DNA of 64,000 nucleotides from Blastocatellia bacterium (GTDB taxonomy: Bacteria > Acidobacteriota > Blastocatellia > Chloracidobacteriales > JADJPF01), in assembly GCA_025057015.1 (NCBI GenBank), contig JANWYG010000010.1, positions 404,506-468,505 of the forward strand, given 5' to 3'. A program made the position numbers and the translations under genes. A model generated the notes under the pieces. That model saw only the letters and a program-made list of their open reading frames with translations, did not search any database and was not told where the DNA came from. Of this stretch, positions 1 to 64,000 are shown in pieces (positions within the stretch are counted from its first letter, which is position 1; the number at the start of each line of letters is the position of its first letter).

Positions 1-1983
1 GCTCTTGCGGAGGCACTAAAGAAGAATCGTGTAACAGCCATAGTTGGTGTGCCGGCACTATGGGAGCTGTTACACAGGAGAATAATGAACAAGTTTGCTG
101 AACAAGGCAAAGTGTTTGAGCAGTTAATGCGTACGATGATGCGCATAAACAGTAACTTGCGGGACAAGACGCCCATCAATCTCGGACCGTTGTTCTTCTA
201 TCCTGTGCATAAACGCCTTGGTGGGAATATAAGGTATTTGATAAGCGGTGGCTCGGCGTTGTCTGAGACTGTATTGAAGGACTTTCATGGACTAGGCTTT
301 ACGCTGCTCGAGGGCTACGGTCTTACGGAGGCTTCTCCGGTGCTTACTGTGACGCGTCCGTCTAACAAGAAGCTTCCAGGCAGTGTAGGAAAGCCTTTGC
401 CTGGTATAGACGTTACTATAAAAGATCCTAACGAGCATGGTGTAGGCGAAGTAATTGCTCGCGGGCCGAACATAATGCTCGGCTACTATCAAAATGAAGC
501 TGCTACGGCTGCGGTGCTTAGGAATAAGTGGCTGTATACCGGCGATTTGGGACGGATAGACAAAGACGGAAATCTCTATATCGTGGGTCGAGTGAAGGAC
601 GTAATAGTCGACCACAACGGCAAGAACGTCTATCCCGATGAGCTAGAAGAGCTTTACGGCAAACATGAATTAATAAAGGAATTCAGTGTTGTGGGTCTAC
701 CAGACGGCTCGGCAGAGAAGGTAGCTTGTTTAGTAGTGCCGGATTATGAACGTAACGGTGAGCTGTCTAGAGACGAGGTGCGTCACAAGATTGAGGAGCA
801 CATTCGCAGTATATCTCTGCAGCAGCCCTTCCATAAACGTATCAAGGTCATACAGTTTACTGACCAGGAGTTACCGCGTACTGCAACGCGTAAAGTCAAG
901 CGCCGCGAGGTAATAGAGTTAATCCAGCGGTTACAGCGTGTAGTCAAAGTTGCCGGCGCGCCTAGAGACACCAGCGATGAGATAGGCTGGATACTGGACA
1001 TAGTAGCTTCAGTGGCTAATCTTCCACGTGATTCGATTACTGCTGACACCAGATTGGACGAGCTGGGATTTGATAGTCTCATGTATAACGAGTTAGGCAC
1101 AGCGCTAGAGGCTGCCGGTGCTCAATTACCATCCGTGGAAGCTCTGATTGGCGCTATAAGCGTGCGCGATCTTGTGCAGATAGTAGGTCAGGCTCGGCAG
1201 GAGCATAAGAGAGTGCGCTCTGTTAAGGACGACAAGCAGGAGGAGATAAAGATACCTGCACCGGTAGTAGAGCTGGGAAGATACGCCATAGACCTTGGCC
1301 AAAAGTTCATCTACAACAAGCTGCTTGTAGTTACCTATCGCGGGCAGAGGCATATACCGTATCATACAAACTTCATTGTAGCGCCAAACCACTGTTCACA
1401 TCTTGACATGGGGCTTGTGAAGATGGCGCTTGGTGACGCTGGAAAGGAACTTGTAGCACTTGCTGCAGCTGACTATTTCTTCGATACGAAGTACAAACGA
1501 GCATATTTCGAAAATTTCACTAACTGCGTACCTTTGGAGCGAACGGGATCTCTTCGGAAGACGCTGAAGTTGGCTGGTTACTATTTGCAACAAGGCTACA
1601 ATGTATTGATGTTTCCCGAGGGCACTCGTTCGAAGACAGGGAAGTTGCAGGAGTTCAAGGCTACTTTGGGTTACCTTGCACTCAACTACAGGACGGGCAT
1701 CTTGCCAATGTATTTGCAAGGTACATATGAAGCGCTGCCCAAGGGTAGTGTTATTCTTAAGCAGAGGGAGATAGGGGCACACATAGGCCAGTTTTTGTCT
1801 ATAGAGGAGCTAGAAAAGTTAGTCTATGGACTTTCGAGGAATGATGCCTACCGTTTGGTCACTTTTGCTGTGAGGAGAGCTGTAGAGCTACTTTCCGAGG
1901 GCATAGACAAACCCTTAGATCTTGAACAGGTAAAAGAAGAGTTTACTGCAGCTATGCCTTCTACTGAGGAGGTCATACTCTAG
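1..1983 (+). CDS. Acyl-CoA/ACP ligase - acyl carrier - PlsC acyltransferase fusion (5' truncated)
   Basis: The frame is open from base 1, so the true start lies left of the window. Three domains follow one another. First is the C-terminal part of an AMP-forming acyl ligase, with the A5-like stretch LLEGYGLTEASP, the YTGDLG motif and the GRVKDVIV hinge. Second is an acyl carrier domain with LGFDSL, whose serine codon (about 1075-1077) is the phosphopantetheine site. Third is a PlsC-type acyltransferase with NHCSHLD (about 1387) and FPEGTRSKTG. The likely role is to activate a fatty acid, hold it on the carrier and transfer it to a glycerophosphate acceptor at the inner membrane. This order resembles the C-terminal part of ElbD-type ether-lipid enzymes of myxobacteria. 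Whether an N-terminal reductase exists cannot be seen. The next gene starts 4 nt after the stop, so they are probably co-transcribed. Confidence 0.9.
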   Translation, partial: ALAEALKKNRVTAIVGVPALWELLHRRIMNKFAEQGKVFEQLMRTMMRINSNLRDKTPINLGPLFFYPVHKRLGGNIRYLISGGSALSETVLKDFHGLGFTLLEGYGLTEASPVLTVTRPSNKKLPGSVGKPLPGIDVTIKDPNEHGVGEVIARGPNIMLGYYQNEAATAAVLRNKWLYTGDLGRIDKDGNLYIVGRVKDVIVDHNGKNVYPDELEELYGKHELIKEFSVVGLPDGSAEKVACLVVPDYERNGELSRDEVRHKIEEHIRSISLQQPFHKRIKVIQFTDQELPRTATRKVKRREVIELIQRLQRVVKVAGAPRDTSDEIGWILDIVASVANLPRDSITADTRLDELGFDSLMYNELGTALEAAGAQLPSVEALIGAISVRDLVQIVGQARQEHKRVRSVKDDKQEEIKIPAPVVELGRYAIDLGQKFIYNKLLVVTYRGQRHIPYHTNFIVAPNHCSHLDMGLVKMALGDAGKELVALAAADYFFDTKYKRAYFENFTNCVPLERTGSLRKTLKLAGYYLQQGYNVLMFPEGTRSKTGKLQEFKATLGYLALNYRTGILPMYLQGTYEALPKGSVILKQREIGAHIGQFLSIEELEKLVYGLSRNDAYRLVTFAVRRAVELLSEGIDKPLDLEQVKEEFTAAMPSTEEVIL

Positions 1984-1987
1984 TCCT

Positions 1988-2983
1988 ATGCTAACTTTAG
2001 TAACTGGTGCTACTGGTTTTCTAGGTGGGCATCTAGTGGAACGGCTCAAGGGACAGCAGCTAAGATTGCTTGTCACTGATTCTTCTAAGCTCGACGTAGT
2101 TGCAGATGGGACTGAGGTTGTAGTTGGTAGCATCACGGATAGAGCGGCAGTTAGAGCTGCGGTTGAAGGAGTAGATCGGATCTACCATCTTGCTGGAAAG
2201 GTTTCGCGCGAGCCTAAAGATAAGGCAGTCTGCTATGAAGTGCATGTAGAAGGTACTAGATTGCTTTGTGAAGCTGCCGTTGAGGCAGGTGTAAGGCGGA
2301 TATTGCTTGTATCTACTAGTGGGACGATAGCCGTAAGAGAAGACGATGACTTGATTCCTGACGAGAGCTATCCTGTGCCAATAGACATCATTTTGCGATG
2401 GCCATATTATGCTAGCAAGTATTATCAAGAGCAGACGGCACAAAGGATTTGTCGGGATCGGGTTGAGCTGGTGATTGTAAATCCGAGTCTTTTGTTGGGA
2501 CCTGGCGACAAAAAGCTTAGTTCTACGCAGGATGTGCTCAAGTTCTTGGCCAAGGAGATACCTGTCGTTCCCGGTGGAGGGCTAAACTTTGTTGACGCAA
2601 GGGATGTAGCTGATGCTTGTGTTGCAGCGATGGAGCGCGGTCGCTGTGGCGAGCGATATCTCTTGGGAGGTCCGAATTGGACGTTCGAAGATTTTTTCTC
2701 TCGGTTAGAGCGGCTGACGGGAGTGGCGGCGCCTAGACTGAAAGCTCCGGCGAAGCTTACTCTTTGGGGGGCGAGGTGGATAGATGCTATCTATAGGCAT
2801 AGAGATAAAACCTCTCCTGTAGATCTTACCTCGCTTGAGATGGCTCAATATTTCTGGTATCTAGACTGTTCGAAGGCCAAGCGAGAGCTTGGTTTTGTTG
2901 CTAGAGATGCTATGGAGACGCTCTTTGATACGGTTAAGTATCTGCGCAAACATTTCCTTGCTGAGGATTTCTTCACTAACTAG
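1988..2983 (+). CDS. NAD(P)-dependent epimerase/dehydratase (extended SDR)
   Basis: The N-terminal Rossmann motif is VTGATGFLGGHLVERL (GxxGxxG), and the catalytic YxxxK appears as YYASKYYQEQ. The length of 331 aa is usual for extended SDRs of the dihydroflavonol-reductase or HpnA-like group. It should oxidise or reduce a hydroxy/keto group on a sugar or lipid-linked substrate. The start ATG lies 4 nt behind the acyl-ligase fusion stop, which suggests an operon and a lipid substrate. The 3' end overlaps the convergent kinase gene by 8 nt. The substrate cannot be read from the sequence; HpnA (hopanoid-associated) is one possibility given the HpnH-like gene near 51 kb, but that link is weak. Confidence 0.85.
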   Translation: MLTLVTGATGFLGGHLVERLKGQQLRLLVTDSSKLDVVADGTEVVVGSITDRAAVRAAVEGVDRIYHLAGKVSREPKDKAVCYEVHVEGTRLLCEAAVEAGVRRILLVSTSGTIAVREDDDLIPDESYPVPIDIILRWPYYASKYYQEQTAQRICRDRVELVIVNPSLLLGPGDKKLSSTQDVLKFLAKEIPVVPGGGLNFVDARDVADACVAAMERGRCGERYLLGGPNWTFEDFFSRLERLTGVAAPRLKAPAKLTLWGARWIDAIYRHRDKTSPVDLTSLEMAQYFWYLDCSKAKRELGFVARDAMETLFDTVKYLRKHFLAEDFFTN

Positions 2984-3899
2984 TCTTTGGGACTCTTATT
3001 TGCAGGGCATTTTCGAGGATGCGGAAGGAAGCGGGAAGCCTGCCTGGTACTTCGCCGTCGACCTCTATTCTGACGATAGCGTTGCTGGAGGCGGGCTCAG
3101 CGGTTAGCAATTTGCCGCGTCGGTGTCCGACATATGGCAGTTCTAAGTGAGTGCCTAAGTAAAGTCGGTGGATATTTCGCAGCAGATCTGTTTTGCTTAG
3201 CGCACGTACGACTACTATGTCGAAAAGAGCGTCGTCGAGTCTGCTTTTAGGTGAGATCAACATTCCGCCGCCGAAATATTTGCCGTTTGCGATGCTAACG
3301 TTTGTAATCTTGCATCGGAAGCTATCTGAATTATCGATGCGGAAGGTTACTTCTGGATTCTCATAGCACATCGCTGCATGAAGTGTAGCTAGCGCAAATG
3401 AAAGAGTGCCGCCTAGGGATTTACTGGAACGGTTAACTAAGGTGGCTACTTCGCCTGCTAGACCGAAAGAGGCTATGTTGATGAAGTAGCGCGACTGTTT
3501 TTGTCCGTTTTCAGCTGTATAAGTCATTTCACCGGCGTCGATAGTATGGGTGGTTCCTTTAGCGAGCTGCTTTAGTGCCTCGATGGGGTTAGCTGCAAGG
3601 CCGATAGCTTTTCTGAAGTCGCCGCCGGTACCGCAGTGTAGTAAGCTAAACTCGCAGTGGCTACCGGACTCGATTATGCCAGAGGCGACTTCTGAGGCTG
3701 TGCCATCACCTCCTACGGCAAGGATGAGATCACATCTTGCTGCTTCTTGGCGGGCTATAAGTTTTCCGTGGCCGGGATTTGAAGTGAAAGTGCATTCAAA
3801 GGAGCCGATGGAATTCTTTATCTTCAGAGCTAGGGATGGCCAGATCTTCTTGGTTAGTCCGCCGCCTGCTGTCGGATTTACTATTGCTAGTATCCTCAA
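2976..3899 (-). CDS. Diacylglycerol/sphingosine kinase-family lipid kinase
   Basis: The N-terminus IVNPTAGGG and the nucleotide-binding GGDGTASEVASGI are hallmarks of the DAGK catalytic family (YegS/BmrU/LCB5 type); 307 aa is typical. It should phosphorylate a diacylglycerol-like or long-chain-base lipid at the inner membrane. The start is TTG at 3899: it overlaps the TGA stop of the upstream acyltransferase as TTGA, and a GGAG Shine-Dalgarno sits 8 nt upstream. With the acyltransferase it forms a translationally coupled pair that could build or recycle phosphatidic acid. The other strand carries the acyl-ligase fusion and SDR, so this is a two-sided lipid locus. Confidence 0.88.
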   Translation of the reverse strand: MRILAIVNPTAGGGLTKKIWPSLALKIKNSIGSFECTFTSNPGHGKLIARQEAARCDLILAVGGDGTASEVASGIIESGSHCEFSLLHCGTGGDFRKAIGLAANPIEALKQLAKGTTHTIDAGEMTYTAENGQKQSRYFINIASFGLAGEVATLVNRSSKSLGGTLSFALATLHAAMCYENPEVTFRIDNSDSFRCKITNVSIANGKYFGGGMLISPKSRLDDALFDIVVVRALSKTDLLRNIHRLYLGTHLELPYVGHRRGKLLTAEPASSNAIVRIEVDGEVPGRLPASFRILENALQIRVPKTS

Positions 3900-4765
3900 A
3901 CGGCTGTCTCCTTAAATGGTTTGGACTGATGGAGAGTTTCGGGAGCATAGATAGCTCTATCGTTTTCACCTAGGGCAGCGACAGCTGACATTACGTAGTC
4001 GGCGATGGTCTTATATGTGCGTGGGGAATTGTTCATCTCATAGAACCTACTTAGATCTAGCAATTGGCCAAAATGGATGCGTATCTTAGGCCCTCCGCTC
4101 CAGTTACCCCAGATTTGTGCTGGCAAGTTGTCTGCTCTGAGTCCTGCTATGAATATCGGCATTACTTGTGGTCGTGCTTCTTTGATTATTTTTCCCACGC
4201 CGGGCTGAGCTGGCAGATAAGTATAAGGGTCAGGATTTTTGTTTCTAGTGCCTTCTGGATGAAAGCCTATGACGTGGCCAGCTCCGCTGCTACATAGCTG
4301 AAGTAGCCTCTTTGTGGAGTATGAGTCGAATGCTTTTTTGGCTGGTTCATAAAAAAATGGTGGGTACATAGACCAAAAACCCATCACGAAGTTGACGAAC
4401 AAGCCGAGGCGACACTGATAGAAGAACCTACCTCTGACAGGGAAGTAGAGCCGTTTTTTCCACTTAGTATACTTGTAAAGCATAGCGGAGACCACGTACA
4501 TATCAAAGAACGACCTGTGGTTGGCTACAAGCAGAACAGGTTTAGATGGATCTATTTTGTCGAGGTTTTCTAGTCCATAAATTGTCATTAAGTTATACGT
4601 ACATATGTCTATCCAGAGAGCTCCTATAGCTTTTTGACACCAAGTCCAAAAAGTTTTCCATCGGCCTTGGTTCATTTTGTGAACGAGCAGGAAGGCTCTA
4701 CGTTCGAATTTGCTGAGGCTGGAAAGTTCTTCTTCTGTTGGTAACAGTGCTGTAAGCGTTTGCAT
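3896..4765 (-). CDS. 1-acylglycerol-3-phosphate acyltransferase-like protein (PlsC family)
   Basis: The catalytic block I is VANHRSFFDMYV (NHxxxxD) and block III is GFHPEGTRNKNPDP, both diagnostic of PlsC/LPLAT acyltransferases. Length is about 289 aa. I take ATG at 4765 as the start; the frame stays open two codons further to a TTG at 4771 and neither has a clear Shine-Dalgarno. The stop overlaps the lipid-kinase start by 4 nt. The likely reaction is acyl transfer onto lysophosphatidic acid or a related lipid. It is not a copy of the PlsC domain in the fusion at the left edge, since spacing and flanks differ, so the locus holds two distinct acyltransferases. Confidence 0.85.
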   Translation of the reverse strand: MQTLTALLPTEEELSSLSKFERRAFLLVHKMNQGRWKTFWTWCQKAIGALWIDICTYNLMTIYGLENLDKIDPSKPVLLVANHRSFFDMYVVSAMLYKYTKWKKRLYFPVRGRFFYQCRLGLFVNFVMGFWSMYPPFFYEPAKKAFDSYSTKRLLQLCSSGAGHVIGFHPEGTRNKNPDPYTYLPAQPGVGKIIKEARPQVMPIFIAGLRADNLPAQIWGNWSGGPKIRIHFGQLLDLSRFYEMNNSPRTYKTIADYVMSAVAALGENDRAIYAPETLHQSKPFKETAV

Positions 4766-4789
4766 CAGCAATTTTATACAGCAAAGGCG

Positions 4790-4837
4790 TCGATTTTGGA
4801 AGCTGTGCTAGTATTGCTTATGGCTTCGATTTTGGAA
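4790..4837. repeat. 12-bp direct repeat in a divergent intergenic region
   Basis: The sequence TCGATTTTGGAA occurs at 4790-4801 and again at 4826-4837, a 36-bp period (between 3 and 4 helical turns). It lies between the divergent acyltransferase and PP2C genes, so a regulator binding one face of the DNA is possible. There is no other support. Confidence 0.35.
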
Positions 4838-4875
4838 ATAATTCAAACAGACTAGGTTTTTTCAGGGAACGTGTG

Positions 4876-6225
4876 ATGGGCATTAGGACTTCGGTAGTTG
4901 GAATATCTGACATAGGTAAGCACAGAAAGAAGAATGAGGATTCGATATTGCTGGTAGATTTGGAGACGGGTACCGTAATGGATGGCTACAGCATGCTTGA
5001 GAGGGATCATGTGCAGAACAGGATACTGTTTGTTGTGTCTGACGGGATGGGGGGGTATGACGGAGGCGAGGTAGCCAGTAAGATGACGGTAGAGACGATA
5101 GTTAGGGAGCTAAGGCGTTTGCCAAAGCAGCTGTCGCCGCCAAGTAGGTTAGAAGCGGCTATAGAGGAGGCAAACTATAGGCTCTGGAAGTATAGGAGTG
5201 CTTATGGCTCTAGTGTGAAGATGGGAGCTACGGCTACTGCAGTACTAGTAGAGGGAGACAGGATATATATAGCAGACGTAGGTGATTCGCGGGCATTTAT
5301 AGTCAGGGAAGGAAGAATTAAGCAGTTAACAACCGATCAGACTTTGACGCAGATGTTAGTGCAGGCAGGAGCGCTTACCGAAGAAGAGGCTGGAAGGCGG
5401 AAAAGCGTACTGCTGCAGGCAATAGGTAGCAATGAATATTTGCAGATACCTGTATCGGCGTTGCAGCTTCAGCGAGGCGATATTTTGGTGCTATGTACTG
5501 ACGGACTGACGACAAAGGTTAAGAACAGGGAGATAATGAACATAGTTCGGAACGAGTCAAGTTTAGAGTCAGCAGCTAAAAAGCTTGTCTGTTTGGCAAA
5601 CGAGCGTGGGGGGGATGACAATATTTCTATAATTTTGGCCAGGTTTGAGGGAGATGAGCTTCAGGAGAAGATAGAAGCTGAGACCATAACTAAGCAGATA
5701 GAGGTCTACGCTAGTTATGATCCTTCGCAGAGTGCTGAAGCAAAACCGAGGCGAGAAGTTAGGGCTGCTACTTTTGAGGATTGGCTGAGGACTGCTGTTG
5801 TCAGCAGGTTTTGTCAGACACCGCAGCAGGTGCAGCAGCTTTTCGGATTAGGAAGTTTTGGAGACTATGTAGTCTTTCGGAAAGGCGACTATTTATTTCC
5901 TAGCGAGGAGCAAAGTGACCATTATTGGCTGGTTTGTGGCAAGTACAGGGTGCTTTACAGCGACTCGGGTAACTCTTTCGAGAATTATTGTTTTTTTGTT
6001 GCGCCTACTGATCATAGAACCGATGCGGAGATTCAGCAAGGAGAGGTAATGGTCAGGGTTAGGAGGCAGTTTTTTATAAATACTTTGGCGATGTTAGGAA
6101 GCTACAGGAAGGCTATTCGGTGTGAAGATGACGAAAACGCTATGATACGTGTCCCGTACAATCTCTACTGTGAGCTAGCTAAGATACTTGGCAAAAGTTA
6201 CGTGAATCTTCTCAGCCGGTCTTAA
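4876..6225 (+). CDS. PP2C-family Ser/Thr phosphatase with a CNBD-like C-terminal domain
   Basis: Residues 1 to about 250 carry the PP2C metal-site motifs: KNEDS, SDGMGGYDGGEVAS, GATATAVL, ADVGDSRAF, LCTDGLT and GGDDNIS. This is a Mn/Mg-dependent phosphoprotein phosphatase, expected to counter Ser/Thr kinases such as the one at 30-31.4 kb. After a linker, the last 150 or so residues look like a cyclic-nucleotide-binding beta-roll: a GDYVVFRKGDYLF segment, a WLVCGK turn, then a segment with MLGSYRKAIRCEDD and a final helix. The phosphate-binding cassette of true cNMP binders is not obvious. Start: GTG (4873) and ATG (4876) are adjacent; AGGGA 7 nt upstream favours the ATG. The extra domain is the unusual part and is an inference. 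Confidence 0.88.
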   Translation: MGIRTSVVGISDIGKHRKKNEDSILLVDLETGTVMDGYSMLERDHVQNRILFVVSDGMGGYDGGEVASKMTVETIVRELRRLPKQLSPPSRLEAAIEEANYRLWKYRSAYGSSVKMGATATAVLVEGDRIYIADVGDSRAFIVREGRIKQLTTDQTLTQMLVQAGALTEEEAGRRKSVLLQAIGSNEYLQIPVSALQLQRGDILVLCTDGLTTKVKNREIMNIVRNESSLESAAKKLVCLANERGGDDNISIILARFEGDELQEKIEAETITKQIEVYASYDPSQSAEAKPRREVRAATFEDWLRTAVVSRFCQTPQQVQQLFGLGSFGDYVVFRKGDYLFPSEEQSDHYWLVCGKYRVLYSDSGNSFENYCFFVAPTDHRTDAEIQQGEVMVRVRRQFFINTLAMLGSYRKAIRCEDDENAMIRVPYNLYCELAKILGKSYVNLLSRS

Positions 6226-6260
6226 ATAAAGGCCGTAGCTCTGTACTGGACTACGGCCTA
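6220..6260 (-). terminator. Rho-independent terminator for the beta-propeller gene
   Basis: A 9-bp stem (AGGCCGTAG at 6230-6238 with CTACGGCCT at 6251-6259) and a 12-nt loop lie between two convergent genes. Read on the minus strand the stem is followed by TTTATTTA, so it suits the gene ending at 6288; it may slow plus-strand transcription as well. Confidence 0.7.
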
Positions 6261-6287
6261 AAGGTAGGTTAACTAGGGGGAAAGGAG

Positions 6288-7535
6288 TTAATCTTTAGCG
6301 TCTATCAACTCTATGGAGTTAGCATGGGTAACCGCTATTTTGGCTTGTAACTCGTTGTAATTCATAGCCAGCACCTTATCTAGCTCGTATCTAAGTTTCT
6401 GGTTAGCTGAGTTTATGTACAGTTGGAATAGCTTACCAGAGCTAGTGCATAGATAGGCGAATTTCCCGTTAGAAGACGGGAAAAAGCCTGCTAGGGTTTC
6501 GCCGAAGGAGATTTCGATAGGCTTTCCAGCTTCGATCGGTACAAGGCTGATATGTCCAGGTCTTTGGATATGCCCTGGCCTTTGGATATGTCCAGGCCTC
6601 TGGATATGCCCTGGCCTTTGAATGTAGAGTAGGTTACTTCGTTTGTTTATCTTGGTATGAACGGGAAGATCTAAGGCAATGTTCAAGTCGTCTTCGTAGA
6701 GTGCCCTGTTGTTGTATCTGAAGACAACCATGCCAGAGGTTATAGAAAAGCCTATGACTGATCCTGACTTGGACGAAGTGACATAAACCGTATCGCCATT
6801 GGGACTGAAGGCAACGCTGGAGTCATATCCGATTTTGTCTTGCGGTTTAAGATATAGCTGACTGAGGAAGTTCAAATAGCCGTTATCTGCTATCTCGTAT
6901 ATGAGTAGACGATCGCCTTCAGGATGCCTACGGACGACGGCTAAACGATTGATGCTTTCGTCGTAAGAAATGCCTACTAGTAGGTTGTCCCGAGCAAGGG
7001 ACGCCTCACTAATTATGTCGTCTCTGTAGATAATCTGCCCGTTAGCTGTGGAAAAGACCACAAGCGAGGCCTTGTTAGAATATATGCCAAATTTACCGTC
7101 TGCGGAGATGACTACCGCGTTTGGTATAGTTTCTTCTCTGTCAGTTGGAACTCTTATAGCAAGCGAAACTCGCCCGTTTTCGTCAAACTTGCCGTCGGCA
7201 TTTACACGCACTATGATAAAAGCTGCTTCGTCTGGGACTGTTGCTTTGGTGCTGATTACAAGTATGTTGTTACTTATGGTCAGCTTAGAAGGATAAATCC
7301 CAGTTGGGAAAGTGTCCAGAGTAGAAACTATACTACCAGTAGAGACATCGAAGCTGTAAAGGTGATGGCCAGCAGACCCGTCATCTTTGTTGTAAGCTGC
7401 TACTAATCCAAAGCGTCCATCTTTTGTAAAGACTACATTGTTGTCAGTACTGAGGTTGTCAGGTAAGAAGACAGTCTGTGCCGGCACCTTTAGTCCGAAT
7501 ACGAACAATGCTATTGCGAGAATGATTCTTTGCAT
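6288..7535 (-). CDS. Exported beta-propeller-like protein with an IQRPGH hexapeptide repeat
   Basis: The N-terminus MQRIILAIALFVFGLKVPAQ is a Sec signal peptide. The mature part has WD/YncE-like strands repeated about every 45 residues (GRFGLVAAYN, GKFGIYSNK, GDTVYVTSS, GKFAYLCTS), so a secreted or periplasmic propeller is likely. Near residues 305-330 the fold is interrupted by four perfect IQRPGH units. The small exported peptide encoded just upstream also ends in PGH-containing motifs. ATG start with GAGGGT 4 nt upstream. No catalytic residues are recognisable; a binding or scaffold role is a guess. A hairpin terminator follows the stop. Confidence 0.7.
   Translation of the reverse strand: MQRIILAIALFVFGLKVPAQTVFLPDNLSTDNNVVFTKDGRFGLVAAYNKDDGSAGHHLYSFDVSTGSIVSTLDTFPTGIYPSKLTISNNILVISTKATVPDEAAFIIVRVNADGKFDENGRVSLAIRVPTDREETIPNAVVISADGKFGIYSNKASLVVFSTANGQIIYRDDIISEASLARDNLLVGISYDESINRLAVVRRHPEGDRLLIYEIADNGYLNFLSQLYLKPQDKIGYDSSVAFSPNGDTVYVTSSKSGSVIGFSITSGMVVFRYNNRALYEDDLNIALDLPVHTKINKRSNLLYIQRPGHIQRPGHIQRPGHIQRPGHISLVPIEAGKPIEISFGETLAGFFPSSNGKFAYLCTSSGKLFQLYINSANQKLRYELDKVLAMNYNELQAKIAVTHANSIELIDAKD
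6551..6622 (-). repeat. Four in-frame 18-bp tandem units encoding IQRPGH
   Basis: Units at 6551-6568, 6569-6586, 6587-6604 and 6605-6622 have the form TATGyCCwGGyCTyTGGA. They alternate at a few positions (TCCAGG in units 1 and 3, CCCTGG in units 2 and 4) but keep the same hexapeptide. That suggests duplication of a 36-bp pair and selection on the protein. Confidence 0.9.
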
Positions 7536-7554
7536 CAGTACCCTCTAGATGCAG

Positions 7555-7674
7555 TCAAGCTTTGTGGCCCGGTTTTACTATCTTACCTGAGCGTGTGCCA
7601 TGACCTGGCTTAGTGATTGATGCCATGCCTACTACTACAACTGCTAGAAGAAGCGTCGTAAGGATCTTTCGCAT
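7555..7674 (-). CDS. Small exported peptide (39 aa) with PGH motifs
   Basis: This short ORF starts at ATG 7674 with an AGGT Shine-Dalgarno (CGAGGTCAAC-ATG) and encodes a lysine/arginine start, a hydrophobic stretch LLLAVVVVGMA and a basic tail containing TKPGHG and VKPGHK. It has the layout of a signal peptide plus an 18-20 residue mature peptide. It ends 19 nt before the beta-propeller start, so the two are very likely one operon. The PGH triplet recurs four times in that propeller, which suggests a functional link such as binding, anchoring or a shared ligand. I do not recognise the family. Confidence 0.6.
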   Translation of the reverse strand: MRKILTTLLLAVVVVGMASITKPGHGTRSGKIVKPGHKA

Positions 7675-7761
7675 GTTGACCTCGGAACTTAATATATGCA
7701 AGTTAAGGCTAAAACATTGGTTCTATTTTAGTCAAGTGATTTATTCTAGTTAGGTAGTCAG

Positions 7762-8073
7762 CTATTGCAGATCGTATTCTATAGCCTCGAGATACTCTTC
7801 TACCATAGAAGAATGGTTATGTTTGCGTGCAGCCTCAATTCCGGCTTCGTAGGCTTTCCGTGCTTGCTGTTTATCTCCAAGATTTAGGAATGCTTTAGCA
7901 AGGGTGCGATAGACTGCTCCTTCGTCTTCAGCCAGAGACAAGTAGGCGTTTATTTGTTCTATACAAGCTTGGTAGTTACCAGCTTTAAAATATTCATTGG
8001 CGAGTCCATATCTGATGAGTGGATCTTGTGGGTCGGTCTTCAGGAGTTCTTCTAGTGCTTGTAATCTGTTCAA
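7762..8073 (-). CDS. Small TPR protein
   Basis: It has about 103 residues with three helix-turn-helix pairs of TPR type (RYGLANEYFKAGNYQACIEQ; YRTLAKAFLNLGDKQQARKA). It should be a cytosolic protein-protein adaptor. The open frame reaches further upstream to 8148, but I choose TTG at 8073: it overlaps the TGA of the preceding gene as TTGA and has GGAGGT 4 nt upstream. This couples its translation to the 937-residue protein, suggesting the two act together. No signal peptide. Confidence 0.75.
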   Translation of the reverse strand: MNRLQALEELLKTDPQDPLIRYGLANEYFKAGNYQACIEQINAYLSLAEDEGAVYRTLAKAFLNLGDKQQARKAYEAGIEAARKHNHSSMVEEYLEAIEYDLQ

Positions 8074-10883
8074 TTTGACCTCCTTTTCAATAGGGCTGCC
8101 AGCAGTCGGCAGACAGCGTAAACTAGGCGGAACTTTTTTATTTTCCAACCGGGTATTTGCTGCAGTCCGGCAAATCTGCTGAGGCGTGACCGCATCAGTT
8201 CTTGTTCTTCTTCGGTGTAGTAGCTATAGCCTGAAGCGCTTTGTCGGCATCTTTCTTGGAGTATGGTCTCGAACTTGGTTATCAGATCGGCTGTCTTTCT
8301 TGGATCTTGAACTAAAAGGATAGCTTCTATGTGCCTGAGGCGCTTTGGCGAAGTTTCCACAGCTAGCAGGTCTTCTAGTACGTATGCCGGATTCGGATGC
8401 CAGTCAGTGATTTCTAGAGACACCTGCAAGTACTGTAATAGCTTCAGCGACAGCCTCAAAAGTTTGAGCTTGACAGTGCCCTGGTCGATGAATTCGCTTA
8501 GAAATGAGATCCTTTGTTCAAAAGCCTTCCTTTTTGTTTGCCCCATGCGGGGAGCATTGAGTTCAACCCAAAGTTTGAATTCTCCTATTAGCTCTCTGAT
8601 TTTCTCGATGCTACGAGTTTCAAGCAGTATAAATAACAGCTGTTCTAGTCTGAAGATAGTAGTTTCTGGATTTTTCCATTCCTGTATTATCCGGTGATCA
8701 GAAATATCCCAACTTTCTATCTGATCTAGTACTATGCCATAGGAGGATATGGCGATTGGATCGGATTGTTCTAATTCAGAAATCGACGTAGATAAAGACC
8801 GCTTCCACAGTTCTTTTTCTTCTTCGTTGAGGATGTAGAGTAAGTTTATGCGCTGCAGCAGGTTTTTTAGCAAAGTGATCAATGCATTGATTTCGGTCGA
8901 GCTTTGGACTTTCTGGGTCAGATCGCTTACTGCTCGGAGAGCCTGAAGTAACGCTGCTTTATCTTTAGTGTCAGCACAAATAGCGCTCGATAAAGCTTCC
9001 AAAGTGTAGTCAGATAGCTGTAGGTCGCTTTCCAGTAGAAAGGCACGTGTTTGAGCCATTTCTAGCGATAATGTAGCAGTAGTTGGTTTTGACTTTTCTT
9101 GCTCAAGTGGATCTGGACTTCCACTTTTATAAGGGTTGAAATTTGTAAGCGAATCGTGCAGCGATCGTAGAAATTTTAGAAATTGTTCTTTAAGATTTTC
9201 TTCAGGACGTTTTATTTTAGCTTCTAGCTTGAGATCGGTTGAAAGTAGTGTTGGGGCTTGCAGTTCAAAGAATGATAAGAATTGCTCGACAGCTTTCCTG
9301 TATATTTGCTCAAAGTGATACCTCTCTATGTCGTTTAAACTACGTCCTAGAAACAGTCGGCAGTAACTTTTTGAGCATTCCGAGACCATTTCTTCCCATC
9401 TGTTATAGTCTAAGTTCGAGGTAGAGCGCCCTTGGGCATAGTCATGGTCGAAGGCATTCCTCAGATTGTTAATAAAAAACAGCAGATCGGTCATGATTAT
9501 CGATATGAGGGCGTTTTCTACGATATCTAGCGCTTCTAAGGTTCGTTGTTTCAGGGCAAAGAAGAGCAGTTCCGAGAGCGAATTTTTCTGAGTAAGTAGG
9601 TCGCTAGATTCTGAAATTGGGATATTATTGCGCAAAGCGAAGTGTTTTGTGCCTAGGTCAAGTTGTTCTTTGGCATATACTTCACCGCCTTGTGCCTTTA
9701 CTAGAGTGCGGACAGCTTCGTAGCTGTAGAACGATAACTCGCATAGATCTGCGCAGCGTTTAAAGAAAAAGATCTTGCTACGCAGGCTGCGTTGCGAAGA
9801 TTGATACTCACGGCGGAAAATATCTACAAACCGGTCGAATGACTCATGTATGTTATTGTCAAAGATTGCTTTCAGTTTAGGCAAACATAGGCTGTAGAAA
9901 AAATCTATAAAAGTTTCCTCACTAGTGTTGAGCACTTTGCGAACAGTTTCTAAAAAATCCTCTATGAAAGAGATTATTACCTCTAAAGTTTGTCCCAAGT
10001 TATGGCTTATATATTCTGTCAAGATATAGGCTATGGGGTGATCTTCTGTATGTCCACGAATGAGGATGCTTGGGATATATTGCTTTTTGGCCATAGCCTC
10101 AAGAGTGTAGAGGACAGCGGACCGAAAGAGGCTTTCGCTATCTATTTTGTTCCATTTTCTGCCTGAGATAAGAATAGCGAGCAGACCAACTTCCCCTGAG
10201 CGTTCTACTAAGGCTGGGTCATCTATGAGGAAGCCTAGGAACTGAGCGTCAGCAGCTGTATATAGTGCTGTGCCTCGATCATCTTTCAACGCCGTAGTTT
10301 TAAGGTCCATGCCTATGCGTCTTGCTGACTTTTGAGGTATCAGGGGATGGTTAAGGATGGCCTGGATAATCTGGACCGTGTATTGTTCGACGAGTTCATC
10401 GAGTTCTTGTTCTGTGAGAACGGAGTTGTCAGCGTGGAAGTCCACTATGTCTTGCAAGTTCATTTCTACGGCAAATTCTGACACTAGGACGTCTTGCGGG
10501 AAGTTTTCCACGTACTTTTTGCAGTAAGGTAGGATAAGGCCTGCAACGCGCAGCTCAAGCTCTTGAGTATGAGCAGCCGGCTCGGGGAATGTTAGTAACT
10601 GTTTGAGTATCTTCTCTACCTCACGTTTTATCTCTGCTAGGTCTATTTGCTGCTTAAGAGCACTTCTTAGCTCTACTATGTCAAGCACAGCCGTCTTTTT
10701 TTCCTCACTAATCGGCTGTGTGGTGTGCTGTTCATACGATGCTGCAACGCCAAGACTAATGCCTAGCGATGCTAGTTTTTGCTGTAGCTCGCGCTCTATT
10801 TCTTCAGGAGTTTGTGGGCGAAAATCTGGTTGTTGCTTCAACGCTGTCTTTAGTAAGGGTTGTAATATACTAAATAATAGCAT
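8070..10883 (-). CDS. Large helical protein of unknown function
   Basis: 937 residues, almost wholly predicted helical from composition (rich in Leu, Glu, Lys), with no signal peptide, no P-loop and no metal-site motif that I can see. A polar linker (about residues 590-620, PYKSGSPDPLEQEKSK) separates two helical halves. The N-terminus is hydrophobic (MLLFSILQPLLKTALK) and the C-terminus is strongly basic (LLAALLKRRSN), which might allow membrane contact. It is translationally coupled to the TPR gene behind it and divergent from the CBS protein. I do not recognise the family; a scaffold role is possible but unproven. The start ATG lacks a clear Shine-Dalgarno. Confidence 0.7.
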   Translation of the reverse strand: MLLFSILQPLLKTALKQQPDFRPQTPEEIERELQQKLASLGISLGVAASYEQHTTQPISEEKKTAVLDIVELRSALKQQIDLAEIKREVEKILKQLLTFPEPAAHTQELELRVAGLILPYCKKYVENFPQDVLVSEFAVEMNLQDIVDFHADNSVLTEQELDELVEQYTVQIIQAILNHPLIPQKSARRIGMDLKTTALKDDRGTALYTAADAQFLGFLIDDPALVERSGEVGLLAILISGRKWNKIDSESLFRSAVLYTLEAMAKKQYIPSILIRGHTEDHPIAYILTEYISHNLGQTLEVIISFIEDFLETVRKVLNTSEETFIDFFYSLCLPKLKAIFDNNIHESFDRFVDIFRREYQSSQRSLRSKIFFFKRCADLCELSFYSYEAVRTLVKAQGGEVYAKEQLDLGTKHFALRNNIPISESSDLLTQKNSLSELLFFALKQRTLEALDIVENALISIIMTDLLFFINNLRNAFDHDYAQGRSTSNLDYNRWEEMVSECSKSYCRLFLGRSLNDIERYHFEQIYRKAVEQFLSFFELQAPTLLSTDLKLEAKIKRPEENLKEQFLKFLRSLHDSLTNFNPYKSGSPDPLEQEKSKPTTATLSLEMAQTRAFLLESDLQLSDYTLEALSSAICADTKDKAALLQALRAVSDLTQKVQSSTEINALITLLKNLLQRINLLYILNEEEKELWKRSLSTSISELEQSDPIAISSYGIVLDQIESWDISDHRIIQEWKNPETTIFRLEQLLFILLETRSIEKIRELIGEFKLWVELNAPRMGQTKRKAFEQRISFLSEFIDQGTVKLKLLRLSLKLLQYLQVSLEITDWHPNPAYVLEDLLAVETSPKRLRHIEAILLVQDPRKTADLITKFETILQERCRQSASGYSYYTEEEQELMRSRLSRFAGLQQIPGWKIKKFRLVYAVCRLLAALLKRRSN

Positions 10884-10951
10884 AGAGGCATATCGAGAAA
10901 AGTAGCAGCCCTCGGGTGTGCTGCCATAGAATGCCGACCTTGGGAGGCAGA

Positions 10952-11362
10952 ATGAAGACTCTGAGGCAAATAATCTCTGGCAGGCAACTGATTACCGTGC
11001 ATTTAAGTACGAGCATCTTGGATGCGGTACGTGTTATGGCACGCCACCGAATAGGGGCCGTTCCGGTGGTAGATGATTCGGGACAGGTGGTGGGAATATT
11101 TACCGAGCGCGACCTCATGGTACGTGTCGTTGCTGTCGAGATGGACTTGAAGACTCCTATCTCAGAAGTGATGACGGCTAAGCTTATAAAAGCGTCCATA
11201 GATGACAGCCCGGCTCAGTGTTTAAGGAAGATGAAAGAAAAGCGCATCAGGCACTTACTCGTGGTTGAAAAACGCAAAATAGTCGGTATAGTGTCCCAGC
11301 GCGATCTAATAGAGAGCGAGTTAAAGGAAAAGACGCGAGATCTTCAAGCTATAGATGCATAG
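10952..11362 (+). CDS. Two-CBS-domain protein
   Basis: Tandem CBS domains fill the 136 residues: the first holds HRIGAVPVVDDSGQVVGIFTE and RDL, the second KRIRHLLVVEKRKIVGIVSQ and RDL. Such stand-alone pairs bind adenine nucleotides and act as energy or ligand sensors in the cytosol. The open frame starts at a GTG at 10916, but ATG at 10952 has GGGAGG 4 nt upstream and gives the normal N-terminus. It ends 8 nt inside the next gene, so the two are co-transcribed. The partner protein it regulates is not evident. Confidence 0.88.
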   Translation: MKTLRQIISGRQLITVHLSTSILDAVRVMARHRIGAVPVVDDSGQVVGIFTERDLMVRVVAVEMDLKTPISEVMTAKLIKASIDDSPAQCLRKMKEKRIRHLLVVEKRKIVGIVSQRDLIESELKEKTRDLQAIDA

Positions 11363-11804
11363 TATGAAATTAATAGTTTTGCTTCTGTTTTTGAGTTTCT
11401 TTCAAAAACCGCCGAGGACACTGTTTGAATCCAGCGTTGTTCATCCTGAAGGATTCTTAGGCATAAGATTGGGAAATAGCTTTAGGTATGCAGAGGATGT
11501 GCTTGGTGAGCCGGACGTGGTCCGAAATGACAGCCTATACTGGCAGTTTTCTTCGGCGGACTATGAGCCTTTCGAGTCGATCACTGTTTTAGGTAGTAAG
11601 GGTAAGATAACTGGCTTTGTGGCTAATATAAAGGCTTCACGGATAAAGTTCTCTGAACTGGAGCTCTCGCCACAACAAAATCGTTTTGGAGTTTTTTATG
11701 CCACTCGGTCCTACTTGACTCAACTAGGAACTGTAAAAATGATGGTGACTGGTCCTGATGATACTTATATAGCTCGTATCGTTATCAGTTGCGACCTGCG
11801 TTGA
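11355..11804 (+). CDS. Small exported protein of unknown function
   Basis: It opens with a hydrophobic segment, MKLIVLLLFLSFF, typical of a signal peptide, then about 125 mostly polar residues with alternating beta-strand pattern (GFLGIRLGNSFRYAEDVLGE; SSADYEPFESITVLGSKGKI). The motif GxxLGxSxxxVxxxLGEPD recalls small envelope proteins that hold a repeated beta-lactamase-inhibitor-like fold (SmpA/OmlA-like), but that is only a resemblance. The start may be ATG 11355 (overlapping the CBS gene by 8 nt) or ATG 11364; neither has a strong Shine-Dalgarno. Confidence 0.65.
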   Translation: MHSMKLIVLLLFLSFFQKPPRTLFESSVVHPEGFLGIRLGNSFRYAEDVLGEPDVVRNDSLYWQFSSADYEPFESITVLGSKGKITGFVANIKASRIKFSELELSPQQNRFGVFYATRSYLTQLGTVKMMVTGPDDTYIARIVISCDLR

Positions 11805-11884
11805 TTTCAGTAGCAGTCACTTGTTCAGTTGGTTAGCAAATTGATATCATCCCTTTTGCGGCATTTGAATCTGATGGAGCTACT

Positions 11885-13567
11885 ATGGGCAAGCAGAGGG
11901 AAAGTCTAGAATTGGATGTGTTATTTGTAGGAGCAGGTCCGGCATGTCTTGCCGGAGCTATACACCTGAAGCGACTCATAAACAAACACAACGAGTCTGC
12001 TACCGACCGTAAGTTGGAGGACCTAACGATCGGGATTATTGAAAAAGGTAGGGAAGTCGGAGCACATATTCTTTCGGGAGCCGTGATGGATCCTAGGGCG
12101 CTCAAGGAACTATTTCCAGATTTTCTTAAAGACGGTGCGCCTGTAGAGGCTGAAGTTACCTATGACAAGCTACTTTACTTGACCGAAGAAGCTAAGCTAG
12201 TACTACCGTTTACGCCACCGCCGCTTGTAAATCACGGTAATTACGTGGTTTCTTTGAGCAAGATGACCAGATGGTTAGCTACTAAAGCTGAAGAGCTGGG
12301 AGTAGACATCTTTCCTGAATTTCCTGCTGCCGAGCCTCTCTATGAAGGTAACCGTGTTGTAGGTGTAAGGACAAGTGATAGAGGGATCGGCAAAGATGGT
12401 AAGCCAAAAGGAAACTACGAGCCCGGTGTGGACATATTTGCTAAGGTTACTGTCGTAGGTGAAGGATGCCATGGCTCACTTACTAAGAAATTGCGCCGGC
12501 AGCTCAAGCTCGACGAGGGACGCAATCCTCAGGTTTATGCTATTGGTGTCAAGGAGATATGGGAACTGCCTAAGGGCCGCGTCAAACCTGGACACGTATT
12601 TCATACTGTTGGGTATCCGCTCGATAGCAACACCTACGGTGGTGGCTGGATATACCATATGAAAGACGATTTGCTTGATATAGGCCTAGTGGTTGGGCTT
12701 GATTACAAAGATCCGTTGCTAGATCCACACCATGAACTGCAACGGTTGAAACTTCATCCATACTTACAAGAGCTGTTAAATGGCGGTAAGCTTGTAGCCT
12801 ACGGGGCGAAGACTATTCCTGAAGGCGGGCTATACTCTATGCCAAAGCTCTATGCTGATGGGCTGCTGCTTGTTGGTGACTCGGCAGGCTTTCTTAATTC
12901 TATGCGACTTAAGGGTATACATCTGGCGATGAAGTCTGGAATGATGGCTGCAGAAGCAATCTTTCAAGCACTGCTCGACAAGGACTACGGTGCTGCTAAG
13001 CTTAAACTCTACGACGATCTCTTCCGCAGCAGTTGGGCATATCAAGAGCTCTATAGCGCGCGCAATTTCCATCAGGCTTTTCATCAAGGCATGTTGGCAG
13101 CGATGATCAACGCAGGTCTACAGTTTGTCACCGGCGGTAAGTACTGGGGCCTGATAGAGCGAGCGTCCAACGGCGCAGGACACGAGCGGATGCAGCGACT
13201 AGTAGACTACTATGGGACAAGATATGCTGTTCCAAATCGGATCGATTTTGACGGCAAGCTCACTTTTGATAAGCTAACAGATGTCTACTACTCTTCAACT
13301 AACCATGACGAAGATCAGCCCTCTCACCTTAAAATCCTCGAGCCAAACATCTGTATAGACCGTTGCACCAAGGAATACGGTAATCCGTGCCAATATTTTT
13401 GTCCTGCTAAAGTCTACGAGATACAGGAAGAGCACGGTAAACCTAAGCTACATATCAATTTTTCAAACTGTGTTCACTGTAAAACCTGCGACATAATGGA
13501 TCCGTATCAGATAATCGAATGGGTTACGCCAGAAGGCGGAGGAGGTCCAGGTTATGTAATAATGTAA
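11885..13567 (+). CDS. Electron transfer flavoprotein-ubiquinone oxidoreductase
   Basis: 560 residues in the order of ETF-QO: an FAD Rossmann motif (VLFVGAGPACLAGAIHLKRL), an internal GDSAGFLN FAD-contact segment, and a C-terminal [4Fe-4S] ferredoxin part (CVHCKTCDIMDP, preceded by CQYFCPAKVY). It takes electrons from reduced ETF, fed by fatty-acid and amino-acid dehydrogenases, and passes them to quinone at the inner membrane. The start ATG has GGAG 5 nt upstream. No etfA or etfB is adjacent. It indicates aerobic or at least quinone-linked respiration of fatty acids. Confidence 0.95.
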   Translation: MGKQRESLELDVLFVGAGPACLAGAIHLKRLINKHNESATDRKLEDLTIGIIEKGREVGAHILSGAVMDPRALKELFPDFLKDGAPVEAEVTYDKLLYLTEEAKLVLPFTPPPLVNHGNYVVSLSKMTRWLATKAEELGVDIFPEFPAAEPLYEGNRVVGVRTSDRGIGKDGKPKGNYEPGVDIFAKVTVVGEGCHGSLTKKLRRQLKLDEGRNPQVYAIGVKEIWELPKGRVKPGHVFHTVGYPLDSNTYGGGWIYHMKDDLLDIGLVVGLDYKDPLLDPHHELQRLKLHPYLQELLNGGKLVAYGAKTIPEGGLYSMPKLYADGLLLVGDSAGFLNSMRLKGIHLAMKSGMMAAEAIFQALLDKDYGAAKLKLYDDLFRSSWAYQELYSARNFHQAFHQGMLAAMINAGLQFVTGGKYWGLIERASNGAGHERMQRLVDYYGTRYAVPNRIDFDGKLTFDKLTDVYYSSTNHDEDQPSHLKILEPNICIDRCTKEYGNPCQYFCPAKVYEIQEEHGKPKLHINFSNCVHCKTCDIMDPYQIIEWVTPEGGGGPGYVIM

Positions 13568-13589
13568 AGGCCGAGCTACTCCTCGGCCT
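13568..13589 (-). terminator. Hairpin between convergent ETF-QO and greA
   Basis: AGGCCGAG (13568-13575) pairs with CTCGGCCT (13582-13589) across a 6-nt loop. On the minus strand it is followed by TTACATTATT, so it may end greA transcription. It overlaps the last codons of greA. Confidence 0.5.
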
Positions 13590-14052
13590 CGTCATGTATC
13601 GTAGTGAGTTTTAGTACTTCGAAATGACGTACTCCTTGCGGAGTCTTAACTTCCACTTCAGCACCGACTTTTTTGCCCATTAGGCTTTTTCCTATCGGCG
13701 AAGTTGTAGATATCAAACCCTTGGAAATATCTGCTTCTTCCGCAGTGACTAACTTGTAGGTCACTTCTTCATCTTTGTCTAAGTCGAGCAGTACCACAGT
13801 AGAACCGTAAGCTATGCGGTCGTGCGGTAGGCTCTCGATGTTGATCATTGATAGATCGGATAAGCGCTTGCGCAAAGCGGCAATGCGTGCTTGCAGGTAC
13901 TCCTGCCTGTCGCGAGCAGCTTTGTACTCAGCATTCTCGCGCAAATCCCCTAGAGCAGCCGCTTTTTGTAGCTCTTTGGGAAGTTCAACTTTTAGCTCTG
14001 TTTCTAGAGCTTTTAACTCTTCTTCTAGTTTCTTCTTGACGTCTGTTGGCAA
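13576..14052 (-). CDS. greA: Transcription elongation factor GreA
   Basis: The N-terminal coiled coil carries [16 protein letters not shown], the GreA signature with the acidic tip, and the C-terminal domain has [13 protein letters not shown]. It frees backtracked RNA polymerase by stimulating transcript cleavage. The open frame extends to 14067, but TTG at 14052 has GGAGG 8 nt upstream and gives exactly 158 residues, the standard GreA length. It lies 80 nt behind the efflux operon regulator in the same direction and may or may not share its transcript. Confidence 0.95.
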
Positions 14053-14132
14053 AACTGAGTCCTCCAAGAAAAAAGTCTAAGAATTCTATAGCATGTCTTT
14101 TACAAAAGATACACGGGTAGCGAGAGTTATTT

Positions 14133-15503
14133 TCAGGGAGGTGGATCTTGAATGAGGCCAAACTTTTGCATCCTGTAGATGAGCGTATTGCGAGTGATGT
14201 TAAGATATCTAGCTGTGCGCGTTTGGTTCCATTCATTGCGCTCTAGCGCTTGCTTTATTATCTCTTTCTCTACTTCTTCTAAGTCAATGCCTCCGTCGGG
14301 CAAGTGTAGTGGTATACTGCTTGCAGCTTGCATAGAGAACTCTTCCGGTAGATCAGATATGGAAATGGTATCAGTGTCGGCTGCCATTATTACGAGGCGT
14401 TCTATGGTATTTCGCAACTCGCGCACATTCCCTGGCCAAGGATATCGATCAAAGGCGATCAAAACATCTCGATTAAGTTTTAGCAGCGGACGGTGGTACT
14501 TTGTACATGCTTCTTGAAGAAAATGCTGTGCAAGTATCGGAATATCTTCACGTCGAGCTCGCAGTGGCGGAAGTTTAAGTTGTATGACGTTTAACCTAAA
14601 GTAGAGGTCTTCACGAAACGTTCCGTCGGCAACTAGTCTGGGTAAGTCACGGTTAGTTGCTGCAATAACTCGTACGTCTATCTTCCGCGGCAAACTCTCA
14701 CCTAGCCTTAACAGTTCACCTTCTTGTAGTACCCTAAGAAGTTTGACCTGAAGTTGCTGAGGTAGCTCGGCTATCTCATCGAGGAGAATAGTTCCCATAT
14801 GAGCTTGCTCAAAAATACCTTTTCGAGCTTGTACGGCTCCAGTAAATGCTCCTTGACGATAGCCAAAAAGCTCTGCTTCGAGCAGAGATTCTGGAATAGC
14901 ACCACAGTTGACGGTTATGAAAGGCTCTCTACGCCGTGGTCCGTTTAGGTGTATAGCCCGTGCGACAAGTTCTTTGCCTGTGCCAGTTTCGCCAAGTAGT
15001 AAGACCGTAGCATCGGTAGCAGCAACACGCTCCAGCGCAGAGTACAGTTGTCGCATCTTGGCCGAGCTTCCTATCAACTTGTCGAAGCTATGCCGCTCTT
15101 GTACTATCGCCTTCAGGCGCCGGTTTTCATCTACTAGCTTCCGCAGTCGTAGAGCTCGTTCTATGCTAAGCTTTAGTTCTTCCCAATCGATGGGCTTAGT
15201 TAGGTAATCCACGGCTCCTAGTTTCATAGCTGAAACAGCATTCTTTATGTCGCCAAACGCTGTGAATATGATGACTGGTGTTTCGTCCGATATCGCAGCT
15301 ATGCGGCGAGTAAGTTCTAGCCCATCCATCTGCGGCATGCTCAGATCGGATAGCACAACATGTGGCTGTACGTCCAAAAACCTAGAGTACGCTATCTCGC
15401 CGTTTTCTGCAGTGACAGTTTCGTAGCCCATCTCGGTCAGTTTAAAAGTGGCTACTTGGCGAAATGATGCTTCGTCATCTACAAGTAGCAGTAGTGGCTT
15501 CAT
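14133..15503 (-). CDS. NtrC-family sigma-54-dependent response regulator
   Basis: Receiver domain (residues 1-120) with D9/D10 and phospho-acceptor D53 in VVLSDLSMPQMDG; AAA+ domain with Walker A GETGTGKE, the sigma-54 contact loop GAFTGA and DEIAELP; a Fis-type helix-turn-helix at the C-terminus (WNQTRTARYLNITRNTLIYR). It activates sigma-54 promoters from a distance. Its ATG overlaps the kinase TGA as ATGA, so kinase and regulator are made together. The start of this operon has a good sigma-54 promoter match and an upstream palindrome, suggesting that it controls its own efflux operon. Confidence 0.95.
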   Translation of the reverse strand: MKPLLLLVDDEASFRQVATFKLTEMGYETVTAENGEIAYSRFLDVQPHVVLSDLSMPQMDGLELTRRIAAISDETPVIIFTAFGDIKNAVSAMKLGAVDYLTKPIDWEELKLSIERALRLRKLVDENRRLKAIVQERHSFDKLIGSSAKMRQLYSALERVAATDATVLLLGETGTGKELVARAIHLNGPRRREPFITVNCGAIPESLLEAELFGYRQGAFTGAVQARKGIFEQAHMGTILLDEIAELPQQLQVKLLRVLQEGELLRLGESLPRKIDVRVIAATNRDLPRLVADGTFREDLYFRLNVIQLKLPPLRARREDIPILAQHFLQEACTKYHRPLLKLNRDVLIAFDRYPWPGNVRELRNTIERLVIMAADTDTISISDLPEEFSMQAASSIPLHLPDGGIDLEEVEKEIIKQALERNEWNQTRTARYLNITRNTLIYRMQKFGLIQDPPP

Positions 15504-16582
15504 GTTTTTCCTGTTGGCAAGGTGAGTGTTGCTAACGTTCCCTGCGCTAGAGACTCTAGCGTTAACTCGCCATCGTTTTGTTTAATCAGTTGATAAGCTA
15601 TCGATAGTCCCAATCCACAACCATCAGGTTTCGTGGTAAAAAAAGGATCAAAGACCCGTTCACGTAATTCTGAAGGAATACCGCAACCATAGTCTCGAAT
15701 TTCGATTTTTGCAAAAGTAGGGTTTGAACTGCTTTGTATCTCTACATTGCTACCTGAACTGCTGGCCTGAAAGGCGTTAAGCAATAAGTTAACCAGTACT
15801 TGTTTGATCTGCTCGGCGTCGATCGATACTAGGACTGGTTCAGGTGTAAGATATGTTTTTACTTTAATTTGACGTTTCTTGGCTTCTGTAGACAGGAAGT
15901 TAATTGTCGAAAGCACTAGTTCGTTTAGGTCTGTGAGAAGACGTTCTGGAGGGCGAGGCCGTGCGTATTTTAAAAAATCGGTCACCAATCGGTTTAGTCG
16001 TTCGGTCTCCCGTTCGATGATTTCTACAAACTCGCGCTTGTTACTCGTAGCTGGTATTTCGGGCGATAATATCTCGATTGCACCTTTGATAGCACCTAAT
16101 GGATTACGTATTTCGTGTGCTATCGCAGCAGAAAGCTCGCCTAATGATTTTAGGCGTTCGGCACGTAGTAATAGCTGCATCGTCTCACGCAGATGGAGAT
16201 TGGTTTTCTCCAATTCGGCTGAGGTACGTCTATAACTTTCCTGTAGATGCTTTTCAACATCTGCATAATATCCTACTAAGGCCGCCACGGTGACGAACAT
16301 AGAAGCTTCAGCGTAGTGGTTTAGTGCTGTGACGCGATACTGAGCCAAATGTTCGGAAACATGTATCAAGTGAACTGCTGCACTGAGCAAAGCATAGATG
16401 ATTCCGCCTTTTAGACCATAACGATAGCTGGCATAGACTATGGGTATGTAGTATAGCCGCTGAGAGATTTCATGCAGCAGGCCTAGACCTTCGCTGCTGA
16501 TGCTAGTAGCATAGTGAAGTATAGTGATAAGCGCTATAGCTAAAACCAGTGCTACAGCTTCATTTATCTGCCCGGTTTTCAT
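15500..16582 (-). CDS. Membrane sensor histidine kinase
   Basis: Five or so hydrophobic segments fill residues 5-120 with almost no periplasmic loop. They are followed by a coiled linker, the H box AAIAHEIRNPLGAIKG (phosphorylated His), the N box LLNAFQAS, G1 RDYGCGIPSE and G2 GCGLGLSIAYQL. Partner of the sigma-54 regulator that follows with an ATGA overlap. The missing periplasmic domain suggests sensing within or near the membrane rather than direct metal binding outside. Its 5' end overlaps the RND pump gene by 23 nt, which fixes it in the efflux operon. Confidence 0.93.
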   Translation of the reverse strand: MKTGQINEAVALVLAIALITILHYATSISSEGLGLLHEISQRLYYIPIVYASYRYGLKGGIIYALLSAAVHLIHVSEHLAQYRVTALNHYAEASMFVTVAALVGYYADVEKHLQESYRRTSAELEKTNLHLRETMQLLLRAERLKSLGELSAAIAHEIRNPLGAIKGAIEILSPEIPATSNKREFVEIIERETERLNRLVTDFLKYARPRPPERLLTDLNELVLSTINFLSTEAKKRQIKVKTYLTPEPVLVSIDAEQIKQVLVNLLLNAFQASSSGSNVEIQSSSNPTFAKIEIRDYGCGIPSELRERVFDPFFTTKPDGCGLGLSIAYQLIKQNDGELTLESLAQGTLATLTLPTGKT

Positions 16583-19500
16583 ATTTTCTTTGTGCTGCTT
16601 TCAGCTTCTCTGCTATAGGTCTACCATAGCGATAGAATACAGCAGGCGTGACTAATTGGTCGAGGAGCGTAGCAGTAATTATGCCCCCTAGCACTACGAC
16701 GGCTAATGGATGAAGTATTTCTCTACCGGGTTGCCCTGCTGAGAGTGCAAGTGGTACTAGCGAAAGTCCTGCTGTGAGTGCCGTCATCAGTACCGGTATA
16801 AGGCGCTCTAGCGAACCGCGGATAATCATCTTCTCGTCAAAATCTTCACCTTCTTCTTTCATCAAGTGTAGATAGTGAGATAACATCATTATACCGTTGC
16901 GACAAGTGATGCCTATAAGCGAGATTAGGCCAACTAGCGTGGCGATGGATATGACTCCATCGGTAAGTAGCATAGCTGCTACAGCACCTATCAGCGCTAG
17001 CGGAATGTTTATCAGTACCTGTAATGCGGTACGCCAGTCACCTAGGGCTCGTATGAGAAGCAGCAAGATTACTGCAATCGATACTGCTGCCATGGCAATC
17101 AACCTTGCTGTGGCTTGTTGTTGAGCTTCGAATTGGCCGCCGTATTCTATGAAATATCCTTCGGGCAGCGGAAAGTCTGATAAATCTTGCTTGATTTCTT
17201 TTGCAACCGAACCTAGATCTCGCCCCTGAACGTTCGCCATGATGACTATGCGTCTGCGTCCGTTTTCGCGCAATATCTGATTAGGGGCCGGTTTTTCAGC
17301 TACTTTAGCCACAGCAGTAACCGGTAGTTGCGTTCCAGAGGGGCTGTCTATGGTAATACTTTTCAGAGCATCTATGGAACGTGTCATATCATAACGCACA
17401 TAGACGTCGTATCTACGTTGCCTTTCTATTGCTTCGTTCATCTTACGTCCATTGAGCGCTGTTTCTAATGTTGCTGCTATTTCGCCAGCTTGAAGCCCAT
17501 AGCGAGCAGCTTCTTGCCGGTCTATTTCAAAACGTAGCTGAGGCACAAGCGCCTGTTTTTCTACCTGCACGTCAGTAGTGCCGGCTACGGAAGCCACTAT
17601 CTTGCGAATCTCTTCGGCTTTGGCACGCAGTACTTCTAGATCATCTCCGAAAAGCTTTATCGCTATTTGAGCACGAATACCTGAAGTTAGGTGATCGATT
17701 CTGTGGGATATTGGCTGTCCTACGTTGACAGACGCCGGAATAAATGAAAGTACCTTGCGAATATCAGCGATGACTTCTGCACGACTACGTTCGGAAGGTC
17801 TTAGGTCAACATCTATTTCAGAGTAGTTTACTCCCTCAGCATGCTCGTCTTGCTCAGCTCTACCAGTACGCCTGCCGGTGGCAACAACTTCTGGGATTTT
17901 TAGTAACAGCTTTTCTGCTGTAGCGCCTATCTTGTCTGATTCAGCAAGAGATGTTCCGGGTTCTGCAAAGAGGCTTATTGTCAGCGTACCTTCATTAAAG
18001 TGTGGTAGGAATTCTGTGCCTAGAAAAGGTAGTACTGCTAAGGCACAGATAAGCAATACGGTTGCAGAAGCTATAATTTTTCCCGTGTTACTTAAGGTCC
18101 ATCTAAGCAGTCGCTCATCATAGCGTTTTAATAGCCGTACAACCAGTGATTCTTTTTTGGCAATAGCTGAGGCTTGTGGCAGCAGGTAAGAAGCTAGGAC
18201 GGGAGTGAGTGTTAGTGAAACAAGCAAGCTGGCAATTAGGCTGACCATATATGAAATGCCAAGTGGGATGAGCAGTCGACCTTCAATACCAGGTAATGCG
18301 AATAACGGAACGAATACCAGTACCACTATTAAAGTTGCGTAGACTATCGATGAACGTATTTCGCAGGACGCTTCGTAGACGACCGTCAGTGAAGGCCTAG
18401 GATTTGCAGAGTGTTTGTTCTCTCTAAGGCGTCTAAATATGTTCTCTACGTCTACTATCGAGTCGTCTACTAGTTCGCCTATGGCTACAGCAAGGCCACC
18501 AAGCGTCATAGTATTGATGGTTATGTCAAACCACTTGAAGATGATAAAGGTGATGAAGAAGGAGACCGGTATTGCTGTGAGCGTGATCAACGTAGTACGT
18601 AGGTTCATCAGGAAGAGGAACAATACTATGACTACTAATAATGCTCCGTCGCGTAGTGCAGCTATTACGTTGTCTATTGCAGCTTGAATGAAGTTAGCTT
18701 GCCGGAAAAGCCGAGCATTTATTTCTATATCTTCTGGAAGCGTTTTTAGAATGTCATCTATAGCAGCGTCTATTTTCTGGGTAAGTTCAAGCGTATCTGT
18801 ACCGGGTTGCTTGGATATGGCCATGATGACCGCCGGCTTACCGTTTGCGCTACCTTCACCTCGCTTGAGCTTTGCTGTTATTTCAACTTTAGCTATATCG
18901 CTTAGCTTAATTGCTGTACCGTTGCGATAGACGACCGTAGTATTTTTTAGTTCTTCTATGGAGCTGAAGCGCGCTATGTTGCGTATAAGGTACTCTTTTG
19001 ACTGGAAGTCAACGAAGCCACCTGACGAGTTTGTCCCGGCTTTAGCTACGGCATCAGCAACTTGTTCTATCGTTATGCCGAAGTGCTTTAGCGTGTTTGG
19101 TGACACGAGTACTTGGTATTGTTTTACCCCACCGCCTATGTTTATCACTTGAGCTATGCCACCGATGGTCAATATCCTTGGACGTATCGTCCAGTCAGCT
19201 ATAGACCGTAATTCGAGTGGGCTTAGTTTGCCGGTTCTTGATCTGACAGAGATAAGCATGATCTCACCCATGATCGAAGATACCGGAGCCATTGTGGGCA
19301 CAACGTTTTCAGGTAGCTGCTCCTTTGCTAAGTCTAGTTTTTCTGCTACCAGTTGTCGGCTGCGGTAGATGTCTGTATTCCATCCGAACTCTACAGTGAC
19401 TATGGATAGGCCGATGCCGGATTGTGAGCGGACTCGTTCTACGCCAGGTAGTCCGTTCATCAGTGTTTCTATAGGGAAGGTGACCAGAGTTTCTACTTCT

Positions 19501-19676
19501 TCCGGTGCTAAGCTGGTTGCTTCAGTGAGTATCGTTACCGTTGGACGGTTTAGGTCAGGGAAGATGTCTATTGGCAAAGCGATGACTACCCAAGTACCGT
19601 ACGCTGCTAAGACCAGCGACATTGCTATTACTAGCGTCCTGTTTGCCAGTGACCATTTGATAACAGCATTGAACAT
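16560..19676 (-). CDS. CusA/CzcA-type heavy-metal RND efflux pump
   Basis: 1038 residues with the RND layout: TM1 near the N-terminus, a first porter domain (LPIDIFPDLNRPTVTILTEA, the HME hallmark region), a TM bundle with GELVDDSIVDVENIF, a second porter domain after residue 540 and a second bundle. The acidic residues in that TM4 motif place it in the heavy-metal (HME) subgroup rather than drug pumps. It exports cations such as Cu(I)/Ag(I) or Zn/Co/Cd by proton exchange, with the adaptor and TolC genes upstream. The neighbouring cupredoxin lipoprotein makes copper the better guess. Confidence 0.93.
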   Translation of the reverse strand: MFNAVIKWSLANRTLVIAMSLVLAAYGTWVVIALPIDIFPDLNRPTVTILTEATSLAPEEVETLVTFPIETLMNGLPGVERVRSQSGIGLSIVTVEFGWNTDIYRSRQLVAEKLDLAKEQLPENVVPTMAPVSSIMGEIMLISVRSRTGKLSPLELRSIADWTIRPRILTIGGIAQVINIGGGVKQYQVLVSPNTLKHFGITIEQVADAVAKAGTNSSGGFVDFQSKEYLIRNIARFSSIEELKNTTVVYRNGTAIKLSDIAKVEITAKLKRGEGSANGKPAVIMAISKQPGTDTLELTQKIDAAIDDILKTLPEDIEINARLFRQANFIQAAIDNVIAALRDGALLVVIVLFLFLMNLRTTLITLTAIPVSFFITFIIFKWFDITINTMTLGGLAVAIGELVDDSIVDVENIFRRLRENKHSANPRPSLTVVYEASCEIRSSIVYATLIVVLVFVPLFALPGIEGRLLIPLGISYMVSLIASLLVSLTLTPVLASYLLPQASAIAKKESLVVRLLKRYDERLLRWTLSNTGKIIASATVLLICALAVLPFLGTEFLPHFNEGTLTISLFAEPGTSLAESDKIGATAEKLLLKIPEVVATGRRTGRAEQDEHAEGVNYSEIDVDLRPSERSRAEVIADIRKVLSFIPASVNVGQPISHRIDHLTSGIRAQIAIKLFGDDLEVLRAKAEEIRKIVASVAGTTDVQVEKQALVPQLRFEIDRQEAARYGLQAGEIAATLETALNGRKMNEAIERQRRYDVYVRYDMTRSIDALKSITIDSPSGTQLPVTAVAKVAEKPAPNQILRENGRRRIVIMANVQGRDLGSVAKEIKQDLSDFPLPEGYFIEYGGQFEAQQQATARLIAMAAVSIAVILLLLIRALGDWRTALQVLINIPLALIGAVAAMLLTDGVISIATLVGLISLIGITCRNGIMMLSHYLHLMKEEGEDFDEKMIIRGSLERLIPVLMTALTAGLSLVPLALSAGQPGREILHPLAVVVLGGIITATLLDQLVTPAVFYRYGRPIAEKLKAAQRKYENRADK

Positions 19677-19679
19677 AAG

Positions 19680-20789
19680 TTAGTTTGGCACGATAAGTAG
19701 CTTGCCTTGATACATTTTCATTCCGCAGCTAAAGATTATCTCGCCGTATCTATCTGGTAGAAGCTCGATCTTTACTGGTTCGCCTACGGGCAGTTTCTTT
19801 TTTATGTCCAACTCTGGGAAAAGTAATTCCTCTGCGCAGTTTTGTTCATCGAGACGGACAAAGGTAAGCACAGTTCGGACACCCTTTTTTAACCTTATAA
19901 CTGCTGGCTTGTATCCATCTTTGCTAACCTTTATTTCGACGCTCTGTACGCCGTCTTTTTCCTCTGCCGTTGCTGGCTGAGTTGACTGTGAAGCTATGTC
20001 TAGCACCATAGATACGGTGTGTAGTTTGCCTTGACGTTGGAACTGTATCCATAGCTTATAGAGACCTGGCTTCGGGAAAAGGGTTTGAGTACTGACTTCG
20101 GGGCCACCTCTTGCAGTAGGACTTGGGGCATCTACAAGCGGATGTGCATGTAGGTACTCGCCGTGCCCTTCGCTTACCAAGACAAAATGCGCAAATGCGC
20201 CCAAGTAAGGTTCTAGGTCAGTTACGGGCTTTTTAGTCTTTTCATCAGTTAGTTTAAACTTCAGTAATACTGGCTTAGCTGCTTCAAGTTTGTCACCTTC
20301 TAGCTCGATACGTATACCGTCTACTACCTTGACCAATTCTTTGTCGGGCAGAAGCTTAGCTGCAGTTGGTACAGGACCTGGTACGTTGACCTGCAGCCTA
20401 CCCAATTGACTGCCTGCTCCTATGGGGGAGTAGTCTAGGTAAAGCCTGTATTTGCCGGGTGCAGGGAATTTTGTTTCCACGACGAAACTACCAGTAGATG
20501 ATTGCTCTGGGTGTAGATGGTCGAAGTAACTCAGATCTTCGCTTATGATCAGTAGGTGAAGAAGCTTCTCGTGTACTACTTCTAAGTCATTAACTGTCAA
20601 GATCTTGCCGTCGGCCTGTATGCTGAACTGAAGTTTAGTTTTCTCACCGGGAATTATGTCAGCTGGCTCAGTTCCGACCGATATACTGTACTTAGGTTCT
20701 GACTTGCTTGGTGGCGATGGAGGAATGTCATTTTGTTGGTTATTGTTACAGGCTATCGACAGTAATAGTAATAGAAATAACTTGCGCAT
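19680..20789 (-). CDS. Lipoprotein with YtkA-like domains and a C-terminal cupredoxin-like domain
   Basis: The lipobox is LLSIAC, so the mature protein is anchored at Cys14. Two Ig-like domains follow (about 35-130 and 140-265), each with a His motif (YFDHLHPEQ; EYLHAHP) as in YtkA-type proteins. Residues 290-369 match a type-1 cupredoxin-like domain (PF13473 group) with CAEELLFPEL and FSCGMKMYQG, where Cys, Met and Glu could bind copper. It sits 3 nt before the RND pump and 10 nt after the adaptor. A periplasmic metal chaperone handing copper to the pump is the natural inference. Confidence 0.82.
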   Translation of the reverse strand: MRKLFLLLLLSIACNNNQQNDIPPSPPSKSEPKYSISVGTEPADIIPGEKTKLQFSIQADGKILTVNDLEVVHEKLLHLLIISEDLSYFDHLHPEQSSTGSFVVETKFPAPGKYRLYLDYSPIGAGSQLGRLQVNVPGPVPTAAKLLPDKELVKVVDGIRIELEGDKLEAAKPVLLKFKLTDEKTKKPVTDLEPYLGAFAHFVLVSEGHGEYLHAHPLVDAPSPTARGGPEVSTQTLFPKPGLYKLWIQFQRQGKLHTVSMVLDIASQSTQPATAEEKDGVQSVEIKVSKDGYKPAVIRLKKGVRTVLTFVRLDEQNCAEELLFPELDIKKKLPVGEPVKIELLPDRYGEIIFSCGMKMYQGKLLIVPN

Positions 20790-20799
20790 CTGTGCCCCT

Positions 20800-22068
20800 C
20801 TAGAATGATTTTAGGTTTGCTCCTTCAACTACTATACGTTCTCCGAGTTTCAATCCTGACTTTACTTCATATTCTTCTAGGCCTTCTCGGCCTACCGTTA
20901 TGCTACGGCGGGTAAACTGCTCGCCTCCGTTATAGACGTAGACTATATGTTGGCCTTTTTCTATGAACACAGCAGACTTAGGTATAACGAGTGTCTTTTG
21001 AGAGAGAACTTTTTCGATAATTATTTCTGCCATCATTCCGTCCTTGAGTCGACCTTGCGGATTGGCTATCTCGTAGGTGAGAGCTATCGTACGACGATCG
21101 GGATCGACCATAGTGCTGACTATCGGAGCCGTGTTTATGCGGAAGCGCTCGTTGGGGAAAGCGACGACTGAGAAAGTTGCTGATGTAGCAGCAAGTACTG
21201 CTTCCAGATCTTTTTCAAAGACTTGAGCTTCAACCCAGACACGATCGAGGTTGACTACGGTAAACAGCGATTGCCCAGCTTCTACTAGTTCGCCGTTACT
21301 GAACTCTAGGCGTGATACTATGCCAGCAAGCGGGGTTGCGAGATTATAGACTTTCGGTTGGATATCGGTTTGTTGTGCTACGGCGAGGTATTTCTTTGCT
21401 GCCGAAAGCGCTGCTTCTGCCAGGTCTACTTGTAGCTCTGCTTCTTGAACTCGGCGTAGCGGAGCCGCACCTGCTGTAAACAACTTCTGTGCGCGTTCAA
21501 GCTCTGCGCTGGCGGTACGTAGCTGAGCTTCGGCAGCTTTTACTTGTGACTCTGCTTCAGCGGCTCTTATACTGACTTCTGCTCGGGCTGTTTCTACGCT
21601 GGTACGATCGCTTGTCGTAAGTACCTGTTCTAGAGTGGCTAGTATCTGTCCTTGCCGTATGCTGCTACCTAAAGTGACATTGCTTAGGACATTGAGCTTG
21701 CCTGCTACGGGAGTTACTACTTCTGCGCGCCTTTGTGGGATGGCCCTGATATAGCCAGTAAGGCGTAGCTTTTCGCTGACAAAGCCCTCGGCTACAATAG
21801 TGGTCTTTGTGCCAAACATTATCTGAGCTTCTTTACTGATGATAACGATGTCGCTACTTTCAGTGGATATTGGTTTAACGCGCTCGATTCTGGGTATAGT
21901 AAACAGCAGATGCACTAGCCACATTGCTGTTACTGTTATGCTGACGATGACTGCTGCTTGGAGCAGGAAAGGTGGACTTATACGAAGACGTAAGTATTGG
22001 GAAAATAGTAATAACCCTGCGGCAACAATGAAAATTACGTCGATAGCATAGAGTGTATACTGCGTCAT
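20800..22068 (-). CDS. RND efflux periplasmic adaptor (CusB/CzcB-like)
   Basis: Two N-terminal hydrophobic segments (about 8-28 and 36-58) are followed by a barrel-sandwich lipoyl motif (RAEVVTPVAGKLNVLSNVTL), a long helical hairpin (residues 145-220, rich in Ala/Glu) and beta-barrel/MP domains. It joins the RND pump to TolC. Most adaptors have one signal or lipobox; the extra hydrophobic segment here is unusual. The start ATG overlaps the TolC stop as ATGA. Confidence 0.9.
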   Translation of the reverse strand: MTQYTLYAIDVIFIVAAGLLLFSQYLRLRISPPFLLQAAVIVSITVTAMWLVHLLFTIPRIERVKPISTESSDIVIISKEAQIMFGTKTTIVAEGFVSEKLRLTGYIRAIPQRRAEVVTPVAGKLNVLSNVTLGSSIRQGQILATLEQVLTTSDRTSVETARAEVSIRAAEAESQVKAAEAQLRTASAELERAQKLFTAGAAPLRRVQEAELQVDLAEAALSAAKKYLAVAQQTDIQPKVYNLATPLAGIVSRLEFSNGELVEAGQSLFTVVNLDRVWVEAQVFEKDLEAVLAATSATFSVVAFPNERFRINTAPIVSTMVDPDRRTIALTYEIANPQGRLKDGMMAEIIIEKVLSQKTLVIPKSAVFIEKGQHIVYVYNGGEQFTRRSITVGREGLEEYEVKSGLKLGERIVVEGANLKSF

Positions 22069-23336
22069 GGAGTTGTTCCCGTGGCTAGTTCAAGTTCTAT
22101 ACTTGCCAGCGCTTTTTGTTTTATTGCCTCGATGTACAGACGTTCCTCTTCAAAGAGCTTACGTTGCTCGTTTAGTAGGTCTAGCAGACTTTGCTCTCCG
22201 AGTTCATAAGCAGTGCGCAAGATAGCTAAGTTTTGACGCATCGTTGGCAGTATGGTGTTTTCATAAAGCTGCAAGGTGGCGGATGCCGTTTCAAGTTGTG
22301 TTAATGCTTGGGAGATTGCTCTTACTATTTGCCGTTTAGCTGCTTGAAGGGCATAGCGTGCTTGAGCTGCAGAAGCAGCTTCGGCAGCTATGTGTCCACG
22401 GTTTCGGTTAAAGAATGGGAGCTGCAACGAAACTCCAAAGGAAAGGGAGCGATCAGGATCGTTCAGTTTACCGATGGGAGTATCTTCAAACACGCTATTA
22501 TCTTGGCTATAGCGGCTGAAGATGATGATGTCGGGTATAGCTTCTGCTTTGGCCAAAGCGAGCTTTGCCTCGGCTTGCTTTTCGGCTGCTTTCAGAGCTT
22601 GTAAGTCTTTACGCTGTGCGAAAGCTTTCTGAGTTAACAATTCAAGATCGGTACTGAAATCTTTTATATACTCTGATAGGTCACCTTTCAACCGTAGCGT
22701 TGCTTGTTCTAGTCCTGCAAGTACTTTTAGTTCTGAAATAGCGAGCTTGAGTCTAGCTTCTGCTGCTACGAGTAGCAGTTTGGTACGCTCGCGCTCTGCC
22801 TTCAATAGGTTTTGCTCAAGTACTGAAGCATCGCCAGCTTCTAGTCGTGTGCGTGTAAGTTCGAGCATCTGCTCGTTGATTTGTAGCTGCAGCTCTAGGG
22901 TTCGTAGCGTTTCCACGGCGGCAAGTGCTTCTACCATATTTTGCCGAATAAGAGTTATAAGCTTAGCTTCATCGTATAGGTATAAGGCTTGCGTTCGTTC
23001 GAGATCGAGTTCTGCTACGAGCCTACGTTTTGCACGCTTATGAGCAAGCTCTAAGGTTTGACTGTATTCTACTGAGAAGTCGTACTCTTCTTCGCCGGTA
23101 GTTAGGCGTTGCGTAGTGTATTCGGTTGAAAGTGTAGGGTTTGGCCTTGCGGCAGATTGTAGAAGCTTACCTCGCGCTATCTCTATACTTTGACGTGCAG
23201 CTAGCAAGTCTGCTTGCCGCTCTTTGGCTAGTCCTACTAATTGCTGCCAGGAGAGCCCGTTTACAGGGTCGATATAGCTGTCTGCTATCGAGAGCTGTTG
23301 TGTGACTAGGAGCGTTGCAAACAGTAAGCTATACAT
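22065..23336 (-). CDS. TolC-family outer-membrane efflux protein
   Basis: 423 residues with a signal peptide (MYSLLFATLLVTQQLSIADS) and two long repeated helical regions typical of the OEP fold (SLSFGVSLQLPFFNRNRG, then QARYALQAAKRQIVRAISQA, then ELGEQSLLDLLNEQRKLFEE). CusC/CzcC-like partner of the adaptor and pump. It overlaps the upstream His-rich gene by 8 nt and the adaptor by 4 nt, so production is coupled. Confidence 0.92.
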   Translation of the reverse strand: MYSLLFATLLVTQQLSIADSYIDPVNGLSWQQLVGLAKERQADLLAARQSIEIARGKLLQSAARPNPTLSTEYTTQRLTTGEEEYDFSVEYSQTLELAHKRAKRRLVAELDLERTQALYLYDEAKLITLIRQNMVEALAAVETLRTLELQLQINEQMLELTRTRLEAGDASVLEQNLLKAERERTKLLLVAAEARLKLAISELKVLAGLEQATLRLKGDLSEYIKDFSTDLELLTQKAFAQRKDLQALKAAEKQAEAKLALAKAEAIPDIIIFSRYSQDNSVFEDTPIGKLNDPDRSLSFGVSLQLPFFNRNRGHIAAEAASAAQARYALQAAKRQIVRAISQALTQLETASATLQLYENTILPTMRQNLAILRTAYELGEQSLLDLLNEQRKLFEEERLYIEAIKQKALASIELELATGTTP

Positions 23337-23856
23337 TTGCTTTCCGTAGTTTAGTAGCGGCGAATAGAGCGACGAGTAGAGTAGCTAGTGCTGCTACTAT
23401 AGGTAGAGGCTGCAGTTGGGTAGTTGCTTTATTGGTGGATAGCACTTTTATTGCTGGAAAAGTTACCTGTCCGTCGATTGTTTTGTCTTGACTAGTCAGT
23501 TTAACTTGCAGTTCGTAGTGATCTTCGGCTGGAAAGGTTATGGTTGCAGTATATAGCCCGGGTAGGTCCTCGGCTGCTATAGCGCGATAGGTGTCTATAA
23601 GCTTTACGTCTATCTGAAGCCCTGCTACTGGAGTGTTTGTGACGGAGTCGGTGACAAATACCTTTATAGCCTGTGGTTTTTGGGGTTGTGGTATTTGGTA
23701 CTTTACGAGCACTTCAAGTCCTGCTAGGAGGGCCAGTTGAGTTACGTGTTGACCTGTTTCGACATGTTCCTCTTCGTCATGGTGGTGCTCGCCTTCGCCG
23801 TGTGCGAGAGCTGACGATACGAGCGCAAGTAGGAGAATGAAAGCCGTTAAGCGCAA
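23329..23856 (-). CDS. Exported His-rich protein with a C-terminal membrane anchor
   Basis: I place the start at TTG 23856: GGAGG lies 6 nt upstream, and translation then begins right at a signal peptide (MRLTAFILLLALVSSALA) ending before HGEGEHHHDEEEH, a strong metal-binding stretch. The open frame runs on to 23898, through the promoter, so the longer form is unlikely. The body (about 45-135) is an Ig-like YtkA-type domain, and residues 145-165 form a TM anchor (IVAALATLLVALFAATKL). It is the first gene of the efflux operon and probably captures metal in the periplasm. Confidence 0.78.
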   Translation of the reverse strand: MRLTAFILLLALVSSALAHGEGEHHHDEEEHVETGQHVTQLALLAGLEVLVKYQIPQPQKPQAIKVFVTDSVTNTPVAGLQIDVKLIDTYRAIAAEDLPGLYTATITFPAEDHYELQVKLTSQDKTIDGQVTFPAIKVLSTNKATTQLQPLPIVAALATLLVALFAATKLRKANV

Positions 23857-23881
23857 TGTCAACCTCCGCAAAGTGCAACTC

Positions 23882-23897
23882 AGCAAATAGTGTTCCA
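23882..23897 (-). promoter_or_regulatory. Sigma-54 promoter of the metal efflux operon
   Basis: Minus strand reads TGGAACACTATTTGCT against the consensus TGGCACGNNNNTTGCW: GG and GC are exactly 10 nt apart and only two consensus bases differ. The predicted transcription start is near 23871, leaving a leader of about 15 nt that just includes the GGAGG site. The last gene of the operon encodes a sigma-54 activator. Confidence 0.65.
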
Positions 23898-23994
23898 AGA
23901 GGTAGTAGCTAACGTAGTTATTTGGAGACTAAGACCTTACTTGTTAGTTGAGAGGGCATCTTGAGCTGAGAGGTGTTGGTTTTGGTACAAGCGA

Positions 23995-24012
23995 CTGTTG
24001 GATATCAAACAG
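23995..24012. promoter_or_regulatory. Palindrome, likely enhancer site for the sigma-54 activator
   Basis: CTGTTGGATATCAAACAG is an 18-bp dyad with 8 of 9 base pairs matched. It lies about 125-140 bp upstream of the predicted sigma-54 start, the usual distance for an NtrC-type activator site. It is also about 85 bp before bcp. Confidence 0.45.
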
Positions 24013-24094
24013 GTGGTGGGATCCTGCGTGATGCTGTATGGTCTAGATCTTAGGGTGTGTAGAATAGGCCAAAGAATATAGGAGGTAAGCAACA

Positions 24095-24553
24095 ATGGCG
24101 CTATTGGAAATAGGAACAAAGGCTCCTGATTTCAGGCTGAGAGATCAAAACGGGCAAGAGGTGACTCTTGAAAGTCTCCGAGGCAGGAAAGTGGTGCTTT
24201 ATTTCTATCCTAAGGATGACACTCCGGGTTGTACTAAAGAAGCCTGTGCGTTTAGGGATAGCTTTGAAGAATTCAAGAGTCGTGGCGTAGAAGTGCTTGG
24301 TGTAAGCGTCGATGATGAGGAATCGCATCGGAAGTTTATAGAGAAATATAGTTTACCTTTCAGATTGCTTGCAGATGTAAATAAGCAGGTTGTTCAAGCT
24401 TACGGTGTGTGGGGAGAGAAGAACATGTACGGCAAAAAGTACATGGGCACTAATCGAGTAACTTATGTTATTGATGAAAACGGAATGATTGCTGCCGTGT
24501 ATCCCAAGGTTAAGCCCGAAACTCATGCTAAGGAGTTACTCGAAAAGTTATAA
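24095..24553 (+). CDS. bcp: Thioredoxin-dependent peroxiredoxin Bcp
   Basis: 152 residues with [15 protein letters not shown]: Cys46 is the peroxidatic cysteine and Cys51 the resolving one, as in two-Cys BCP/PrxQ enzymes. It reduces hydroperoxides using thioredoxin in the cytosol. The start ATG has GGAGG 8 nt upstream. It is divergent from the metal efflux operon, with a 240-bp shared control region, and a long hairpin follows the stop. Confidence 0.95.
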
Positions 24554-24559
24554 GACTTT

Positions 24560-24601
24560 TTGCTTGCCAGAAGAGTTAGGTTTTGTGCTTCTGGCAGGCA
24601 A
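24560..24601. other. Long hairpin after bcp
   Basis: TTGCTTGCCAGAAG (24560-24573) pairs with CTTCTGGCAGGCAA (24588-24601) over 14 positions with one G-T wobble and a 14-nt loop. It sits between the ends of bcp and the convergent small-gene pair. No clean T-run follows on either strand, so it may be a 3' stabiliser rather than a true terminator. Confidence 0.55.
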
Positions 24602-24637
24602 GATAGAGCTGCTAGTGTCATGAAAACCATGTAGAAT

Positions 24638-24787
24638 CTATTGTCTTTCGCGTAATGTAAAGTTCATGGCAGATGGTGTTTTTTGTTGATAGGCAACTTC
24701 CATCATAACAGTTTCGAGAGAGGCAAAGTCAGCTTTGCCAATAGTACCTACTTGCACGCACTCGAATCGGCGAGTGCTCTTCGTCAT
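24638..24787 (-). CDS. Small protein of 49 aa, coupled to a broken small gene
   Basis: ATG at 24787 overlaps the natural TGA stop of the upstream small gene as ATGA, the same coupling used by proven operon genes in this window. The product starts MTKSTRRFECVQVGTIGKAD and ends in a polar tail with two Met-rich spots; no TM or signal. I do not recognise it. The pair structure recalls small two-gene modules, but there is no motif to call toxin or antitoxin. Support is the overlap and clean frame only. Confidence 0.5.
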   Translation of the reverse strand: MTKSTRRFECVQVGTIGKADFASLETVMMEVAYQQKTPSAMNFTLRERQ

Positions 24788-24962
24788 TGTACTATGCTCA
24801 TTATCAGTTCCTCAGCGCTTTCTAGATATTCAACGCCAATGCTCTTAGCTGAGACTTTGTTGGAATTATGAACACCTCTATCTGTCTGCCGAGGTCTCCT
24901 ATAGTTCCATCTTCGGACGGTTTCCCGTGAAATAGTTTGAATTTGGTATGAACTTGACTCAT
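24784..24962 (-). pseudogene. Frameshifted small gene (about 59 aa if restored)
   Basis: ATG at 24962 with a GAGGAG Shine-Dalgarno 7 nt upstream opens a frame starting MSQVHTKFKLFHGKPSEDG and stopping early at 24822. The -1 frame, open across the same stretch, gives a well-formed tail (VSAKSIGVEYLESAEELIMS...) ending at 24784 in the ATGA overlap with the next small gene. Joining the two near 24855 gives one smooth small protein. I see no slippery heptamer at the crossing, so a single-base indel (real or a sequencing error) is more likely than programmed shifting. Confidence 0.5.
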
Positions 24963-25092
24963 GGTACGCTCCTCTAGAAGTTTTGATGGGTATCTTTCTT
25001 AAAGTACCCGAGGGAAAAATAAGTCAAGCAAGTTGAGTAGAATCTGTCTAGTATGAAGTATTGGCTGTGTATATAATCTTCTAGATTAGGAT

Positions 25093-27081
25093 ATGTGTGG
25101 AATATGTGGGATATATAAGTATGGCAAGACGGCGGTTGAGATAAATAGTGACTTACTAGTTGCTATGCGCGACCGCATGGTACATCGCGGCCCGGATGAT
25201 GCTGGGATCTACATTTCTGCCGATCGTAGAATAGGGCTTGGGCATCGGCGTTTGTCAATACTGGATCTTTCGGCTGCAGGGCGCCAACCTATGGCAAATG
25301 AGGATGCGAGTATATGGGTAAGCTTTAATGGTGAGATATACAATCATCGAAAGTTCAGGTCGGAGCTTATAGCAAAGGGTCACAGATATCGTTCAGAGAC
25401 CGACACGGAGACGCTGTTACATCTATATGAGGAGCGGGGAATAGATTTTCTGCAGGCTATTGAGGGGATGTTTGCCATTGCTCTTTGGGACAGTAAAGAG
25501 CAAAGGCTTATTCTTGCTCGCGATCGACTAGGTATTAAACCGCTTTACTATGCTGAGCTGCCGGGACAGGTGATATTTGCTTCCGAGATCAAAGCCTTAC
25601 TTGTTCATCCGCAGGTTACGCGAGATATTGACGAAGAAGCGCTCTATCACTATCTGACATTTTTAGCTGTACCTCCGCCGAAGACGCTCTTTACTGGTAT
25701 CAGAAAACTACCTGCTGGGCATTATCTTATCTATGATAAGGATGGGCGAGGCGAATTGGTTCGTTATTGGGATGCTATAGTGGCTCGGCCTTCTGAGAAG
25801 TATAGCGAAGGATTTTGTATAGACCGGATACGCAGCTTGCTTACTGAATCAGTAGAGCAGCAGATGATGAGCGATGTACCTTTTGGGGTGTTTCTATCGG
25901 GCGGAGTTGATTCGAGCGCTAACGTGGCCTTGATGGCGCAGTGTAGCGAGCAGCCGGTTAAGACTTTTACCGTAGGTTTTCAAGATGCTAGCGGCTTCAA
26001 CGAGCTGGAATATGCCCGGCAGATAGCTCATGAATATGGCACCGATCATCACGAAATAATCATAAGTCACGAGGACGTCGTAGACTTCTTGCCTGAACTC
26101 ATTTTCCATCAAGATGAACCTATAGCTGATCCGGTTTGCGTACCGCTTTACTATGTCTCTCGGTTAGCTCGAGAAAACGCTACCATAGTGGTACAAGTTG
26201 GCGAGGGCTCGGACGAGATCTTCAGTGGTTATTCAGCTTATATCGATTATCTAAACATTTATGAGCACTTCTGGAACAGGCTGGAGCGACTACCGCTATT
26301 ACTGCGTAAGGCAGTAGGTTCTCTTACTATGCCTGTAGCAGGACTAATAGGTGAGTTTTTACCGCGAGGACGTAAGATATTTCCTGAACTACTGCGTCGC
26401 ATGGCGGCAGGCGAAGACCTGTTTTGGGGAAGCGTCATAGTTTATGACGAACTAAGCAAGCGTAAGTTGCTTTCTCGTAGCTATGCCGAGCGAGTGAAGC
26501 TGCTTTCTTCCTACTCTGTAGCGAAGGAATATCTGGATCGGATAAGAGCGGAAAAATCTACTGCGGACTTCCTCGAACAGATGATCTATCTGGAGCTTAA
26601 ACTGCGGCTAGCAGAACTGCTGCTGATGCGGGTAGATAAAATAACGATGGCGACTTCTGTAGAAGCTCGAGTACCGTTTCTCGATCGTAGGCTTGTAGAG
26701 TTTGCTATGAATATCCCTCGCGAGCTGAGGTATAAGAATGGGCAGGCTAAATACGTGCTCAAGAAGGCTCTCGAAGGGGTTATTCCAGATAATATCATTT
26801 ACCGCAAGAAACAGGGGTTTGGGCTACCGATCAAGGAATGGTTTGTCGATAGAATGTATAACTTTGTAGAAAGTACGTTGTTGCGTTCACCGTTAGTGAA
26901 GCGCAAGCTGTTTAACTATGATTTCGTTCGATCGATGTTATTTGCACATCGCCTTGGCAAGATTGATTATAGCTTTCAACTCTGGAGTTTGCTCAACCTC
27001 ACGCTTTGGTACGAGCATTGGATAGAGGGACATCTCGTGGCGCTAGAGTCGGGTGCCACACAGATGAAACGTACGGAGTAG
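25093..27081 (+). CDS. asnB: Asparagine synthetase (glutamine-hydrolysing) / surface-sugar amidotransferase
   Basis: Starts MCGICGIY, with Cys2 as the class-II glutaminase nucleophile, followed by RGPDD and SFNGEIYN. The synthetase half has the PP-loop SGGVDSS, GEGSDEIFSGY and ARVPFLDRR. At 662 residues it is slightly longer than classical AsnB and resembles forms placed in exopolysaccharide loci. The next gene, a flippase-glycosyltransferase fusion, begins 3 nt later, so it may amidate a surface sugar rather than make free asparagine. A TATAAT box at 25072-25077 lies close upstream. Confidence 0.9.
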   Translation: MCGICGIYKYGKTAVEINSDLLVAMRDRMVHRGPDDAGIYISADRRIGLGHRRLSILDLSAAGRQPMANEDASIWVSFNGEIYNHRKFRSELIAKGHRYRSETDTETLLHLYEERGIDFLQAIEGMFAIALWDSKEQRLILARDRLGIKPLYYAELPGQVIFASEIKALLVHPQVTRDIDEEALYHYLTFLAVPPPKTLFTGIRKLPAGHYLIYDKDGRGELVRYWDAIVARPSEKYSEGFCIDRIRSLLTESVEQQMMSDVPFGVFLSGGVDSSANVALMAQCSEQPVKTFTVGFQDASGFNELEYARQIAHEYGTDHHEIIISHEDVVDFLPELIFHQDEPIADPVCVPLYYVSRLARENATIVVQVGEGSDEIFSGYSAYIDYLNIYEHFWNRLERLPLLLRKAVGSLTMPVAGLIGEFLPRGRKIFPELLRRMAAGEDLFWGSVIVYDELSKRKLLSRSYAERVKLLSSYSVAKEYLDRIRAEKSTADFLEQMIYLELKLRLAELLLMRVDKITMATSVEARVPFLDRRLVEFAMNIPRELRYKNGQAKYVLKKALEGVIPDNIIYRKKQGFGLPIKEWFVDRMYNFVESTLLRSPLVKRKLFNYDFVRSMLFAHRLGKIDYSFQLWSLLNLTLWYEHWIEGHLVALESGATQMKRTE

Positions 27082-27084
27082 CTG

Positions 27085-30006
27085 GTGCATCGGCTACGCA
27101 AGTACTTAGAGCTCTTCCTAAGTGAGACTTCTCTACAGACGGCACTGTTGTTTTCGGCTCAGATACTGTCGACGCTACTTAATGCTGCTACGAGCGTGTT
27201 TGCAGCGCGTTGGCTCGGTAGCGCAGAGTTTGGGCTGTATCTTTTCTGCTCTGTTTCTGTCATACAATTTTCGGGATATTTCTTTGAATTTGGCACAGCT
27301 GCTGCCGCGGCGAGACTACTTGCAGTGGAATCAAACAGCCGCATTAGGAATCAGCTACTGGGCGCAATGATAGTGGTTGCTTTGTTACTCGGGGCTATGC
27401 TGGCTGGGATAATAGTGCTCGTATCACCTGCGATAGATGCTGTCTTCAACACGCAAGTGCAGTGGGTGTTGAAAAAGAACGCCTTGCTGTGCCTTTTTGT
27501 GCCGCTGCAGTTTTTCCTTGAACAAGCTTGTCAGGGACTGAACAGAATCAATGAGCTGGCGCTATTGCGAATAGCAGTCCCTGCGATGTCACTCGTTGCG
27601 ATGGTAATTACTATGATACTCTGCAGATTTGAGGCTACCTCGGCACTATGTGCTGCGCTTACGGGTGTGGCGGCTGGCTGCGCGTTTGTAACTTTACTGC
27701 TCAAACCCAGCTTCTTTGGCCTGAGTAGTGGCTTGAGACAGATACTTGCCGAGACAAGGCGTTTTGGGCTGGATATATACTTTGGGCGCGTAACTACTAT
27801 GGTGTCAACGAAGTTGGACACGTTGATTATTCCAGGATTGCTGGGGGCTAGGCTGTTTGGTTTTTATTCTATAGCGCAGAAATTTGCAGAGCCGATGTCG
27901 AACCTCTCACGTTCGATGGCTATGACGCGATTTCGAACGTTTGCACGTGATGGCTGGGTTAGTCCGCTGATACTGAAGATAAATCTGCTGCTACTTGTGT
28001 GTGCTACTGTGGCTTTAGTGACTGTAGGACCTTATCTGCTGATATTATTTTATTCCGCTGAGTACAAGCCTGCTGCTGAGCTTTTGTTACCATTTGCTAT
28101 GGGTGCGTTTTTTGCGGGGTTATATCAACCTTACAACGCATTCCTTTCGGCACAAGGTCGCGGTAGCGAGTTGCGCAACATATCCTTTTTGATGGGTACG
28201 ATTAACTGCATCAGTCTATTTTATATCATTCCGCGCTATGGGCTGAGTGGTGGAGCTTGGATGGTGGCCGTTGCGTCAGCTCTTAATTTCTCAGCTCACT
28301 ACTATTATTACTGGCTCTGTGTAAATATGAAACTACGGATAACGCTGGTCGATCTATCAACTGATCCAAAAGCGGCGCTCGACTATGTTTGCTACAGCTA
28401 TAGTGGTTACGAGCTGGAGACTATACCGAAGGATGAACTACGTGTTGGATCTAAGTTGCAGTGGTTAGTGAAACTGAACCGTTCTGGAGGTCGCCGTATA
28501 TTCCTGATATTCTGTGATAGGCTCGAGTGGCAAACTCGACGCTCTCCTATGCTGATCTTTGGGCTGCTTACTGGTGCAAGAGAGGCCTTGTTGGTGGATT
28601 CTCATGGTAAAGTTGTCCGGCGAACTTGGTTTACAGCTGTTACGATAGAGCTACCGCATTTGCTGTTTGAACTAGTAGGCTCGTTTGTAGTTGTAGCTCT
28701 TTCTTGGATACTGACTGTTTTGCTAGAGTTACTTGTCAAGCTAAGGCCGTTTAGAAGTAAAAAGCGGGCAAACGACCGCAAATCGTTTGTGTTTATCCGT
28801 ACTACGCCGACAAGCGGAGCACAAACTGGCGGGGCTAATTCGCATATAACAGGCTTTACAAGTGGTGCTTTGGCCGAGGGTTACTCTGTAAGGTTTATCT
28901 CGAACGATGCTATTTCCGGTATAGATCGACAAAAGACTCCAATAGAAGTCATACCACCATCGCCGCTGTTTAATGCCCATAGAATGATCTTTGAACTGTG
29001 GAACAATTTAGTCTTTACGCTGCAGGCCTATGGTAAGGTGAAGCAATTGCAACCGGCATTTATCTACCAGCGTTACAGTAGGTTTAGTTGGGCAGGAGTA
29101 GCTATTTCTCGACTGACGGGTATACCTCTACTACTTGAGTATAACGGTTCAGAAGTTTGGATAGGTAGGTATTGGGATCAAGTATCCTTGATATGGCTGC
29201 TCAAACGTTTTGAGAGGCTCAACCTGGCTGCTGCACAGATTATCTTTGTTGTATCGGATGTGGAGCGTAGGAATCTGATAGCTGCTGGAGTGGATACTGC
29301 TAGGGTCATAGTTAATCCTAATGGTGTTGATCCTCAGCTCTTTAGGCCGGGTTGTGGAGGCGAGGCAGTTAGGCAGAGGCTTGGTTTAGCGGATAAGGTA
29401 GTTGTAGGTTTTGTCGGTACTTTTGGACCCTGGCACGGAGTGTTAGTTATTGCCGAAGCCCTTAAATTGCTTGGCGATGTGTACCACTTCTTACTCATAG
29501 GTGAGGGAAGTCTAAAAGCTCGTCTAGAGCAATTAGTAAACTCTGCAGGACTTAGTCATGCGGTTACTTTTACCGGGCGACTGAGTCACAAGCATGTACC
29601 TGCCTACTTGGATGCTTGTGATATATTGATCTCACCGCATGTGCCTATGGAAGACGGTAGCGAGTTTTTCGGCTCGCCGACGAAGCTTTTTGAATATATG
29701 GCTATGGGTAAGGCGATAGTAGCGAGCAGCCTTGGACAGATAGCCGATATAATAGAAGATGGTAAGAGCGGCCTGTTGATTACTCCTGGTAGTGCTACGG
29801 AGCTTGCCGAAAAGATAAGGATTTTGGCACAAGATAGACGTCTACGTGAAAGCCTTGGCAGCGAAGCTCGCAAGGAAGTCTGCAGCAGGTATACGTGGCG
29901 CGACAATGCTGCACGTGTACTCACGGCATTCGAGATGATGTTTGGAGATAGCTGCGATCGGTATAAACCTCTTCTTGATGAAGGTTGTAAGTTATCCAGC
30001 AATTAA
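27085..30006 (+). CDS. Fusion of Wzx-like polysaccharide flippase and GT4 glycosyltransferase
   Basis: Residues 1 to about 425 hold 12 or so TM segments of the MATE/Wzx polysaccharide transporter type (ARWLGSAEFGLYLFCSVSVI; FYSIAQKFAEP). A linker (430-570) carries another hydrophobic stretch (FELVGSFVVVALSWIL). Residues about 570-973 are a GT-B, family 4 glycosyltransferase with NPNGVDPQLFRPG, LLIGEGSLKARLEQL and SPTKLFEYMAMGKAIVAS. Thus sugar transfer and lipid-linked glycan flipping sit on one chain. GTG start with GGAG 6 nt upstream. Its TAA overlaps the convergent kinase stop by 4 nt. Flippases and GTs are normally separate genes, so this join is notable. Confidence 0.88.
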   Translation: MHRLRKYLELFLSETSLQTALLFSAQILSTLLNAATSVFAARWLGSAEFGLYLFCSVSVIQFSGYFFEFGTAAAAARLLAVESNSRIRNQLLGAMIVVALLLGAMLAGIIVLVSPAIDAVFNTQVQWVLKKNALLCLFVPLQFFLEQACQGLNRINELALLRIAVPAMSLVAMVITMILCRFEATSALCAALTGVAAGCAFVTLLLKPSFFGLSSGLRQILAETRRFGLDIYFGRVTTMVSTKLDTLIIPGLLGARLFGFYSIAQKFAEPMSNLSRSMAMTRFRTFARDGWVSPLILKINLLLLVCATVALVTVGPYLLILFYSAEYKPAAELLLPFAMGAFFAGLYQPYNAFLSAQGRGSELRNISFLMGTINCISLFYIIPRYGLSGGAWMVAVASALNFSAHYYYYWLCVNMKLRITLVDLSTDPKAALDYVCYSYSGYELETIPKDELRVGSKLQWLVKLNRSGGRRIFLIFCDRLEWQTRRSPMLIFGLLTGAREALLVDSHGKVVRRTWFTAVTIELPHLLFELVGSFVVVALSWILTVLLELLVKLRPFRSKKRANDRKSFVFIRTTPTSGAQTGGANSHITGFTSGALAEGYSVRFISNDAISGIDRQKTPIEVIPPSPLFNAHRMIFELWNNLVFTLQAYGKVKQLQPAFIYQRYSRFSWAGVAISRLTGIPLLLEYNGSEVWIGRYWDQVSLIWLLKRFERLNLAAAQIIFVVSDVERRNLIAAGVDTARVIVNPNGVDPQLFRPGCGGEAVRQRLGLADKVVVGFVGTFGPWHGVLVIAEALKLLGDVYHFLLIGEGSLKARLEQLVNSAGLSHAVTFTGRLSHKHVPAYLDACDILISPHVPMEDGSEFFGSPTKLFEYMAMGKAIVASSLGQIADIIEDGKSGLLITPGSATELAEKIRILAQDRRLRESLGSEARKEVCSRYTWRDNAARVLTAFEMMFGDSCDRYKPLLDEGCKLSSN

Positions 30007-31397
30007 TCTTTTCCAAATTTGAAGATTCGTTTAAAGAAGTTCTCTTTCTTTTTATTTGCACTTTTTGTGGCATTCTTATTTTTCTGTCGATTTTCCAATT
30101 TTGTATCGGGTTTTGTAGCAGTATCTTGAGGACTTTTTGATGTAGTATCTGTATCGATCTTTTCTGTGCTAACAATCCCTCTGTCTTGATCTTGGCCGAG
30201 TGGTTGAAAAGTTGTGTCTTGCCCATCGATAACTACTTTGGGCGTAGCTTCTGGTGTTACCGGGGTTTTGGATGTCGCTGCTGCTGGAGCAATAGAAGGT
30301 TGTTGTTTATCTCGAAACGTACTAGTAGCGAACAGCAATGCGGTAGCTGTAAGTATAGGTGCCGTAATAGCCAGAATCTTTGAGTAACTTCGTGTTGTGG
30401 GCGGCGGAGATATCTTCTCTGGGATGGCTTGGACATCTGTTACTAGCTGAGTTTGTACCGACACCTTTGATGTAAGCGTATGGGAAGTTTGTGCTGTTTG
30501 TTGGGCTACCTTATCCACAGGTGTTTGGATCTTGTCTGTTGGTAATTTAAGAGTGCCGCTAAGTTCGCTTGCAGCTATGATATCGTTGGCAAACTCTGTG
30601 GCATTGCTGTAGCGCTCTTCGCGCTTTTTTGCTGTAGCTTTCTCTATTGCTTTAACTATGCCTTTAGGTATAGCGGGAAGCTCAGGTAGGGGTTTAAAGA
30701 GGTGACCGGCGATTACAGCTTCAAGTGTACCAGTATAAGGAGGTTCGCCCGTTAGCATCTCGTAGCAAATGATTCCCAAAGCATAGATGTCTGCTCTGTG
30801 ATCTATAGACTCGCCTTCGTAAAACTCTGGTGCCATATAGTATGGTGTGCCGATAACCTCATTCGTTTTGGTCAGATTTTGTCCCTCAGCAGTGAGCATT
30901 TTAGCTAGACCAAAATCGACTACCTTGACCATTAAGCTACCGTCAGGCATCTGTTTGAGCATTATGTTTTCTGGTTTGAGGTCACGGTGAATTATTCCTA
31001 GAGTATGGGCTGCTGATACTGCGTCGCAAACTTGTGACATCCACTTTGCGACGTGCTCCAGATCACATCGACCATGCCTACTGAGCCACTCTCGTAGCGA
31101 CTTTCCGCTGATGTACTCCATCACTATGTAAGCGAGCTCGTCCTGTATGCCATAGTCATAGATGGTTACGGCATGTGGATGTTCGAGTTTGGCTGCTGTC
31201 TTAGCCTCGCGCATGAAGCGGGCGGCGACGCGCTCGTCTACCTCTAACTCGCTTTTGAGGAACTTCACGGCTACTTGTCGTTCTAGTAGCAAGTGCTCGC
31301 CTTGGTACACCTGCCCCATGCCACCTTGTCCTAGCTTTCTTACTATTTTGTACTTGCCAGCTATGGTTGTACCTATCAGTTTGTCTTCTTGTTGCAT
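30003..31397 (-). CDS. Membrane Ser/Thr protein kinase (Hanks type)
   Basis: Residues about 13-280 form a PknB-like kinase: GQGGMGQVYQGE (P-loop), AVKFLKSE (Lys), HRDLKPENIML (catalytic loop), DFGLAK (metal site) and GTPYYMAPEF. A linker leads to one TM (ILAITAPILTATALLFA, about 340-357), then a Thr/Lys-rich external tail of about 100 residues ending in FFKRIFKFGKD, with no known sensor domain. ATG has AAGGTG 5 nt upstream, 2 nt behind the UXS gene, so the two are co-transcribed. It could be the kinase countered by the PP2C near 5 kb and read by the FHA proteins. Confidence 0.93.
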   Translation of the reverse strand: MQQEDKLIGTTIAGKYKIVRKLGQGGMGQVYQGEHLLLERQVAVKFLKSELEVDERVAARFMREAKTAAKLEHPHAVTIYDYGIQDELAYIVMEYISGKSLREWLSRHGRCDLEHVAKWMSQVCDAVSAAHTLGIIHRDLKPENIMLKQMPDGSLMVKVVDFGLAKMLTAEGQNLTKTNEVIGTPYYMAPEFYEGESIDHRADIYALGIICYEMLTGEPPYTGTLEAVIAGHLFKPLPELPAIPKGIVKAIEKATAKKREERYSNATEFANDIIAASELSGTLKLPTDKIQTPVDKVAQQTAQTSHTLTSKVSVQTQLVTDVQAIPEKISPPPTTRSYSKILAITAPILTATALLFATSTFRDKQQPSIAPAAATSKTPVTPEATPKVVIDGQDTTFQPLGQDQDRGIVSTEKIDTDTTSKSPQDTATKPDTKLENRQKNKNATKSANKKKENFFKRIFKFGKD

Positions 31398-31399
31398 TA

Positions 31400-32335
31400 T
31401 TACACCTTTAAGACACTGCGAAAATATTCTATGGTTTTCTTTAATCCTTCAACAGTATCCACCTTGGGAGTCCAGCCGAGACGCTCTTTGGCGAGCGTGA
31501 TATCGGGTCTGCGCTTTGCTGGATCGTTTGCCGGTAGTGGCTTATACACTATCTTAGACTTGCTGCTGGTAAGTTTTAAGATCATTTCCGCAAGCTCAAG
31601 GACAGTATATTCTTGTGGGTTACCTAAGTTTACTGGACCTATAAACCCATCTTGATTCATCATTCGGCAAAGGCCTTCTATTAGATCATCGACATAGCAA
31701 AACGAGCGGGTTTGTGAACCGTCGCCGTAAACCGTCAGGTCTTTACCTTGTAACGCTTGAACGATGAAGTTAGATACGACTCGTCCATCATTTTCGCTCA
31801 TATACGGGCCGTAGGTGTTAAAGATGCGCACTATGCGTATGTCTACGCCGTTTTGCCTGTGATAGTCCATCATCAGCGTCTCTGCACAGCGCTTACCTTC
31901 GTCATAACAGCTACGCAGGCCTATGGGATTTACGTTTCCCCAGTAATCTTCTCTCTGCGGATGTTCCAAAGGATCGCCATAGACTTCTGAAGTAGAGGCC
32001 TGCAGTATGCGTGCTTTGACCCGTTTTGCAAGGCCTAGCATATGTAGCGTGCCGAGGATGTTCGTCTTAATCGTTTTGACGGGATTGTACTGATAGTGTA
32101 CTGGTGAAGCAGGGCAGGCCAGATTGTATATCCTATCTACCTCGAGCAATATAGGTTGAGTGATGTCGTGTCGTATTAGCTCAAAGCGCGGGTGGTTTAA
32201 TAGCTCGGCGATATTGCTCTTCCTGCCCGTAAAGAAGTTGTCTAGACATATGACTTCGTGTCCGTCTGCTATAAGCCGTCTGCATAGATGAGCTCCGATG
32301 AAGCCTGCTCCGCCTGTAACCAATATCCTCAACAT
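31400..32335 (-). CDS. UDP-glucuronate decarboxylase (UDP-xylose synthase)
   Basis: 311 residues with [14 protein letters not shown] (NAD), [17 protein letters not shown] (a signature of this family), [13 protein letters not shown] and the YxxxK site in [10 protein letters not shown]. It converts UDP-glucuronate to UDP-xylose, a precursor for surface polysaccharide. ATG has AGGAG 4 nt upstream. This gene and the AsnB/flippase-GT pair nearby indicate a glycan-making locus. Confidence 0.95.
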
Positions 32336-32378
32336 TACACTCCTAGTTTTTAGCTTGCATTATAGCAGAGTGGCAACG

Positions 32379-33101
32379 TTAGGATTTTGTTTTCTTAATC
32401 TTGTTGATTAGTTTGAGGAAGTCTTTTGGCGGCTCGGCTTTTATGTCTACTGATTTTGCAGCGAAAGGATGCCGGAAGGTGAGCTTGTAGGCGTGTAGCG
32501 CTAATCGGTCGTTGCGAAGGCCACCATAAAGCAGGTCGCCAACTACGGGTCGACCTATGTGTGCAAGATGGAGTCGGATCTGATGGGTCCTACCAGTTAC
32601 CGGTTCGGCTTGTAGCAGAGTGTGATTGGCGAAGCGGTCTACTACGGTGAAATGTGTTATAGCCTCGCGACCAGTGATTCTATCTATGCACGACATAGGT
32701 TTATGAGGATGTTCAGCTATCGGTTCTGACACCGTAAATCGATCTTCGGCGAAATTGCCTTCTACTATTGCCAGGTATATTTTGGAGACGTGACGCTCTT
32801 CGAAGGATTTGCTCATCTGTGCTAGTGTAGGCCGGTTCTTAGCAAGTAGCAGTACGCCACTTGTGTCAGCATCTAGCCGATGAACATTGCATATGAACCT
32901 TAGGCAACGGCTTCTAGCCCAAAGAGTACCTGCTTCGATGCCATCACGTAGCAATTTCATCAAGTTGCGGCTCGTTCTGTCCCAGTGCATCGGCGCTACG
33001 AGTAAGCCTGCAGGCTTGTTCAAAGCAAGCAGATATTTATCTTCGTAGAGTACCTCTACGGCTATCGACTTACTTAGTCGTAGTAGGTTCGGTCTGAACA
33101 T
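32379..33101 (-). CDS. RluA-family pseudouridine synthase
   Basis: 240 residues with NKPAGLLV at the N-terminus and the catalytic HRLDADTSGVLLLAKN, whose Asp is the nucleophile, plus GRTHQIRLHLAHIGRPVVGD. It isomerises a uridine in rRNA or tRNA. Its 5' end overlaps the amidohydrolase gene by 32 nt; the start at 33101 has no Shine-Dalgarno and could lie a little downstream. No S4 domain is present, which places it with the RluA/RluC catalytic core alone. Confidence 0.9.
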   Translation of the reverse strand: MFRPNLLRLSKSIAVEVLYEDKYLLALNKPAGLLVAPMHWDRTSRNLMKLLRDGIEAGTLWARSRCLRFICNVHRLDADTSGVLLLAKNRPTLAQMSKSFEERHVSKIYLAIVEGNFAEDRFTVSEPIAEHPHKPMSCIDRITGREAITHFTVVDRFANHTLLQAEPVTGRTHQIRLHLAHIGRPVVGDLLYGGLRNDRLALHAYKLTFRHPFAAKSVDIKAEPPKDFLKLINKIKKTKS

Positions 33102-33975
33102 TTTCGGATGCGATTTTAAAGAGCTTTAGCGCGTTTTCACGAATCACTTTGCGGAAATCGTTTTCTGTCACAGATACTTTGATTGCACCTACGACGTTGA
33201 CGTAAAACTCGTAGTGCTGCTTGCCGAAGTATGTGGCATCGCTGCCAAAGAGTATTCTATCAGCACCTACTTGGTCGAGGGCTAGCTGTAGCGATGCCAT
33301 ATCTACTTGCGAAGTATCGAGGTAGATATTTGCATCGCCACGTTCTTTGGCCTCTTTTGCTACAGCTATAGCTTCTTCGTGGTTTGTTCCGAAGCCCATA
33401 TGTAGCAATATGACTGGTACAGTTGGGTACTTCCGGGCTAGGGAGTAGATGGTTCTGGCGTTTGATCTTGTAGTTCGCCCGCAGTGAAACAAAGCAGGTA
33501 CACCATAGCGCTTGCACAGTTCCATATAGGGATACACTGCTGGTGAGTCGGCGGTAAAGTTGTTTAGGTCTGGGTGAAATCTGATAGCTAGAAAGCCGCG
33601 GTCGCGCAGGAATGGTTCGACTAGATCTGCTGATGCGCCTTTAGCACCTGGTTTTGCCCATACTACTGGCTTGAGTTCTCGGTGTTGCTCGGTAATGCGT
33701 GCTGTCTGTTCGTTTATAGTTACTTCGTCTTTATCGAGGCCGCCCCGTTCGGAAGCGCCTTCTATATTTGCTACCAAAGCTAGCGAGATATTATTCCTGT
33801 GTAGGTTAGTAAGTAAGTTCTCGAGGCTCGACTCGCGGGCAGGGAATTGTCCTATGCTGGCGTTGATATCTATGATACCTGGTACGTTGAGTCGAGGAGG
33901 GGCTTTTACCCTCTTGAAGCTGGAGCAGGCAGTAGCTATCAGAAGCGCAGAGAGAGTAAGCAGCAGGGCTCTCAT
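33070..33975 (-). CDS. Lipoprotein amidohydrolase (TIM-barrel metal hydrolase)
   Basis: The lipobox LIATAC (Cys17) makes it a lipoprotein. The rest resembles the amidohydrolase-2 barrel: GIIDINASIG near the start, ALFHCGRTT and LLHMGFGTNHEEA in the middle, and RILFGSDATYFG near the end (the conserved Asp). The usual first HxH motif appears only as DINAS, so a metal ligand may be missing. Substrate unknown; family members decarboxylate or hydrolyse small acids. It is unusual for this fold to be exported. Confidence 0.75.
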   Translation of the reverse strand: MRALLLTLSALLIATACSSFKRVKAPPRLNVPGIIDINASIGQFPARESSLENLLTNLHRNNISLALVANIEGASERGGLDKDEVTINEQTARITEQHRELKPVVWAKPGAKGASADLVEPFLRDRGFLAIRFHPDLNNFTADSPAVYPYMELCKRYGVPALFHCGRTTRSNARTIYSLARKYPTVPVILLHMGFGTNHEEAIAVAKEAKERGDANIYLDTSQVDMASLQLALDQVGADRILFGSDATYFGKQHYEFYVNVVGAIKVSVTENDFRKVIRENALKLFKIASENVQTEPTTTK

Positions 33976-33985
33976 CGTGACGATC

Positions 33986-35005
33986 TCAAAAGACTATTAT
34001 AGCCTTGAGGGTGTTAAGTGAAGCCATTTTAGCAAAAGCTTGAGGAGTTTCTTCTATGCTAAAGCGATCGGTGATTAACTTGTCAGCGGGTATTACTTTC
34101 TGCGAGATTAATTCCAGGGCTTCACGTGTATCATAGGGGCCGCAGGAATAGCTTGATACGAGCGTTATCTCGTTAAAGTACAGGTGATGAGGTTCGACCT
34201 CAAGTAGCTCACCTGGCGCTGAGCCCATAAAGAATACAACACAGCTTCCTTTGCCGGCGCAGTCTATGCCGAGTTTCATCACTTCGACTTTCGGCGGCCC
34301 TACGATGACTACATCAGCGAGTTCGCCGTCAGTAATATCTTCTACTGCTTTCCTTAGCTCTGTCTTAGCAGTATTTATAGCCGTATCAGCGCCTAGTTTT
34401 TTGGCTAACTCGCAGCGGTCATCGCGCAGATCGGCAGCAATGACCTGTTTTGCACCGTAGTAACGGGCAAGTACTACGTTTAGTTGTCCCATTATACCAA
34501 GGCCTATTTGTAACACACGCTCGCCGCCTTTGATGCCAGCGCGCTTTAATGCTTTTATAGAACAGGCAGTTGGCTCTATCAGTGAAGCTGCTTCAAAGGA
34601 GACCGAGGCGGGTAGTTTCAGCGTATCGTTTCGCAGATTTATCTCTGGTACGAGGAAGTATTCTGCTACGCCACCCGGGTAGATGTGGCTTGCCTTCCAA
34701 GTCTTACACATGGAGTAGTAGCCGCGTCGGCAATGTTTACAGATAAAGCACGGTGCATGGTGGTGGACAAAGACTCTGTCGCCTACCGAAAAGCCTTCTA
34801 CTTCGCTGCCTACGGCAGAGATTATGCCGGCCGGTTCGTGCCCTATGACTATCGGGGCTTTTTGCTTTATGTACCAAGCTGTTACATCGCCGGAGCAGAT
34901 ACCGCAGGCTTTGACCTTAACTAGGGCTTCGCGGCGCCCTACTTCCGGTATAGGCATTTCTTCTATGCGTATGTCATTAAAATCATATATTCGAGCTACT
35001 TTCAT
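33986..35005 (-). CDS. Zinc-dependent alcohol dehydrogenase (MDR), copy 1
   Basis: 339 residues of the medium-chain dehydrogenase family. The catalytic zinc site is KACGICSGDVTAWY and GHEPAGII. The structural zinc site shows three close cysteines in CFICKHCRRGYYSMC. The Rossmann part has LQIGLGIMGQLNVVLARYYG. It oxidises an alcohol or polyol with NAD(P). ATG overlaps the TGA of the next MDR gene as ATGA, so the two are a coupled pair. Substrate unknown; sorbitol, threonine or a sugar acid are candidates. Confidence 0.9.
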   Translation of the reverse strand: MKVARIYDFNDIRIEEMPIPEVGRREALVKVKACGICSGDVTAWYIKQKAPIVIGHEPAGIISAVGSEVEGFSVGDRVFVHHHAPCFICKHCRRGYYSMCKTWKASHIYPGGVAEYFLVPEINLRNDTLKLPASVSFEAASLIEPTACSIKALKRAGIKGGERVLQIGLGIMGQLNVVLARYYGAKQVIAADLRDDRCELAKKLGADTAINTAKTELRKAVEDITDGELADVVIVGPPKVEVMKLGIDCAGKGSCVVFFMGSAPGELLEVEPHHLYFNEITLVSSYSCGPYDTREALELISQKVIPADKLITDRFSIEETPQAFAKMASLNTLKAIIVF

Positions 35006-36036
35006 TGTCCTGAAGGGGTAACTGCGTACTTTATGCAGTTGCCTTGTTGTAACAAAGCAAAGACCTCATTGAGTCTGTCGAGCGGATATGTGCCGGTGAT
35101 GAGCGGATTGCCGTTGAGTTTCCGTTCTGTCAGCAGTTCATAGGCTTGCCTTACGGAACTTCTTGTTAGGTGGAACGGGCTGCGGATAGTAATTTGGTCA
35201 TAGTGCAACCTGTGGGTATCGAACGAAACAGAGGTACCTTGTTTACAGCCGCCGAAGAATATTACTTCACCGCCACGCCTTACGAGATTCACAGAAGCTT
35301 CCCATACGCTTGGTTGGCCGGTACACTCTATTACTACGTCTGCACCTCGGCCTTTTGTTACCTCTAGAACTTCAGCTCGGGTAGTTCCTAGAGTGGCATC
35401 TATTACTATGTATGCTCCCAGTTCACGAGCTAAACGCAGCTTGTAGGGTTTACGCCCTATAACTATGATTTTATGTAGGCCATAAACCTGTAATGCCAGC
35501 ATATGTAGCAATCCGATTGCACCTGCTCCTATGATAACCACCGTGTCTTCTGGATGGAAAGTTATCATGCTTAGTCCATGCAGTACGCAAGCAAGCGGTT
35601 CGAGCAAGGCAGCCTCTTTGTAGGACAAGCTATCGGGTTTGGCAAACATGTTTTGTGAGACGACTTGAGCAGGGACCTTTATGTACTCGGCATAAGCGCC
35701 TAGTGCATAATTGGCCATGGCTGATTCGCAGATATTTTCCTGGCCTCGCTTACAGTAGTAGCATTCGCCACAGGGGCCAGAAGGGACAGACATCACGGCG
35801 TCGCCTTCACGGAAGTTTTTCACACCTTTTCCTGCTTGGGCTATCTCTCCAGAAAATTCGTGCCCAAAGAGCATAGGTAACGGAAATTTTGGGTGTCCTC
35901 GCAAAAAGGTCTTGAGATCTGTTCCACAGGTGAGGGCGGCTCTGACTCTGACTACTACTTCGCCAGCACTTGCTGAAGGGGTATCTATTTCACGTAGTTC
36001 TATCTCACCTGGCCTGACGAGTACGTTTGCAAGCAT
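35002..36036 (-). CDS. Zinc-dependent alcohol dehydrogenase (MDR), copy 2
   Basis: 344 residues, the upstream member of the tandem pair. Catalytic zinc: LTCGTDLKTFLRGHPKFP and GHEFSGEI. Structural zinc: CGECYYCKRGQENIC. Rossmann: VIIGAGAIGLLHMLALQVYG. It shares the overall layout of copy 1 but differs through most of the sequence, so the two are old paralogues and not a fresh duplication. They might act in sequence on one substrate. ATG start without a clear Shine-Dalgarno. Confidence 0.9.
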   Translation of the reverse strand: MLANVLVRPGEIELREIDTPSASAGEVVVRVRAALTCGTDLKTFLRGHPKFPLPMLFGHEFSGEIAQAGKGVKNFREGDAVMSVPSGPCGECYYCKRGQENICESAMANYALGAYAEYIKVPAQVVSQNMFAKPDSLSYKEAALLEPLACVLHGLSMITFHPEDTVVIIGAGAIGLLHMLALQVYGLHKIIVIGRKPYKLRLARELGAYIVIDATLGTTRAEVLEVTKGRGADVVIECTGQPSVWEASVNLVRRGGEVIFFGGCKQGTSVSFDTHRLHYDQITIRSPFHLTRSSVRQAYELLTERKLNGNPLITGTYPLDRLNEVFALLQQGNCIKYAVTPSGQ

Positions 36037-36238
36037 ATTTTGACGCAGAATACAGTGCCTTTCTGTTCACAAAAGTTATTAGCCTATAATACAACACGTG
36101 TAGTATGCGTGTCTCGTTTTTATACCAGGTTTCCAGAGTCTCAGATTGAAACTGTTGTTAGCTGTTGACAGGCAGTTGTACAATTTTGTGTTTATAGACA
36201 AAAAAGCTTGGAGCTGCTTGTCATAAGAGCAGGTCGGT

Positions 36239-37780
36239 ATGGCCAGTTTAATGTTAGTTGCTCTTTCTGGTAGTGAAAAAGGCAAGTCCTTTATCTTTGA
36301 TCAGGACAGCATACTTATAGGTTCTGATGAGTCTTGTGACATCAGGCTTAGTAACGGCGTTGGCTGTGGGGCTATAGTTGCTGAGATAACAAAGCGTGGC
36401 AGCGGATATGAGCTAACTAGGCATGACAGCAACTGTCTCATCTCGATCAATAACAATCTAGTAACGCGTCTACCTGTAGGAAGATCAATAGAACTTCAAG
36501 ACGGTGATCAACTTGGATTTCGACAAGAGGGAGCCAGAGAGGCAAGGTATTCGCTTCACGTAATAGAGGATCGGTCAATCATCCCTAACGAGGCACAGGT
36601 GTCGAAGATGCTTTTTCCCGAAGTGGATAACGTAGGGCATATACATCCGCAGACAGCTACTAAGTTCCTCAAAGGCCTAGCTTGCGGACTGTGGGCAGAG
36701 ATACCGCGACGAGTCAAGATGCTGGCGCTTTTTGTAACGGGCTTCTTTTTGCTTGGTGCTGTTTTCTCGCTCGTCTACATACTCTATGAAATCCATTTGC
36801 AGTGGACGTCTATCAATAACATCAATTTTGAGCGCGCCAAGTACGAGCAGCGTATCGAGCGTCTTAGAGAGGAGAACGAGAAGCTGAAGCAGGGCCTCAA
36901 ACGCGAGATCGAACGCATCAACTCTGCTACGATCATTACCGATAGCTACAAAAGTGGAGTTTGCTTGATACAGGGCGTATATACTTTTGTTGAGCCGAAG
37001 ACTGGAGCAAAGCTGAGATATCTAGATTCTAGTTTTGAAGGGCGTTTGCCTATGGACGAGCAGGGTCAGTTAAATGTCAGCTTTGAAGGCACCGGCGCTA
37101 TCTTTTATGAGAGCTTTTCCGGTACTGGCTTTAGCGTGGCTGAAGGTAAGTTGCTTACCAATAGGCATGTTGTACATCCTTGGTGGCAGAGCGAAGATCC
37201 TTTCGATAGGCTGATGCTAGTGCAAGACGCACGTCCGGAGTTGCTCGAGCTGTATGGTTATTTTCCTGGTATAAAGACTCGCTTTGAGCTAAAGGTGGAT
37301 AAGGTTTCCTCGCAGCATGATCTGGCGCTTTGTAGCTTCGAGCAGACTGAACAGATAGCTATACCGATATTGCCGCTAGATCCTTCCAGTCAAGCTGCTG
37401 CTGTAGGGCAGAGGATAGTTGTTCTCGGCTATCCTACAGGACTTGAAGGGCTTATTCAGCGTTTGGGAGATGAAAAGTTGAAGCGCAGGCTTCTCAGACA
37501 GGATCCTGACACGCAGCTAGCTGAACTTGCTAAGCAGGGCCTGATTCATCCTATAACCACTCAGGGGCACATAAACGGATTGAACGCTGGCCGTATTGTG
37601 CATGATGCAGCGACGGCTGAAGGAGGTTCTGGCAGCCCTATCTTCAACAGTGATGGTAAGGTGATAGGGATAAATGCTGCTATAATAGTTGACTCTCGTG
37701 GTCCTGTTCAGGGGTCTAATCTAGGTATTCCTATACTTTTTGCTATGGATTTTCTCGGCAAGCAAGCTGAGGAAGACTAG
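36239..37780 (+). CDS. FHA domain - TM - trypsin-like serine protease
   Basis: Residues 1-115 form an FHA domain (ILIGSDESCDIRLSNG; a phosphothreonine reader). A TM lies at about 160-185 (LFVTGFFLLGAVFSLVYIL), then a coiled coil (about 195-230), then a trypsin/HtrA-type domain with His in LLTNRHVVHP, Asp in QHDLALCSFE and Ser in AEGGSGSPIFN. Thus the cytosolic side can read kinase phosphorylation and the outer side can cut proteins. No PDZ. Its ATG has only a weak Shine-Dalgarno; the TAG overlaps the HIT gene stop by 4 nt. Confidence 0.88.
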   Translation: MASLMLVALSGSEKGKSFIFDQDSILIGSDESCDIRLSNGVGCGAIVAEITKRGSGYELTRHDSNCLISINNNLVTRLPVGRSIELQDGDQLGFRQEGAREARYSLHVIEDRSIIPNEAQVSKMLFPEVDNVGHIHPQTATKFLKGLACGLWAEIPRRVKMLALFVTGFFLLGAVFSLVYILYEIHLQWTSINNINFERAKYEQRIERLREENEKLKQGLKREIERINSATIITDSYKSGVCLIQGVYTFVEPKTGAKLRYLDSSFEGRLPMDEQGQLNVSFEGTGAIFYESFSGTGFSVAEGKLLTNRHVVHPWWQSEDPFDRLMLVQDARPELLELYGYFPGIKTRFELKVDKVSSQHDLALCSFEQTEQIAIPILPLDPSSQAAAVGQRIVVLGYPTGLEGLIQRLGDEKLKRRLLRQDPDTQLAELAKQGLIHPITTQGHINGLNAGRIVHDAATAEGGSGSPIFNSDGKVIGINAAIIVDSRGPVQGSNLGIPILFAMDFLGKQAEED

Positions 37781-38253
37781 AAGTATTTCTTTAGCCTTGC
37801 ATAAGTTGTAGTAAGTTCTTCTGGCAAGATGCGTGTTTCAGCTATTGTAGTAGTGAAGTTAGCGTCGCCTATCCATCTCGGTAAGATGTGCATATGCACA
37901 TGTTCGACAATGCCAGCGCCGGCTGCCTTGCCTATGTTCATACCTAGATTTATTCCATTACACCGGTATTCTTGAAATATCACTTTCTGGCAGTGTTTAA
38001 GCAAGTCCATCATCTCATCGCTGATCTCTTTTTCGAGCAGGCATAACTCGCTGGTGTGTTTGTAAGGAACAATCATCAAGTGCCCACAGGTATATGGGAA
38101 GATATTGAGTATTATGAAGTTGTGCTTCGAGCGGTTTAGTACATAGTTTTGCTCGTCGATGTTTTCGCCTGCTATCTTGCAAAAAACGCAGCCATCTTGC
38201 TTGGCTGCTGCGCTTATGTATTTGTAGCGCCAGGGACTCCAGACGTAGTCCAT
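37777..38253 (-). CDS. HIT-family nucleotide hydrolase/transferase
   Basis: 158 residues beginning MDYVWSPWRYKYI, common in Ap4A-phosphorylase-like HIT proteins, with VFCKI near the zinc-site region and the histidine triad VEHVHMHILPRW. It cleaves dinucleoside polyphosphates or adenylated compounds in the cytosol. The start lies 3 nt behind the SOD stop, so they form one transcript. Confidence 0.92.
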   Translation of the reverse strand: MDYVWSPWRYKYISAAAKQDGCVFCKIAGENIDEQNYVLNRSKHNFIILNIFPYTCGHLMIVPYKHTSELCLLEKEISDEMMDLLKHCQKVIFQEYRCNGINLGMNIGKAAGAGIVEHVHMHILPRWIGDANFTTTIAETRILPEELTTTYARLKKYF

Positions 38254-38256
38254 ATA

Positions 38257-38976
38257 TCATCCCAGCTTAAGCTTTTCTACTTGTTCTAGCCGGTAGTTAA
38301 CTATGTCCCAATTGACGTTTGCCATGAATGAGTCTATGTATTCGGCTACGGCTGGGCCGAACTGTCTTTGGTAGGAGTGCTCGTACATATCCATCACGAG
38401 CAGAGGCCTACCCATGGCGTAGCTATTAGTATGATCAGCTTGCCAGACGGTTTGTGGTGCTCCATCGACCAATGAATATGTAAGTACTACCCAGCCTGAT
38501 CCACCACCTAGCGCTAGCCCTGTACCGCGGAAATCGGCTTCCCACACCTCCCAACTGCCCCAGTGATGCTTGATTAGCTCTACTATTTTACCGGAGGGTT
38601 TGCCGTCTCCGCCTAGATTATCAAAGTAGTGTTCGTGTAGTATTACGGAGTTTGCAGCTATGAGCTGTTCTCGCTTTAGGCCTGCGCGCACAAAGGCAGG
38701 AGCGTCTTTGCTGAGTGTAGCCAAAGCTTCTTCAATCTTGTTAAGCTTTGCTACTGTACCGGCATAGTTCTTGCTATGATGATTGTTTATCATTGTTTCG
38801 TCCAACCCTCGGAGTTTTACCGGGTTATAGGGGAGAGGCTTTACTTTATGAGTGCCTGCAAAAGCGGGGGGACGAGCTGCTGGCTTTTCCTCGTTGCTCA
38901 TCGCTAAGGTATTGCTGCCTATCAGAGCAGCCATCGAGCCTACAGCCATGGCTTGTATAACTTGCCTTCTTTTCAT
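38257..38976 (-). CDS. Exported Fe/Mn superoxide dismutase (Tat signal)
   Basis: The first 30 residues, MKRRQVIQAMAVGSMAALIG, have the twin-arginine and hydrophobic core of a Tat signal, so the enzyme is exported folded. The mature SOD has INNHHSKNYAGTV (first His ligand), LHEHYFDNLGG (second His), and VMDMYEHSYQRQFG (Asp and His ligands). Export fits defence against superoxide in the periplasm. AGGAG lies 8 nt before the ATG. Upstream the leader carries a stretch that could mask this Shine-Dalgarno. Confidence 0.92.
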   Translation of the reverse strand: MKRRQVIQAMAVGSMAALIGSNTLAMSNEEKPAARPPAFAGTHKVKPLPYNPVKLRGLDETMINNHHSKNYAGTVAKLNKIEEALATLSKDAPAFVRAGLKREQLIAANSVILHEHYFDNLGGDGKPSGKIVELIKHHWGSWEVWEADFRGTGLALGGGSGWVVLTYSLVDGAPQTVWQADHTNSYAMGRPLLVMDMYEHSYQRQFGPAVAEYIDSFMANVNWDIVNYRLEQVEKLKLG

Positions 38977-38984
38977 CTTCTTCT

Positions 38985-39027
38985 CTCCTTTTGTGGATAT
39001 CGGGTAGTTTCTTACAAAGGAGGTGAT
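38985..39027 (-). promoter_or_regulatory. Possible Shine-Dalgarno-masking element in the sod leader
   Basis: On the minus strand ATCACCTCCTTT (39016-39027) matches the 16S rRNA 3' end and its CTCCTTT can pair with AAAGGAG of the sod ribosome site (38985-38991) across a loop of about 25 nt. Pairing would hide the start site. The element lies between rpsA and sod, after an inverted repeat. Confidence 0.4.
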
Positions 39028-39028
39028 T

Positions 39029-39059
39029 AAAGCCTAGGTTAGAAGGCCACCTAGGCTTT
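39029..39059 (-). terminator. Inverted repeat after rpsA
   Basis: AAAGCCTAGG (39029-39038) and CCTAGGCTTT (39050-39059) form a perfect 10-bp stem with an 11-nt loop just behind rpsA. The T-run is short, so termination may be partial, allowing read-through into sod. Confidence 0.55.
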
Positions 39060-39077
39060 CGGGCTATGCTAGACGGA

Positions 39078-40847
39078 TTACTTCTTATTTTCTGTTTCAG
39101 AGGTTGAAGAAGTACTAAACTGCGCAATCTCGCCAAGAGAAGCTACTCCGTCTTGGTTTTGATAGTGGCTTATATCACCTGGATCACTTTCCCGCGCTAC
39201 TGCTCTGGCAGATAGGCCTATCTTTTTCTGAGCTTCATCTAGTTTGAGTATCTTGAAAGGAAGTTCCTGACCTATTTGCAAAACGGCTTCTGGCTTTTCT
39301 ACCCTTTGGTCGGACAGCTCAGAGATGTGGCATAAACCTTCTATGCCACCTTCAAGTTCGACGAAAGCGCCGAAATTGGCAAAGCGTACTATCTTGCCTC
39401 TAACTACGTCGCCTATCTTGTGGGAGCGGAAGAATTTGTCCCAAGCATTTGGTTCTAGCTCTTTGATAGATAGGCTGATACGTTTGTTTGCAGTGTCTAT
39501 AGCTATAACGACGGCGTCTACCATTTGTCCTTTCTTGAGCACTTCTGAGGGGTGCTTGATACGTTTTGTCCAGGATATATCTGATACGTGCACTAGGCCG
39601 TCTATACCGTCTTCGATTTCTACGAAGGCGCCGAAGTCAGTCAGATTGCGCACACGTCCATGGACTCGGCTACCTATTGGGAACCTAGTTGCTATTGTAT
39701 CCCAGGGATTTGCTAGCACTTGCCTTAGTCCTAGGCTGATACGCCGCTGTTGCTTGTCTATATCTAGGACCATGGTCTCTACTTCTTGGCCTACGGAGAC
39801 TATCTTAGAAGGGTGCTTAGTGCGTTTTGACCAAGTCATCTCGGAAATATGCACTAGGCCTTCTACGCCGTCTTCGAGTTCTACAAACGCGCCGTAGTCT
39901 GTAATGGACACAACCTTACCTTTGACTTTGCTGCCTACGGGATAGCGTTCTGGGACTGTGTCCCATGGATCGGGAATGAGCTGTTTGTAGCCGAGGCTAA
40001 CTCGCTCTTTCTCTCGGTCGAACTTTAGTACCTTAACTTGTATAGTTTCGCCAATTTTGAACACTTCCGCCGGGTTTTGTATGCGACCCCAGAAGATGTC
40101 TGTGATGTGAAGTAACCCATCTATGCCACCGAGGTCAACAAATACTCCGTAGTCAGTGATATTTTTGACTTGTCCTTCGACTATCACATCATCGTCAAGT
40201 AGCTCCAGGGTACTGGCTTTACGTTTAGCCATCTGCTCTTCCAGAGCTGCCTTGCGGGATAGTACTACGTTTGACCTACGGCGATTGAGTTTTAGTATCT
40301 GCACCTCTATATCTTTACCTTTGAAAGATTCAAGGTTTCTGACAGGCCGAACGTCTACTTGACTACCTGGCAGAAAGCCAGTCACTCCGCCAAGATCTAC
40401 CTTGAGTCCACCCTTGATGCGTTCTATTACTCTGCCGACCACGGTCTGTTTATTGTTAAATGCTTTTTCTATGAATTCCCATCTTTGCCGGTGTAGGGCT
40501 TCTGCGCGAGAAAGTACTACGTAACCTTCAGGAGTATCTAATTGCTTTACCGTGACGGCTACCTCTTCACCGGGCTTAACAGCTATCTGTCCGTCGAAAT
40601 CGAGGAATTCTTCCACGGGTGCTATGCCTTCAGACTTGAATCCAATGTCTATAATCACACCGCGGTCTGAGATCTTTATAACTCTGCCTAAGACTATCTC
40701 ACCTACAGTGATTGTTGATTGGGATTCGAAATCTTCTAGCAAGGCTCCAAAATCTTCGTTTCCGGTATTGTTAGTGCGAGTGGTATTAACCTCTTTCTGG
40801 CCGGAACTACCCGCTACCGTTCCGACCGAGTTTGGGTTGTTTATCAT
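39078..40847 (-). CDS. rpsA: 30S ribosomal protein S1
   Basis: 589 residues with six S1/OB repeats after an acidic N-terminus, each with the pattern G-x-V-x-x-I-t-D-y-G-a-F-V-x-l (KITDYGVFVDLGGIDGLLHI-like segments occur three times, the fifth and sixth being more divergent). S1 draws mRNA to the ribosome. The ATG has AGGAGG 12 nt upstream, a long spacing. A promoter at 40996-41024 leaves a leader of about 140 nt, room for the autoregulation known for S1 in other bacteria. Confidence 0.95.
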   Translation of the reverse strand: MINNPNSVGTVAGSSGQKEVNTTRTNNTGNEDFGALLEDFESQSTITVGEIVLGRVIKISDRGVIIDIGFKSEGIAPVEEFLDFDGQIAVKPGEEVAVTVKQLDTPEGYVVLSRAEALHRQRWEFIEKAFNNKQTVVGRVIERIKGGLKVDLGGVTGFLPGSQVDVRPVRNLESFKGKDIEVQILKLNRRRSNVVLSRKAALEEQMAKRKASTLELLDDDVIVEGQVKNITDYGVFVDLGGIDGLLHITDIFWGRIQNPAEVFKIGETIQVKVLKFDREKERVSLGYKQLIPDPWDTVPERYPVGSKVKGKVVSITDYGAFVELEDGVEGLVHISEMTWSKRTKHPSKIVSVGQEVETMVLDIDKQQRRISLGLRQVLANPWDTIATRFPIGSRVHGRVRNLTDFGAFVEIEDGIDGLVHVSDISWTKRIKHPSEVLKKGQMVDAVVIAIDTANKRISLSIKELEPNAWDKFFRSHKIGDVVRGKIVRFANFGAFVELEGGIEGLCHISELSDQRVEKPEAVLQIGQELPFKILKLDEAQKKIGLSARAVARESDPGDISHYQNQDGVASLGEIAQFSTSSTSETENKK

Positions 40848-40995
40848 TAACTTTTAAGGCCTCCTACTGACTTAGGCGACTAGAGATGATAATCTCCTAA
40901 AATAACAAACATCTAATTTCCTAGGCAAGTGTGCTGCGACTAATAAGGTATCTCTTAAACAGCGGATACAAATGGTGATTCGTCAAGCTTTATGC

Positions 40996-41024
40996 AGTCT
41001 ACAGGTGTAGCTATTGATTGTCAA
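40996..41024 (-). promoter_or_regulatory. rpsA: Sigma-70 promoter for rpsA
   Basis: Minus strand has TTGACA (41019-41024), a 17-nt spacer and TAGACT (40996-41001). The -35 is perfect and the -10 matches 4 of 6. Start predicted near 40989, within the 215-bp gap before rpsA; I see no other element in that gap. Confidence 0.65.
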
Positions 41025-41062
41025 GAGCTTATTAACTAAAAGAAGCAGTTTTGGCTTGAACT

Positions 41063-41704
41063 TTACAAGCGCTTGAAGGCTTCAGCAAATCTGGTACTGC
41101 GATCGAAGTCTGTAAAAACGCCGCGCCATGCGTTCAGTCCAGAAATTCCTACGTCGTAAGCCTTATGTTCTAGCTGACTTTTGTGGCATCTGATAGCCTT
41201 TAGCTTTATCTCAATGCTTTCGGAAATGTCTTCTAACCTGTCCCAACTGTGAAATAGTCCCCAGACTTCATATGCCCAGATTTCAGGACGGTTTCTTGTG
41301 TCAACTGAATCAAGCAGCAGCTTTGCGCAGAGCCTATGTGTAGGATGTCTGTCAAGTGTGGGATGCGGACAATATACTTGCTGTGGAGAGTAGTTTGTTA
41401 TCAGTGACCGCATCTGTTCGGTTGCTACCAAACAGTTCTCACTGGTCGTGATGTCGTGCAGGCGTAGTTGAACAAGTAAGTCGATACCGAGCAGAGCTGA
41501 AGATGTTTCTACTTCAGCAGCACGAATCTTTGCCATGTCATCTTCTGTGTAGTCTGGCTTTCTGCTGCAGCGCCTGCCGTCAGTGACTACTAGGGAAATT
41601 ATTTTTTTACCGCTAGCTTTGAGTTTAGCTACAGTGCCACCCATACCTATTTCTAAGTCATCTGGGTGTGGCGAGATAACCATTATCCAGTCAGAAGTCA
41701 GCAT
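41063..41704 (-). CDS. PIG-L family deacetylase
   Basis: 213 residues with the metal motif SPHPDDLEIGMGG near the N-terminus and HPTLDRHPTHR in the middle, both zinc ligands of LmbE/PIG-L N-deacetylases. It removes acetyl from GlcNAc-bearing lipids or thiols such as bacillithiol precursor. ATG has AGG 7 nt upstream inside the end of the slipin gene. Which substrate applies is not evident; there is no bacillithiol glycosyltransferase beside it. Confidence 0.88.
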   Translation of the reverse strand: MLTSDWIMVISPHPDDLEIGMGGTVAKLKASGKKIISLVVTDGRRCSRKPDYTEDDMAKIRAAEVETSSALLGIDLLVQLRLHDITTSENCLVATEQMRSLITNYSPQQVYCPHPTLDRHPTHRLCAKLLLDSVDTRNRPEIWAYEVWGLFHSWDRLEDISESIEIKLKAIRCHKSQLEHKAYDVGISGLNAWRGVFTDFDRSTRFAEAFKRL

Positions 41705-41706
41705 TC

Positions 41707-42516
41707 TTAGACCTTTTCCTGCTTCTTAAGTGGGAGTGGAATGGCTTCGGGAGTTTCCTGAGAAAGCTGTGTTTGTTGGAATGCCTTTAACAAGTCTATA
41801 GGTAGAGGAAAGATTATAGTCGTGTTTTTCTCGACGCCTATTTCGGTCAGGGTTTGCAGATAGCGTAGCTGTAAAGCGATAGGTTCTTGTGCTAGCCGAC
41901 GTGAGGCTTCTAACAAGATGTTCGACGCGTCAAGTTCGCCTTGAGCATGAATGAACTTAGCCCTTTTTTCTCGCTCAGCTTCTGCCTGCTTTGACATAGC
42001 GCGCTGTAATTCTTGAGGCAAATCTATGGTCTTAACTTCGACGAGAGATACTTTTATGCCCCAAGGGTCGGTATGCTGATCGAGAATGCTTTGCAGGCGT
42101 TCGTTGAGTTGTTCTCGCTTGGCAAGCAAGTCATCCAGTTCGTACTCGCCGAGTACCGATCTGAGTGTCGTCTGAGCTAGCTGTGACGTTGCATAGAGAT
42201 AGTTCTCGACTTCTGTAATTGCTTTTGCCGGGTTAATCACCCTGAAGTACACGACTGCATTGACGCTTACCGTTACGTTGTCCCGCGTAATGACGTCTTG
42301 AGGTGGTACGTCCATAGTGATCGTCCTTAGCGACACTCGTACCATTCGGTCGAAGGGAGCAAAGACTAGCACTATGCCAGGGCCTTTTGCTTGTTCTAAT
42401 AATCGTCCTAGCCGGAAAACTACACCGCGTTCATACTCGGAGAGTACTCTTATCGATGAAAGCAGGTAGATCAGCAAAAATAGAAATACGAATAGAGGAG
42501 GTATAAAAATTTCCAT
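41707..42516 (-). CDS. Slipin (stomatin/SPFH-family membrane protein)
   Basis: One N-terminal TM ([20 protein letters not shown]) followed by the SPFH/PHB domain: [40 protein letters not shown] and [18 protein letters not shown]. Such proteins oligomerise and organise membrane domains. NfeD is encoded just upstream, the common stomatin-NfeD pairing. The ATG has GGGAG 6 nt upstream. A 2-nt gap links it to the PIG-L gene. Confidence 0.94.
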
Positions 42517-42622
42517 GCCTTTCTCCCTCGCAGACTTGCCTATTCTGTTATATCAACTACTGTTATGAGTCGACAGAGACTATGTTGGATCAAAAATCTA
42601 AAAACTATTCTGAGAGCTTCCT

Positions 42623-43093
42623 TTAGTCAAGAGGGTTTACTACTGAGGACAATTTCTTGAACGATTCCTCGGGTGAAGCAGCAGCTACTTCTAATCTGAG
42701 GCCTTTTATGCCGACTATCTTGACTGTTGTGCCGCGCTCGATTCGCATTGTAGAGTATGCGTCCCACAGTTCACCTCTGACTTTGACTTTACCGGTACGA
42801 AAAATGTCTGACTCTGCTGTACCTTCAAGACCTATCATTCCAGCTTCGCCAGTTGTTACTTTGCTACTTCTAGCTTTTTGTACTATTCGGACTATGAACA
42901 GAACTGCTACTATTAGGACTAGAGCGACGCTTGCGAGCATCGGTAGAGTGTTTGTACTCAGGCCAAAGATAGCTACTAACCCAGCAAGAAGTATCACCGT
43001 GCCCAGTGCTCCGAGAATACCGAAGCCGGCTACTTTCATCTCAAGCGCTAGAAGGGTTATTCCAAGAAGGATGAGTATTATTCCTATCAACAT
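42623..43093 (-). CDS. NfeD-like membrane protein (short form)
   Basis: 156 residues: three to four TM segments at the N-terminus (LIGIILILLGITLLALEM; LIVAVLFIVRIV), then the NfeD OB-fold (GMIGLEGTAESDIFRTGKVK; RIERGTTVKIVGIKGLRLEV). It lacks the ClpP-like protease domain of long NfeD forms. It is the partner of the slipin 106 nt downstream. ATG has GAGAGGG upstream. Confidence 0.9.
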   Translation of the reverse strand: MLIGIILILLGITLLALEMKVAGFGILGALGTVILLAGLVAIFGLSTNTLPMLASVALVLIVAVLFIVRIVQKARSSKVTTGEAGMIGLEGTAESDIFRTGKVKVRGELWDAYSTMRIERGTTVKIVGIKGLRLEVAAASPEESFKKLSSVVNPLD

Positions 43094-43251
43094 GTATCCC
43101 TCTCCGTTGAGCAGGATACTTCTTCAAGCTCCAAGTGCTTCACGGTATTATGTTATTTTCATATCAAAGAGGAAGTTCGTTGCTATAATTAGCCATCCAA
43201 AACATGTTACTATAAGAATCTTGACTATGAAAAGTCTAAGCTGGTTTTTCT

Positions 43252-44115
43252 ATGGAAAAAGTGGTTTATGTCAACAGCCCTGAGCTACTAGAAGCCTGTG
43301 TAGGAGCGCTAGCTGGAGTCAGGATATTAGGACTTGATACAGAAACGACGGGCTTATCGGACGATGATAACGCCGAGATATCTCTCATACAACTTGCCGT
43401 AGGACAAGAGCCAAACATTCAAGTCTGGGTTATCGATTGTATGTGCAAGCTGGACTTGAGGCCTATTCGAGAGATTGCCTTCGATGTTGACGTCTGCAAG
43501 GTGATACACTTTGCAAACTTTGATACTGTCATGCTCAAAAAATGTCTGGGGTGGACGGTACGTAACGTCTGGTGCACATTTTCTGCTGAAAAGAGGCATA
43601 CTGGACTGAGGCGGGGGCTAAGGCTAGCAGATCTTGCGAAAAAATACTTCGACGTAGAGTTGGACAAATCCTTCCAGGGGAGTGATTGGGCAAGCCGGCC
43701 TCTTAGCGAAGACCAGATCAGGTACGCTGCTTTAGACGCTGCTATGGTCTTGCGCGTATTTTATCGTCAACGCGAACTTGGCTTAAATGGTGGTTATGAC
43801 GAGATTGCTAAAGCAAACTACAAACCGGCTAGCAAAGAGTGGCTGCCGGCTGATGGAGGTTTACGGAAGCGTTCCGATAAGATTGCTGATTGGGATGCTG
43901 AGATGACGGAGCTAATCAACTGGTTTTATGCTCTTAGCTTACCTACAGAGCCTTTCTGGCTACGAGAAGGACATTTTGTGTCGTCACCACAGATATGGTA
44001 CGCTAGCCTCAGGGCTGAAATAGCTCAGGGCTATCTTGCGCCGCGAGCACGTACAGGAGCTCTCAGGGCAGATCTAAATGCATTCAGAAGATATATGTCT
44101 CTAAAAGAGGAGTGA
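43252..44115 (+). CDS. RNase D-like 3'-5' exonuclease
   Basis: DEDD exonuclease motifs are in order: LDTETTG (D, E), HFANFD (second Asp) and the third YAALDA (Tyr/Asp), all within residues 25-165. The remaining 120 residues lack a clear HRDC domain, so this is shorter than RNase D. It likely trims structured RNA such as tRNA precursors. It is followed by a membrane peptidase gene through a TGATG overlap, and is divergent from nfeD. Confidence 0.88.
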   Translation: MEKVVYVNSPELLEACVGALAGVRILGLDTETTGLSDDDNAEISLIQLAVGQEPNIQVWVIDCMCKLDLRPIREIAFDVDVCKVIHFANFDTVMLKKCLGWTVRNVWCTFSAEKRHTGLRRGLRLADLAKKYFDVELDKSFQGSDWASRPLSEDQIRYAALDAAMVLRVFYRQRELGLNGGYDEIAKANYKPASKEWLPADGGLRKRSDKIADWDAEMTELINWFYALSLPTEPFWLREGHFVSSPQIWYASLRAEIAQGYLAPRARTGALRADLNAFRRYMSLKEE

Positions 44116-45191
44116 TGAAGAAACTGAGCTACTACTGGAGGGCTCTGCCATTAGGTTTACGAGTAGTGGCCTTGGTCTATTTAACGTCTATAAGCCTTGT
44201 CGGAGGGTTTTTACTGCTGCGTGGTGGCCGCCAGGATGTTTCCTCGGAGGCTGTGTCAGTATCTGCAACAGCTGACGTCTTACCTGCTGTCGCGGATGCC
44301 TTGCCAAAGGAGATAGTCGTAGACTCAGTAGACAAAGCAATACTTGCTGAGGTGCTTTCTGCAGATACTTCTACGACTGTAGTGTCTAATTCGGCAGTAG
44401 GTACTGAAGAGATGTTTCGAGTAGCTAACAACTGGCTTCAGCCCCAGGTGACGAGGATAGGTTTTCGTATAGCCGAGCTACGTAAGTCTCTTGAGAAAGA
44501 TAAATTGACTTTACAGACTGATAAACCACAGATAGAGCCGTTGCAGCGAGAGATAGCCGTTTTAGAAGAAGAGTTACACAAGGCTAGAGCTGCTATGGAC
44601 TTACCAGTACTTCATAATAGCAGCTTTAACGAAGAGGTAGAGCAGCGATATTACCATTACAAGGCTCGTCTTGATAAAGCACGCAAGCAGCTTAGGGCGT
44701 TAACTCGCAGTGTCGAGGGACTTGACAAGAGGATAGCCCATAGGGAGACCCTGATAAAACAGTTGCAGGTAGAAGCTGCAGAGCTACGCAACAGACTTGA
44801 TCGAGTGCGCAATAGAGATCTGAAGCTTTTGCCTATTATCTATGCCTATGCAACTTCTGGCGTACAAGTGCTACCACTGGTCAGTTATGCTGGGCGTGCC
44901 AATTGGGATTTGAGCTTTGTCGAAGATATTTCTATAGCCTTCGAACGGCAATTTAATAAAAAGATGCCGATCAGTGCTTATGGCCAAAGTGAGACCCATA
45001 CGCGCATGGGATGGGATCACGCTAATTCGGCTGATGTACCAGTACATCCTGACTCTGAAGAAGGTCAATGGCTGTTTTACTATCTAACCAGTAATGACAT
45101 ACCGTTTATGGCCTTTCGCCATGCCGTACCTGGTATTTCGACAGGACCGCATTTTCATATAGGTCATCCTAGTCAACGACTCAGACGATAG
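44115..45191 (+). CDS. Membrane-anchored coiled-coil protein with M15-like peptidase domain
   Basis: I choose ATG 44115 (TGATG overlap with the exonuclease; GAGGAG just upstream). It has one TM (VALVYLTSISLVGGFLLL), a long coiled coil (about 110-235, heptad Leu/Glu) and a C-terminal domain with GWDHANSADV and GPHFHIGHPS. His and Asp of the first and the HxH of the second fit the zinc site of the M15/MepA-type D-Ala-D-Ala peptidases. That suggests wall cleavage in the periplasm, with the coiled coil acting as spacer, as for EnvC-like proteins. The assignment rests on motifs. Confidence 0.72.
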   Translation: MKKLSYYWRALPLGLRVVALVYLTSISLVGGFLLLRGGRQDVSSEAVSVSATADVLPAVADALPKEIVVDSVDKAILAEVLSADTSTTVVSNSAVGTEEMFRVANNWLQPQVTRIGFRIAELRKSLEKDKLTLQTDKPQIEPLQREIAVLEEELHKARAAMDLPVLHNSSFNEEVEQRYYHYKARLDKARKQLRALTRSVEGLDKRIAHRETLIKQLQVEAAELRNRLDRVRNRDLKLLPIIYAYATSGVQVLPLVSYAGRANWDLSFVEDISIAFERQFNKKMPISAYGQSETHTRMGWDHANSADVPVHPDSEEGQWLFYYLTSNDIPFMAFRHAVPGISTGPHFHIGHPSQRLRR

Positions 45192-45200
45192 GAGTTTTCG

Positions 45201-47705
45201 ATGTCTGTTCACCACGAGCAACTTAAGCAGCTTTATCATGGATTTGATAAGGAGTCTTTAAAGACGAGTTTTCTAGACCATCTCGAGTTTTCCCTAGGTC
45301 GGGATACATATACTTCTACGCCTCTTACTGCCTTCCAAAGCCTTGTCTTGACCATTCGGGACAGGTTGATAGAAAAGTGGCTGAAGACGCAGCAGACATA
45401 CTATGACCTAGATGTCAAGCGAGTTTATTACCTGTCTATGGAGTTTCTCATGGGCAGGTCGCTAGGTAACAGCTTGATCAACATGGGGTTGCTTGCGGAT
45501 TTCGAGGAAGCCATGCGTGAGCTAGGCTATGACTTGGATGAGCTGCGTCAGGTAGAGATGGACGCAGGGCTTGGTAATGGTGGCTTGGGGCGACTTGCCG
45601 CATGCTTTCTCGACTCTATGGCGACGCTTGAAATACCTTGCTATGGCTATGGCATACGCTACGAATATGGCATTTTTAGGCAGAAGATAGTAGACGGTTG
45701 TCAGGTAGAATCGCCTGACAATTGGTTGCGTTACGGCAACCCTTGGGAGATACCTCGCCCAGAGTATCTCTACCCAGTCAACTTCTATGGTAAGGTGTTA
45801 CAGTACAAGTCTTCTTCTGGTAAGTTGGTAAGTGAGTGGATAGACACTGAGCAAGTGATGGCGATGGCATATGACATTCCTATTCCGGGATATCATAACA
45901 ATACGGTCAACACTTTGCGTTTGTGGTCTGCTCTTGCCACGCGAGAGTTCGACATGAAGTATTTCAATGATGGCGACTACATGCGCGCCCTACGCGAAAA
46001 GAACGAGTCTGAGATCATATCTAAGGTGCTCTATCCAAACGATAATAACTATTCTGGTAAAGAGCTTCGGCTAAAACAGGAATATTTCTTTGTAAGTGCT
46101 TCGTTGCAAGACATAATTCGCAGGTACAAGAAGAACCACAATACCTTCGATGAATTTCCGGAAAAGAATGCTATACAGTTGAATGATACGCATCCGGCAC
46201 TGGCTATAGCCGAGATGATGAGGCTGCTTGTAGATGTCGAGGGCGTGGACTGGGATAAGGCTTGGGACATTACGCAGAAGACGTTTGCTTATACTAACCA
46301 TACGGTGATGCCTGAAGCGCTAGAGAAATGGCCGGTTTCTATGCTAGAGTCTATCTTGCCGCGCCATTTGCAGATAATCTATGAGATTAACTATCGCTTT
46401 TTGGAATCCGTACGGCTTAGGTATCCTGACGACGTAGCTAAGTGGAAGCGCATGTCTTTAATAGAAGAAGGGCCGCAGAAATCTGTTCGTATGGCATATC
46501 TTGCCATAGTCGGTAGCCATAGTGTTAACGGTGTAGCAGCGCTGCATACGGAGATACTCAAGCGGGATTTGTTTCATGATTTCTATGATTTCTATCCCGA
46601 GAGGTTTAACAACAAGACGAACGGAGTTACGCAGCGCCGTTGGTTGCACAAGTGTAATCCTCGGTTGTCAGCATTGATTAGCGAAGTCATAGGCGAAGGT
46701 TGGATTACTAACCTCTATGAATTGAAGCGGCTTGAGCCTTATGCTGAAGATAGTGCTTTCCGCGCTCAGTGGCGAGCTGTGAAGCTGGCAAATAAAGAGT
46801 CGCTGGCAAAACTTATAGAGCGTGAGACAGGCGTGAAAGTAAGCATCGATTCGATGTTTGACACACAGGTAAAGCGCATACACGAGTACAAGCGCCAACT
46901 GCTAAACGTGCTGCAGGTTATTGCTAGATATAACCGCATCAAAGATAATCCTAACGCTGATTTCGTGCCGCGCACGGTTATCTTTGGCGGCAAAGCTGCA
47001 CCAGGCTACAAGATGGCTAAGCTGATAATTAAGCTGATAAACTCTGTGGCCTATCTTGTGAACAATGATCCAGGAGTACGTAACCTGTTGAAAGTAGTTT
47101 TCTTGGCCGATTATCGAGTTTCTCTCGCTGAAAGGATCATACCTGCTACTGAACTTTCTGAGCAAATCTCTACAGCTGGAACTGAAGCTTCCGGCACAGG
47201 CAATATGAAGCTAGGCCTTAATGGTGCCCTTACCATAGGTACTATGGATGGTGCAAACATAGAGATCTATGAGGAAGTAGGACCTGAGAATATCTTCATC
47301 TTTGGCCTTACGGCCGATGAAGTTCAACAGTTGTCGTCAACTTATGATCCGCGGTTTTATTACTCGTCAAACGCTGAGCTACGTCGTGTGCTGGATATGA
47401 TCCGCGACGGATTTTTCAGCCCTCATCAGCGGGACTTGTTTCATCCTATCTACCATTCCCTTGTAGATGGTGGCGATAGGTATATGTTGCTTGCCGACTT
47501 TCAGTCATACTTGGACTGCCAACAACGGGTGGATGAGACATATGTACAACCTGATAAGTGGGACAGAATGTCTATCCTCAATACTGCTAGACTAGGCAAG
47601 TTCTCAAGTGATAGGACAATAATGCAGTATGCTCAGGAGATATGGAAGGTACAGCCGGTCAAGATAGAAATAAGCAGCAGTAGAGGCAAGAAGAACGGTT
47701 GCTGA
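45201..47705 (+). CDS. glgP: Glycogen phosphorylase
   Basis: 834 residues with the GT35 layout: EMDAGLGNGGLGRLAACFLD in the N-terminal half, FNDGDY, NDTHPALAI and the PLP lysine block ASGTGNMKLGLNGALTIGTM. It releases glucose-1-phosphate from glycogen or maltodextrin. AGGAG lies 7 nt before the ATG. Full length, with no sign of frameshift. The unrelated zinc-ribbon membrane protein begins 1 nt after its stop. Confidence 0.96.
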   Translation: MSVHHEQLKQLYHGFDKESLKTSFLDHLEFSLGRDTYTSTPLTAFQSLVLTIRDRLIEKWLKTQQTYYDLDVKRVYYLSMEFLMGRSLGNSLINMGLLADFEEAMRELGYDLDELRQVEMDAGLGNGGLGRLAACFLDSMATLEIPCYGYGIRYEYGIFRQKIVDGCQVESPDNWLRYGNPWEIPRPEYLYPVNFYGKVLQYKSSSGKLVSEWIDTEQVMAMAYDIPIPGYHNNTVNTLRLWSALATREFDMKYFNDGDYMRALREKNESEIISKVLYPNDNNYSGKELRLKQEYFFVSASLQDIIRRYKKNHNTFDEFPEKNAIQLNDTHPALAIAEMMRLLVDVEGVDWDKAWDITQKTFAYTNHTVMPEALEKWPVSMLESILPRHLQIIYEINYRFLESVRLRYPDDVAKWKRMSLIEEGPQKSVRMAYLAIVGSHSVNGVAALHTEILKRDLFHDFYDFYPERFNNKTNGVTQRRWLHKCNPRLSALISEVIGEGWITNLYELKRLEPYAEDSAFRAQWRAVKLANKESLAKLIERETGVKVSIDSMFDTQVKRIHEYKRQLLNVLQVIARYNRIKDNPNADFVPRTVIFGGKAAPGYKMAKLIIKLINSVAYLVNNDPGVRNLLKVVFLADYRVSLAERIIPATELSEQISTAGTEASGTGNMKLGLNGALTIGTMDGANIEIYEEVGPENIFIFGLTADEVQQLSSTYDPRFYYSSNAELRRVLDMIRDGFFSPHQRDLFHPIYHSLVDGGDRYMLLADFQSYLDCQQRVDETYVQPDKWDRMSILNTARLGKFSSDRTIMQYAQEIWKVQPVKIEISSSRGKKNGC

Positions 47706-47706
47706 T

Positions 47707-48840
47707 ATGCGTGGAATCAAATGTATTAAGTGCGGTAATAGAAAGTTTACCTACTCCAGTGTGGCCAATGGAAAAGTCTGCTCTAAATGTCAACATAGGG
47801 TTGTCTTCGATCCTTTTTCTGGGATACCGCTGTCTGATACGAAGATAGCAAAGGCTATAGAGAAAATCTCGATAAACCATACTCTTTTTTTTACGGAAAA
47901 ACAGTTTTGCTACTACCTAACTAGAAGCCTGGCTCGCTATGAGAAACAGGGTAAACCGAGTTTTCTGGCAGTTGTTTCGTTCATCCTCGGCATTCTCTTT
48001 ATGTTACCTGGCCTTCTAATTACTTTTTTTGTAAGTACTTCTGGTTTACTGCTTGTTGGGGTTGGACTTGTGTTCTTACTTGTGACGACTCTTGTGAATA
48101 TTAGCGAAAAGTATGGACCGAGTCCAACCGTGGACGAACTGGCGAGCCTCGTCAGGAAGTGGCAGGAGGTGAATGGTGAGATACATGGACTCCTGCCTTT
48201 GCGACCGAAAGCTCTGCCTACGCCAGACGGTGAAGTGATGCAGTATAGTTTCGACCGCGTCGTAGTAACGGATAAGGCTTCGATAGCACAGTTTCTCATA
48301 GCTAATAATTTTCATTTTGAGAACAATTGTGCAGTCCTTAGTTTAGACGGTTACCCGAAGGAGATATTTGAACCCGTGATGGAGATGTTGCACCAAAATC
48401 CTGAGCTTAAGGTCTTTGCTTTGCACGATTGTTCAGTCCAAGGTGTTTTACTGTCGAGTCAGCTTAGGAAAGATAAGAAATGGTTTGGCGAGCAACAAGT
48501 ACCAATATACGACTTAGGACTGTTGCCTCGGCAGGTGATGAATCAAAAAGGATTTATGTCGATGAAGTCTGCCGAGATAGCTAAACTTGCAGAGCTCTTG
48601 CCGCAAGAAGTACGTCAGTCATTGCTACCAGAAGAGATCAAGTGGCTCGAGGAAGGTAACTACCTGGAGCTTGAATCACTGGCACCGGTAGAGCTTCTCA
48701 AGGCAGTTTCATCTGGTATAGCCAGGAGTCGCTCTGAAGAAGCTCTAGTTCCTGTGCAAGAAGATGTGTACTATATAGTGCCGTTTGTGTATTCTTCTCC
48801 TACTATTACTTATGATGCCTATCCAGATACTTTCGGTTAA
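47707..48840 (+). CDS. Zinc-ribbon membrane protein with a possible TOPRIM-like domain
   Basis: Zinc-ribbon cysteines are at residues 6, 9, 25 and 28 (CIKC, CSKC). Two TM segments follow at about 85-105 and 110-130. The C-terminal 240 residues include NNCAVLSLDGYPKEIFEPVM and FALHDCSVQGVLLSSQL, a strand-helix-strand arrangement that recalls the TOPRIM fold of Spo11/TopVI A proteins, with HDC where DxD would stand. That is only a resemblance. It is adjacent to glgP and overlaps the convergent synthetase-like gene by 4 nt. I do not recognise the family. Confidence 0.65.
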   Translation: MRGIKCIKCGNRKFTYSSVANGKVCSKCQHRVVFDPFSGIPLSDTKIAKAIEKISINHTLFFTEKQFCYYLTRSLARYEKQGKPSFLAVVSFILGILFMLPGLLITFFVSTSGLLLVGVGLVFLLVTTLVNISEKYGPSPTVDELASLVRKWQEVNGEIHGLLPLRPKALPTPDGEVMQYSFDRVVVTDKASIAQFLIANNFHFENNCAVLSLDGYPKEIFEPVMEMLHQNPELKVFALHDCSVQGVLLSSQLRKDKKWFGEQQVPIYDLGLLPRQVMNQKGFMSMKSAEIAKLAELLPQEVRQSLLPEEIKWLEEGNYLELESLAPVELLKAVSSGIARSRSEEALVPVQEDVYYIVPFVYSSPTITYDAYPDTFG

Positions 48841-50474
48841 AGGTTTGCTCGTAGCCAATATTCTAGACTGGCTATTAACCAAAGTTTGACGCCGTATCTG
48901 GACCAAAGATCACCGCGGTAGTCTAGCCAGGCCTTTATCAACGATGGCTGTAGATAATCGTATATTAGAGCTTTTTTATCAAGGAGAAGATCTCTGGCGG
49001 GTTTATTCCAGTACTTTCTAAATCCCAACTGTACGGGAACCATCATCCCACTTTTGGGGCGATTTAGTATGGCTTCAGGAAGTAAATCAGCTACGGCGGC
49101 CTTGAGAACAGCCTTTTCCCGCGCACCTTGTAGCTTGAATTCAGGCGGTATCTCTAGACTGAGTTCTACCACTCGACGATCAAACAACGGTGAGCGTCCG
49201 GATAGTCCAAGCTCGCTAGTTATGTTATTTACCTTAGTCAGTATGTGATCAGCACCCTTGTATTTAGTGTTGATGAACATCAGTTTGTTGAGATAGCTAG
49301 CCTCTATTTTCAGGTCCTCCTCGAAAAAGTAACTCTCTTGTTTGACTTGTTGATAGATGTCCGGTTTGAGCAGGTGAGGTAGGTCATCCGAACATTTTTG
49401 AAACGAAGTTAGGTAGTCTTCTACTTCAGACCTGTGATTGGCAGAGTAGAGTTGTCTAAGCAGCATCGGCTGATTTTTGGGGCCACCAAAACAGGGATCC
49501 CCACCTTCGCCATTTAGTATCACCTTGCAGGTTTTGGCCGCGTCTTGTCCGAGTATAAGGTTAGGCACTGTGAGCGGATCGCCTATCGGATCGTCTAATA
49601 TGCTCATCGTTTGTGGCAGCAGTTGCCACATCTGCTGTGGTGTAATTTCTATTATCGTGTGTTTGGTTTGGCAGTGCTCAGCCACGAGTGAGGAAAATTT
49701 TAGTTCGTTTGGCGTTTCTGTTCCGAAGTGTATCGAGTAGGTATGAACTGGCTTGTGGTGTAGTAGCTTTGCCAGAGCTGTTACAGCACTTGAGTCTATG
49801 CCTCCCGAGAGATACACGCCTACGTCTTCATCTTGAGGTAGATACTCGCTGATGACTTGTTCAAGTAGTTTGCGCAAGCGCTCTGCATGCCACTGTAGCT
49901 GTCCTTGAGCTGTTACGCGTTCTTCTATTTGCCAATAAATGTGCTCTTTGCCTTGGGGGAATTCGACCAGTGTTCCTGGACGAACTTCACATATTCCTTT
50001 TAGTAGCGTTCTCTTGTCAGGGACGAACGCACAGCATAGATAGTCTCTGAGTGCTACTAGATCAACTGTACGCTTGCTAAGACTACTTGCAACGTTGCGT
50101 AGTCTAGCTCCAGCCGTCTTGTCGCTGTAATATATTGTCCGACTGCCAGAGCTATCACGTACTAGCCAGCCTTGGCGTCTACTTGAGTCGTAGACATAGA
50201 ACGCGAACATACCCTGTAGTTTTAACGGAGTGGCTATAGCGTGTATTTGCCACAGTCGGGCTACAATTTCGGCATCTGTAGCATTGCTGGGGCAGTCGTT
50301 TAGTTCTGCTAACAAGGCTTGTCTATTGCTCAACCAGATGTCGCCTACGAGCAATATCTGATCGATAGATACTGCTTCTCCGTCTGTTATTGTTGGTAGA
50401 GCGTCCTGTAGGATGACCAGCCACTGCGGCGTTTGCTTGGCTGACTCTATCTTGGGTTGTCTAAACCGAAGCAT
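48837..50474 (-). CDS. Asparagine-synthetase-like protein lacking the glutaminase cysteine
   Basis: 545 residues. The synthetase half has the PP-loop SGGIDSSAVTALAK, GEGGDPCFGG and RSPLFDRRVVELS. The N-terminal half still has the Ntn fold pattern but begins MLRFRQPKIE, so Cys2 is missing and glutamine cannot be used in the standard way; it resembles beta-lactam or lasso-peptide cyclase-type members. It starts inside the stop of the radical SAM gene (TAATG), so the two are translationally coupled. The likely reaction is ATP-driven amide or ester formation with free ammonia or another amine. Confidence 0.85.
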   Translation of the reverse strand: MLRFRQPKIESAKQTPQWLVILQDALPTITDGEAVSIDQILLVGDIWLSNRQALLAELNDCPSNATDAEIVARLWQIHAIATPLKLQGMFAFYVYDSSRRQGWLVRDSSGSRTIYYSDKTAGARLRNVASSLSKRTVDLVALRDYLCCAFVPDKRTLLKGICEVRPGTLVEFPQGKEHIYWQIEERVTAQGQLQWHAERLRKLLEQVISEYLPQDEDVGVYLSGGIDSSAVTALAKLLHHKPVHTYSIHFGTETPNELKFSSLVAEHCQTKHTIIEITPQQMWQLLPQTMSILDDPIGDPLTVPNLILGQDAAKTCKVILNGEGGDPCFGGPKNQPMLLRQLYSANHRSEVEDYLTSFQKCSDDLPHLLKPDIYQQVKQESYFFEEDLKIEASYLNKLMFINTKYKGADHILTKVNNITSELGLSGRSPLFDRRVVELSLEIPPEFKLQGAREKAVLKAAVADLLPEAILNRPKSGMMVPVQLGFRKYWNKPARDLLLDKKALIYDYLQPSLIKAWLDYRGDLWSRYGVKLWLIASLEYWLRANL

Positions 50475-51475
50475 TATCTAAGTGACCAGACGGCTAATCT
50501 CAGTTTGCCGGTAAGTGTCTGCATAGATGCTTCTACAGCGCTGTGTTCAAAGCCGCTATGCATCTTGCAGTTTTGGCATCGTCGATCTTGGCGACTTTCC
50601 CAATACGCCCAATCGGTCTGTTTCCAAAACGTATCCCAGTCTTGGAAGTACCCACCACCTTCTATGAGATAGCAAGGGGCTTTCCAACCCTTAGGTGTAT
50701 AGTTCACCGTAGACCATGGCGAACAAGGTAGTTCGAGTAGTCCGGCAGCAAAGTCTAGAAAAGTTGGGGTTGCATTGACTTTGTATTTGTGAGCGAAGCT
50801 ACGTATTGCTTTGAACTTGCTGTGGATTTCGTCTCTAGTAAGGAATATATCTCGGTCTACGCTTTCGTAGTGATAGCCGGGCGAAATAAGTATCCCATTG
50901 GCGTTGAGCTCATCGACTAGTTTGCAGAGCTGCTCTACTTCTTCTACTTTCGTTTCTTTGTATACTGTGGTGTTTATGTAAACGTAGTAGCCCAACTGTT
51001 TGCCTTTGCGTATCATCTCCACGGCTTTGTCAAAGACACCTTTGCGGTTACATATGAAGTCATGTGTTTCGCTCATTCCATCTAAGTGGATCATTAGTAG
51101 CAGCTTATCGCTTGGCGGTATGACGCCGTAGACTTTCTCATCAAGCTTGAGAGCGTTTGTGCAAAGCAGCACATATTTGTCTCTTGCGTGTAGTCCTTCT
51201 ACGAGCTGCTTGAGTTCGGGATAGAGCGTAGGTTCACCTCCACAGATATTGACTATAGGAGCACCGCAATCATCTACGGCTTTAAAGCAGGTCTGCAGCG
51301 GCATACGGTCTTTTAACTTGCCAGTGTAGCGTCCTACAGAACAGCCAAGACAGGCTAAGTTGCACGTGTACAAAGGTTCTAACATCAGCACTGTGGGGTA
51401 TCTTTTTATGCCTGCTTTTTCCATCTTTGCGCGGTGCCTGGCTTGGGCTAAGGTAAATCCTAACGGGAAGCGCAT
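50474..51475 (-). CDS. hpnH: HpnH-like radical SAM protein (adenosylhopane synthase family)
   Basis: Radical SAM motif CNLACLGC, then CGGEPTLYPE, LLCTNAL, IHLDGMSETHDF and PGYHYES, ending in a Cys-rich tail (CQNCKMHSGFEHSAVEA). This sequence pattern is that of HpnH, which joins an adenosyl unit to diploptene for elongated hopanoids. ATG 51475 has AGAGG 5 nt upstream; a GTG at 51481 is less likely. No squalene-hopene cyclase is in the window. It is coupled to the Cys-less asparagine-synthetase-like gene, a pairing I do not know from hopanoid loci. Confidence 0.85.
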   Translation of the reverse strand: MRFPLGFTLAQARHRAKMEKAGIKRYPTVLMLEPLYTCNLACLGCSVGRYTGKLKDRMPLQTCFKAVDDCGAPIVNICGGEPTLYPELKQLVEGLHARDKYVLLCTNALKLDEKVYGVIPPSDKLLLMIHLDGMSETHDFICNRKGVFDKAVEMIRKGKQLGYYVYINTTVYKETKVEEVEQLCKLVDELNANGILISPGYHYESVDRDIFLTRDEIHSKFKAIRSFAHKYKVNATPTFLDFAAGLLELPCSPWSTVNYTPKGWKAPCYLIEGGGYFQDWDTFWKQTDWAYWESRQDRRCQNCKMHSGFEHSAVEASMQTLTGKLRLAVWSLR

Positions 51476-51545
51476 CCTCACCTCTATATTTGAATTTTGA
51501 CTATAGTGGCAAATTTCACGGCCGTTGTGAAGTGTTCTTGGGAGG

Positions 51546-51581
51546 GGAAAAAGGGAGAGAGAAAAAGTAGCCTCTCTCCCT
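51546..51581 (-). terminator. Rho-independent terminator for the wall hydrolase gene
   Basis: AGGGAGAGAG (51552-51561) and CTCTCTCCCT (51572-51581) form a 10-bp stem with a 10-nt loop; on the minus strand it runs into TTTTTCCCC. It lies 30 nt past the stop of the 868-residue gene and in front of hpnH. Confidence 0.8.
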
Positions 51582-51610
51582 AGGAGTTTGACAATTGTAT
51601 TCGGTAAAGC

Positions 51611-54217
51611 TTATGCAGGAACGTATATACCTAGCACGTAGTTATTTCCTGGCGGGAAATTTTGTCTACCGCCGTAACTCATCATGCCACCGTTGAAGAA
51701 ATTACCACGGCCATCAGCAATAGCTATATCGCCGGCTTCAGGGTGCCTAGTGCCAGGGGTACCAGCTCTCACGACTACGATAGCTCCTGGCGGGGCGTCA
51801 TATGGGTTAGTGATATTCAGCTTCTTAAGGCCAAGGCGCTCATAGTTAAATCTGCCGTCCGGCCCTCTCTGATTGAGGTAATCAGCGAAGTGGCGGGCAT
51901 AGCGCCAGTGCGTAGAAGGTATGGCATTATCGAAACCACCTGGCCGGATGTTACCGTAGCCCACGCGGTCGATATATTTAGAGACGTGCATATAGCAGTA
52001 ACCGTCGGGACGCCGACCCCAACTGTCGTTACGAGCTACTCTTAGCATCTCTTCCATTTGCCTTCTGCCTTTTTCAGAGATGCCTGAGACACTTCCAGTA
52101 CCGCCAGACGCAGCAGTCCGCTCTAGGTGCTCTAGAGTTGTCTTACCTACGGCACCCTCGCTTCCTGTTGCTGGTTTAAGCCCATGTGCACGCTGATACT
52201 CTTCTACGGCGCGCTTTGTTTGTGGACCGAACTTACCGTCTACTTCTACGCCGAGCAGCCGCTGTAGGTGTCGTACTGCTTCACCTTCGTGGCCTATGCG
52301 TAGTTCTGCTTTGCCAGCCTTTACATCTGCAAGTGATGGTGCTGGTCTATAGCGTCCATCGAACGGAGCCCCAGTGCTCGGGGTTGTTCCTGTGGTAGGA
52401 CCTGTTCCTGTAGTCGGTGAGGTTGTGCCGCCGAAATATTTGGAATAGAACTGCGCTCTGGCCCAGACGTCGTTTGAGTAATCGTTGCCGGTAGTGCCTA
52501 TATCCATTCGCTCGATCGTCTGTACGTTTCCTACGCCAGAGTTATATGCCGCTACTGCACCTCTTAGTTGCTGTACTGGCGGCCAGTTTGGATGCTTAGC
52601 CTTAACCTGATCCCACATGTTCTTAAGGATACCGGCAGCTTGATCGATGTGCTCGGCGCTGTAGGGATCGCCTACGGGACGATGATAGCGCTTGTCTATC
52701 TGCATAAGCCCAAAGCCATTACCTCCGTCGCCTAAGCCTCTGCTGTCTAGAGCAGCGCCACCACGCGATTCTCGGCTCATTATCGCTGCAAGTAGTGCCG
52801 GCGGCAATCCGTGCTTAGCTGCAGCTTGCTCGATTGCTTCCTTATATTTCAGAACTCTATTGAGATCATTCTCAGCCATCCTGTGCGATGAGCTGACGCC
52901 ACCTGGTAGACCATCTTGACGGGCAGTCCTAGCAGATGCGCCAGTTGGATTGTATTCATTGAGTATAGCATTTGAACTACTTGGAGTTGTGCTTGGTGGC
53001 TGAGGCGTGGGTTGTGGAGTAGTAGGCCGATCTGCTCGCAAAGCCTTTTCCATAGCTGTGCGGGTCATAGGCCCAAAGTAGCCTGTTTGAGGTATGCCGT
53101 TTGCCGCTTGGAAGCGCTTTACTGCTGCTTCGGTACGCGGACCAAATATACCGGGGCCGGTATTGACTTCGTCACGCGTCATGTAGCCGAGCTTCACTAG
53201 GTTGTCTTGTAGCTTCCTTACCTCTGGTCCTGTAGAGCCTCTTTGGAGATCTACTTGCGGAACCGAAGAAGTAGGAGGTTGTGGAGTTGGTGCTGGCGTT
53301 GGGGCAGGCTGCGAGCCTCCTACAGAAGTACCACGATCATTGACCCAGTAAGTAGGCGTCCTGTAGCTGGAGAAGATGTTTCCAGCATGCGCGTTGTTAG
53401 TGTTTATCCGTCCTGCTTGAGCGATAGCAGGCCCAAGACGGCTGTCGAAGTTGCCTGGACGAACTACACCAACGTGCCCTATACCGCCACGGTTTTCCCA
53501 CGTGAACACCGTTGGGAAACCTTGATTTGCTAAGCGCTGTGCTTCTTCGGCGCTAACTTGACGCCAACCGAACCTCGCTCCGTGCTCATGCATCCAGCGA
53601 TGCGTAGCGTTTGCATCTAGCTCGCGGCCTTGTCCCACGCCGGTCGGGTTGCCATTTCTGTCTACCCAGTGAGGGATTTCCGCTTTCATCGCTCGCGTTA
53701 CGTCCCACATGTATATGTTGCAGTATGTGTTGCCCTCACGAGGCGTGTAGCGCGGGTTGTTGGCTACGGCGAACTGGTTGATTACATTAGCGTAGTTTTC
53801 TGCACTGCGCTGAGAAGGATCATTAGTAAGAGGAGCATTTATGGGCTCCCAGGCACGAGTGTTCGTGGTTCCAGGCGCAGGTCGCGTACCATCGTATCTT
53901 ACTGTGTTCGTAGTGTTTGGTTGAGAGGTAGTAGTAACCTGCGGCCCAGAGATGTTCGCTGGTCTTTCTGTATTTACCGAGCCAGTGCTAACCGGAATCC
54001 CGCTTAAGTTGCCTTGCCTTGCTGCCGGAATGTTAACCTGCTGGCCGGGAAGTATGAGGTTAGGGTTTTTGATTTGAGGATTTGCCTTGATTAGATCTTG
54101 TAAACTGACGCCGTGATCTTTGGCTATCCTAGAAAGAGTGTCACCTGCTTTGACTGTATATAAGTTGTTATTAGTTGAAGTAGAAGTAGATAAGTTATTG
54201 TTTATAGCTCTTACCAT
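51611..54217 (-). CDS. Multidomain wall hydrolase: LysM, two CHAP-like domains, two PG-binding domains, g-type lysozyme
   Basis: 868 residues. LysM at 19-65 (TVKAGDTLSRIAKDHGVSL); CHAP-like amidase at about 130-290 (YCNIYMWDVTRA Cys; GGIGHVGVV His); PG-binding-1 at about 325-395; goose-type lysozyme at about 450-600 with catalytic Glu483 in SRESRGG, and GNGFGLMQIDKRYH, AAYNSGVGNV and MDIGTTGNDYSN; PG-binding-2 at about 640-700; a second CHAP-like domain at 715-868 (GYCYMHV Cys; TRHPEAGDIAI His). Linkers are Thr/Pro-rich. There is no signal peptide, so export must be by lysis or a special route. The order is phage-lysin-like but no phage genes adjoin. A terminator follows. Confidence 0.88.
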   Translation of the reverse strand: MVRAINNNLSTSTSTNNNLYTVKAGDTLSRIAKDHGVSLQDLIKANPQIKNPNLILPGQQVNIPAARQGNLSGIPVSTGSVNTERPANISGPQVTTTSQPNTTNTVRYDGTRPAPGTTNTRAWEPINAPLTNDPSQRSAENYANVINQFAVANNPRYTPREGNTYCNIYMWDVTRAMKAEIPHWVDRNGNPTGVGQGRELDANATHRWMHEHGARFGWRQVSAEEAQRLANQGFPTVFTWENRGGIGHVGVVRPGNFDSRLGPAIAQAGRINTNNAHAGNIFSSYRTPTYWVNDRGTSVGGSQPAPTPAPTPQPPTSSVPQVDLQRGSTGPEVRKLQDNLVKLGYMTRDEVNTGPGIFGPRTEAAVKRFQAANGIPQTGYFGPMTRTAMEKALRADRPTTPQPTPQPPSTTPSSSNAILNEYNPTGASARTARQDGLPGGVSSSHRMAENDLNRVLKYKEAIEQAAAKHGLPPALLAAIMSRESRGGAALDSRGLGDGGNGFGLMQIDKRYHRPVGDPYSAEHIDQAAGILKNMWDQVKAKHPNWPPVQQLRGAVAAYNSGVGNVQTIERMDIGTTGNDYSNDVWARAQFYSKYFGGTTSPTTGTGPTTGTTPSTGAPFDGRYRPAPSLADVKAGKAELRIGHEGEAVRHLQRLLGVEVDGKFGPQTKRAVEEYQRAHGLKPATGSEGAVGKTTLEHLERTAASGGTGSVSGISEKGRRQMEEMLRVARNDSWGRRPDGYCYMHVSKYIDRVGYGNIRPGGFDNAIPSTHWRYARHFADYLNQRGPDGRFNYERLGLKKLNITNPYDAPPGAIVVVRAGTPGTRHPEAGDIAIADGRGNFFNGGMMSYGGRQNFPPGNNYVLGIYVPA

Positions 54218-54389
54218 AATTTATTATCAATCTCCTGAAAACATTAGTAGTACTTTTGGCTCGCCACTATTTTCGGTAGATCTGAAAATAAGTTGCGCAA
54301 AATGCGCGTAAATTTTTTGTGCGGAGCGGGTAGACTTGCCGTATGTGAGTACTTGCTAGAAAGCACAAACTTGTATACTGTTGATTGGT

Positions 54390-54887
54390 ATGAAGTTTGT
54401 TATTCTTCGACAGAAAGGGCTTACGCGCTGCGAAGTATGTCATAAATCGGATCAGCTAGATCCCGTAAGTGGTATCTGCCTTAGGTGTAAACAAATACCA
54501 CATGAACAGCTAGAGATGGCTAAACCGATAGAGGCAACTGTTATAAAACCTTCGGTTGTGGAATCTGGACTGATAATACTTGCCTCGCTGGTGTGTCTGG
54601 TTATTAGCATAGTGTCGCTTGGTATCGTACTGGGATCAAGTTTGATAAAGTTGGGTACAAGGGGAGAAGAGACTATTAATTGGTTTCTTATTAAAGTGCT
54701 TATCTTGATCAGTGTTTTCAACTTGTCATTTAGTTTGCTTATTAGGAAGTGGTGCTCCGAAGAATGTAATTTATATTTGAGCTATTTAGCTGTGATTTTG
54801 GGTAAATTCTGCTCCGGACTCGGACTTTTTACCGTTCTGATAGTCTATCTGAGCTTATACTTTAGATACCTACTCTGGATGCCATAG
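54390..54887 (+). CDS. Small zinc-ribbon membrane protein
   Basis: 165 residues from ATG 54390 (the frame opens at TTG 54381). CEVCHKS and CLRCKQ form a CxxC...CxxC ribbon near the N-terminus. Three TM segments follow (SGLIILASLVCLVISIVSLG; FLIKVLILISVFNLSFSLLI; LGLFTVLIVYLSLYFRYLLW). A TATACT box sits at 54374-54379. Function unknown. Like the PDZ protein it faces convergently, it joins a soluble zinc ribbon to the membrane, a design also seen at 47.7 kb. Confidence 0.6.
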   Translation: MKFVILRQKGLTRCEVCHKSDQLDPVSGICLRCKQIPHEQLEMAKPIEATVIKPSVVESGLIILASLVCLVISIVSLGIVLGSSLIKLGTRGEETINWFLIKVLILISVFNLSFSLLIRKWCSEECNLYLSYLAVILGKFCSGLGLFTVLIVYLSLYFRYLLWMP

Positions 54888-54908
54888 CGAGATGAGAGTC
54901 ATATGACT

Positions 54909-55910
54909 CTATCTACGCCCCATAGTTACCGGTTGATACAAAAGTTGTCCATCGCGCAACAGGGCTAGAGAAGTTTTCTGGCCCGGAGCTCGCGATCGAA
55001 TCCAACGGCTTAACTCTTCAGGTGTGCGAGTAAGATTACCATCTACAGCAAGCACTATGTCTCCTTCTTTGAGGCCTGCTTTAGCAGCAGCTGTGCCGTC
55101 TAGTACCCTACCTATTCTGACGGCACTATTGGTTTCAAGCAAATATTCGGCAGCTGTATGTGTGCACTGACTGTCCTTGGAGAGAGCATCTGGCTTGCAT
55201 GTATGCGTACTTGCAGAAAGCAATCTGCTGTCTGCTGCTCCTATTGCCAGCTCGCATGAGTGCAAGAATTGGGTCGTTTCAATATCAACTTGATCCAGTT
55301 CTGCAACTCCTAGGAAGCCTTGTTGTGGGCTCGGACGACCCCTTAGCTCTGCTCTCGAAGCTGTGGTTAGGTTAACATAAAACTCTCTGTGATCGCGTAC
55401 TACTTTGAGGGTTATATCGCTGCCGGCCGGCGTTGCTGTGAGGAAATCTACTAGCTCATCTGGACTGCTGATTGTCCTAGAATTAGCTTCTACAATTATG
55501 TCTCCGCTGCGTAGACCAGCTCTTTCGGCTGGTCCTAGCTCACTGATGTTGTCTATTACTGCTCCTGCCCATTCTGAGTCACTTGTTGCCAAATATACTC
55601 CCAAGTATGACCTATCAATCTTAGAGATGGTAGCGGATTGTTTATCATAGAAAGAGCTCGAGGGAGTAGTCGGAAGTAATGTTATTATGCCGACTATCAA
55701 AATGCACGCTGACACGGGTAGTAGTAGTCGGTAAAAGATGCTGGTACGGGGGACAATCAGCTCGAAATTTGGCTTGTATATGGGTTTTTCTACAGGGAGA
55801 TTAAAGCCACGTAGGGAAAACTGAAACTCCGAGTCAAATTTTGTCCCGCAGTTTCTACAAAATAGCTGGTCTTCACTTACTACGTTCTTACACCTCGGAC
55901 AGGCTAACAT
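54909..55910 (-). CDS. Zinc-ribbon, membrane-anchored tandem PDZ protein
   Basis: N-terminal zinc ribbon CPRC/CRNC (residues 4-21), one TM (about 70-90, LLLPVSACILIVGIITLLP), then two PDZ domains of the HtrA class: YLGVYLATSDSEWAGAV with GPAERAGLRSGDIIVEANSR, and VGRVLD-like with GTAAAKAGLKEGDIVLAVDG. No protease domain. The PDZ pair is on the outer side and could guide substrates to a protease such as the FHA-trypsin protein. ATG has GGAGGG 6 nt upstream. Confidence 0.85.
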   Translation of the reverse strand: MLACPRCKNVVSEDQLFCRNCGTKFDSEFQFSLRGFNLPVEKPIYKPNFELIVPRTSIFYRLLLPVSACILIVGIITLLPTTPSSSFYDKQSATISKIDRSYLGVYLATSDSEWAGAVIDNISELGPAERAGLRSGDIIVEANSRTISSPDELVDFLTATPAGSDITLKVVRDHREFYVNLTTASRAELRGRPSPQQGFLGVAELDQVDIETTQFLHSCELAIGAADSRLLSASTHTCKPDALSKDSQCTHTAAEYLLETNSAVRIGRVLDGTAAAKAGLKEGDIVLAVDGNLTRTPEELSRWIRSRAPGQKTSLALLRDGQLLYQPVTMGRR

Positions 55911-56094
55911 GCTACCCTCCTTCGGCAGGAAATTTTTTTAATTATAATAGCCGTCTTCTTATACTGCAGCGGAAAATTTTTCGCGCTGAGGATTTTTTTC
56001 TCTTCTTCGGGAACTTTTTTGCCGTTCGGCTACTCTACTGGTTACATAAAGAGTTTATACAAAACATAAAAAGGTTTATAAAAAAAGGTATCCT

Positions 56095-56769
56095 ATGTGC
56101 GGAAGATTTACCCTGTATCATTCTACTCAGCAAGTAGTTAATAGATTTGGTGTTGAGGAAGTGATATTTGAAATAAGTCCTCGCTACAACATAGCTCCTT
56201 CGCAGCAGGTGGCAGCAATCGTGAATTTGAATGGCCATAGAGTACTTACTTCTTTCAAATGGGGACTTGTTCCAAGCTGGGCTAAGGATCCTGCTGTGGG
56301 CAATCGTATGATAAACGCTCGCGCAGAGACATTAGCTGAGAAGCCTTCTTTTAAGGCAGCACTGTTGCGTCGCAGGTGCATAGTGCCCGCCGACGGGTTT
56401 TATGAATGGATCGGCACATCAGGAAAGCGCCAGCCAGTATATGTACACCGCCCAGCTGGTGAGCTGTTTGCCTTGGCTGGATTGTGGGAAGAATGGAGCG
56501 ATCCGACAACTGGTATACCACTGAAGACTTGCACGATAATCACTGTACCACCAAATAAGTTTGTAGCTCGTCTGCATCACCGAATGGCAGCAATACTTGC
56601 ACCTGAGGATGAGCTTCGCTGGCTTAAAAATCATGACGATATAAATGAGTTGTTGGCTATGCTTAAGCCCTATACAGGCAAACTTGAAAGCTACGAGGTA
56701 TCCAGCAGCGTAAACTCGCCCCTTTATGACAAACCCGAATGTATATCGCCACTAAGAGCCTTACTTTGA
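56095..56769 (+). CDS. yedK: SRAP-family DNA-protein crosslink protein (HMCES/YedK)
   Basis: MCGRFTLY places catalytic Cys2 at the N-terminus after Met removal. Further SRAP residues are INARAET (Asn), VPADGFYEW (Glu) and LHHRMAAIL (His). The protein forms a thiazolidine link with abasic sites in single-stranded DNA and shields them. 224 residues, full length. It is followed 12 nt later by the alpha-2-macroglobulin gene in the same direction. Confidence 0.95.
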   Translation: MCGRFTLYHSTQQVVNRFGVEEVIFEISPRYNIAPSQQVAAIVNLNGHRVLTSFKWGLVPSWAKDPAVGNRMINARAETLAEKPSFKAALLRRRCIVPADGFYEWIGTSGKRQPVYVHRPAGELFALAGLWEEWSDPTTGIPLKTCTIITVPPNKFVARLHHRMAAILAPEDELRWLKNHDDINELLAMLKPYTGKLESYEVSSSVNSPLYDKPECISPLRALL

Positions 56770-56781
56770 CGAAGTTTTATT

Positions 56782-59700
56782 ATGAAAAAGATACTTGTCT
56801 TTCTTGTCTGCGTAGTGCTAGTCGCAGAACATAACTCGAATGCTCAGCGTCAGCCAGGGTATCAAAAAATGAGAGCAGAAGCTGATAAGTATTATGACGA
56901 GGCTTCGTACGCCCTTGCCTATGAGATATACAAATCTATTGATATGTCCTCTCTACCTGAAGGAGAAGCTCGGTGGCTAAAAGTGCGTACTGCAGATAGT
57001 CTGTGGCGTTCTATGGCAGCTTCGAGTACTTCTGATCAGAGCCTTTATGAACCTGCTCTCAAACCGCTTACTGAGATCTATTCCGATAAAATTAGAGACG
57101 AAGCATGGGCTCAAGCTTGCGAATCTCTTGCAGATTTTTGGTGGCTACGCGGAGACTTGCGTGACTGGTCAGCTGGCTATCAGTACTACTTGCAAGCGCT
57201 TGACTATTGGGCAGGCTCAAGGCAAATGGAACTTGCTCGCAGCCGCTACATAGCTATTTTGCGTAAAATGGCCGAACCAAGCTGGCGAGATAACTATTAT
57301 TACTATGGTTTGTATGGTAATTGGATAGATGTTCAGTTGATTAGAAACTACCAAAAGATAGCTGTCGACGCTCGTGACCGAGCACATGCGAGTTATTTAC
57401 TTGCATTAACGTTGCAGAACTCTCAGCACAGCGACCGTGATGAGATCGTGGCCGCTTACGAAGCAGTTCTGTCTTATGGTAAGGCCACTGAGTGGTACGA
57501 CGATGCCCTCTATAGGTATGCTCTCTGGCAGGAAAGCCACGGTAAGATGGTTTTGCTCGATACGGGTGAGTATCGTGCAGGGCCGAACTACAAGCGTGCC
57601 CTAGAGCTTTACGACCGCTTCTTGCAGGAGTTCAAAGAGGGTGAGAGCCGCTTCTATGATGAAGTAGTTAGGCATAGGCAGGACATAGTAGAACCTAAGC
57701 TAGAAGTGTTCGTGACGAGCGTTTTTCTGCCTGACTCAGAGATAGAATATATACTTTCTTGGCGTAATGTGGAGCAGATAGAGCTGTCGCTTTACAAAGT
57801 AGACTTATTGGAAGACTTAAACCTGAACAAAGAAGGTGTCCACTCAGTCTACTTGTTTGTGAAAGGCATTTCCATTACAGCCAATCGAAAGGTACGCTCC
57901 TGGACTAAGACAGTAGGAGGTCCGCAAGAGGAGCATCTTCCGGGAACTGAGGTCCTCCGGCTTGGTGACAAATTGTCGCCTGGAGCTTACATAATAGAGG
58001 CTGTTAGTGGTAAGCAGCAGGCCCGCGAGCTAATACTTGTCAGCGATCTGAGCATCGTAGTGAAACAAAGCAAGAAGCAGATCTTAGCCTACGTCTGTGA
58101 TGCCTTAACTGGAGCGCCGATACCTGCTGCACAAGTTAAAGTCTGGCAGCAATCTCAATATTATGATTATGACTCTGGCAGGTATAAGTCTAAGTACTAT
58201 ACTGCGGTTACTGGCTCAGACGGACTAGCGTTTATTGATTTGGCTGTGGAAAACAGTAGCTTTCTAGCATTAGCGGCTTTGGGTGATAGACAAGCTTTTG
58301 TCAATAGTAGCGTTTATGCATATTCGTACTATCAGGATAAACGGGACGACTGGCGCGTGTATGCCTTTACTGATAGGCCGGCTTATAGACCTAATGAGAC
58401 GGTCAAATGGAAGTTTACCGCCAGAGTCTATGATGGTGCTTCGTATACCATTCCTGTCGGTGCAGAGCTGATGGCAGAGTTCTATGATCCTCAAGGTAGT
58501 AAGATCGCTGAGCAAAAAGTCAAACTAAATTCGTTCGGCAGTGCTTGGGGGGAACTAAACTTAACCGATGCTATGCCGCTTGGTCAGTATCGGTTGGAGT
58601 TAGTTGCTCTGTCTCTCAAAGACGGGCAGTCAGCGAGAAAGAAGCTGGGTAGTGCCCGGCTTTTCCGGCTTGAAGAGTATAAGCTACCTGAATTTAAACT
58701 CTCTGTTCAAACTCCTGAAGAAAATGGGCGTAAGAAGGCATTCCGTCTTGGTGAGAAAGTCGGTGTAGTGATAAAGGCAGAATATTACTTTGGCGGCCCT
58801 GTAACTGATGCAGATGTAGAAGTAATCGTCTATCAAAGGCCCTTCTATCATTACTGGAGACCGGAGAAAGAGTATCACTGGTACTATGAGTTGTCTATGC
58901 CTGATTATGACTATGGACAGAGGACAGTGATAAAGCGTGAGAAGTTAAAGACCGACGCCGAAGGACGAGCAACTTTGCTAATAGAGACACAAAGTTCTGC
59001 TCAAGGGTATGAGTACGGAATAGAGGCACGGGTTGTCGACACTTCGCGACGAGAAATCGTAGGCACTGCCAGTCTGCGCATAGGTAATCAGCGTTACTTT
59101 GTCTATCTCTCTCCGAAAAGGTATGTCTATAAACCGCGCGAAAAAGCCTTGCTTGAGGTTAAAGCACTTGATGCAAACGATCAGCCGGTTGAAGTCGAAG
59201 GCAAGGTACGTATCACACGTGAGTACTGGCACGAGGTTTGGGTAGATTCTTTTGGCAAGGAATACACCCATGAGCAGTTAGCTCGTACAGATCAGCCGTC
59301 ACTTTTGCCTGGTAGGCTCGCCTTGCAACCTGAATTTAGAGGTTACAAACAGGAAGAGATCCTACAAACTACTGTCAAAACTGATAAGGATGGCAACGCT
59401 GAGGTATTCTTCATACCAGATAGAGAAGGTTATTATCGGGTTAGCTGGATCAGTCCTGACAAGAACGCTCCGCCGATTAAAGCTGAGACTGTTCTGTGGG
59501 TAGTTACTACGAAGACCAATGATATCGGTTACAAGCAGGATAGTGTTGAGGTCATCGTAGATAAGGACACTTTCAAGGTTGGGCAAACAGCTAGGGTGAT
59601 GTTGGTTGCACCTACCAATGGTCGATATGTGCTGTTTTCCGTAGAAGGTGAGCGGATTTATCAAGCTCGTGTAGTTGAGATGACTGGTCAGGTGAAGCTA

Positions 59701-62586
59701 CTTGAATTAGAACTCGACGAAAAGTATGTCCCGAACGTTTATCTTACGGGTTCTATGGTCTTTGGCACGCAGCACTATACCGATACCAAGCAGGTAGTGG
59801 TGCCACCCACAGAGAACTTTTTAACCGTCGAGGTGGCGACTGATAAGCAAACTTATTTGCCGCGGGAATCTGGCACGCTAACTATAACTACTAAAGATGA
59901 TAAAGGGCAGCCTGTAAGTGCCGAAGTTGCGTTGGGAATTGTCGATGAAGCAGTCTTCTACATACAAGGTGACTATGCTGGTGATCCTCGCAAATACTTT
60001 TATGGGCAGAAGCGTTCACATGGTGTGCAGACTCACACTTCATTCGATAGTAGGCCATATGTGAAGTTGTTACCAGTTTCAGTTGAGGTTGCTAAGTCGA
60101 AAGGAGAGTATAAAGAAGCTCCTAGCGATCTAGGTGTACTTGGTGAGGCAAAGCCTGTAGCTGAGGCTGTTCCTGCCCCTCCTGTCCCTCCTGCTGAACC
60201 TCAGCCTGGAAGAGGTGATGTTAGTTCTAAGGAGATGCAACTAATGAACGGCGAGCTGGACGCCGGTCAGGGCACTGCTAAGATCATTGTGCGCAGCGAT
60301 TTTAGCGCCACGGTTTTTTGGCAGCCTGATATAGTTACTGATGAGCAGGGTAAGGCAGAAGTAAAGTTTACCTATCCTGATTCGCTAACTACTTGGCATG
60401 CTACGGCACGTGCGGTAGCTGCAAATCGCTTTGGGATTGCCGAAACTTCATCTCGTACAACTCAACCTCTTATAGCCCGTCTGCAAGCGCCACGCTTCTT
60501 CCTAGTAGAAGATGAGGTTACTGTTTCTGGAGTAATAAACAACAATACTGATAAGCCATTGCAAGTGCAAGCGTCGCTTTTTGTTGAAGGACTAGAGGTA
60601 GTAGGGGCTGTAAGAGTGGATGGTACAGTTGTTGCAGAAGATCCTACAGTGTCCGTTCCAGCAAATGGTACTGAGAGAGTTGATTGGCTGGTTGGCGTGA
60701 AGTCGCCTGGTAAGGCGAGGTTACAGCTCGTGGTTAAGACCAGTGACTATGCTGATGCTGTAGAGAAGGAGTATGTTGTATACGAGCGCGGCATAGAGAA
60801 ATACATTGCTAAGTCTGGTAAAGTACGTGGTTCAGAAGTTACCTTCAGCATAGATATACCTGCTCAACGTAAGCGTGAAACCACATCTCTGACACTGCAG
60901 GTTACGCCCAGTCTAGCCGTGACGATACTTGATGCTCTGCCGTATCTCATAGATTACCCATATGGTTGTACCGAGCAGACTATAAGTAGGTTTCTTCCGG
61001 CAGTAATTACGGCAAAAACGCTGCGTGATCTTGGGCTGAAGCCTGAAGATGCTATGCATCGAGTACTTGGGGCAGTAGAGCAGAGTTATGCTGCTAAGAC
61101 TCATCCCCAAGCGGAAAAAGACCTCCGAAAGTTAGAAAAGATGGTCAGGGAAGGTCTTGCGCGTCTATATGACTTCCAGCATGCGGATGGTGGTTGGGGT
61201 TGGTGGAAAGAAGGCAATAGCGATCATTTTATGACTGCATATGTCGTCTGGGGATTGGTATTAGCAAGGCAAGCTGGTATAGAAGTACGTTCCGATGTGC
61301 TAGAGCGGGCGGTAAACTTTCTCAATCTAAAGCTGGTAGAAGAGGAAACAAACTATGACCTTCAGGCTTGGTTGCTGCACGCTTTGGCAAAGCACAATCT
61401 CTATACCGGAGGGGTAATTAGCAAGCAGCAGCAACGGGCATTTGACAATCTCTGGCAACATCGCAACCGGCTTACGGCATATTCGCTGGCATTGTTTGCG
61501 CTGTCTGCTCATTACTACAACGAGGCAGAAGAGGCTAGGGTTTTGCTTAGGAACCTTGAAAATGGCGTGTACAGAGATGATAGACCAGATGCTTCGATAC
61601 TGGTTGAAGGTAAGGCATCTGATAGGTCTGTCATAGCAACGGCACATTGGGGCAAGACGGGGTTTTATTGGCGCTGGACAGATAGTGCTGTCGAAAGCAC
61701 AGCTTTTGCACTACAAGCATTGCTGGCCATAGATCCAAAGCATCAGCTAGTCGAGCCTGTAGTTAACTGGCTTGTTAAGAATCGTCGTGGTGCTTCGTGG
61801 AGCAATACTCGTGACACAGCTATAGCGGTACTTGCGCTGAACGAGTATTTGGCTAGAAGTGGAGAGCAGCTCTCTGATGTGGAATATGATATTTTTGTGA
61901 ATGGTGAACAGATAGCATCACAGAAAGTGACAAATATTACTGCTGCAAGCATTTTCGAAGTGCCTGATAAGCTAATTCGTGATGGCAGCAATCAAATAAG
62001 TATCAGGTGCAAAGATGGCGACTCTAACATCTACTTTGCTGCACAGGCGAAGTACTTCAGTCTAGAAAAGCCGATAACTGCTGTTGGCAACGAGATCTTC
62101 GTCAAGCGTGAATACTATCGTTTAGTAGGCTATCCGACGTTGCTGAAGGGCTACGTTTATGACCGTGTGCTTATGAAAGACGGGGATCCGGTGCAAAGTG
62201 GTGACAGAGTGGAGGTGGTAATAACGATAGATGCTAAGAACGACTATGAGTATTTAGTCGTTGAAGACCTGAAGCCTGCGGGATTCGAGGCTGTGGAAGT
62301 ACGCAGTGGTCAGCCGTTGTATGCTATGCAGGTGCCTTCTCTGGCGACAGCTAGTGGAGATGGAGTGGATGGCAGTGCCGGCAGATCTAGCTATGTTTGT
62401 CAAGAGCTGCGGGACCGCAAAGTAGCATTATTTATAGCGCGACTTACAGAAGGGCTGTGGCAAATTCGGTATACTTTGAGGGCTGAGGTACCAGGCAAGT
62501 TTCAGGCCTTGCCGGTACTTGGGCACGCTATGTACGTGCCGGAGATTCGTTGCAATAGTGACGAGCTATATTTCGAAGTGCATTAG
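56782..62586 (+). CDS. Alpha-2-macroglobulin-family protein with thioester
   Basis: 1934 residues with signal peptide MKKILVFLVCVVLVAEHNSN. The N-terminal 300 residues are helical, TPR-like, which is unlike E. coli YfhM. MG domains follow, with a bait-like region about residues 1080-1160 (Pro-rich, EAVPAPPVPPAEPQPGRGD). The thioester motif GCTEQ has Cys1396, so the trap is active in principle. A helical toroid and a C-terminal receptor-like domain close it. It traps proteases in the periplasm, perhaps anchored by the helices. No PBP1C gene adjoins. Its stop overlaps the FHA gene by 4 nt. Confidence 0.93.
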   Translation: MKKILVFLVCVVLVAEHNSNAQRQPGYQKMRAEADKYYDEASYALAYEIYKSIDMSSLPEGEARWLKVRTADSLWRSMAASSTSDQSLYEPALKPLTEIYSDKIRDEAWAQACESLADFWWLRGDLRDWSAGYQYYLQALDYWAGSRQMELARSRYIAILRKMAEPSWRDNYYYYGLYGNWIDVQLIRNYQKIAVDARDRAHASYLLALTLQNSQHSDRDEIVAAYEAVLSYGKATEWYDDALYRYALWQESHGKMVLLDTGEYRAGPNYKRALELYDRFLQEFKEGESRFYDEVVRHRQDIVEPKLEVFVTSVFLPDSEIEYILSWRNVEQIELSLYKVDLLEDLNLNKEGVHSVYLFVKGISITANRKVRSWTKTVGGPQEEHLPGTEVLRLGDKLSPGAYIIEAVSGKQQARELILVSDLSIVVKQSKKQILAYVCDALTGAPIPAAQVKVWQQSQYYDYDSGRYKSKYYTAVTGSDGLAFIDLAVENSSFLALAALGDRQAFVNSSVYAYSYYQDKRDDWRVYAFTDRPAYRPNETVKWKFTARVYDGASYTIPVGAELMAEFYDPQGSKIAEQKVKLNSFGSAWGELNLTDAMPLGQYRLELVALSLKDGQSARKKLGSARLFRLEEYKLPEFKLSVQTPEENGRKKAFRLGEKVGVVIKAEYYFGGPVTDADVEVIVYQRPFYHYWRPEKEYHWYYELSMPDYDYGQRTVIKREKLKTDAEGRATLLIETQSSAQGYEYGIEARVVDTSRREIVGTASLRIGNQRYFVYLSPKRYVYKPREKALLEVKALDANDQPVEVEGKVRITREYWHEVWVDSFGKEYTHEQLARTDQPSLLPGRLALQPEFRGYKQEEILQTTVKTDKDGNAEVFFIPDREGYYRVSWISPDKNAPPIKAETVLWVVTTKTNDIGYKQDSVEVIVDKDTFKVGQTARVMLVAPTNGRYVLFSVEGERIYQARVVEMTGQVKLLELELDEKYVPNVYLTGSMVFGTQHYTDTKQVVVPPTENFLTVEVATDKQTYLPRESGTLTITTKDDKGQPVSAEVALGIVDEAVFYIQGDYAGDPRKYFYGQKRSHGVQTHTSFDSRPYVKLLPVSVEVAKSKGEYKEAPSDLGVLGEAKPVAEAVPAPPVPPAEPQPGRGDVSSKEMQLMNGELDAGQGTAKIIVRSDFSATVFWQPDIVTDEQGKAEVKFTYPDSLTTWHATARAVAANRFGIAETSSRTTQPLIARLQAPRFFLVEDEVTVSGVINNNTDKPLQVQASLFVEGLEVVGAVRVDGTVVAEDPTVSVPANGTERVDWLVGVKSPGKARLQLVVKTSDYADAVEKEYVVYERGIEKYIAKSGKVRGSEVTFSIDIPAQRKRETTSLTLQVTPSLAVTILDALPYLIDYPYGCTEQTISRFLPAVITAKTLRDLGLKPEDAMHRVLGAVEQSYAAKTHPQAEKDLRKLEKMVREGLARLYDFQHADGGWGWWKEGNSDHFMTAYVVWGLVLARQAGIEVRSDVLERAVNFLNLKLVEEETNYDLQAWLLHALAKHNLYTGGVISKQQQRAFDNLWQHRNRLTAYSLALFALSAHYYNEAEEARVLLRNLENGVYRDDRPDASILVEGKASDRSVIATAHWGKTGFYWRWTDSAVESTAFALQALLAIDPKHQLVEPVVNWLVKNRRGASWSNTRDTAIAVLALNEYLARSGEQLSDVEYDIFVNGEQIASQKVTNITAASIFEVPDKLIRDGSNQISIRCKDGDSNIYFAAQAKYFSLEKPITAVGNEIFVKREYYRLVGYPTLLKGYVYDRVLMKDGDPVQSGDRVEVVITIDAKNDYEYLVVEDLKPAGFEAVEVRSGQPLYAMQVPSLATASGDGVDGSAGRSSYVCQELRDRKVALFIARLTEGLWQIRYTLRAEVPGKFQALPVLGHAMYVPEIRCNSDELYFEVH

Positions 62587-63899
62587 AAAACTGGTTTTTC
62601 GACTAGTTCAAACTCGATCGATCTTCCTAGACCAATGGTGTCGCCGGGGTAGATCTGGTACTCGCGGCCAGTTTCTAGTCGCTCGCCGTTTAAGTAAGTG
62701 CCGTTGGTTTGGCTCAAGCAGGTAATGAATATGCCGCTTACGGTTACTCGGATCTTAGCGTGTTGCTTTGATACGCGAGGTGATGGTACGACGATGTCAT
62801 TTGTCTGCAATCTACCTATGCTGACTTCGCCGTAGTCAGTATGAAGTAACGGCTGGTCTGTACCTTCAATTCCTCGTCGAGGTCGAAGTACATACCTAAC
62901 GGATCTGAGTATTTCGTCGAATTGAATGGTGAGGCTTGCTGGTTCAGCAAATTCTGGAGAGAGAGACTTAATTTCACTTTCGTACTCTTGAGCTTTTTCA
63001 GCTTCGCCAAGCTCTTTGTAGATACGATTAAGGTCATCTAGAAATGTCAGTCTCAGTTCTTCTTCTTGAGTGAGACTGAGGCCATATTCACACCAGCCAG
63101 CGGCTTCTCTCAGCATTTGCATGTAAAGCAGAGTATCAGCGATTCTGCGGCAGGCGAGCGCCGCTTGTTCGTTTTTCTGCTGTTGAGCAAACACTTCATA
63201 TGCATGTTGAAATTCTTGCAGAGCTTCTGAATAAAGGCCTACTTCGAGATAGTTGTTGCCTAATTCTAGCAGCATTTGCCCATCTACTTCCATCATGCTG
63301 CTTGCCTGTTGTATCGAGTCTAGCAGTTGATTCCACTCTTCATTAGAGGAAAGTTCTTCAAGTATTTGGTCGAAGATGTTTTCTGCTGACGTAGGAGTAG
63401 GAGGTTGACCTGGAACAGGTTGCTGAGTAATTGTCTCGGATGGTGCTTGCGCTGCTATAGACTTCAGTGCGGTTAAAAAAGCGTTGAAACTAAGGTGGTT
63501 ACTTGTGTCCAGCTCCATCTGAGCAAGTTTTCTTCTTACGATCAGGTTATTTGGCTCTATGTTCAGTATGCCCTTGTAGATAGACAGTGCTCGCTGTGGG
63601 TAACCTAACTTTTCATATTGTGTGGCAAGCAGTATTCTTGGTTCAGAGGTGGTTTTGTTTATAGATCCTGCCTGTAGTAGAAGAGCCTCGACTTCTCTGT
63701 GTGGTCTTTCGAGTTGGGTACTGACTTTGGCAAGCTGTAGCACGTAATTGTAGTTATCTGGCCAGAGAGCCAGGGCACGTTTAAGCTTTTGTTCTGCTAG
63801 GTTCAGGTCACCATTTTTGAGTGCTGCACGGGCTTGTATGAAGTTTTCTGTAGCTTCTTTTCTTTCTGGACTCTCTTGTATTTCGCTAGTTTCACTCAT
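62583..63899 (-). CDS. TPR protein with C-terminal FHA domain
   Basis: 438 residues without signal or TM. The first 310 hold repeated TPR-like helices (NLAEQKLKRALALWPDNYNY; YPQRALSIYKGILNIEPNN; GLYSEALQEFQHAYEVFAQQ). An FHA domain lies at about 345-435 with SIGRLQTNDIVVPSPRVSKQ and SQTNGTYLNGERL, all the phosphothreonine-binding residues in place. A cytosolic phospho-reader, likely downstream of Ser/Thr kinases such as the one near 30 kb. ATG has AAAAGGAG upstream. Confidence 0.9.
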   Translation of the reverse strand: MSETSEIQESPERKEATENFIQARAALKNGDLNLAEQKLKRALALWPDNYNYVLQLAKVSTQLERPHREVEALLLQAGSINKTTSEPRILLATQYEKLGYPQRALSIYKGILNIEPNNLIVRRKLAQMELDTSNHLSFNAFLTALKSIAAQAPSETITQQPVPGQPPTPTSAENIFDQILEELSSNEEWNQLLDSIQQASSMMEVDGQMLLELGNNYLEVGLYSEALQEFQHAYEVFAQQQKNEQAALACRRIADTLLYMQMLREAAGWCEYGLSLTQEEELRLTFLDDLNRIYKELGEAEKAQEYESEIKSLSPEFAEPASLTIQFDEILRSVRYVLRPRRGIEGTDQPLLHTDYGEVSIGRLQTNDIVVPSPRVSKQHAKIRVTVSGIFITCLSQTNGTYLNGERLETGREYQIYPGDTIGLGRSIEFELVEKPVF

Positions 63900-63960
63900 A
63901 CCATACTCCTTTTGTGGGCTATTCTAACATATCTTTTGCGGTGATGGTACTATGGGGGGT

Positions 63961-64000
63961 ATGCTGCTTAACTATCGCTTGTATGGTGAGGGTCTACCGG
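63961..64000 (+). CDS. Start of a probable alpha/beta hydrolase (3' truncated)
   Basis: ATG 63961 has GGGGGG 3-8 nt upstream and opens MLLNYRLYGEGLP, the usual first strand of alpha/beta-hydrolase proteins. Only 13 codons are in the window, so this is a prediction from one motif. Confidence 0.5.
   Translation, partial: MLLNYRLYGEGLP

Follow-up and report, generated by a model that had tools for sequence, protein, structure and literature searches.

RRNPPA systems, such as Rap-Phr, PlcR-PapR, NprR-NprX and AimR-AimP, are the described systems closest to the locus presented here. Their propeptides are short and secreted and carry up to four identical or similar copies of the signal (PMC11343458). 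Phr105, for example, contains two identical ERPVGT sequences that are four residues apart, and the arginine at position 2 of the pheromone is bound by the TPR receptor (PMC11343458). The ligand and TPR-receptor genes are adjacent in these systems (PMC10075063).

The locus lies in a window of 64,000 nucleotides (the whole stretch of DNA that was analysed) from a 3.3 Mb Blastocatellia genome, whose order we take to include Chloracidobacterium-like genomes as well. On the minus strand, a 39-residue ORF (MRKILTTLLLAVVVVGMASITKPGHGTRSGKIVKPGHKA; 7555..7674, with its ATG at 7674 and its stop codon ending at 7555) is preceded at a distance of 5 nt by a Shine-Dalgarno-like GAGG (7680..7683, minus strand). 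A signal-peptide-like N-terminus is followed by a mature tail containing ITKPGH and IVKPGH, and from the composition of the N-terminus the product is predicted to be a secreted peptide. After a gap of 19 nt, the gene for a predicted secreted beta-propeller of 415 residues begins on the same strand (6288..7535, with its ATG at 7535); it has its own GAGGG ahead of the start codon, and its product has a signal peptide. Four identical tandem copies of IQRPGH occupy residues 305-328 (6552..6623, minus strand), and TRF places the 18-bp array at 6549-6620. The original prediction had pointed to this pair, with two KPGH motifs in the ORF and four RPGH motifs in the propeller, and its coordinates were confirmed. 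Among the codons of the four IQRPGH copies, 17 differences are synonymous and none is nonsynonymous. A repeat element acting at the DNA level was considered and rejected: outside the array, its own genome contains no copy of the 18-mer except one match with three mismatches, and the copies differ synonymously.

An AlphaFold2 model of the propeller, based on five sequences (pLDDT 83, pTM 0.82), has the radial array of four-stranded blades of a beta-propeller, and Foldseek searches of the PDB match generic WD40/YVTN propellers. The protein belongs to no named family and falls below all Pfam and NCBIfam cut-offs; the best Pfam match is Lactonase, at 15.2 against 21.7 bits, and the NCBIfam model TIGR02276 scores 9.7 against a cut-off of 27.85. 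In the model, the array is a flexible, low-confidence loop between strands 302-307 and 328-333, two neighboring strands of a single blade. Propellers often bind ligands on the face that carries their B-C loops, and, going by the usual topology, the array would be such a loop.

A PP2C-type phosphatase gene (4873..6225, plus strand) converges on the propeller gene, and a terminator-like inverted repeat read from the sequence (GGCCGTAG/CTACGGCC with a 12-nt loop; 6231..6258) lies between them. The convergent phosphatase is also found in G002 and G003 (51% identity) and is kept across two genera, at L067 and L068 as in the window. On the other side of the pair, a 937-residue protein (8070-10883, minus strand) that overlaps a small TPR gene (7762-8148) has no Pfam or NCBIfam match above cut-off and is not kept beside other pairs.

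The peptide-propeller pair is found at seven loci in five related Blastocatellia genomes: the window, one locus each in G002 and G003, and two each in G004 and G005. The relatives named in the genome scan include the Blastocatellia metagenome-assembled genomes SSF51 and nzgw73 and the Acidobacteria genome NC_groundwater_1571, and the pair-bearing group consists of soil and water Acidobacteria. At every locus, the small ORF is on the same strand as the propeller gene and ends shortly upstream of it; in one of the two G004 loci (contig C102), it overlaps the longest possible propeller reading frame. The seven ORFs encode 39-73 residues with variable signal peptides, and all of them keep the initiator ATG, a hydrophobic N-terminus and two or three copies of I[AVT][KR]PGH. 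Six are preceded by GAGG or AGAGG, and the seventh (L069) by a weaker AGAGAG. In the propeller family as a whole (n=21), a peptide ORF is directly upstream of all seven propellers with at least three PGH hexapeptides and was detected beside none of the other 14, a split with a probability of 1/C(21,7)=8.6e-6 if kinship is ignored; none was found near the propellers with ISRPFG or ISRPLG, where one was looked for.

The mature part of the peptide has changed little between G002 and G003 (dN 0.06, dS 1.41; dN/dS about 0.04), compared with dN 0.30 and dS 0.51 for the signal part, and among the 30 motif codons of the G004 and G005 orthologues there are 16 synonymous and no nonsynonymous differences. 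By these sequence measures, purifying selection acts on the mature peptide. When 58 genomes were searched with a profile built from the seven small ORFs (E<1e-5), only these ORFs and the propellers' PGH arrays were recovered, the next match having E=0.002. About 85,000 species genomes were also scanned for three PGH motifs spaced 18 nt apart; of the 41 loci obtained, those outside Blastocatellia are simple repeats, other proteins or other reading frames, and pairs occur in Blastocatellia only. Matches in viral contigs are short or unrelated frames, and the other IxKPGH and IxRPGH matches inspected in G000, G002, G004 and G005 are short non-coding or antisense frames. Of 15 places examined for a third gene with the PGH word, 13 carry it, and in each the frame is short, alternative or doubtful. 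As far as comparison of genomes can tell, peptide and propeller form a genuine pair that is conserved and selected, beyond what chance would give. At the level of sequence, neither of the two outcomes that might have overturned the original idea, a small ORF that is not conserved or homologous propellers that lack PGH, was encountered.

Peptide and propeller agree in the basic residue of the word (K/K or R/R) at six of the seven loci, the window being the exception with K in the peptide and R in the propeller, and G004 and G005 each have one K/K and one R/R locus. Position 2 of the word is not equal between the partners. In G003 (L104, contig C394), the five IQKPGH copies are identical at the DNA level, and in its sister species G002 (L091, contig C34) they have diverged synonymously; the contrast suggests recent homogenization or renewal of the array in one of the two.

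Profile searches of 158 genomes of the class and 396 of the phylum confine the propeller family to part of Blastocatellia. Beyond the 21 propellers counted there are fragments, such as L018/L078, with its one copy at a contig end. In each of the 21, one loop carries, always at the same position, two or more hexapeptides that fit [IVL]-x-[KR]-P-x-x and match each other exactly. Fourteen variants of this word occur (IQRPGH, IQKPGH, INRPGH, LVRPGH, ISRPFG, ISRPLG, ISRPGN, ITRPAN, IHRPLN, IRRPIF, VKRPIF, IRRPTN, ISRPIN and VRRPTL); [KR]-P is constant across them, and all copies change together from one paralogue to the next. Mean word identity is 0.51 between proteins and 1.0 within them, and when copies were dealt at random in 20,000 trials, at most seven of the 21 proteins were uniform, compared with the 21 observed. 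Within the 14 proteins examined, the codons of the copies show 125 synonymous differences and no nonsynonymous ones, G003 C394 being the exception in that its copies do not differ at all. Unrelated linkers of 5-9 residues separate the copies in six of the seven members of family f3, and in the seventh (G014) one of three copies is set off in this way, so recent tandem slippage is not the whole explanation. The identical copies within each protein, the paralogue-specific words, the drifting codons and the unlike linkers together point to a recognition word that is the same in every copy. The Chloracidobacterium-like genome G007 (L073:5485-7718, contig C1) also contains long protein-like repeats in tandem (GFQPTNPGHPRIGRVTYGQPPHPPDWNPHRRVATAEFS...), which have nothing to do with the PGH pairs.

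Six of the eight distant relatives, which make up families f3 and f6, carry the motif on the C-terminal tail of the propeller itself. These tails read SIRRPSNVKR, AIRRPCNIKR, GIRRPCGLTGR, SIRRPCNLGLH, TIRRPCNILR and SISRPGGRSDGH, with the words IRRPSN, IRRPCN (three times), IRRPCG and ISRPGG; of the other two relatives, the tail of G044 is degenerate (MPRPYTFGKQ) and G033 has none. In the eight genomes searched, IRRPCN tails are restricted to the propeller family. The idea that IRRPCN is a general sorting tail was discarded, as the other matches in these genomes are short frames that do not look like coding sequence. Array words differ between proteins, the tail word hardly at all, and the two do not covary, which argues against a simple lock between a tail and its own array. 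Together with the pairing at seven loci and the selection on the mature peptide, these tails give good support to the original expectation that the shared motif has a common reason. A separate observation was made in G044 (contig C551), in which a 91-residue secreted-type ORF (L269:7074-7349, plus strand) whose mature part contains three cysteines terminates in FTYIKRPIL some 490 nt upstream of the propeller with the VKRPIF array and the degenerate tail. This single case is possibly an independent version of the motif in trans, or chance.

At 16 of the 21 loci, the propeller gene adjoins a gene for an HTH-TPR-sigma54 AAA-Fis activator (L064, L065, L066, L069, L072, L077, L079-L081 and L269-L275). 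The activators are 979-1270 residues long and contain TPRs, a sigma54-interacting AAA domain and a Fis-type HTH; an N-terminal HTH is present in three of the four scanned with Pfam, and the TPR part matches PINS, a peptide-binding TPR protein. In L064, L079, L080 and L081, the propeller gene is directly 5' of the activator gene on the same strand, with a 4-bp overlap in L064. Sigma54-like -24/-12 sites (GGCATAG-N4-TGC-like), called by likeness to the pattern and not against a chance rate, precede the propellers of L269, L270, L273, L274, L275 and L065, and a similar site (TGGCACGCAATATGC) lies between the divergent activator and small ORF of L069. Among the peptide loci, an adjacent activator is found at two of seven (L069 and L072, both divergent); it is absent at the window, G002 C34, G004 C102 and G005 C55, and the G003 contig is too short to tell. 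A sigma70 scan upstream of the small ORF in the window gave nothing above chance.

We suggest that the peptide and propeller may belong to a peptide-signalling or surface-assembly system. Our preferred reading, which is tentative, is that a cognate receptor recognizes the hexapeptide as a word present in several copies; the TPR activator is the most likely receptor, and the logic would be RRNPP-like. The secreted propeller would expose the word in a loop of one blade. Extra copies would come from the small ORF, as a free secreted peptide, in the PGH clade, and an extra copy from the C-terminal tail of the propeller in the distant relatives. The word would be read by a cognate peptide receptor, for which the adjacent activator is the best candidate, and the activator would drive the gene for its own ligand, closing a secreted-peptide signalling loop. 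We infer that the products are secreted and cut into free peptides, which would then be taken up and bound by the TPRs. In the window, where no activator is adjacent, the receptor would be elsewhere or lost. The full form of this proposal, in which a paralogue-specific word on the propeller loop and a Phr-like peptide are both read by an activator that drives the propeller gene, and which would amount to peptide communication in Acidobacteriota, is rather doubtful.

The pairing, the within-protein identity, the paralogue-specific words, the activator adjacency and the sigma54-like sites before several propellers favor signalling, and, by analogy, an x-R-P-x-x-x word would accommodate the invariant [KR]-P. 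Against it stand the five of seven peptide loci, the window included, with no adjacent activator (one of them on the short G003 contig), the mismatch at position 2 between peptide and propeller, the K and R of the window, and tails (IRRPCN) that do not track the array. To our knowledge, there is no precedent for signal copies in a propeller loop, and RRNPPA systems are known from Bacillota, whereas the hosts here are of the Gram-negative type. The activator could also merely regulate the propeller as an output.

Extracellular docking or assembly is the main alternative, and we consider it only slightly less likely. Here the peptide or the C-terminal tail would associate with the hexapeptide loop of the propeller, or both would bind one envelope partner, and the small ORF would provide in trans what the distant relatives hold in cis. 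The tail in cis and the peptide in trans amount to fusion-type evidence of related roles, and the restriction of the IRRPCN tails to the propeller family is consistent with this. The spacing of the two genes resembles co-transcription, identical copies fit like-with-like stacking or a multivalent partner, and the modelled array loop is flexible. However, when a peptide-propeller fusion (L104, with its TAA read as Gln) was modelled in AlphaFold2, the peptide was left unplaced, with pLDDT <30, a result of little weight because the alignment had only five rows. The absence of covariation between tail and array words, and of a third motif-bearing gene among the places examined, also count against docking.

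The original prediction had offered histidine-based metal binding or a shared modification site. The histidine is invariant in peptide and propeller throughout the PGH clade; however, the words of 12 of the 21 propellers lack it (ISRPFG, ISRPLG, ISRPGN, ITRPAN, IRRPTN and others), and no modification enzyme is conserved beside the pairs in the neighborhoods compared. Because the histidine is confined to the PGH clade, metal binding is not the function of the family as a whole; it is possible for that clade alone, and we regard this group of explanations as improbable.

Still less probable is a regulatory leader, in which the nascent chain of the small ORF would stall the ribosome and control the propeller in the manner of SecM or RAPP peptides. 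The ORF is a first cistron with an exported-type nascent chain and an Arg/Lys-Pro motif near its end, and arrest peptides of such a layout exist (PMC7897499, PMC10951233). However, the motif recurs three to five times within the propeller, IVKPGH differs from RAPP/RAGP, the known cases precede protein-localization genes, and RNA structure around the propeller start is ordinary at six of the seven loci, L069 being the exception. That the small ORF is a decayed partial duplicate or a functionless chance ORF, as its resemblance to a signal peptide plus array minus the propeller might suggest, is scarcely credible given seven conserved loci, the retained Shine-Dalgarno sequences and the low dN/dS of the mature part.

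Whether the word serves signalling, as we prefer, or assembly, identical copies held at the protein level while their codons drift are an unusual evolutionary mark, one expected of specificity keys such as signals and docking codes. Given a free peptide with the word of its propeller, and the word-bearing tails, synthetic peptides of 6-20 residues would allow the function to be tested directly. If signalling is correct, RRNPP-like logic extends to a Gram-negative-type phylum with a sigma54 output.

Taken singly, the parts are ordinary. For their combination, a secreted propeller with a hexapeptide word and a separate peptide with the same word, a limited literature search found no described counterpart and, for the motif, only unrelated acronyms; this agrees with the initial impression that nothing like it had been described. 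SecM, VemP and ApdP share a small exported ORF directly 5' of the gene for an exported protein, but here the motif is [KR]PGH and is repeated in the downstream product, which is no localization factor, and there is neither a RAPP/RAGP-like motif nor conserved RNA structure. Histidine metal repeats would be conserved family-wide, which these are not. Secreted YVTN/WD40-like propellers (YncE, the S-layer YVTN protein 1l0q) have the same fold according to AlphaFold2 and Foldseek, whereas the propellers described here have identical hexapeptides in one loop and a partner peptide or motif tail. With RRNPPA systems, the pair shares a short secreted propeptide (39-73 residues, within the 10-100 of that group, with a Sec-type signal judged by composition), repeated hexapeptides, a TPR protein encoded beside the ligand, although at only two of seven peptide loci (L069 and L072), and an arginine that is second in the x-R-x-x-x-x word. 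It differs in the additional copies in a secreted propeller loop, in its acidobacterial host and in the neighboring protein, which is a sigma54 activator of about 979-1270 residues with TPRs, AAA and Fis domains, and not a receptor of 250-500. Because the window has no receptor gene next to the pair, and because the activator differs in size and domains, the system is not filed under RRNPPA; by analogy, it may work like one.
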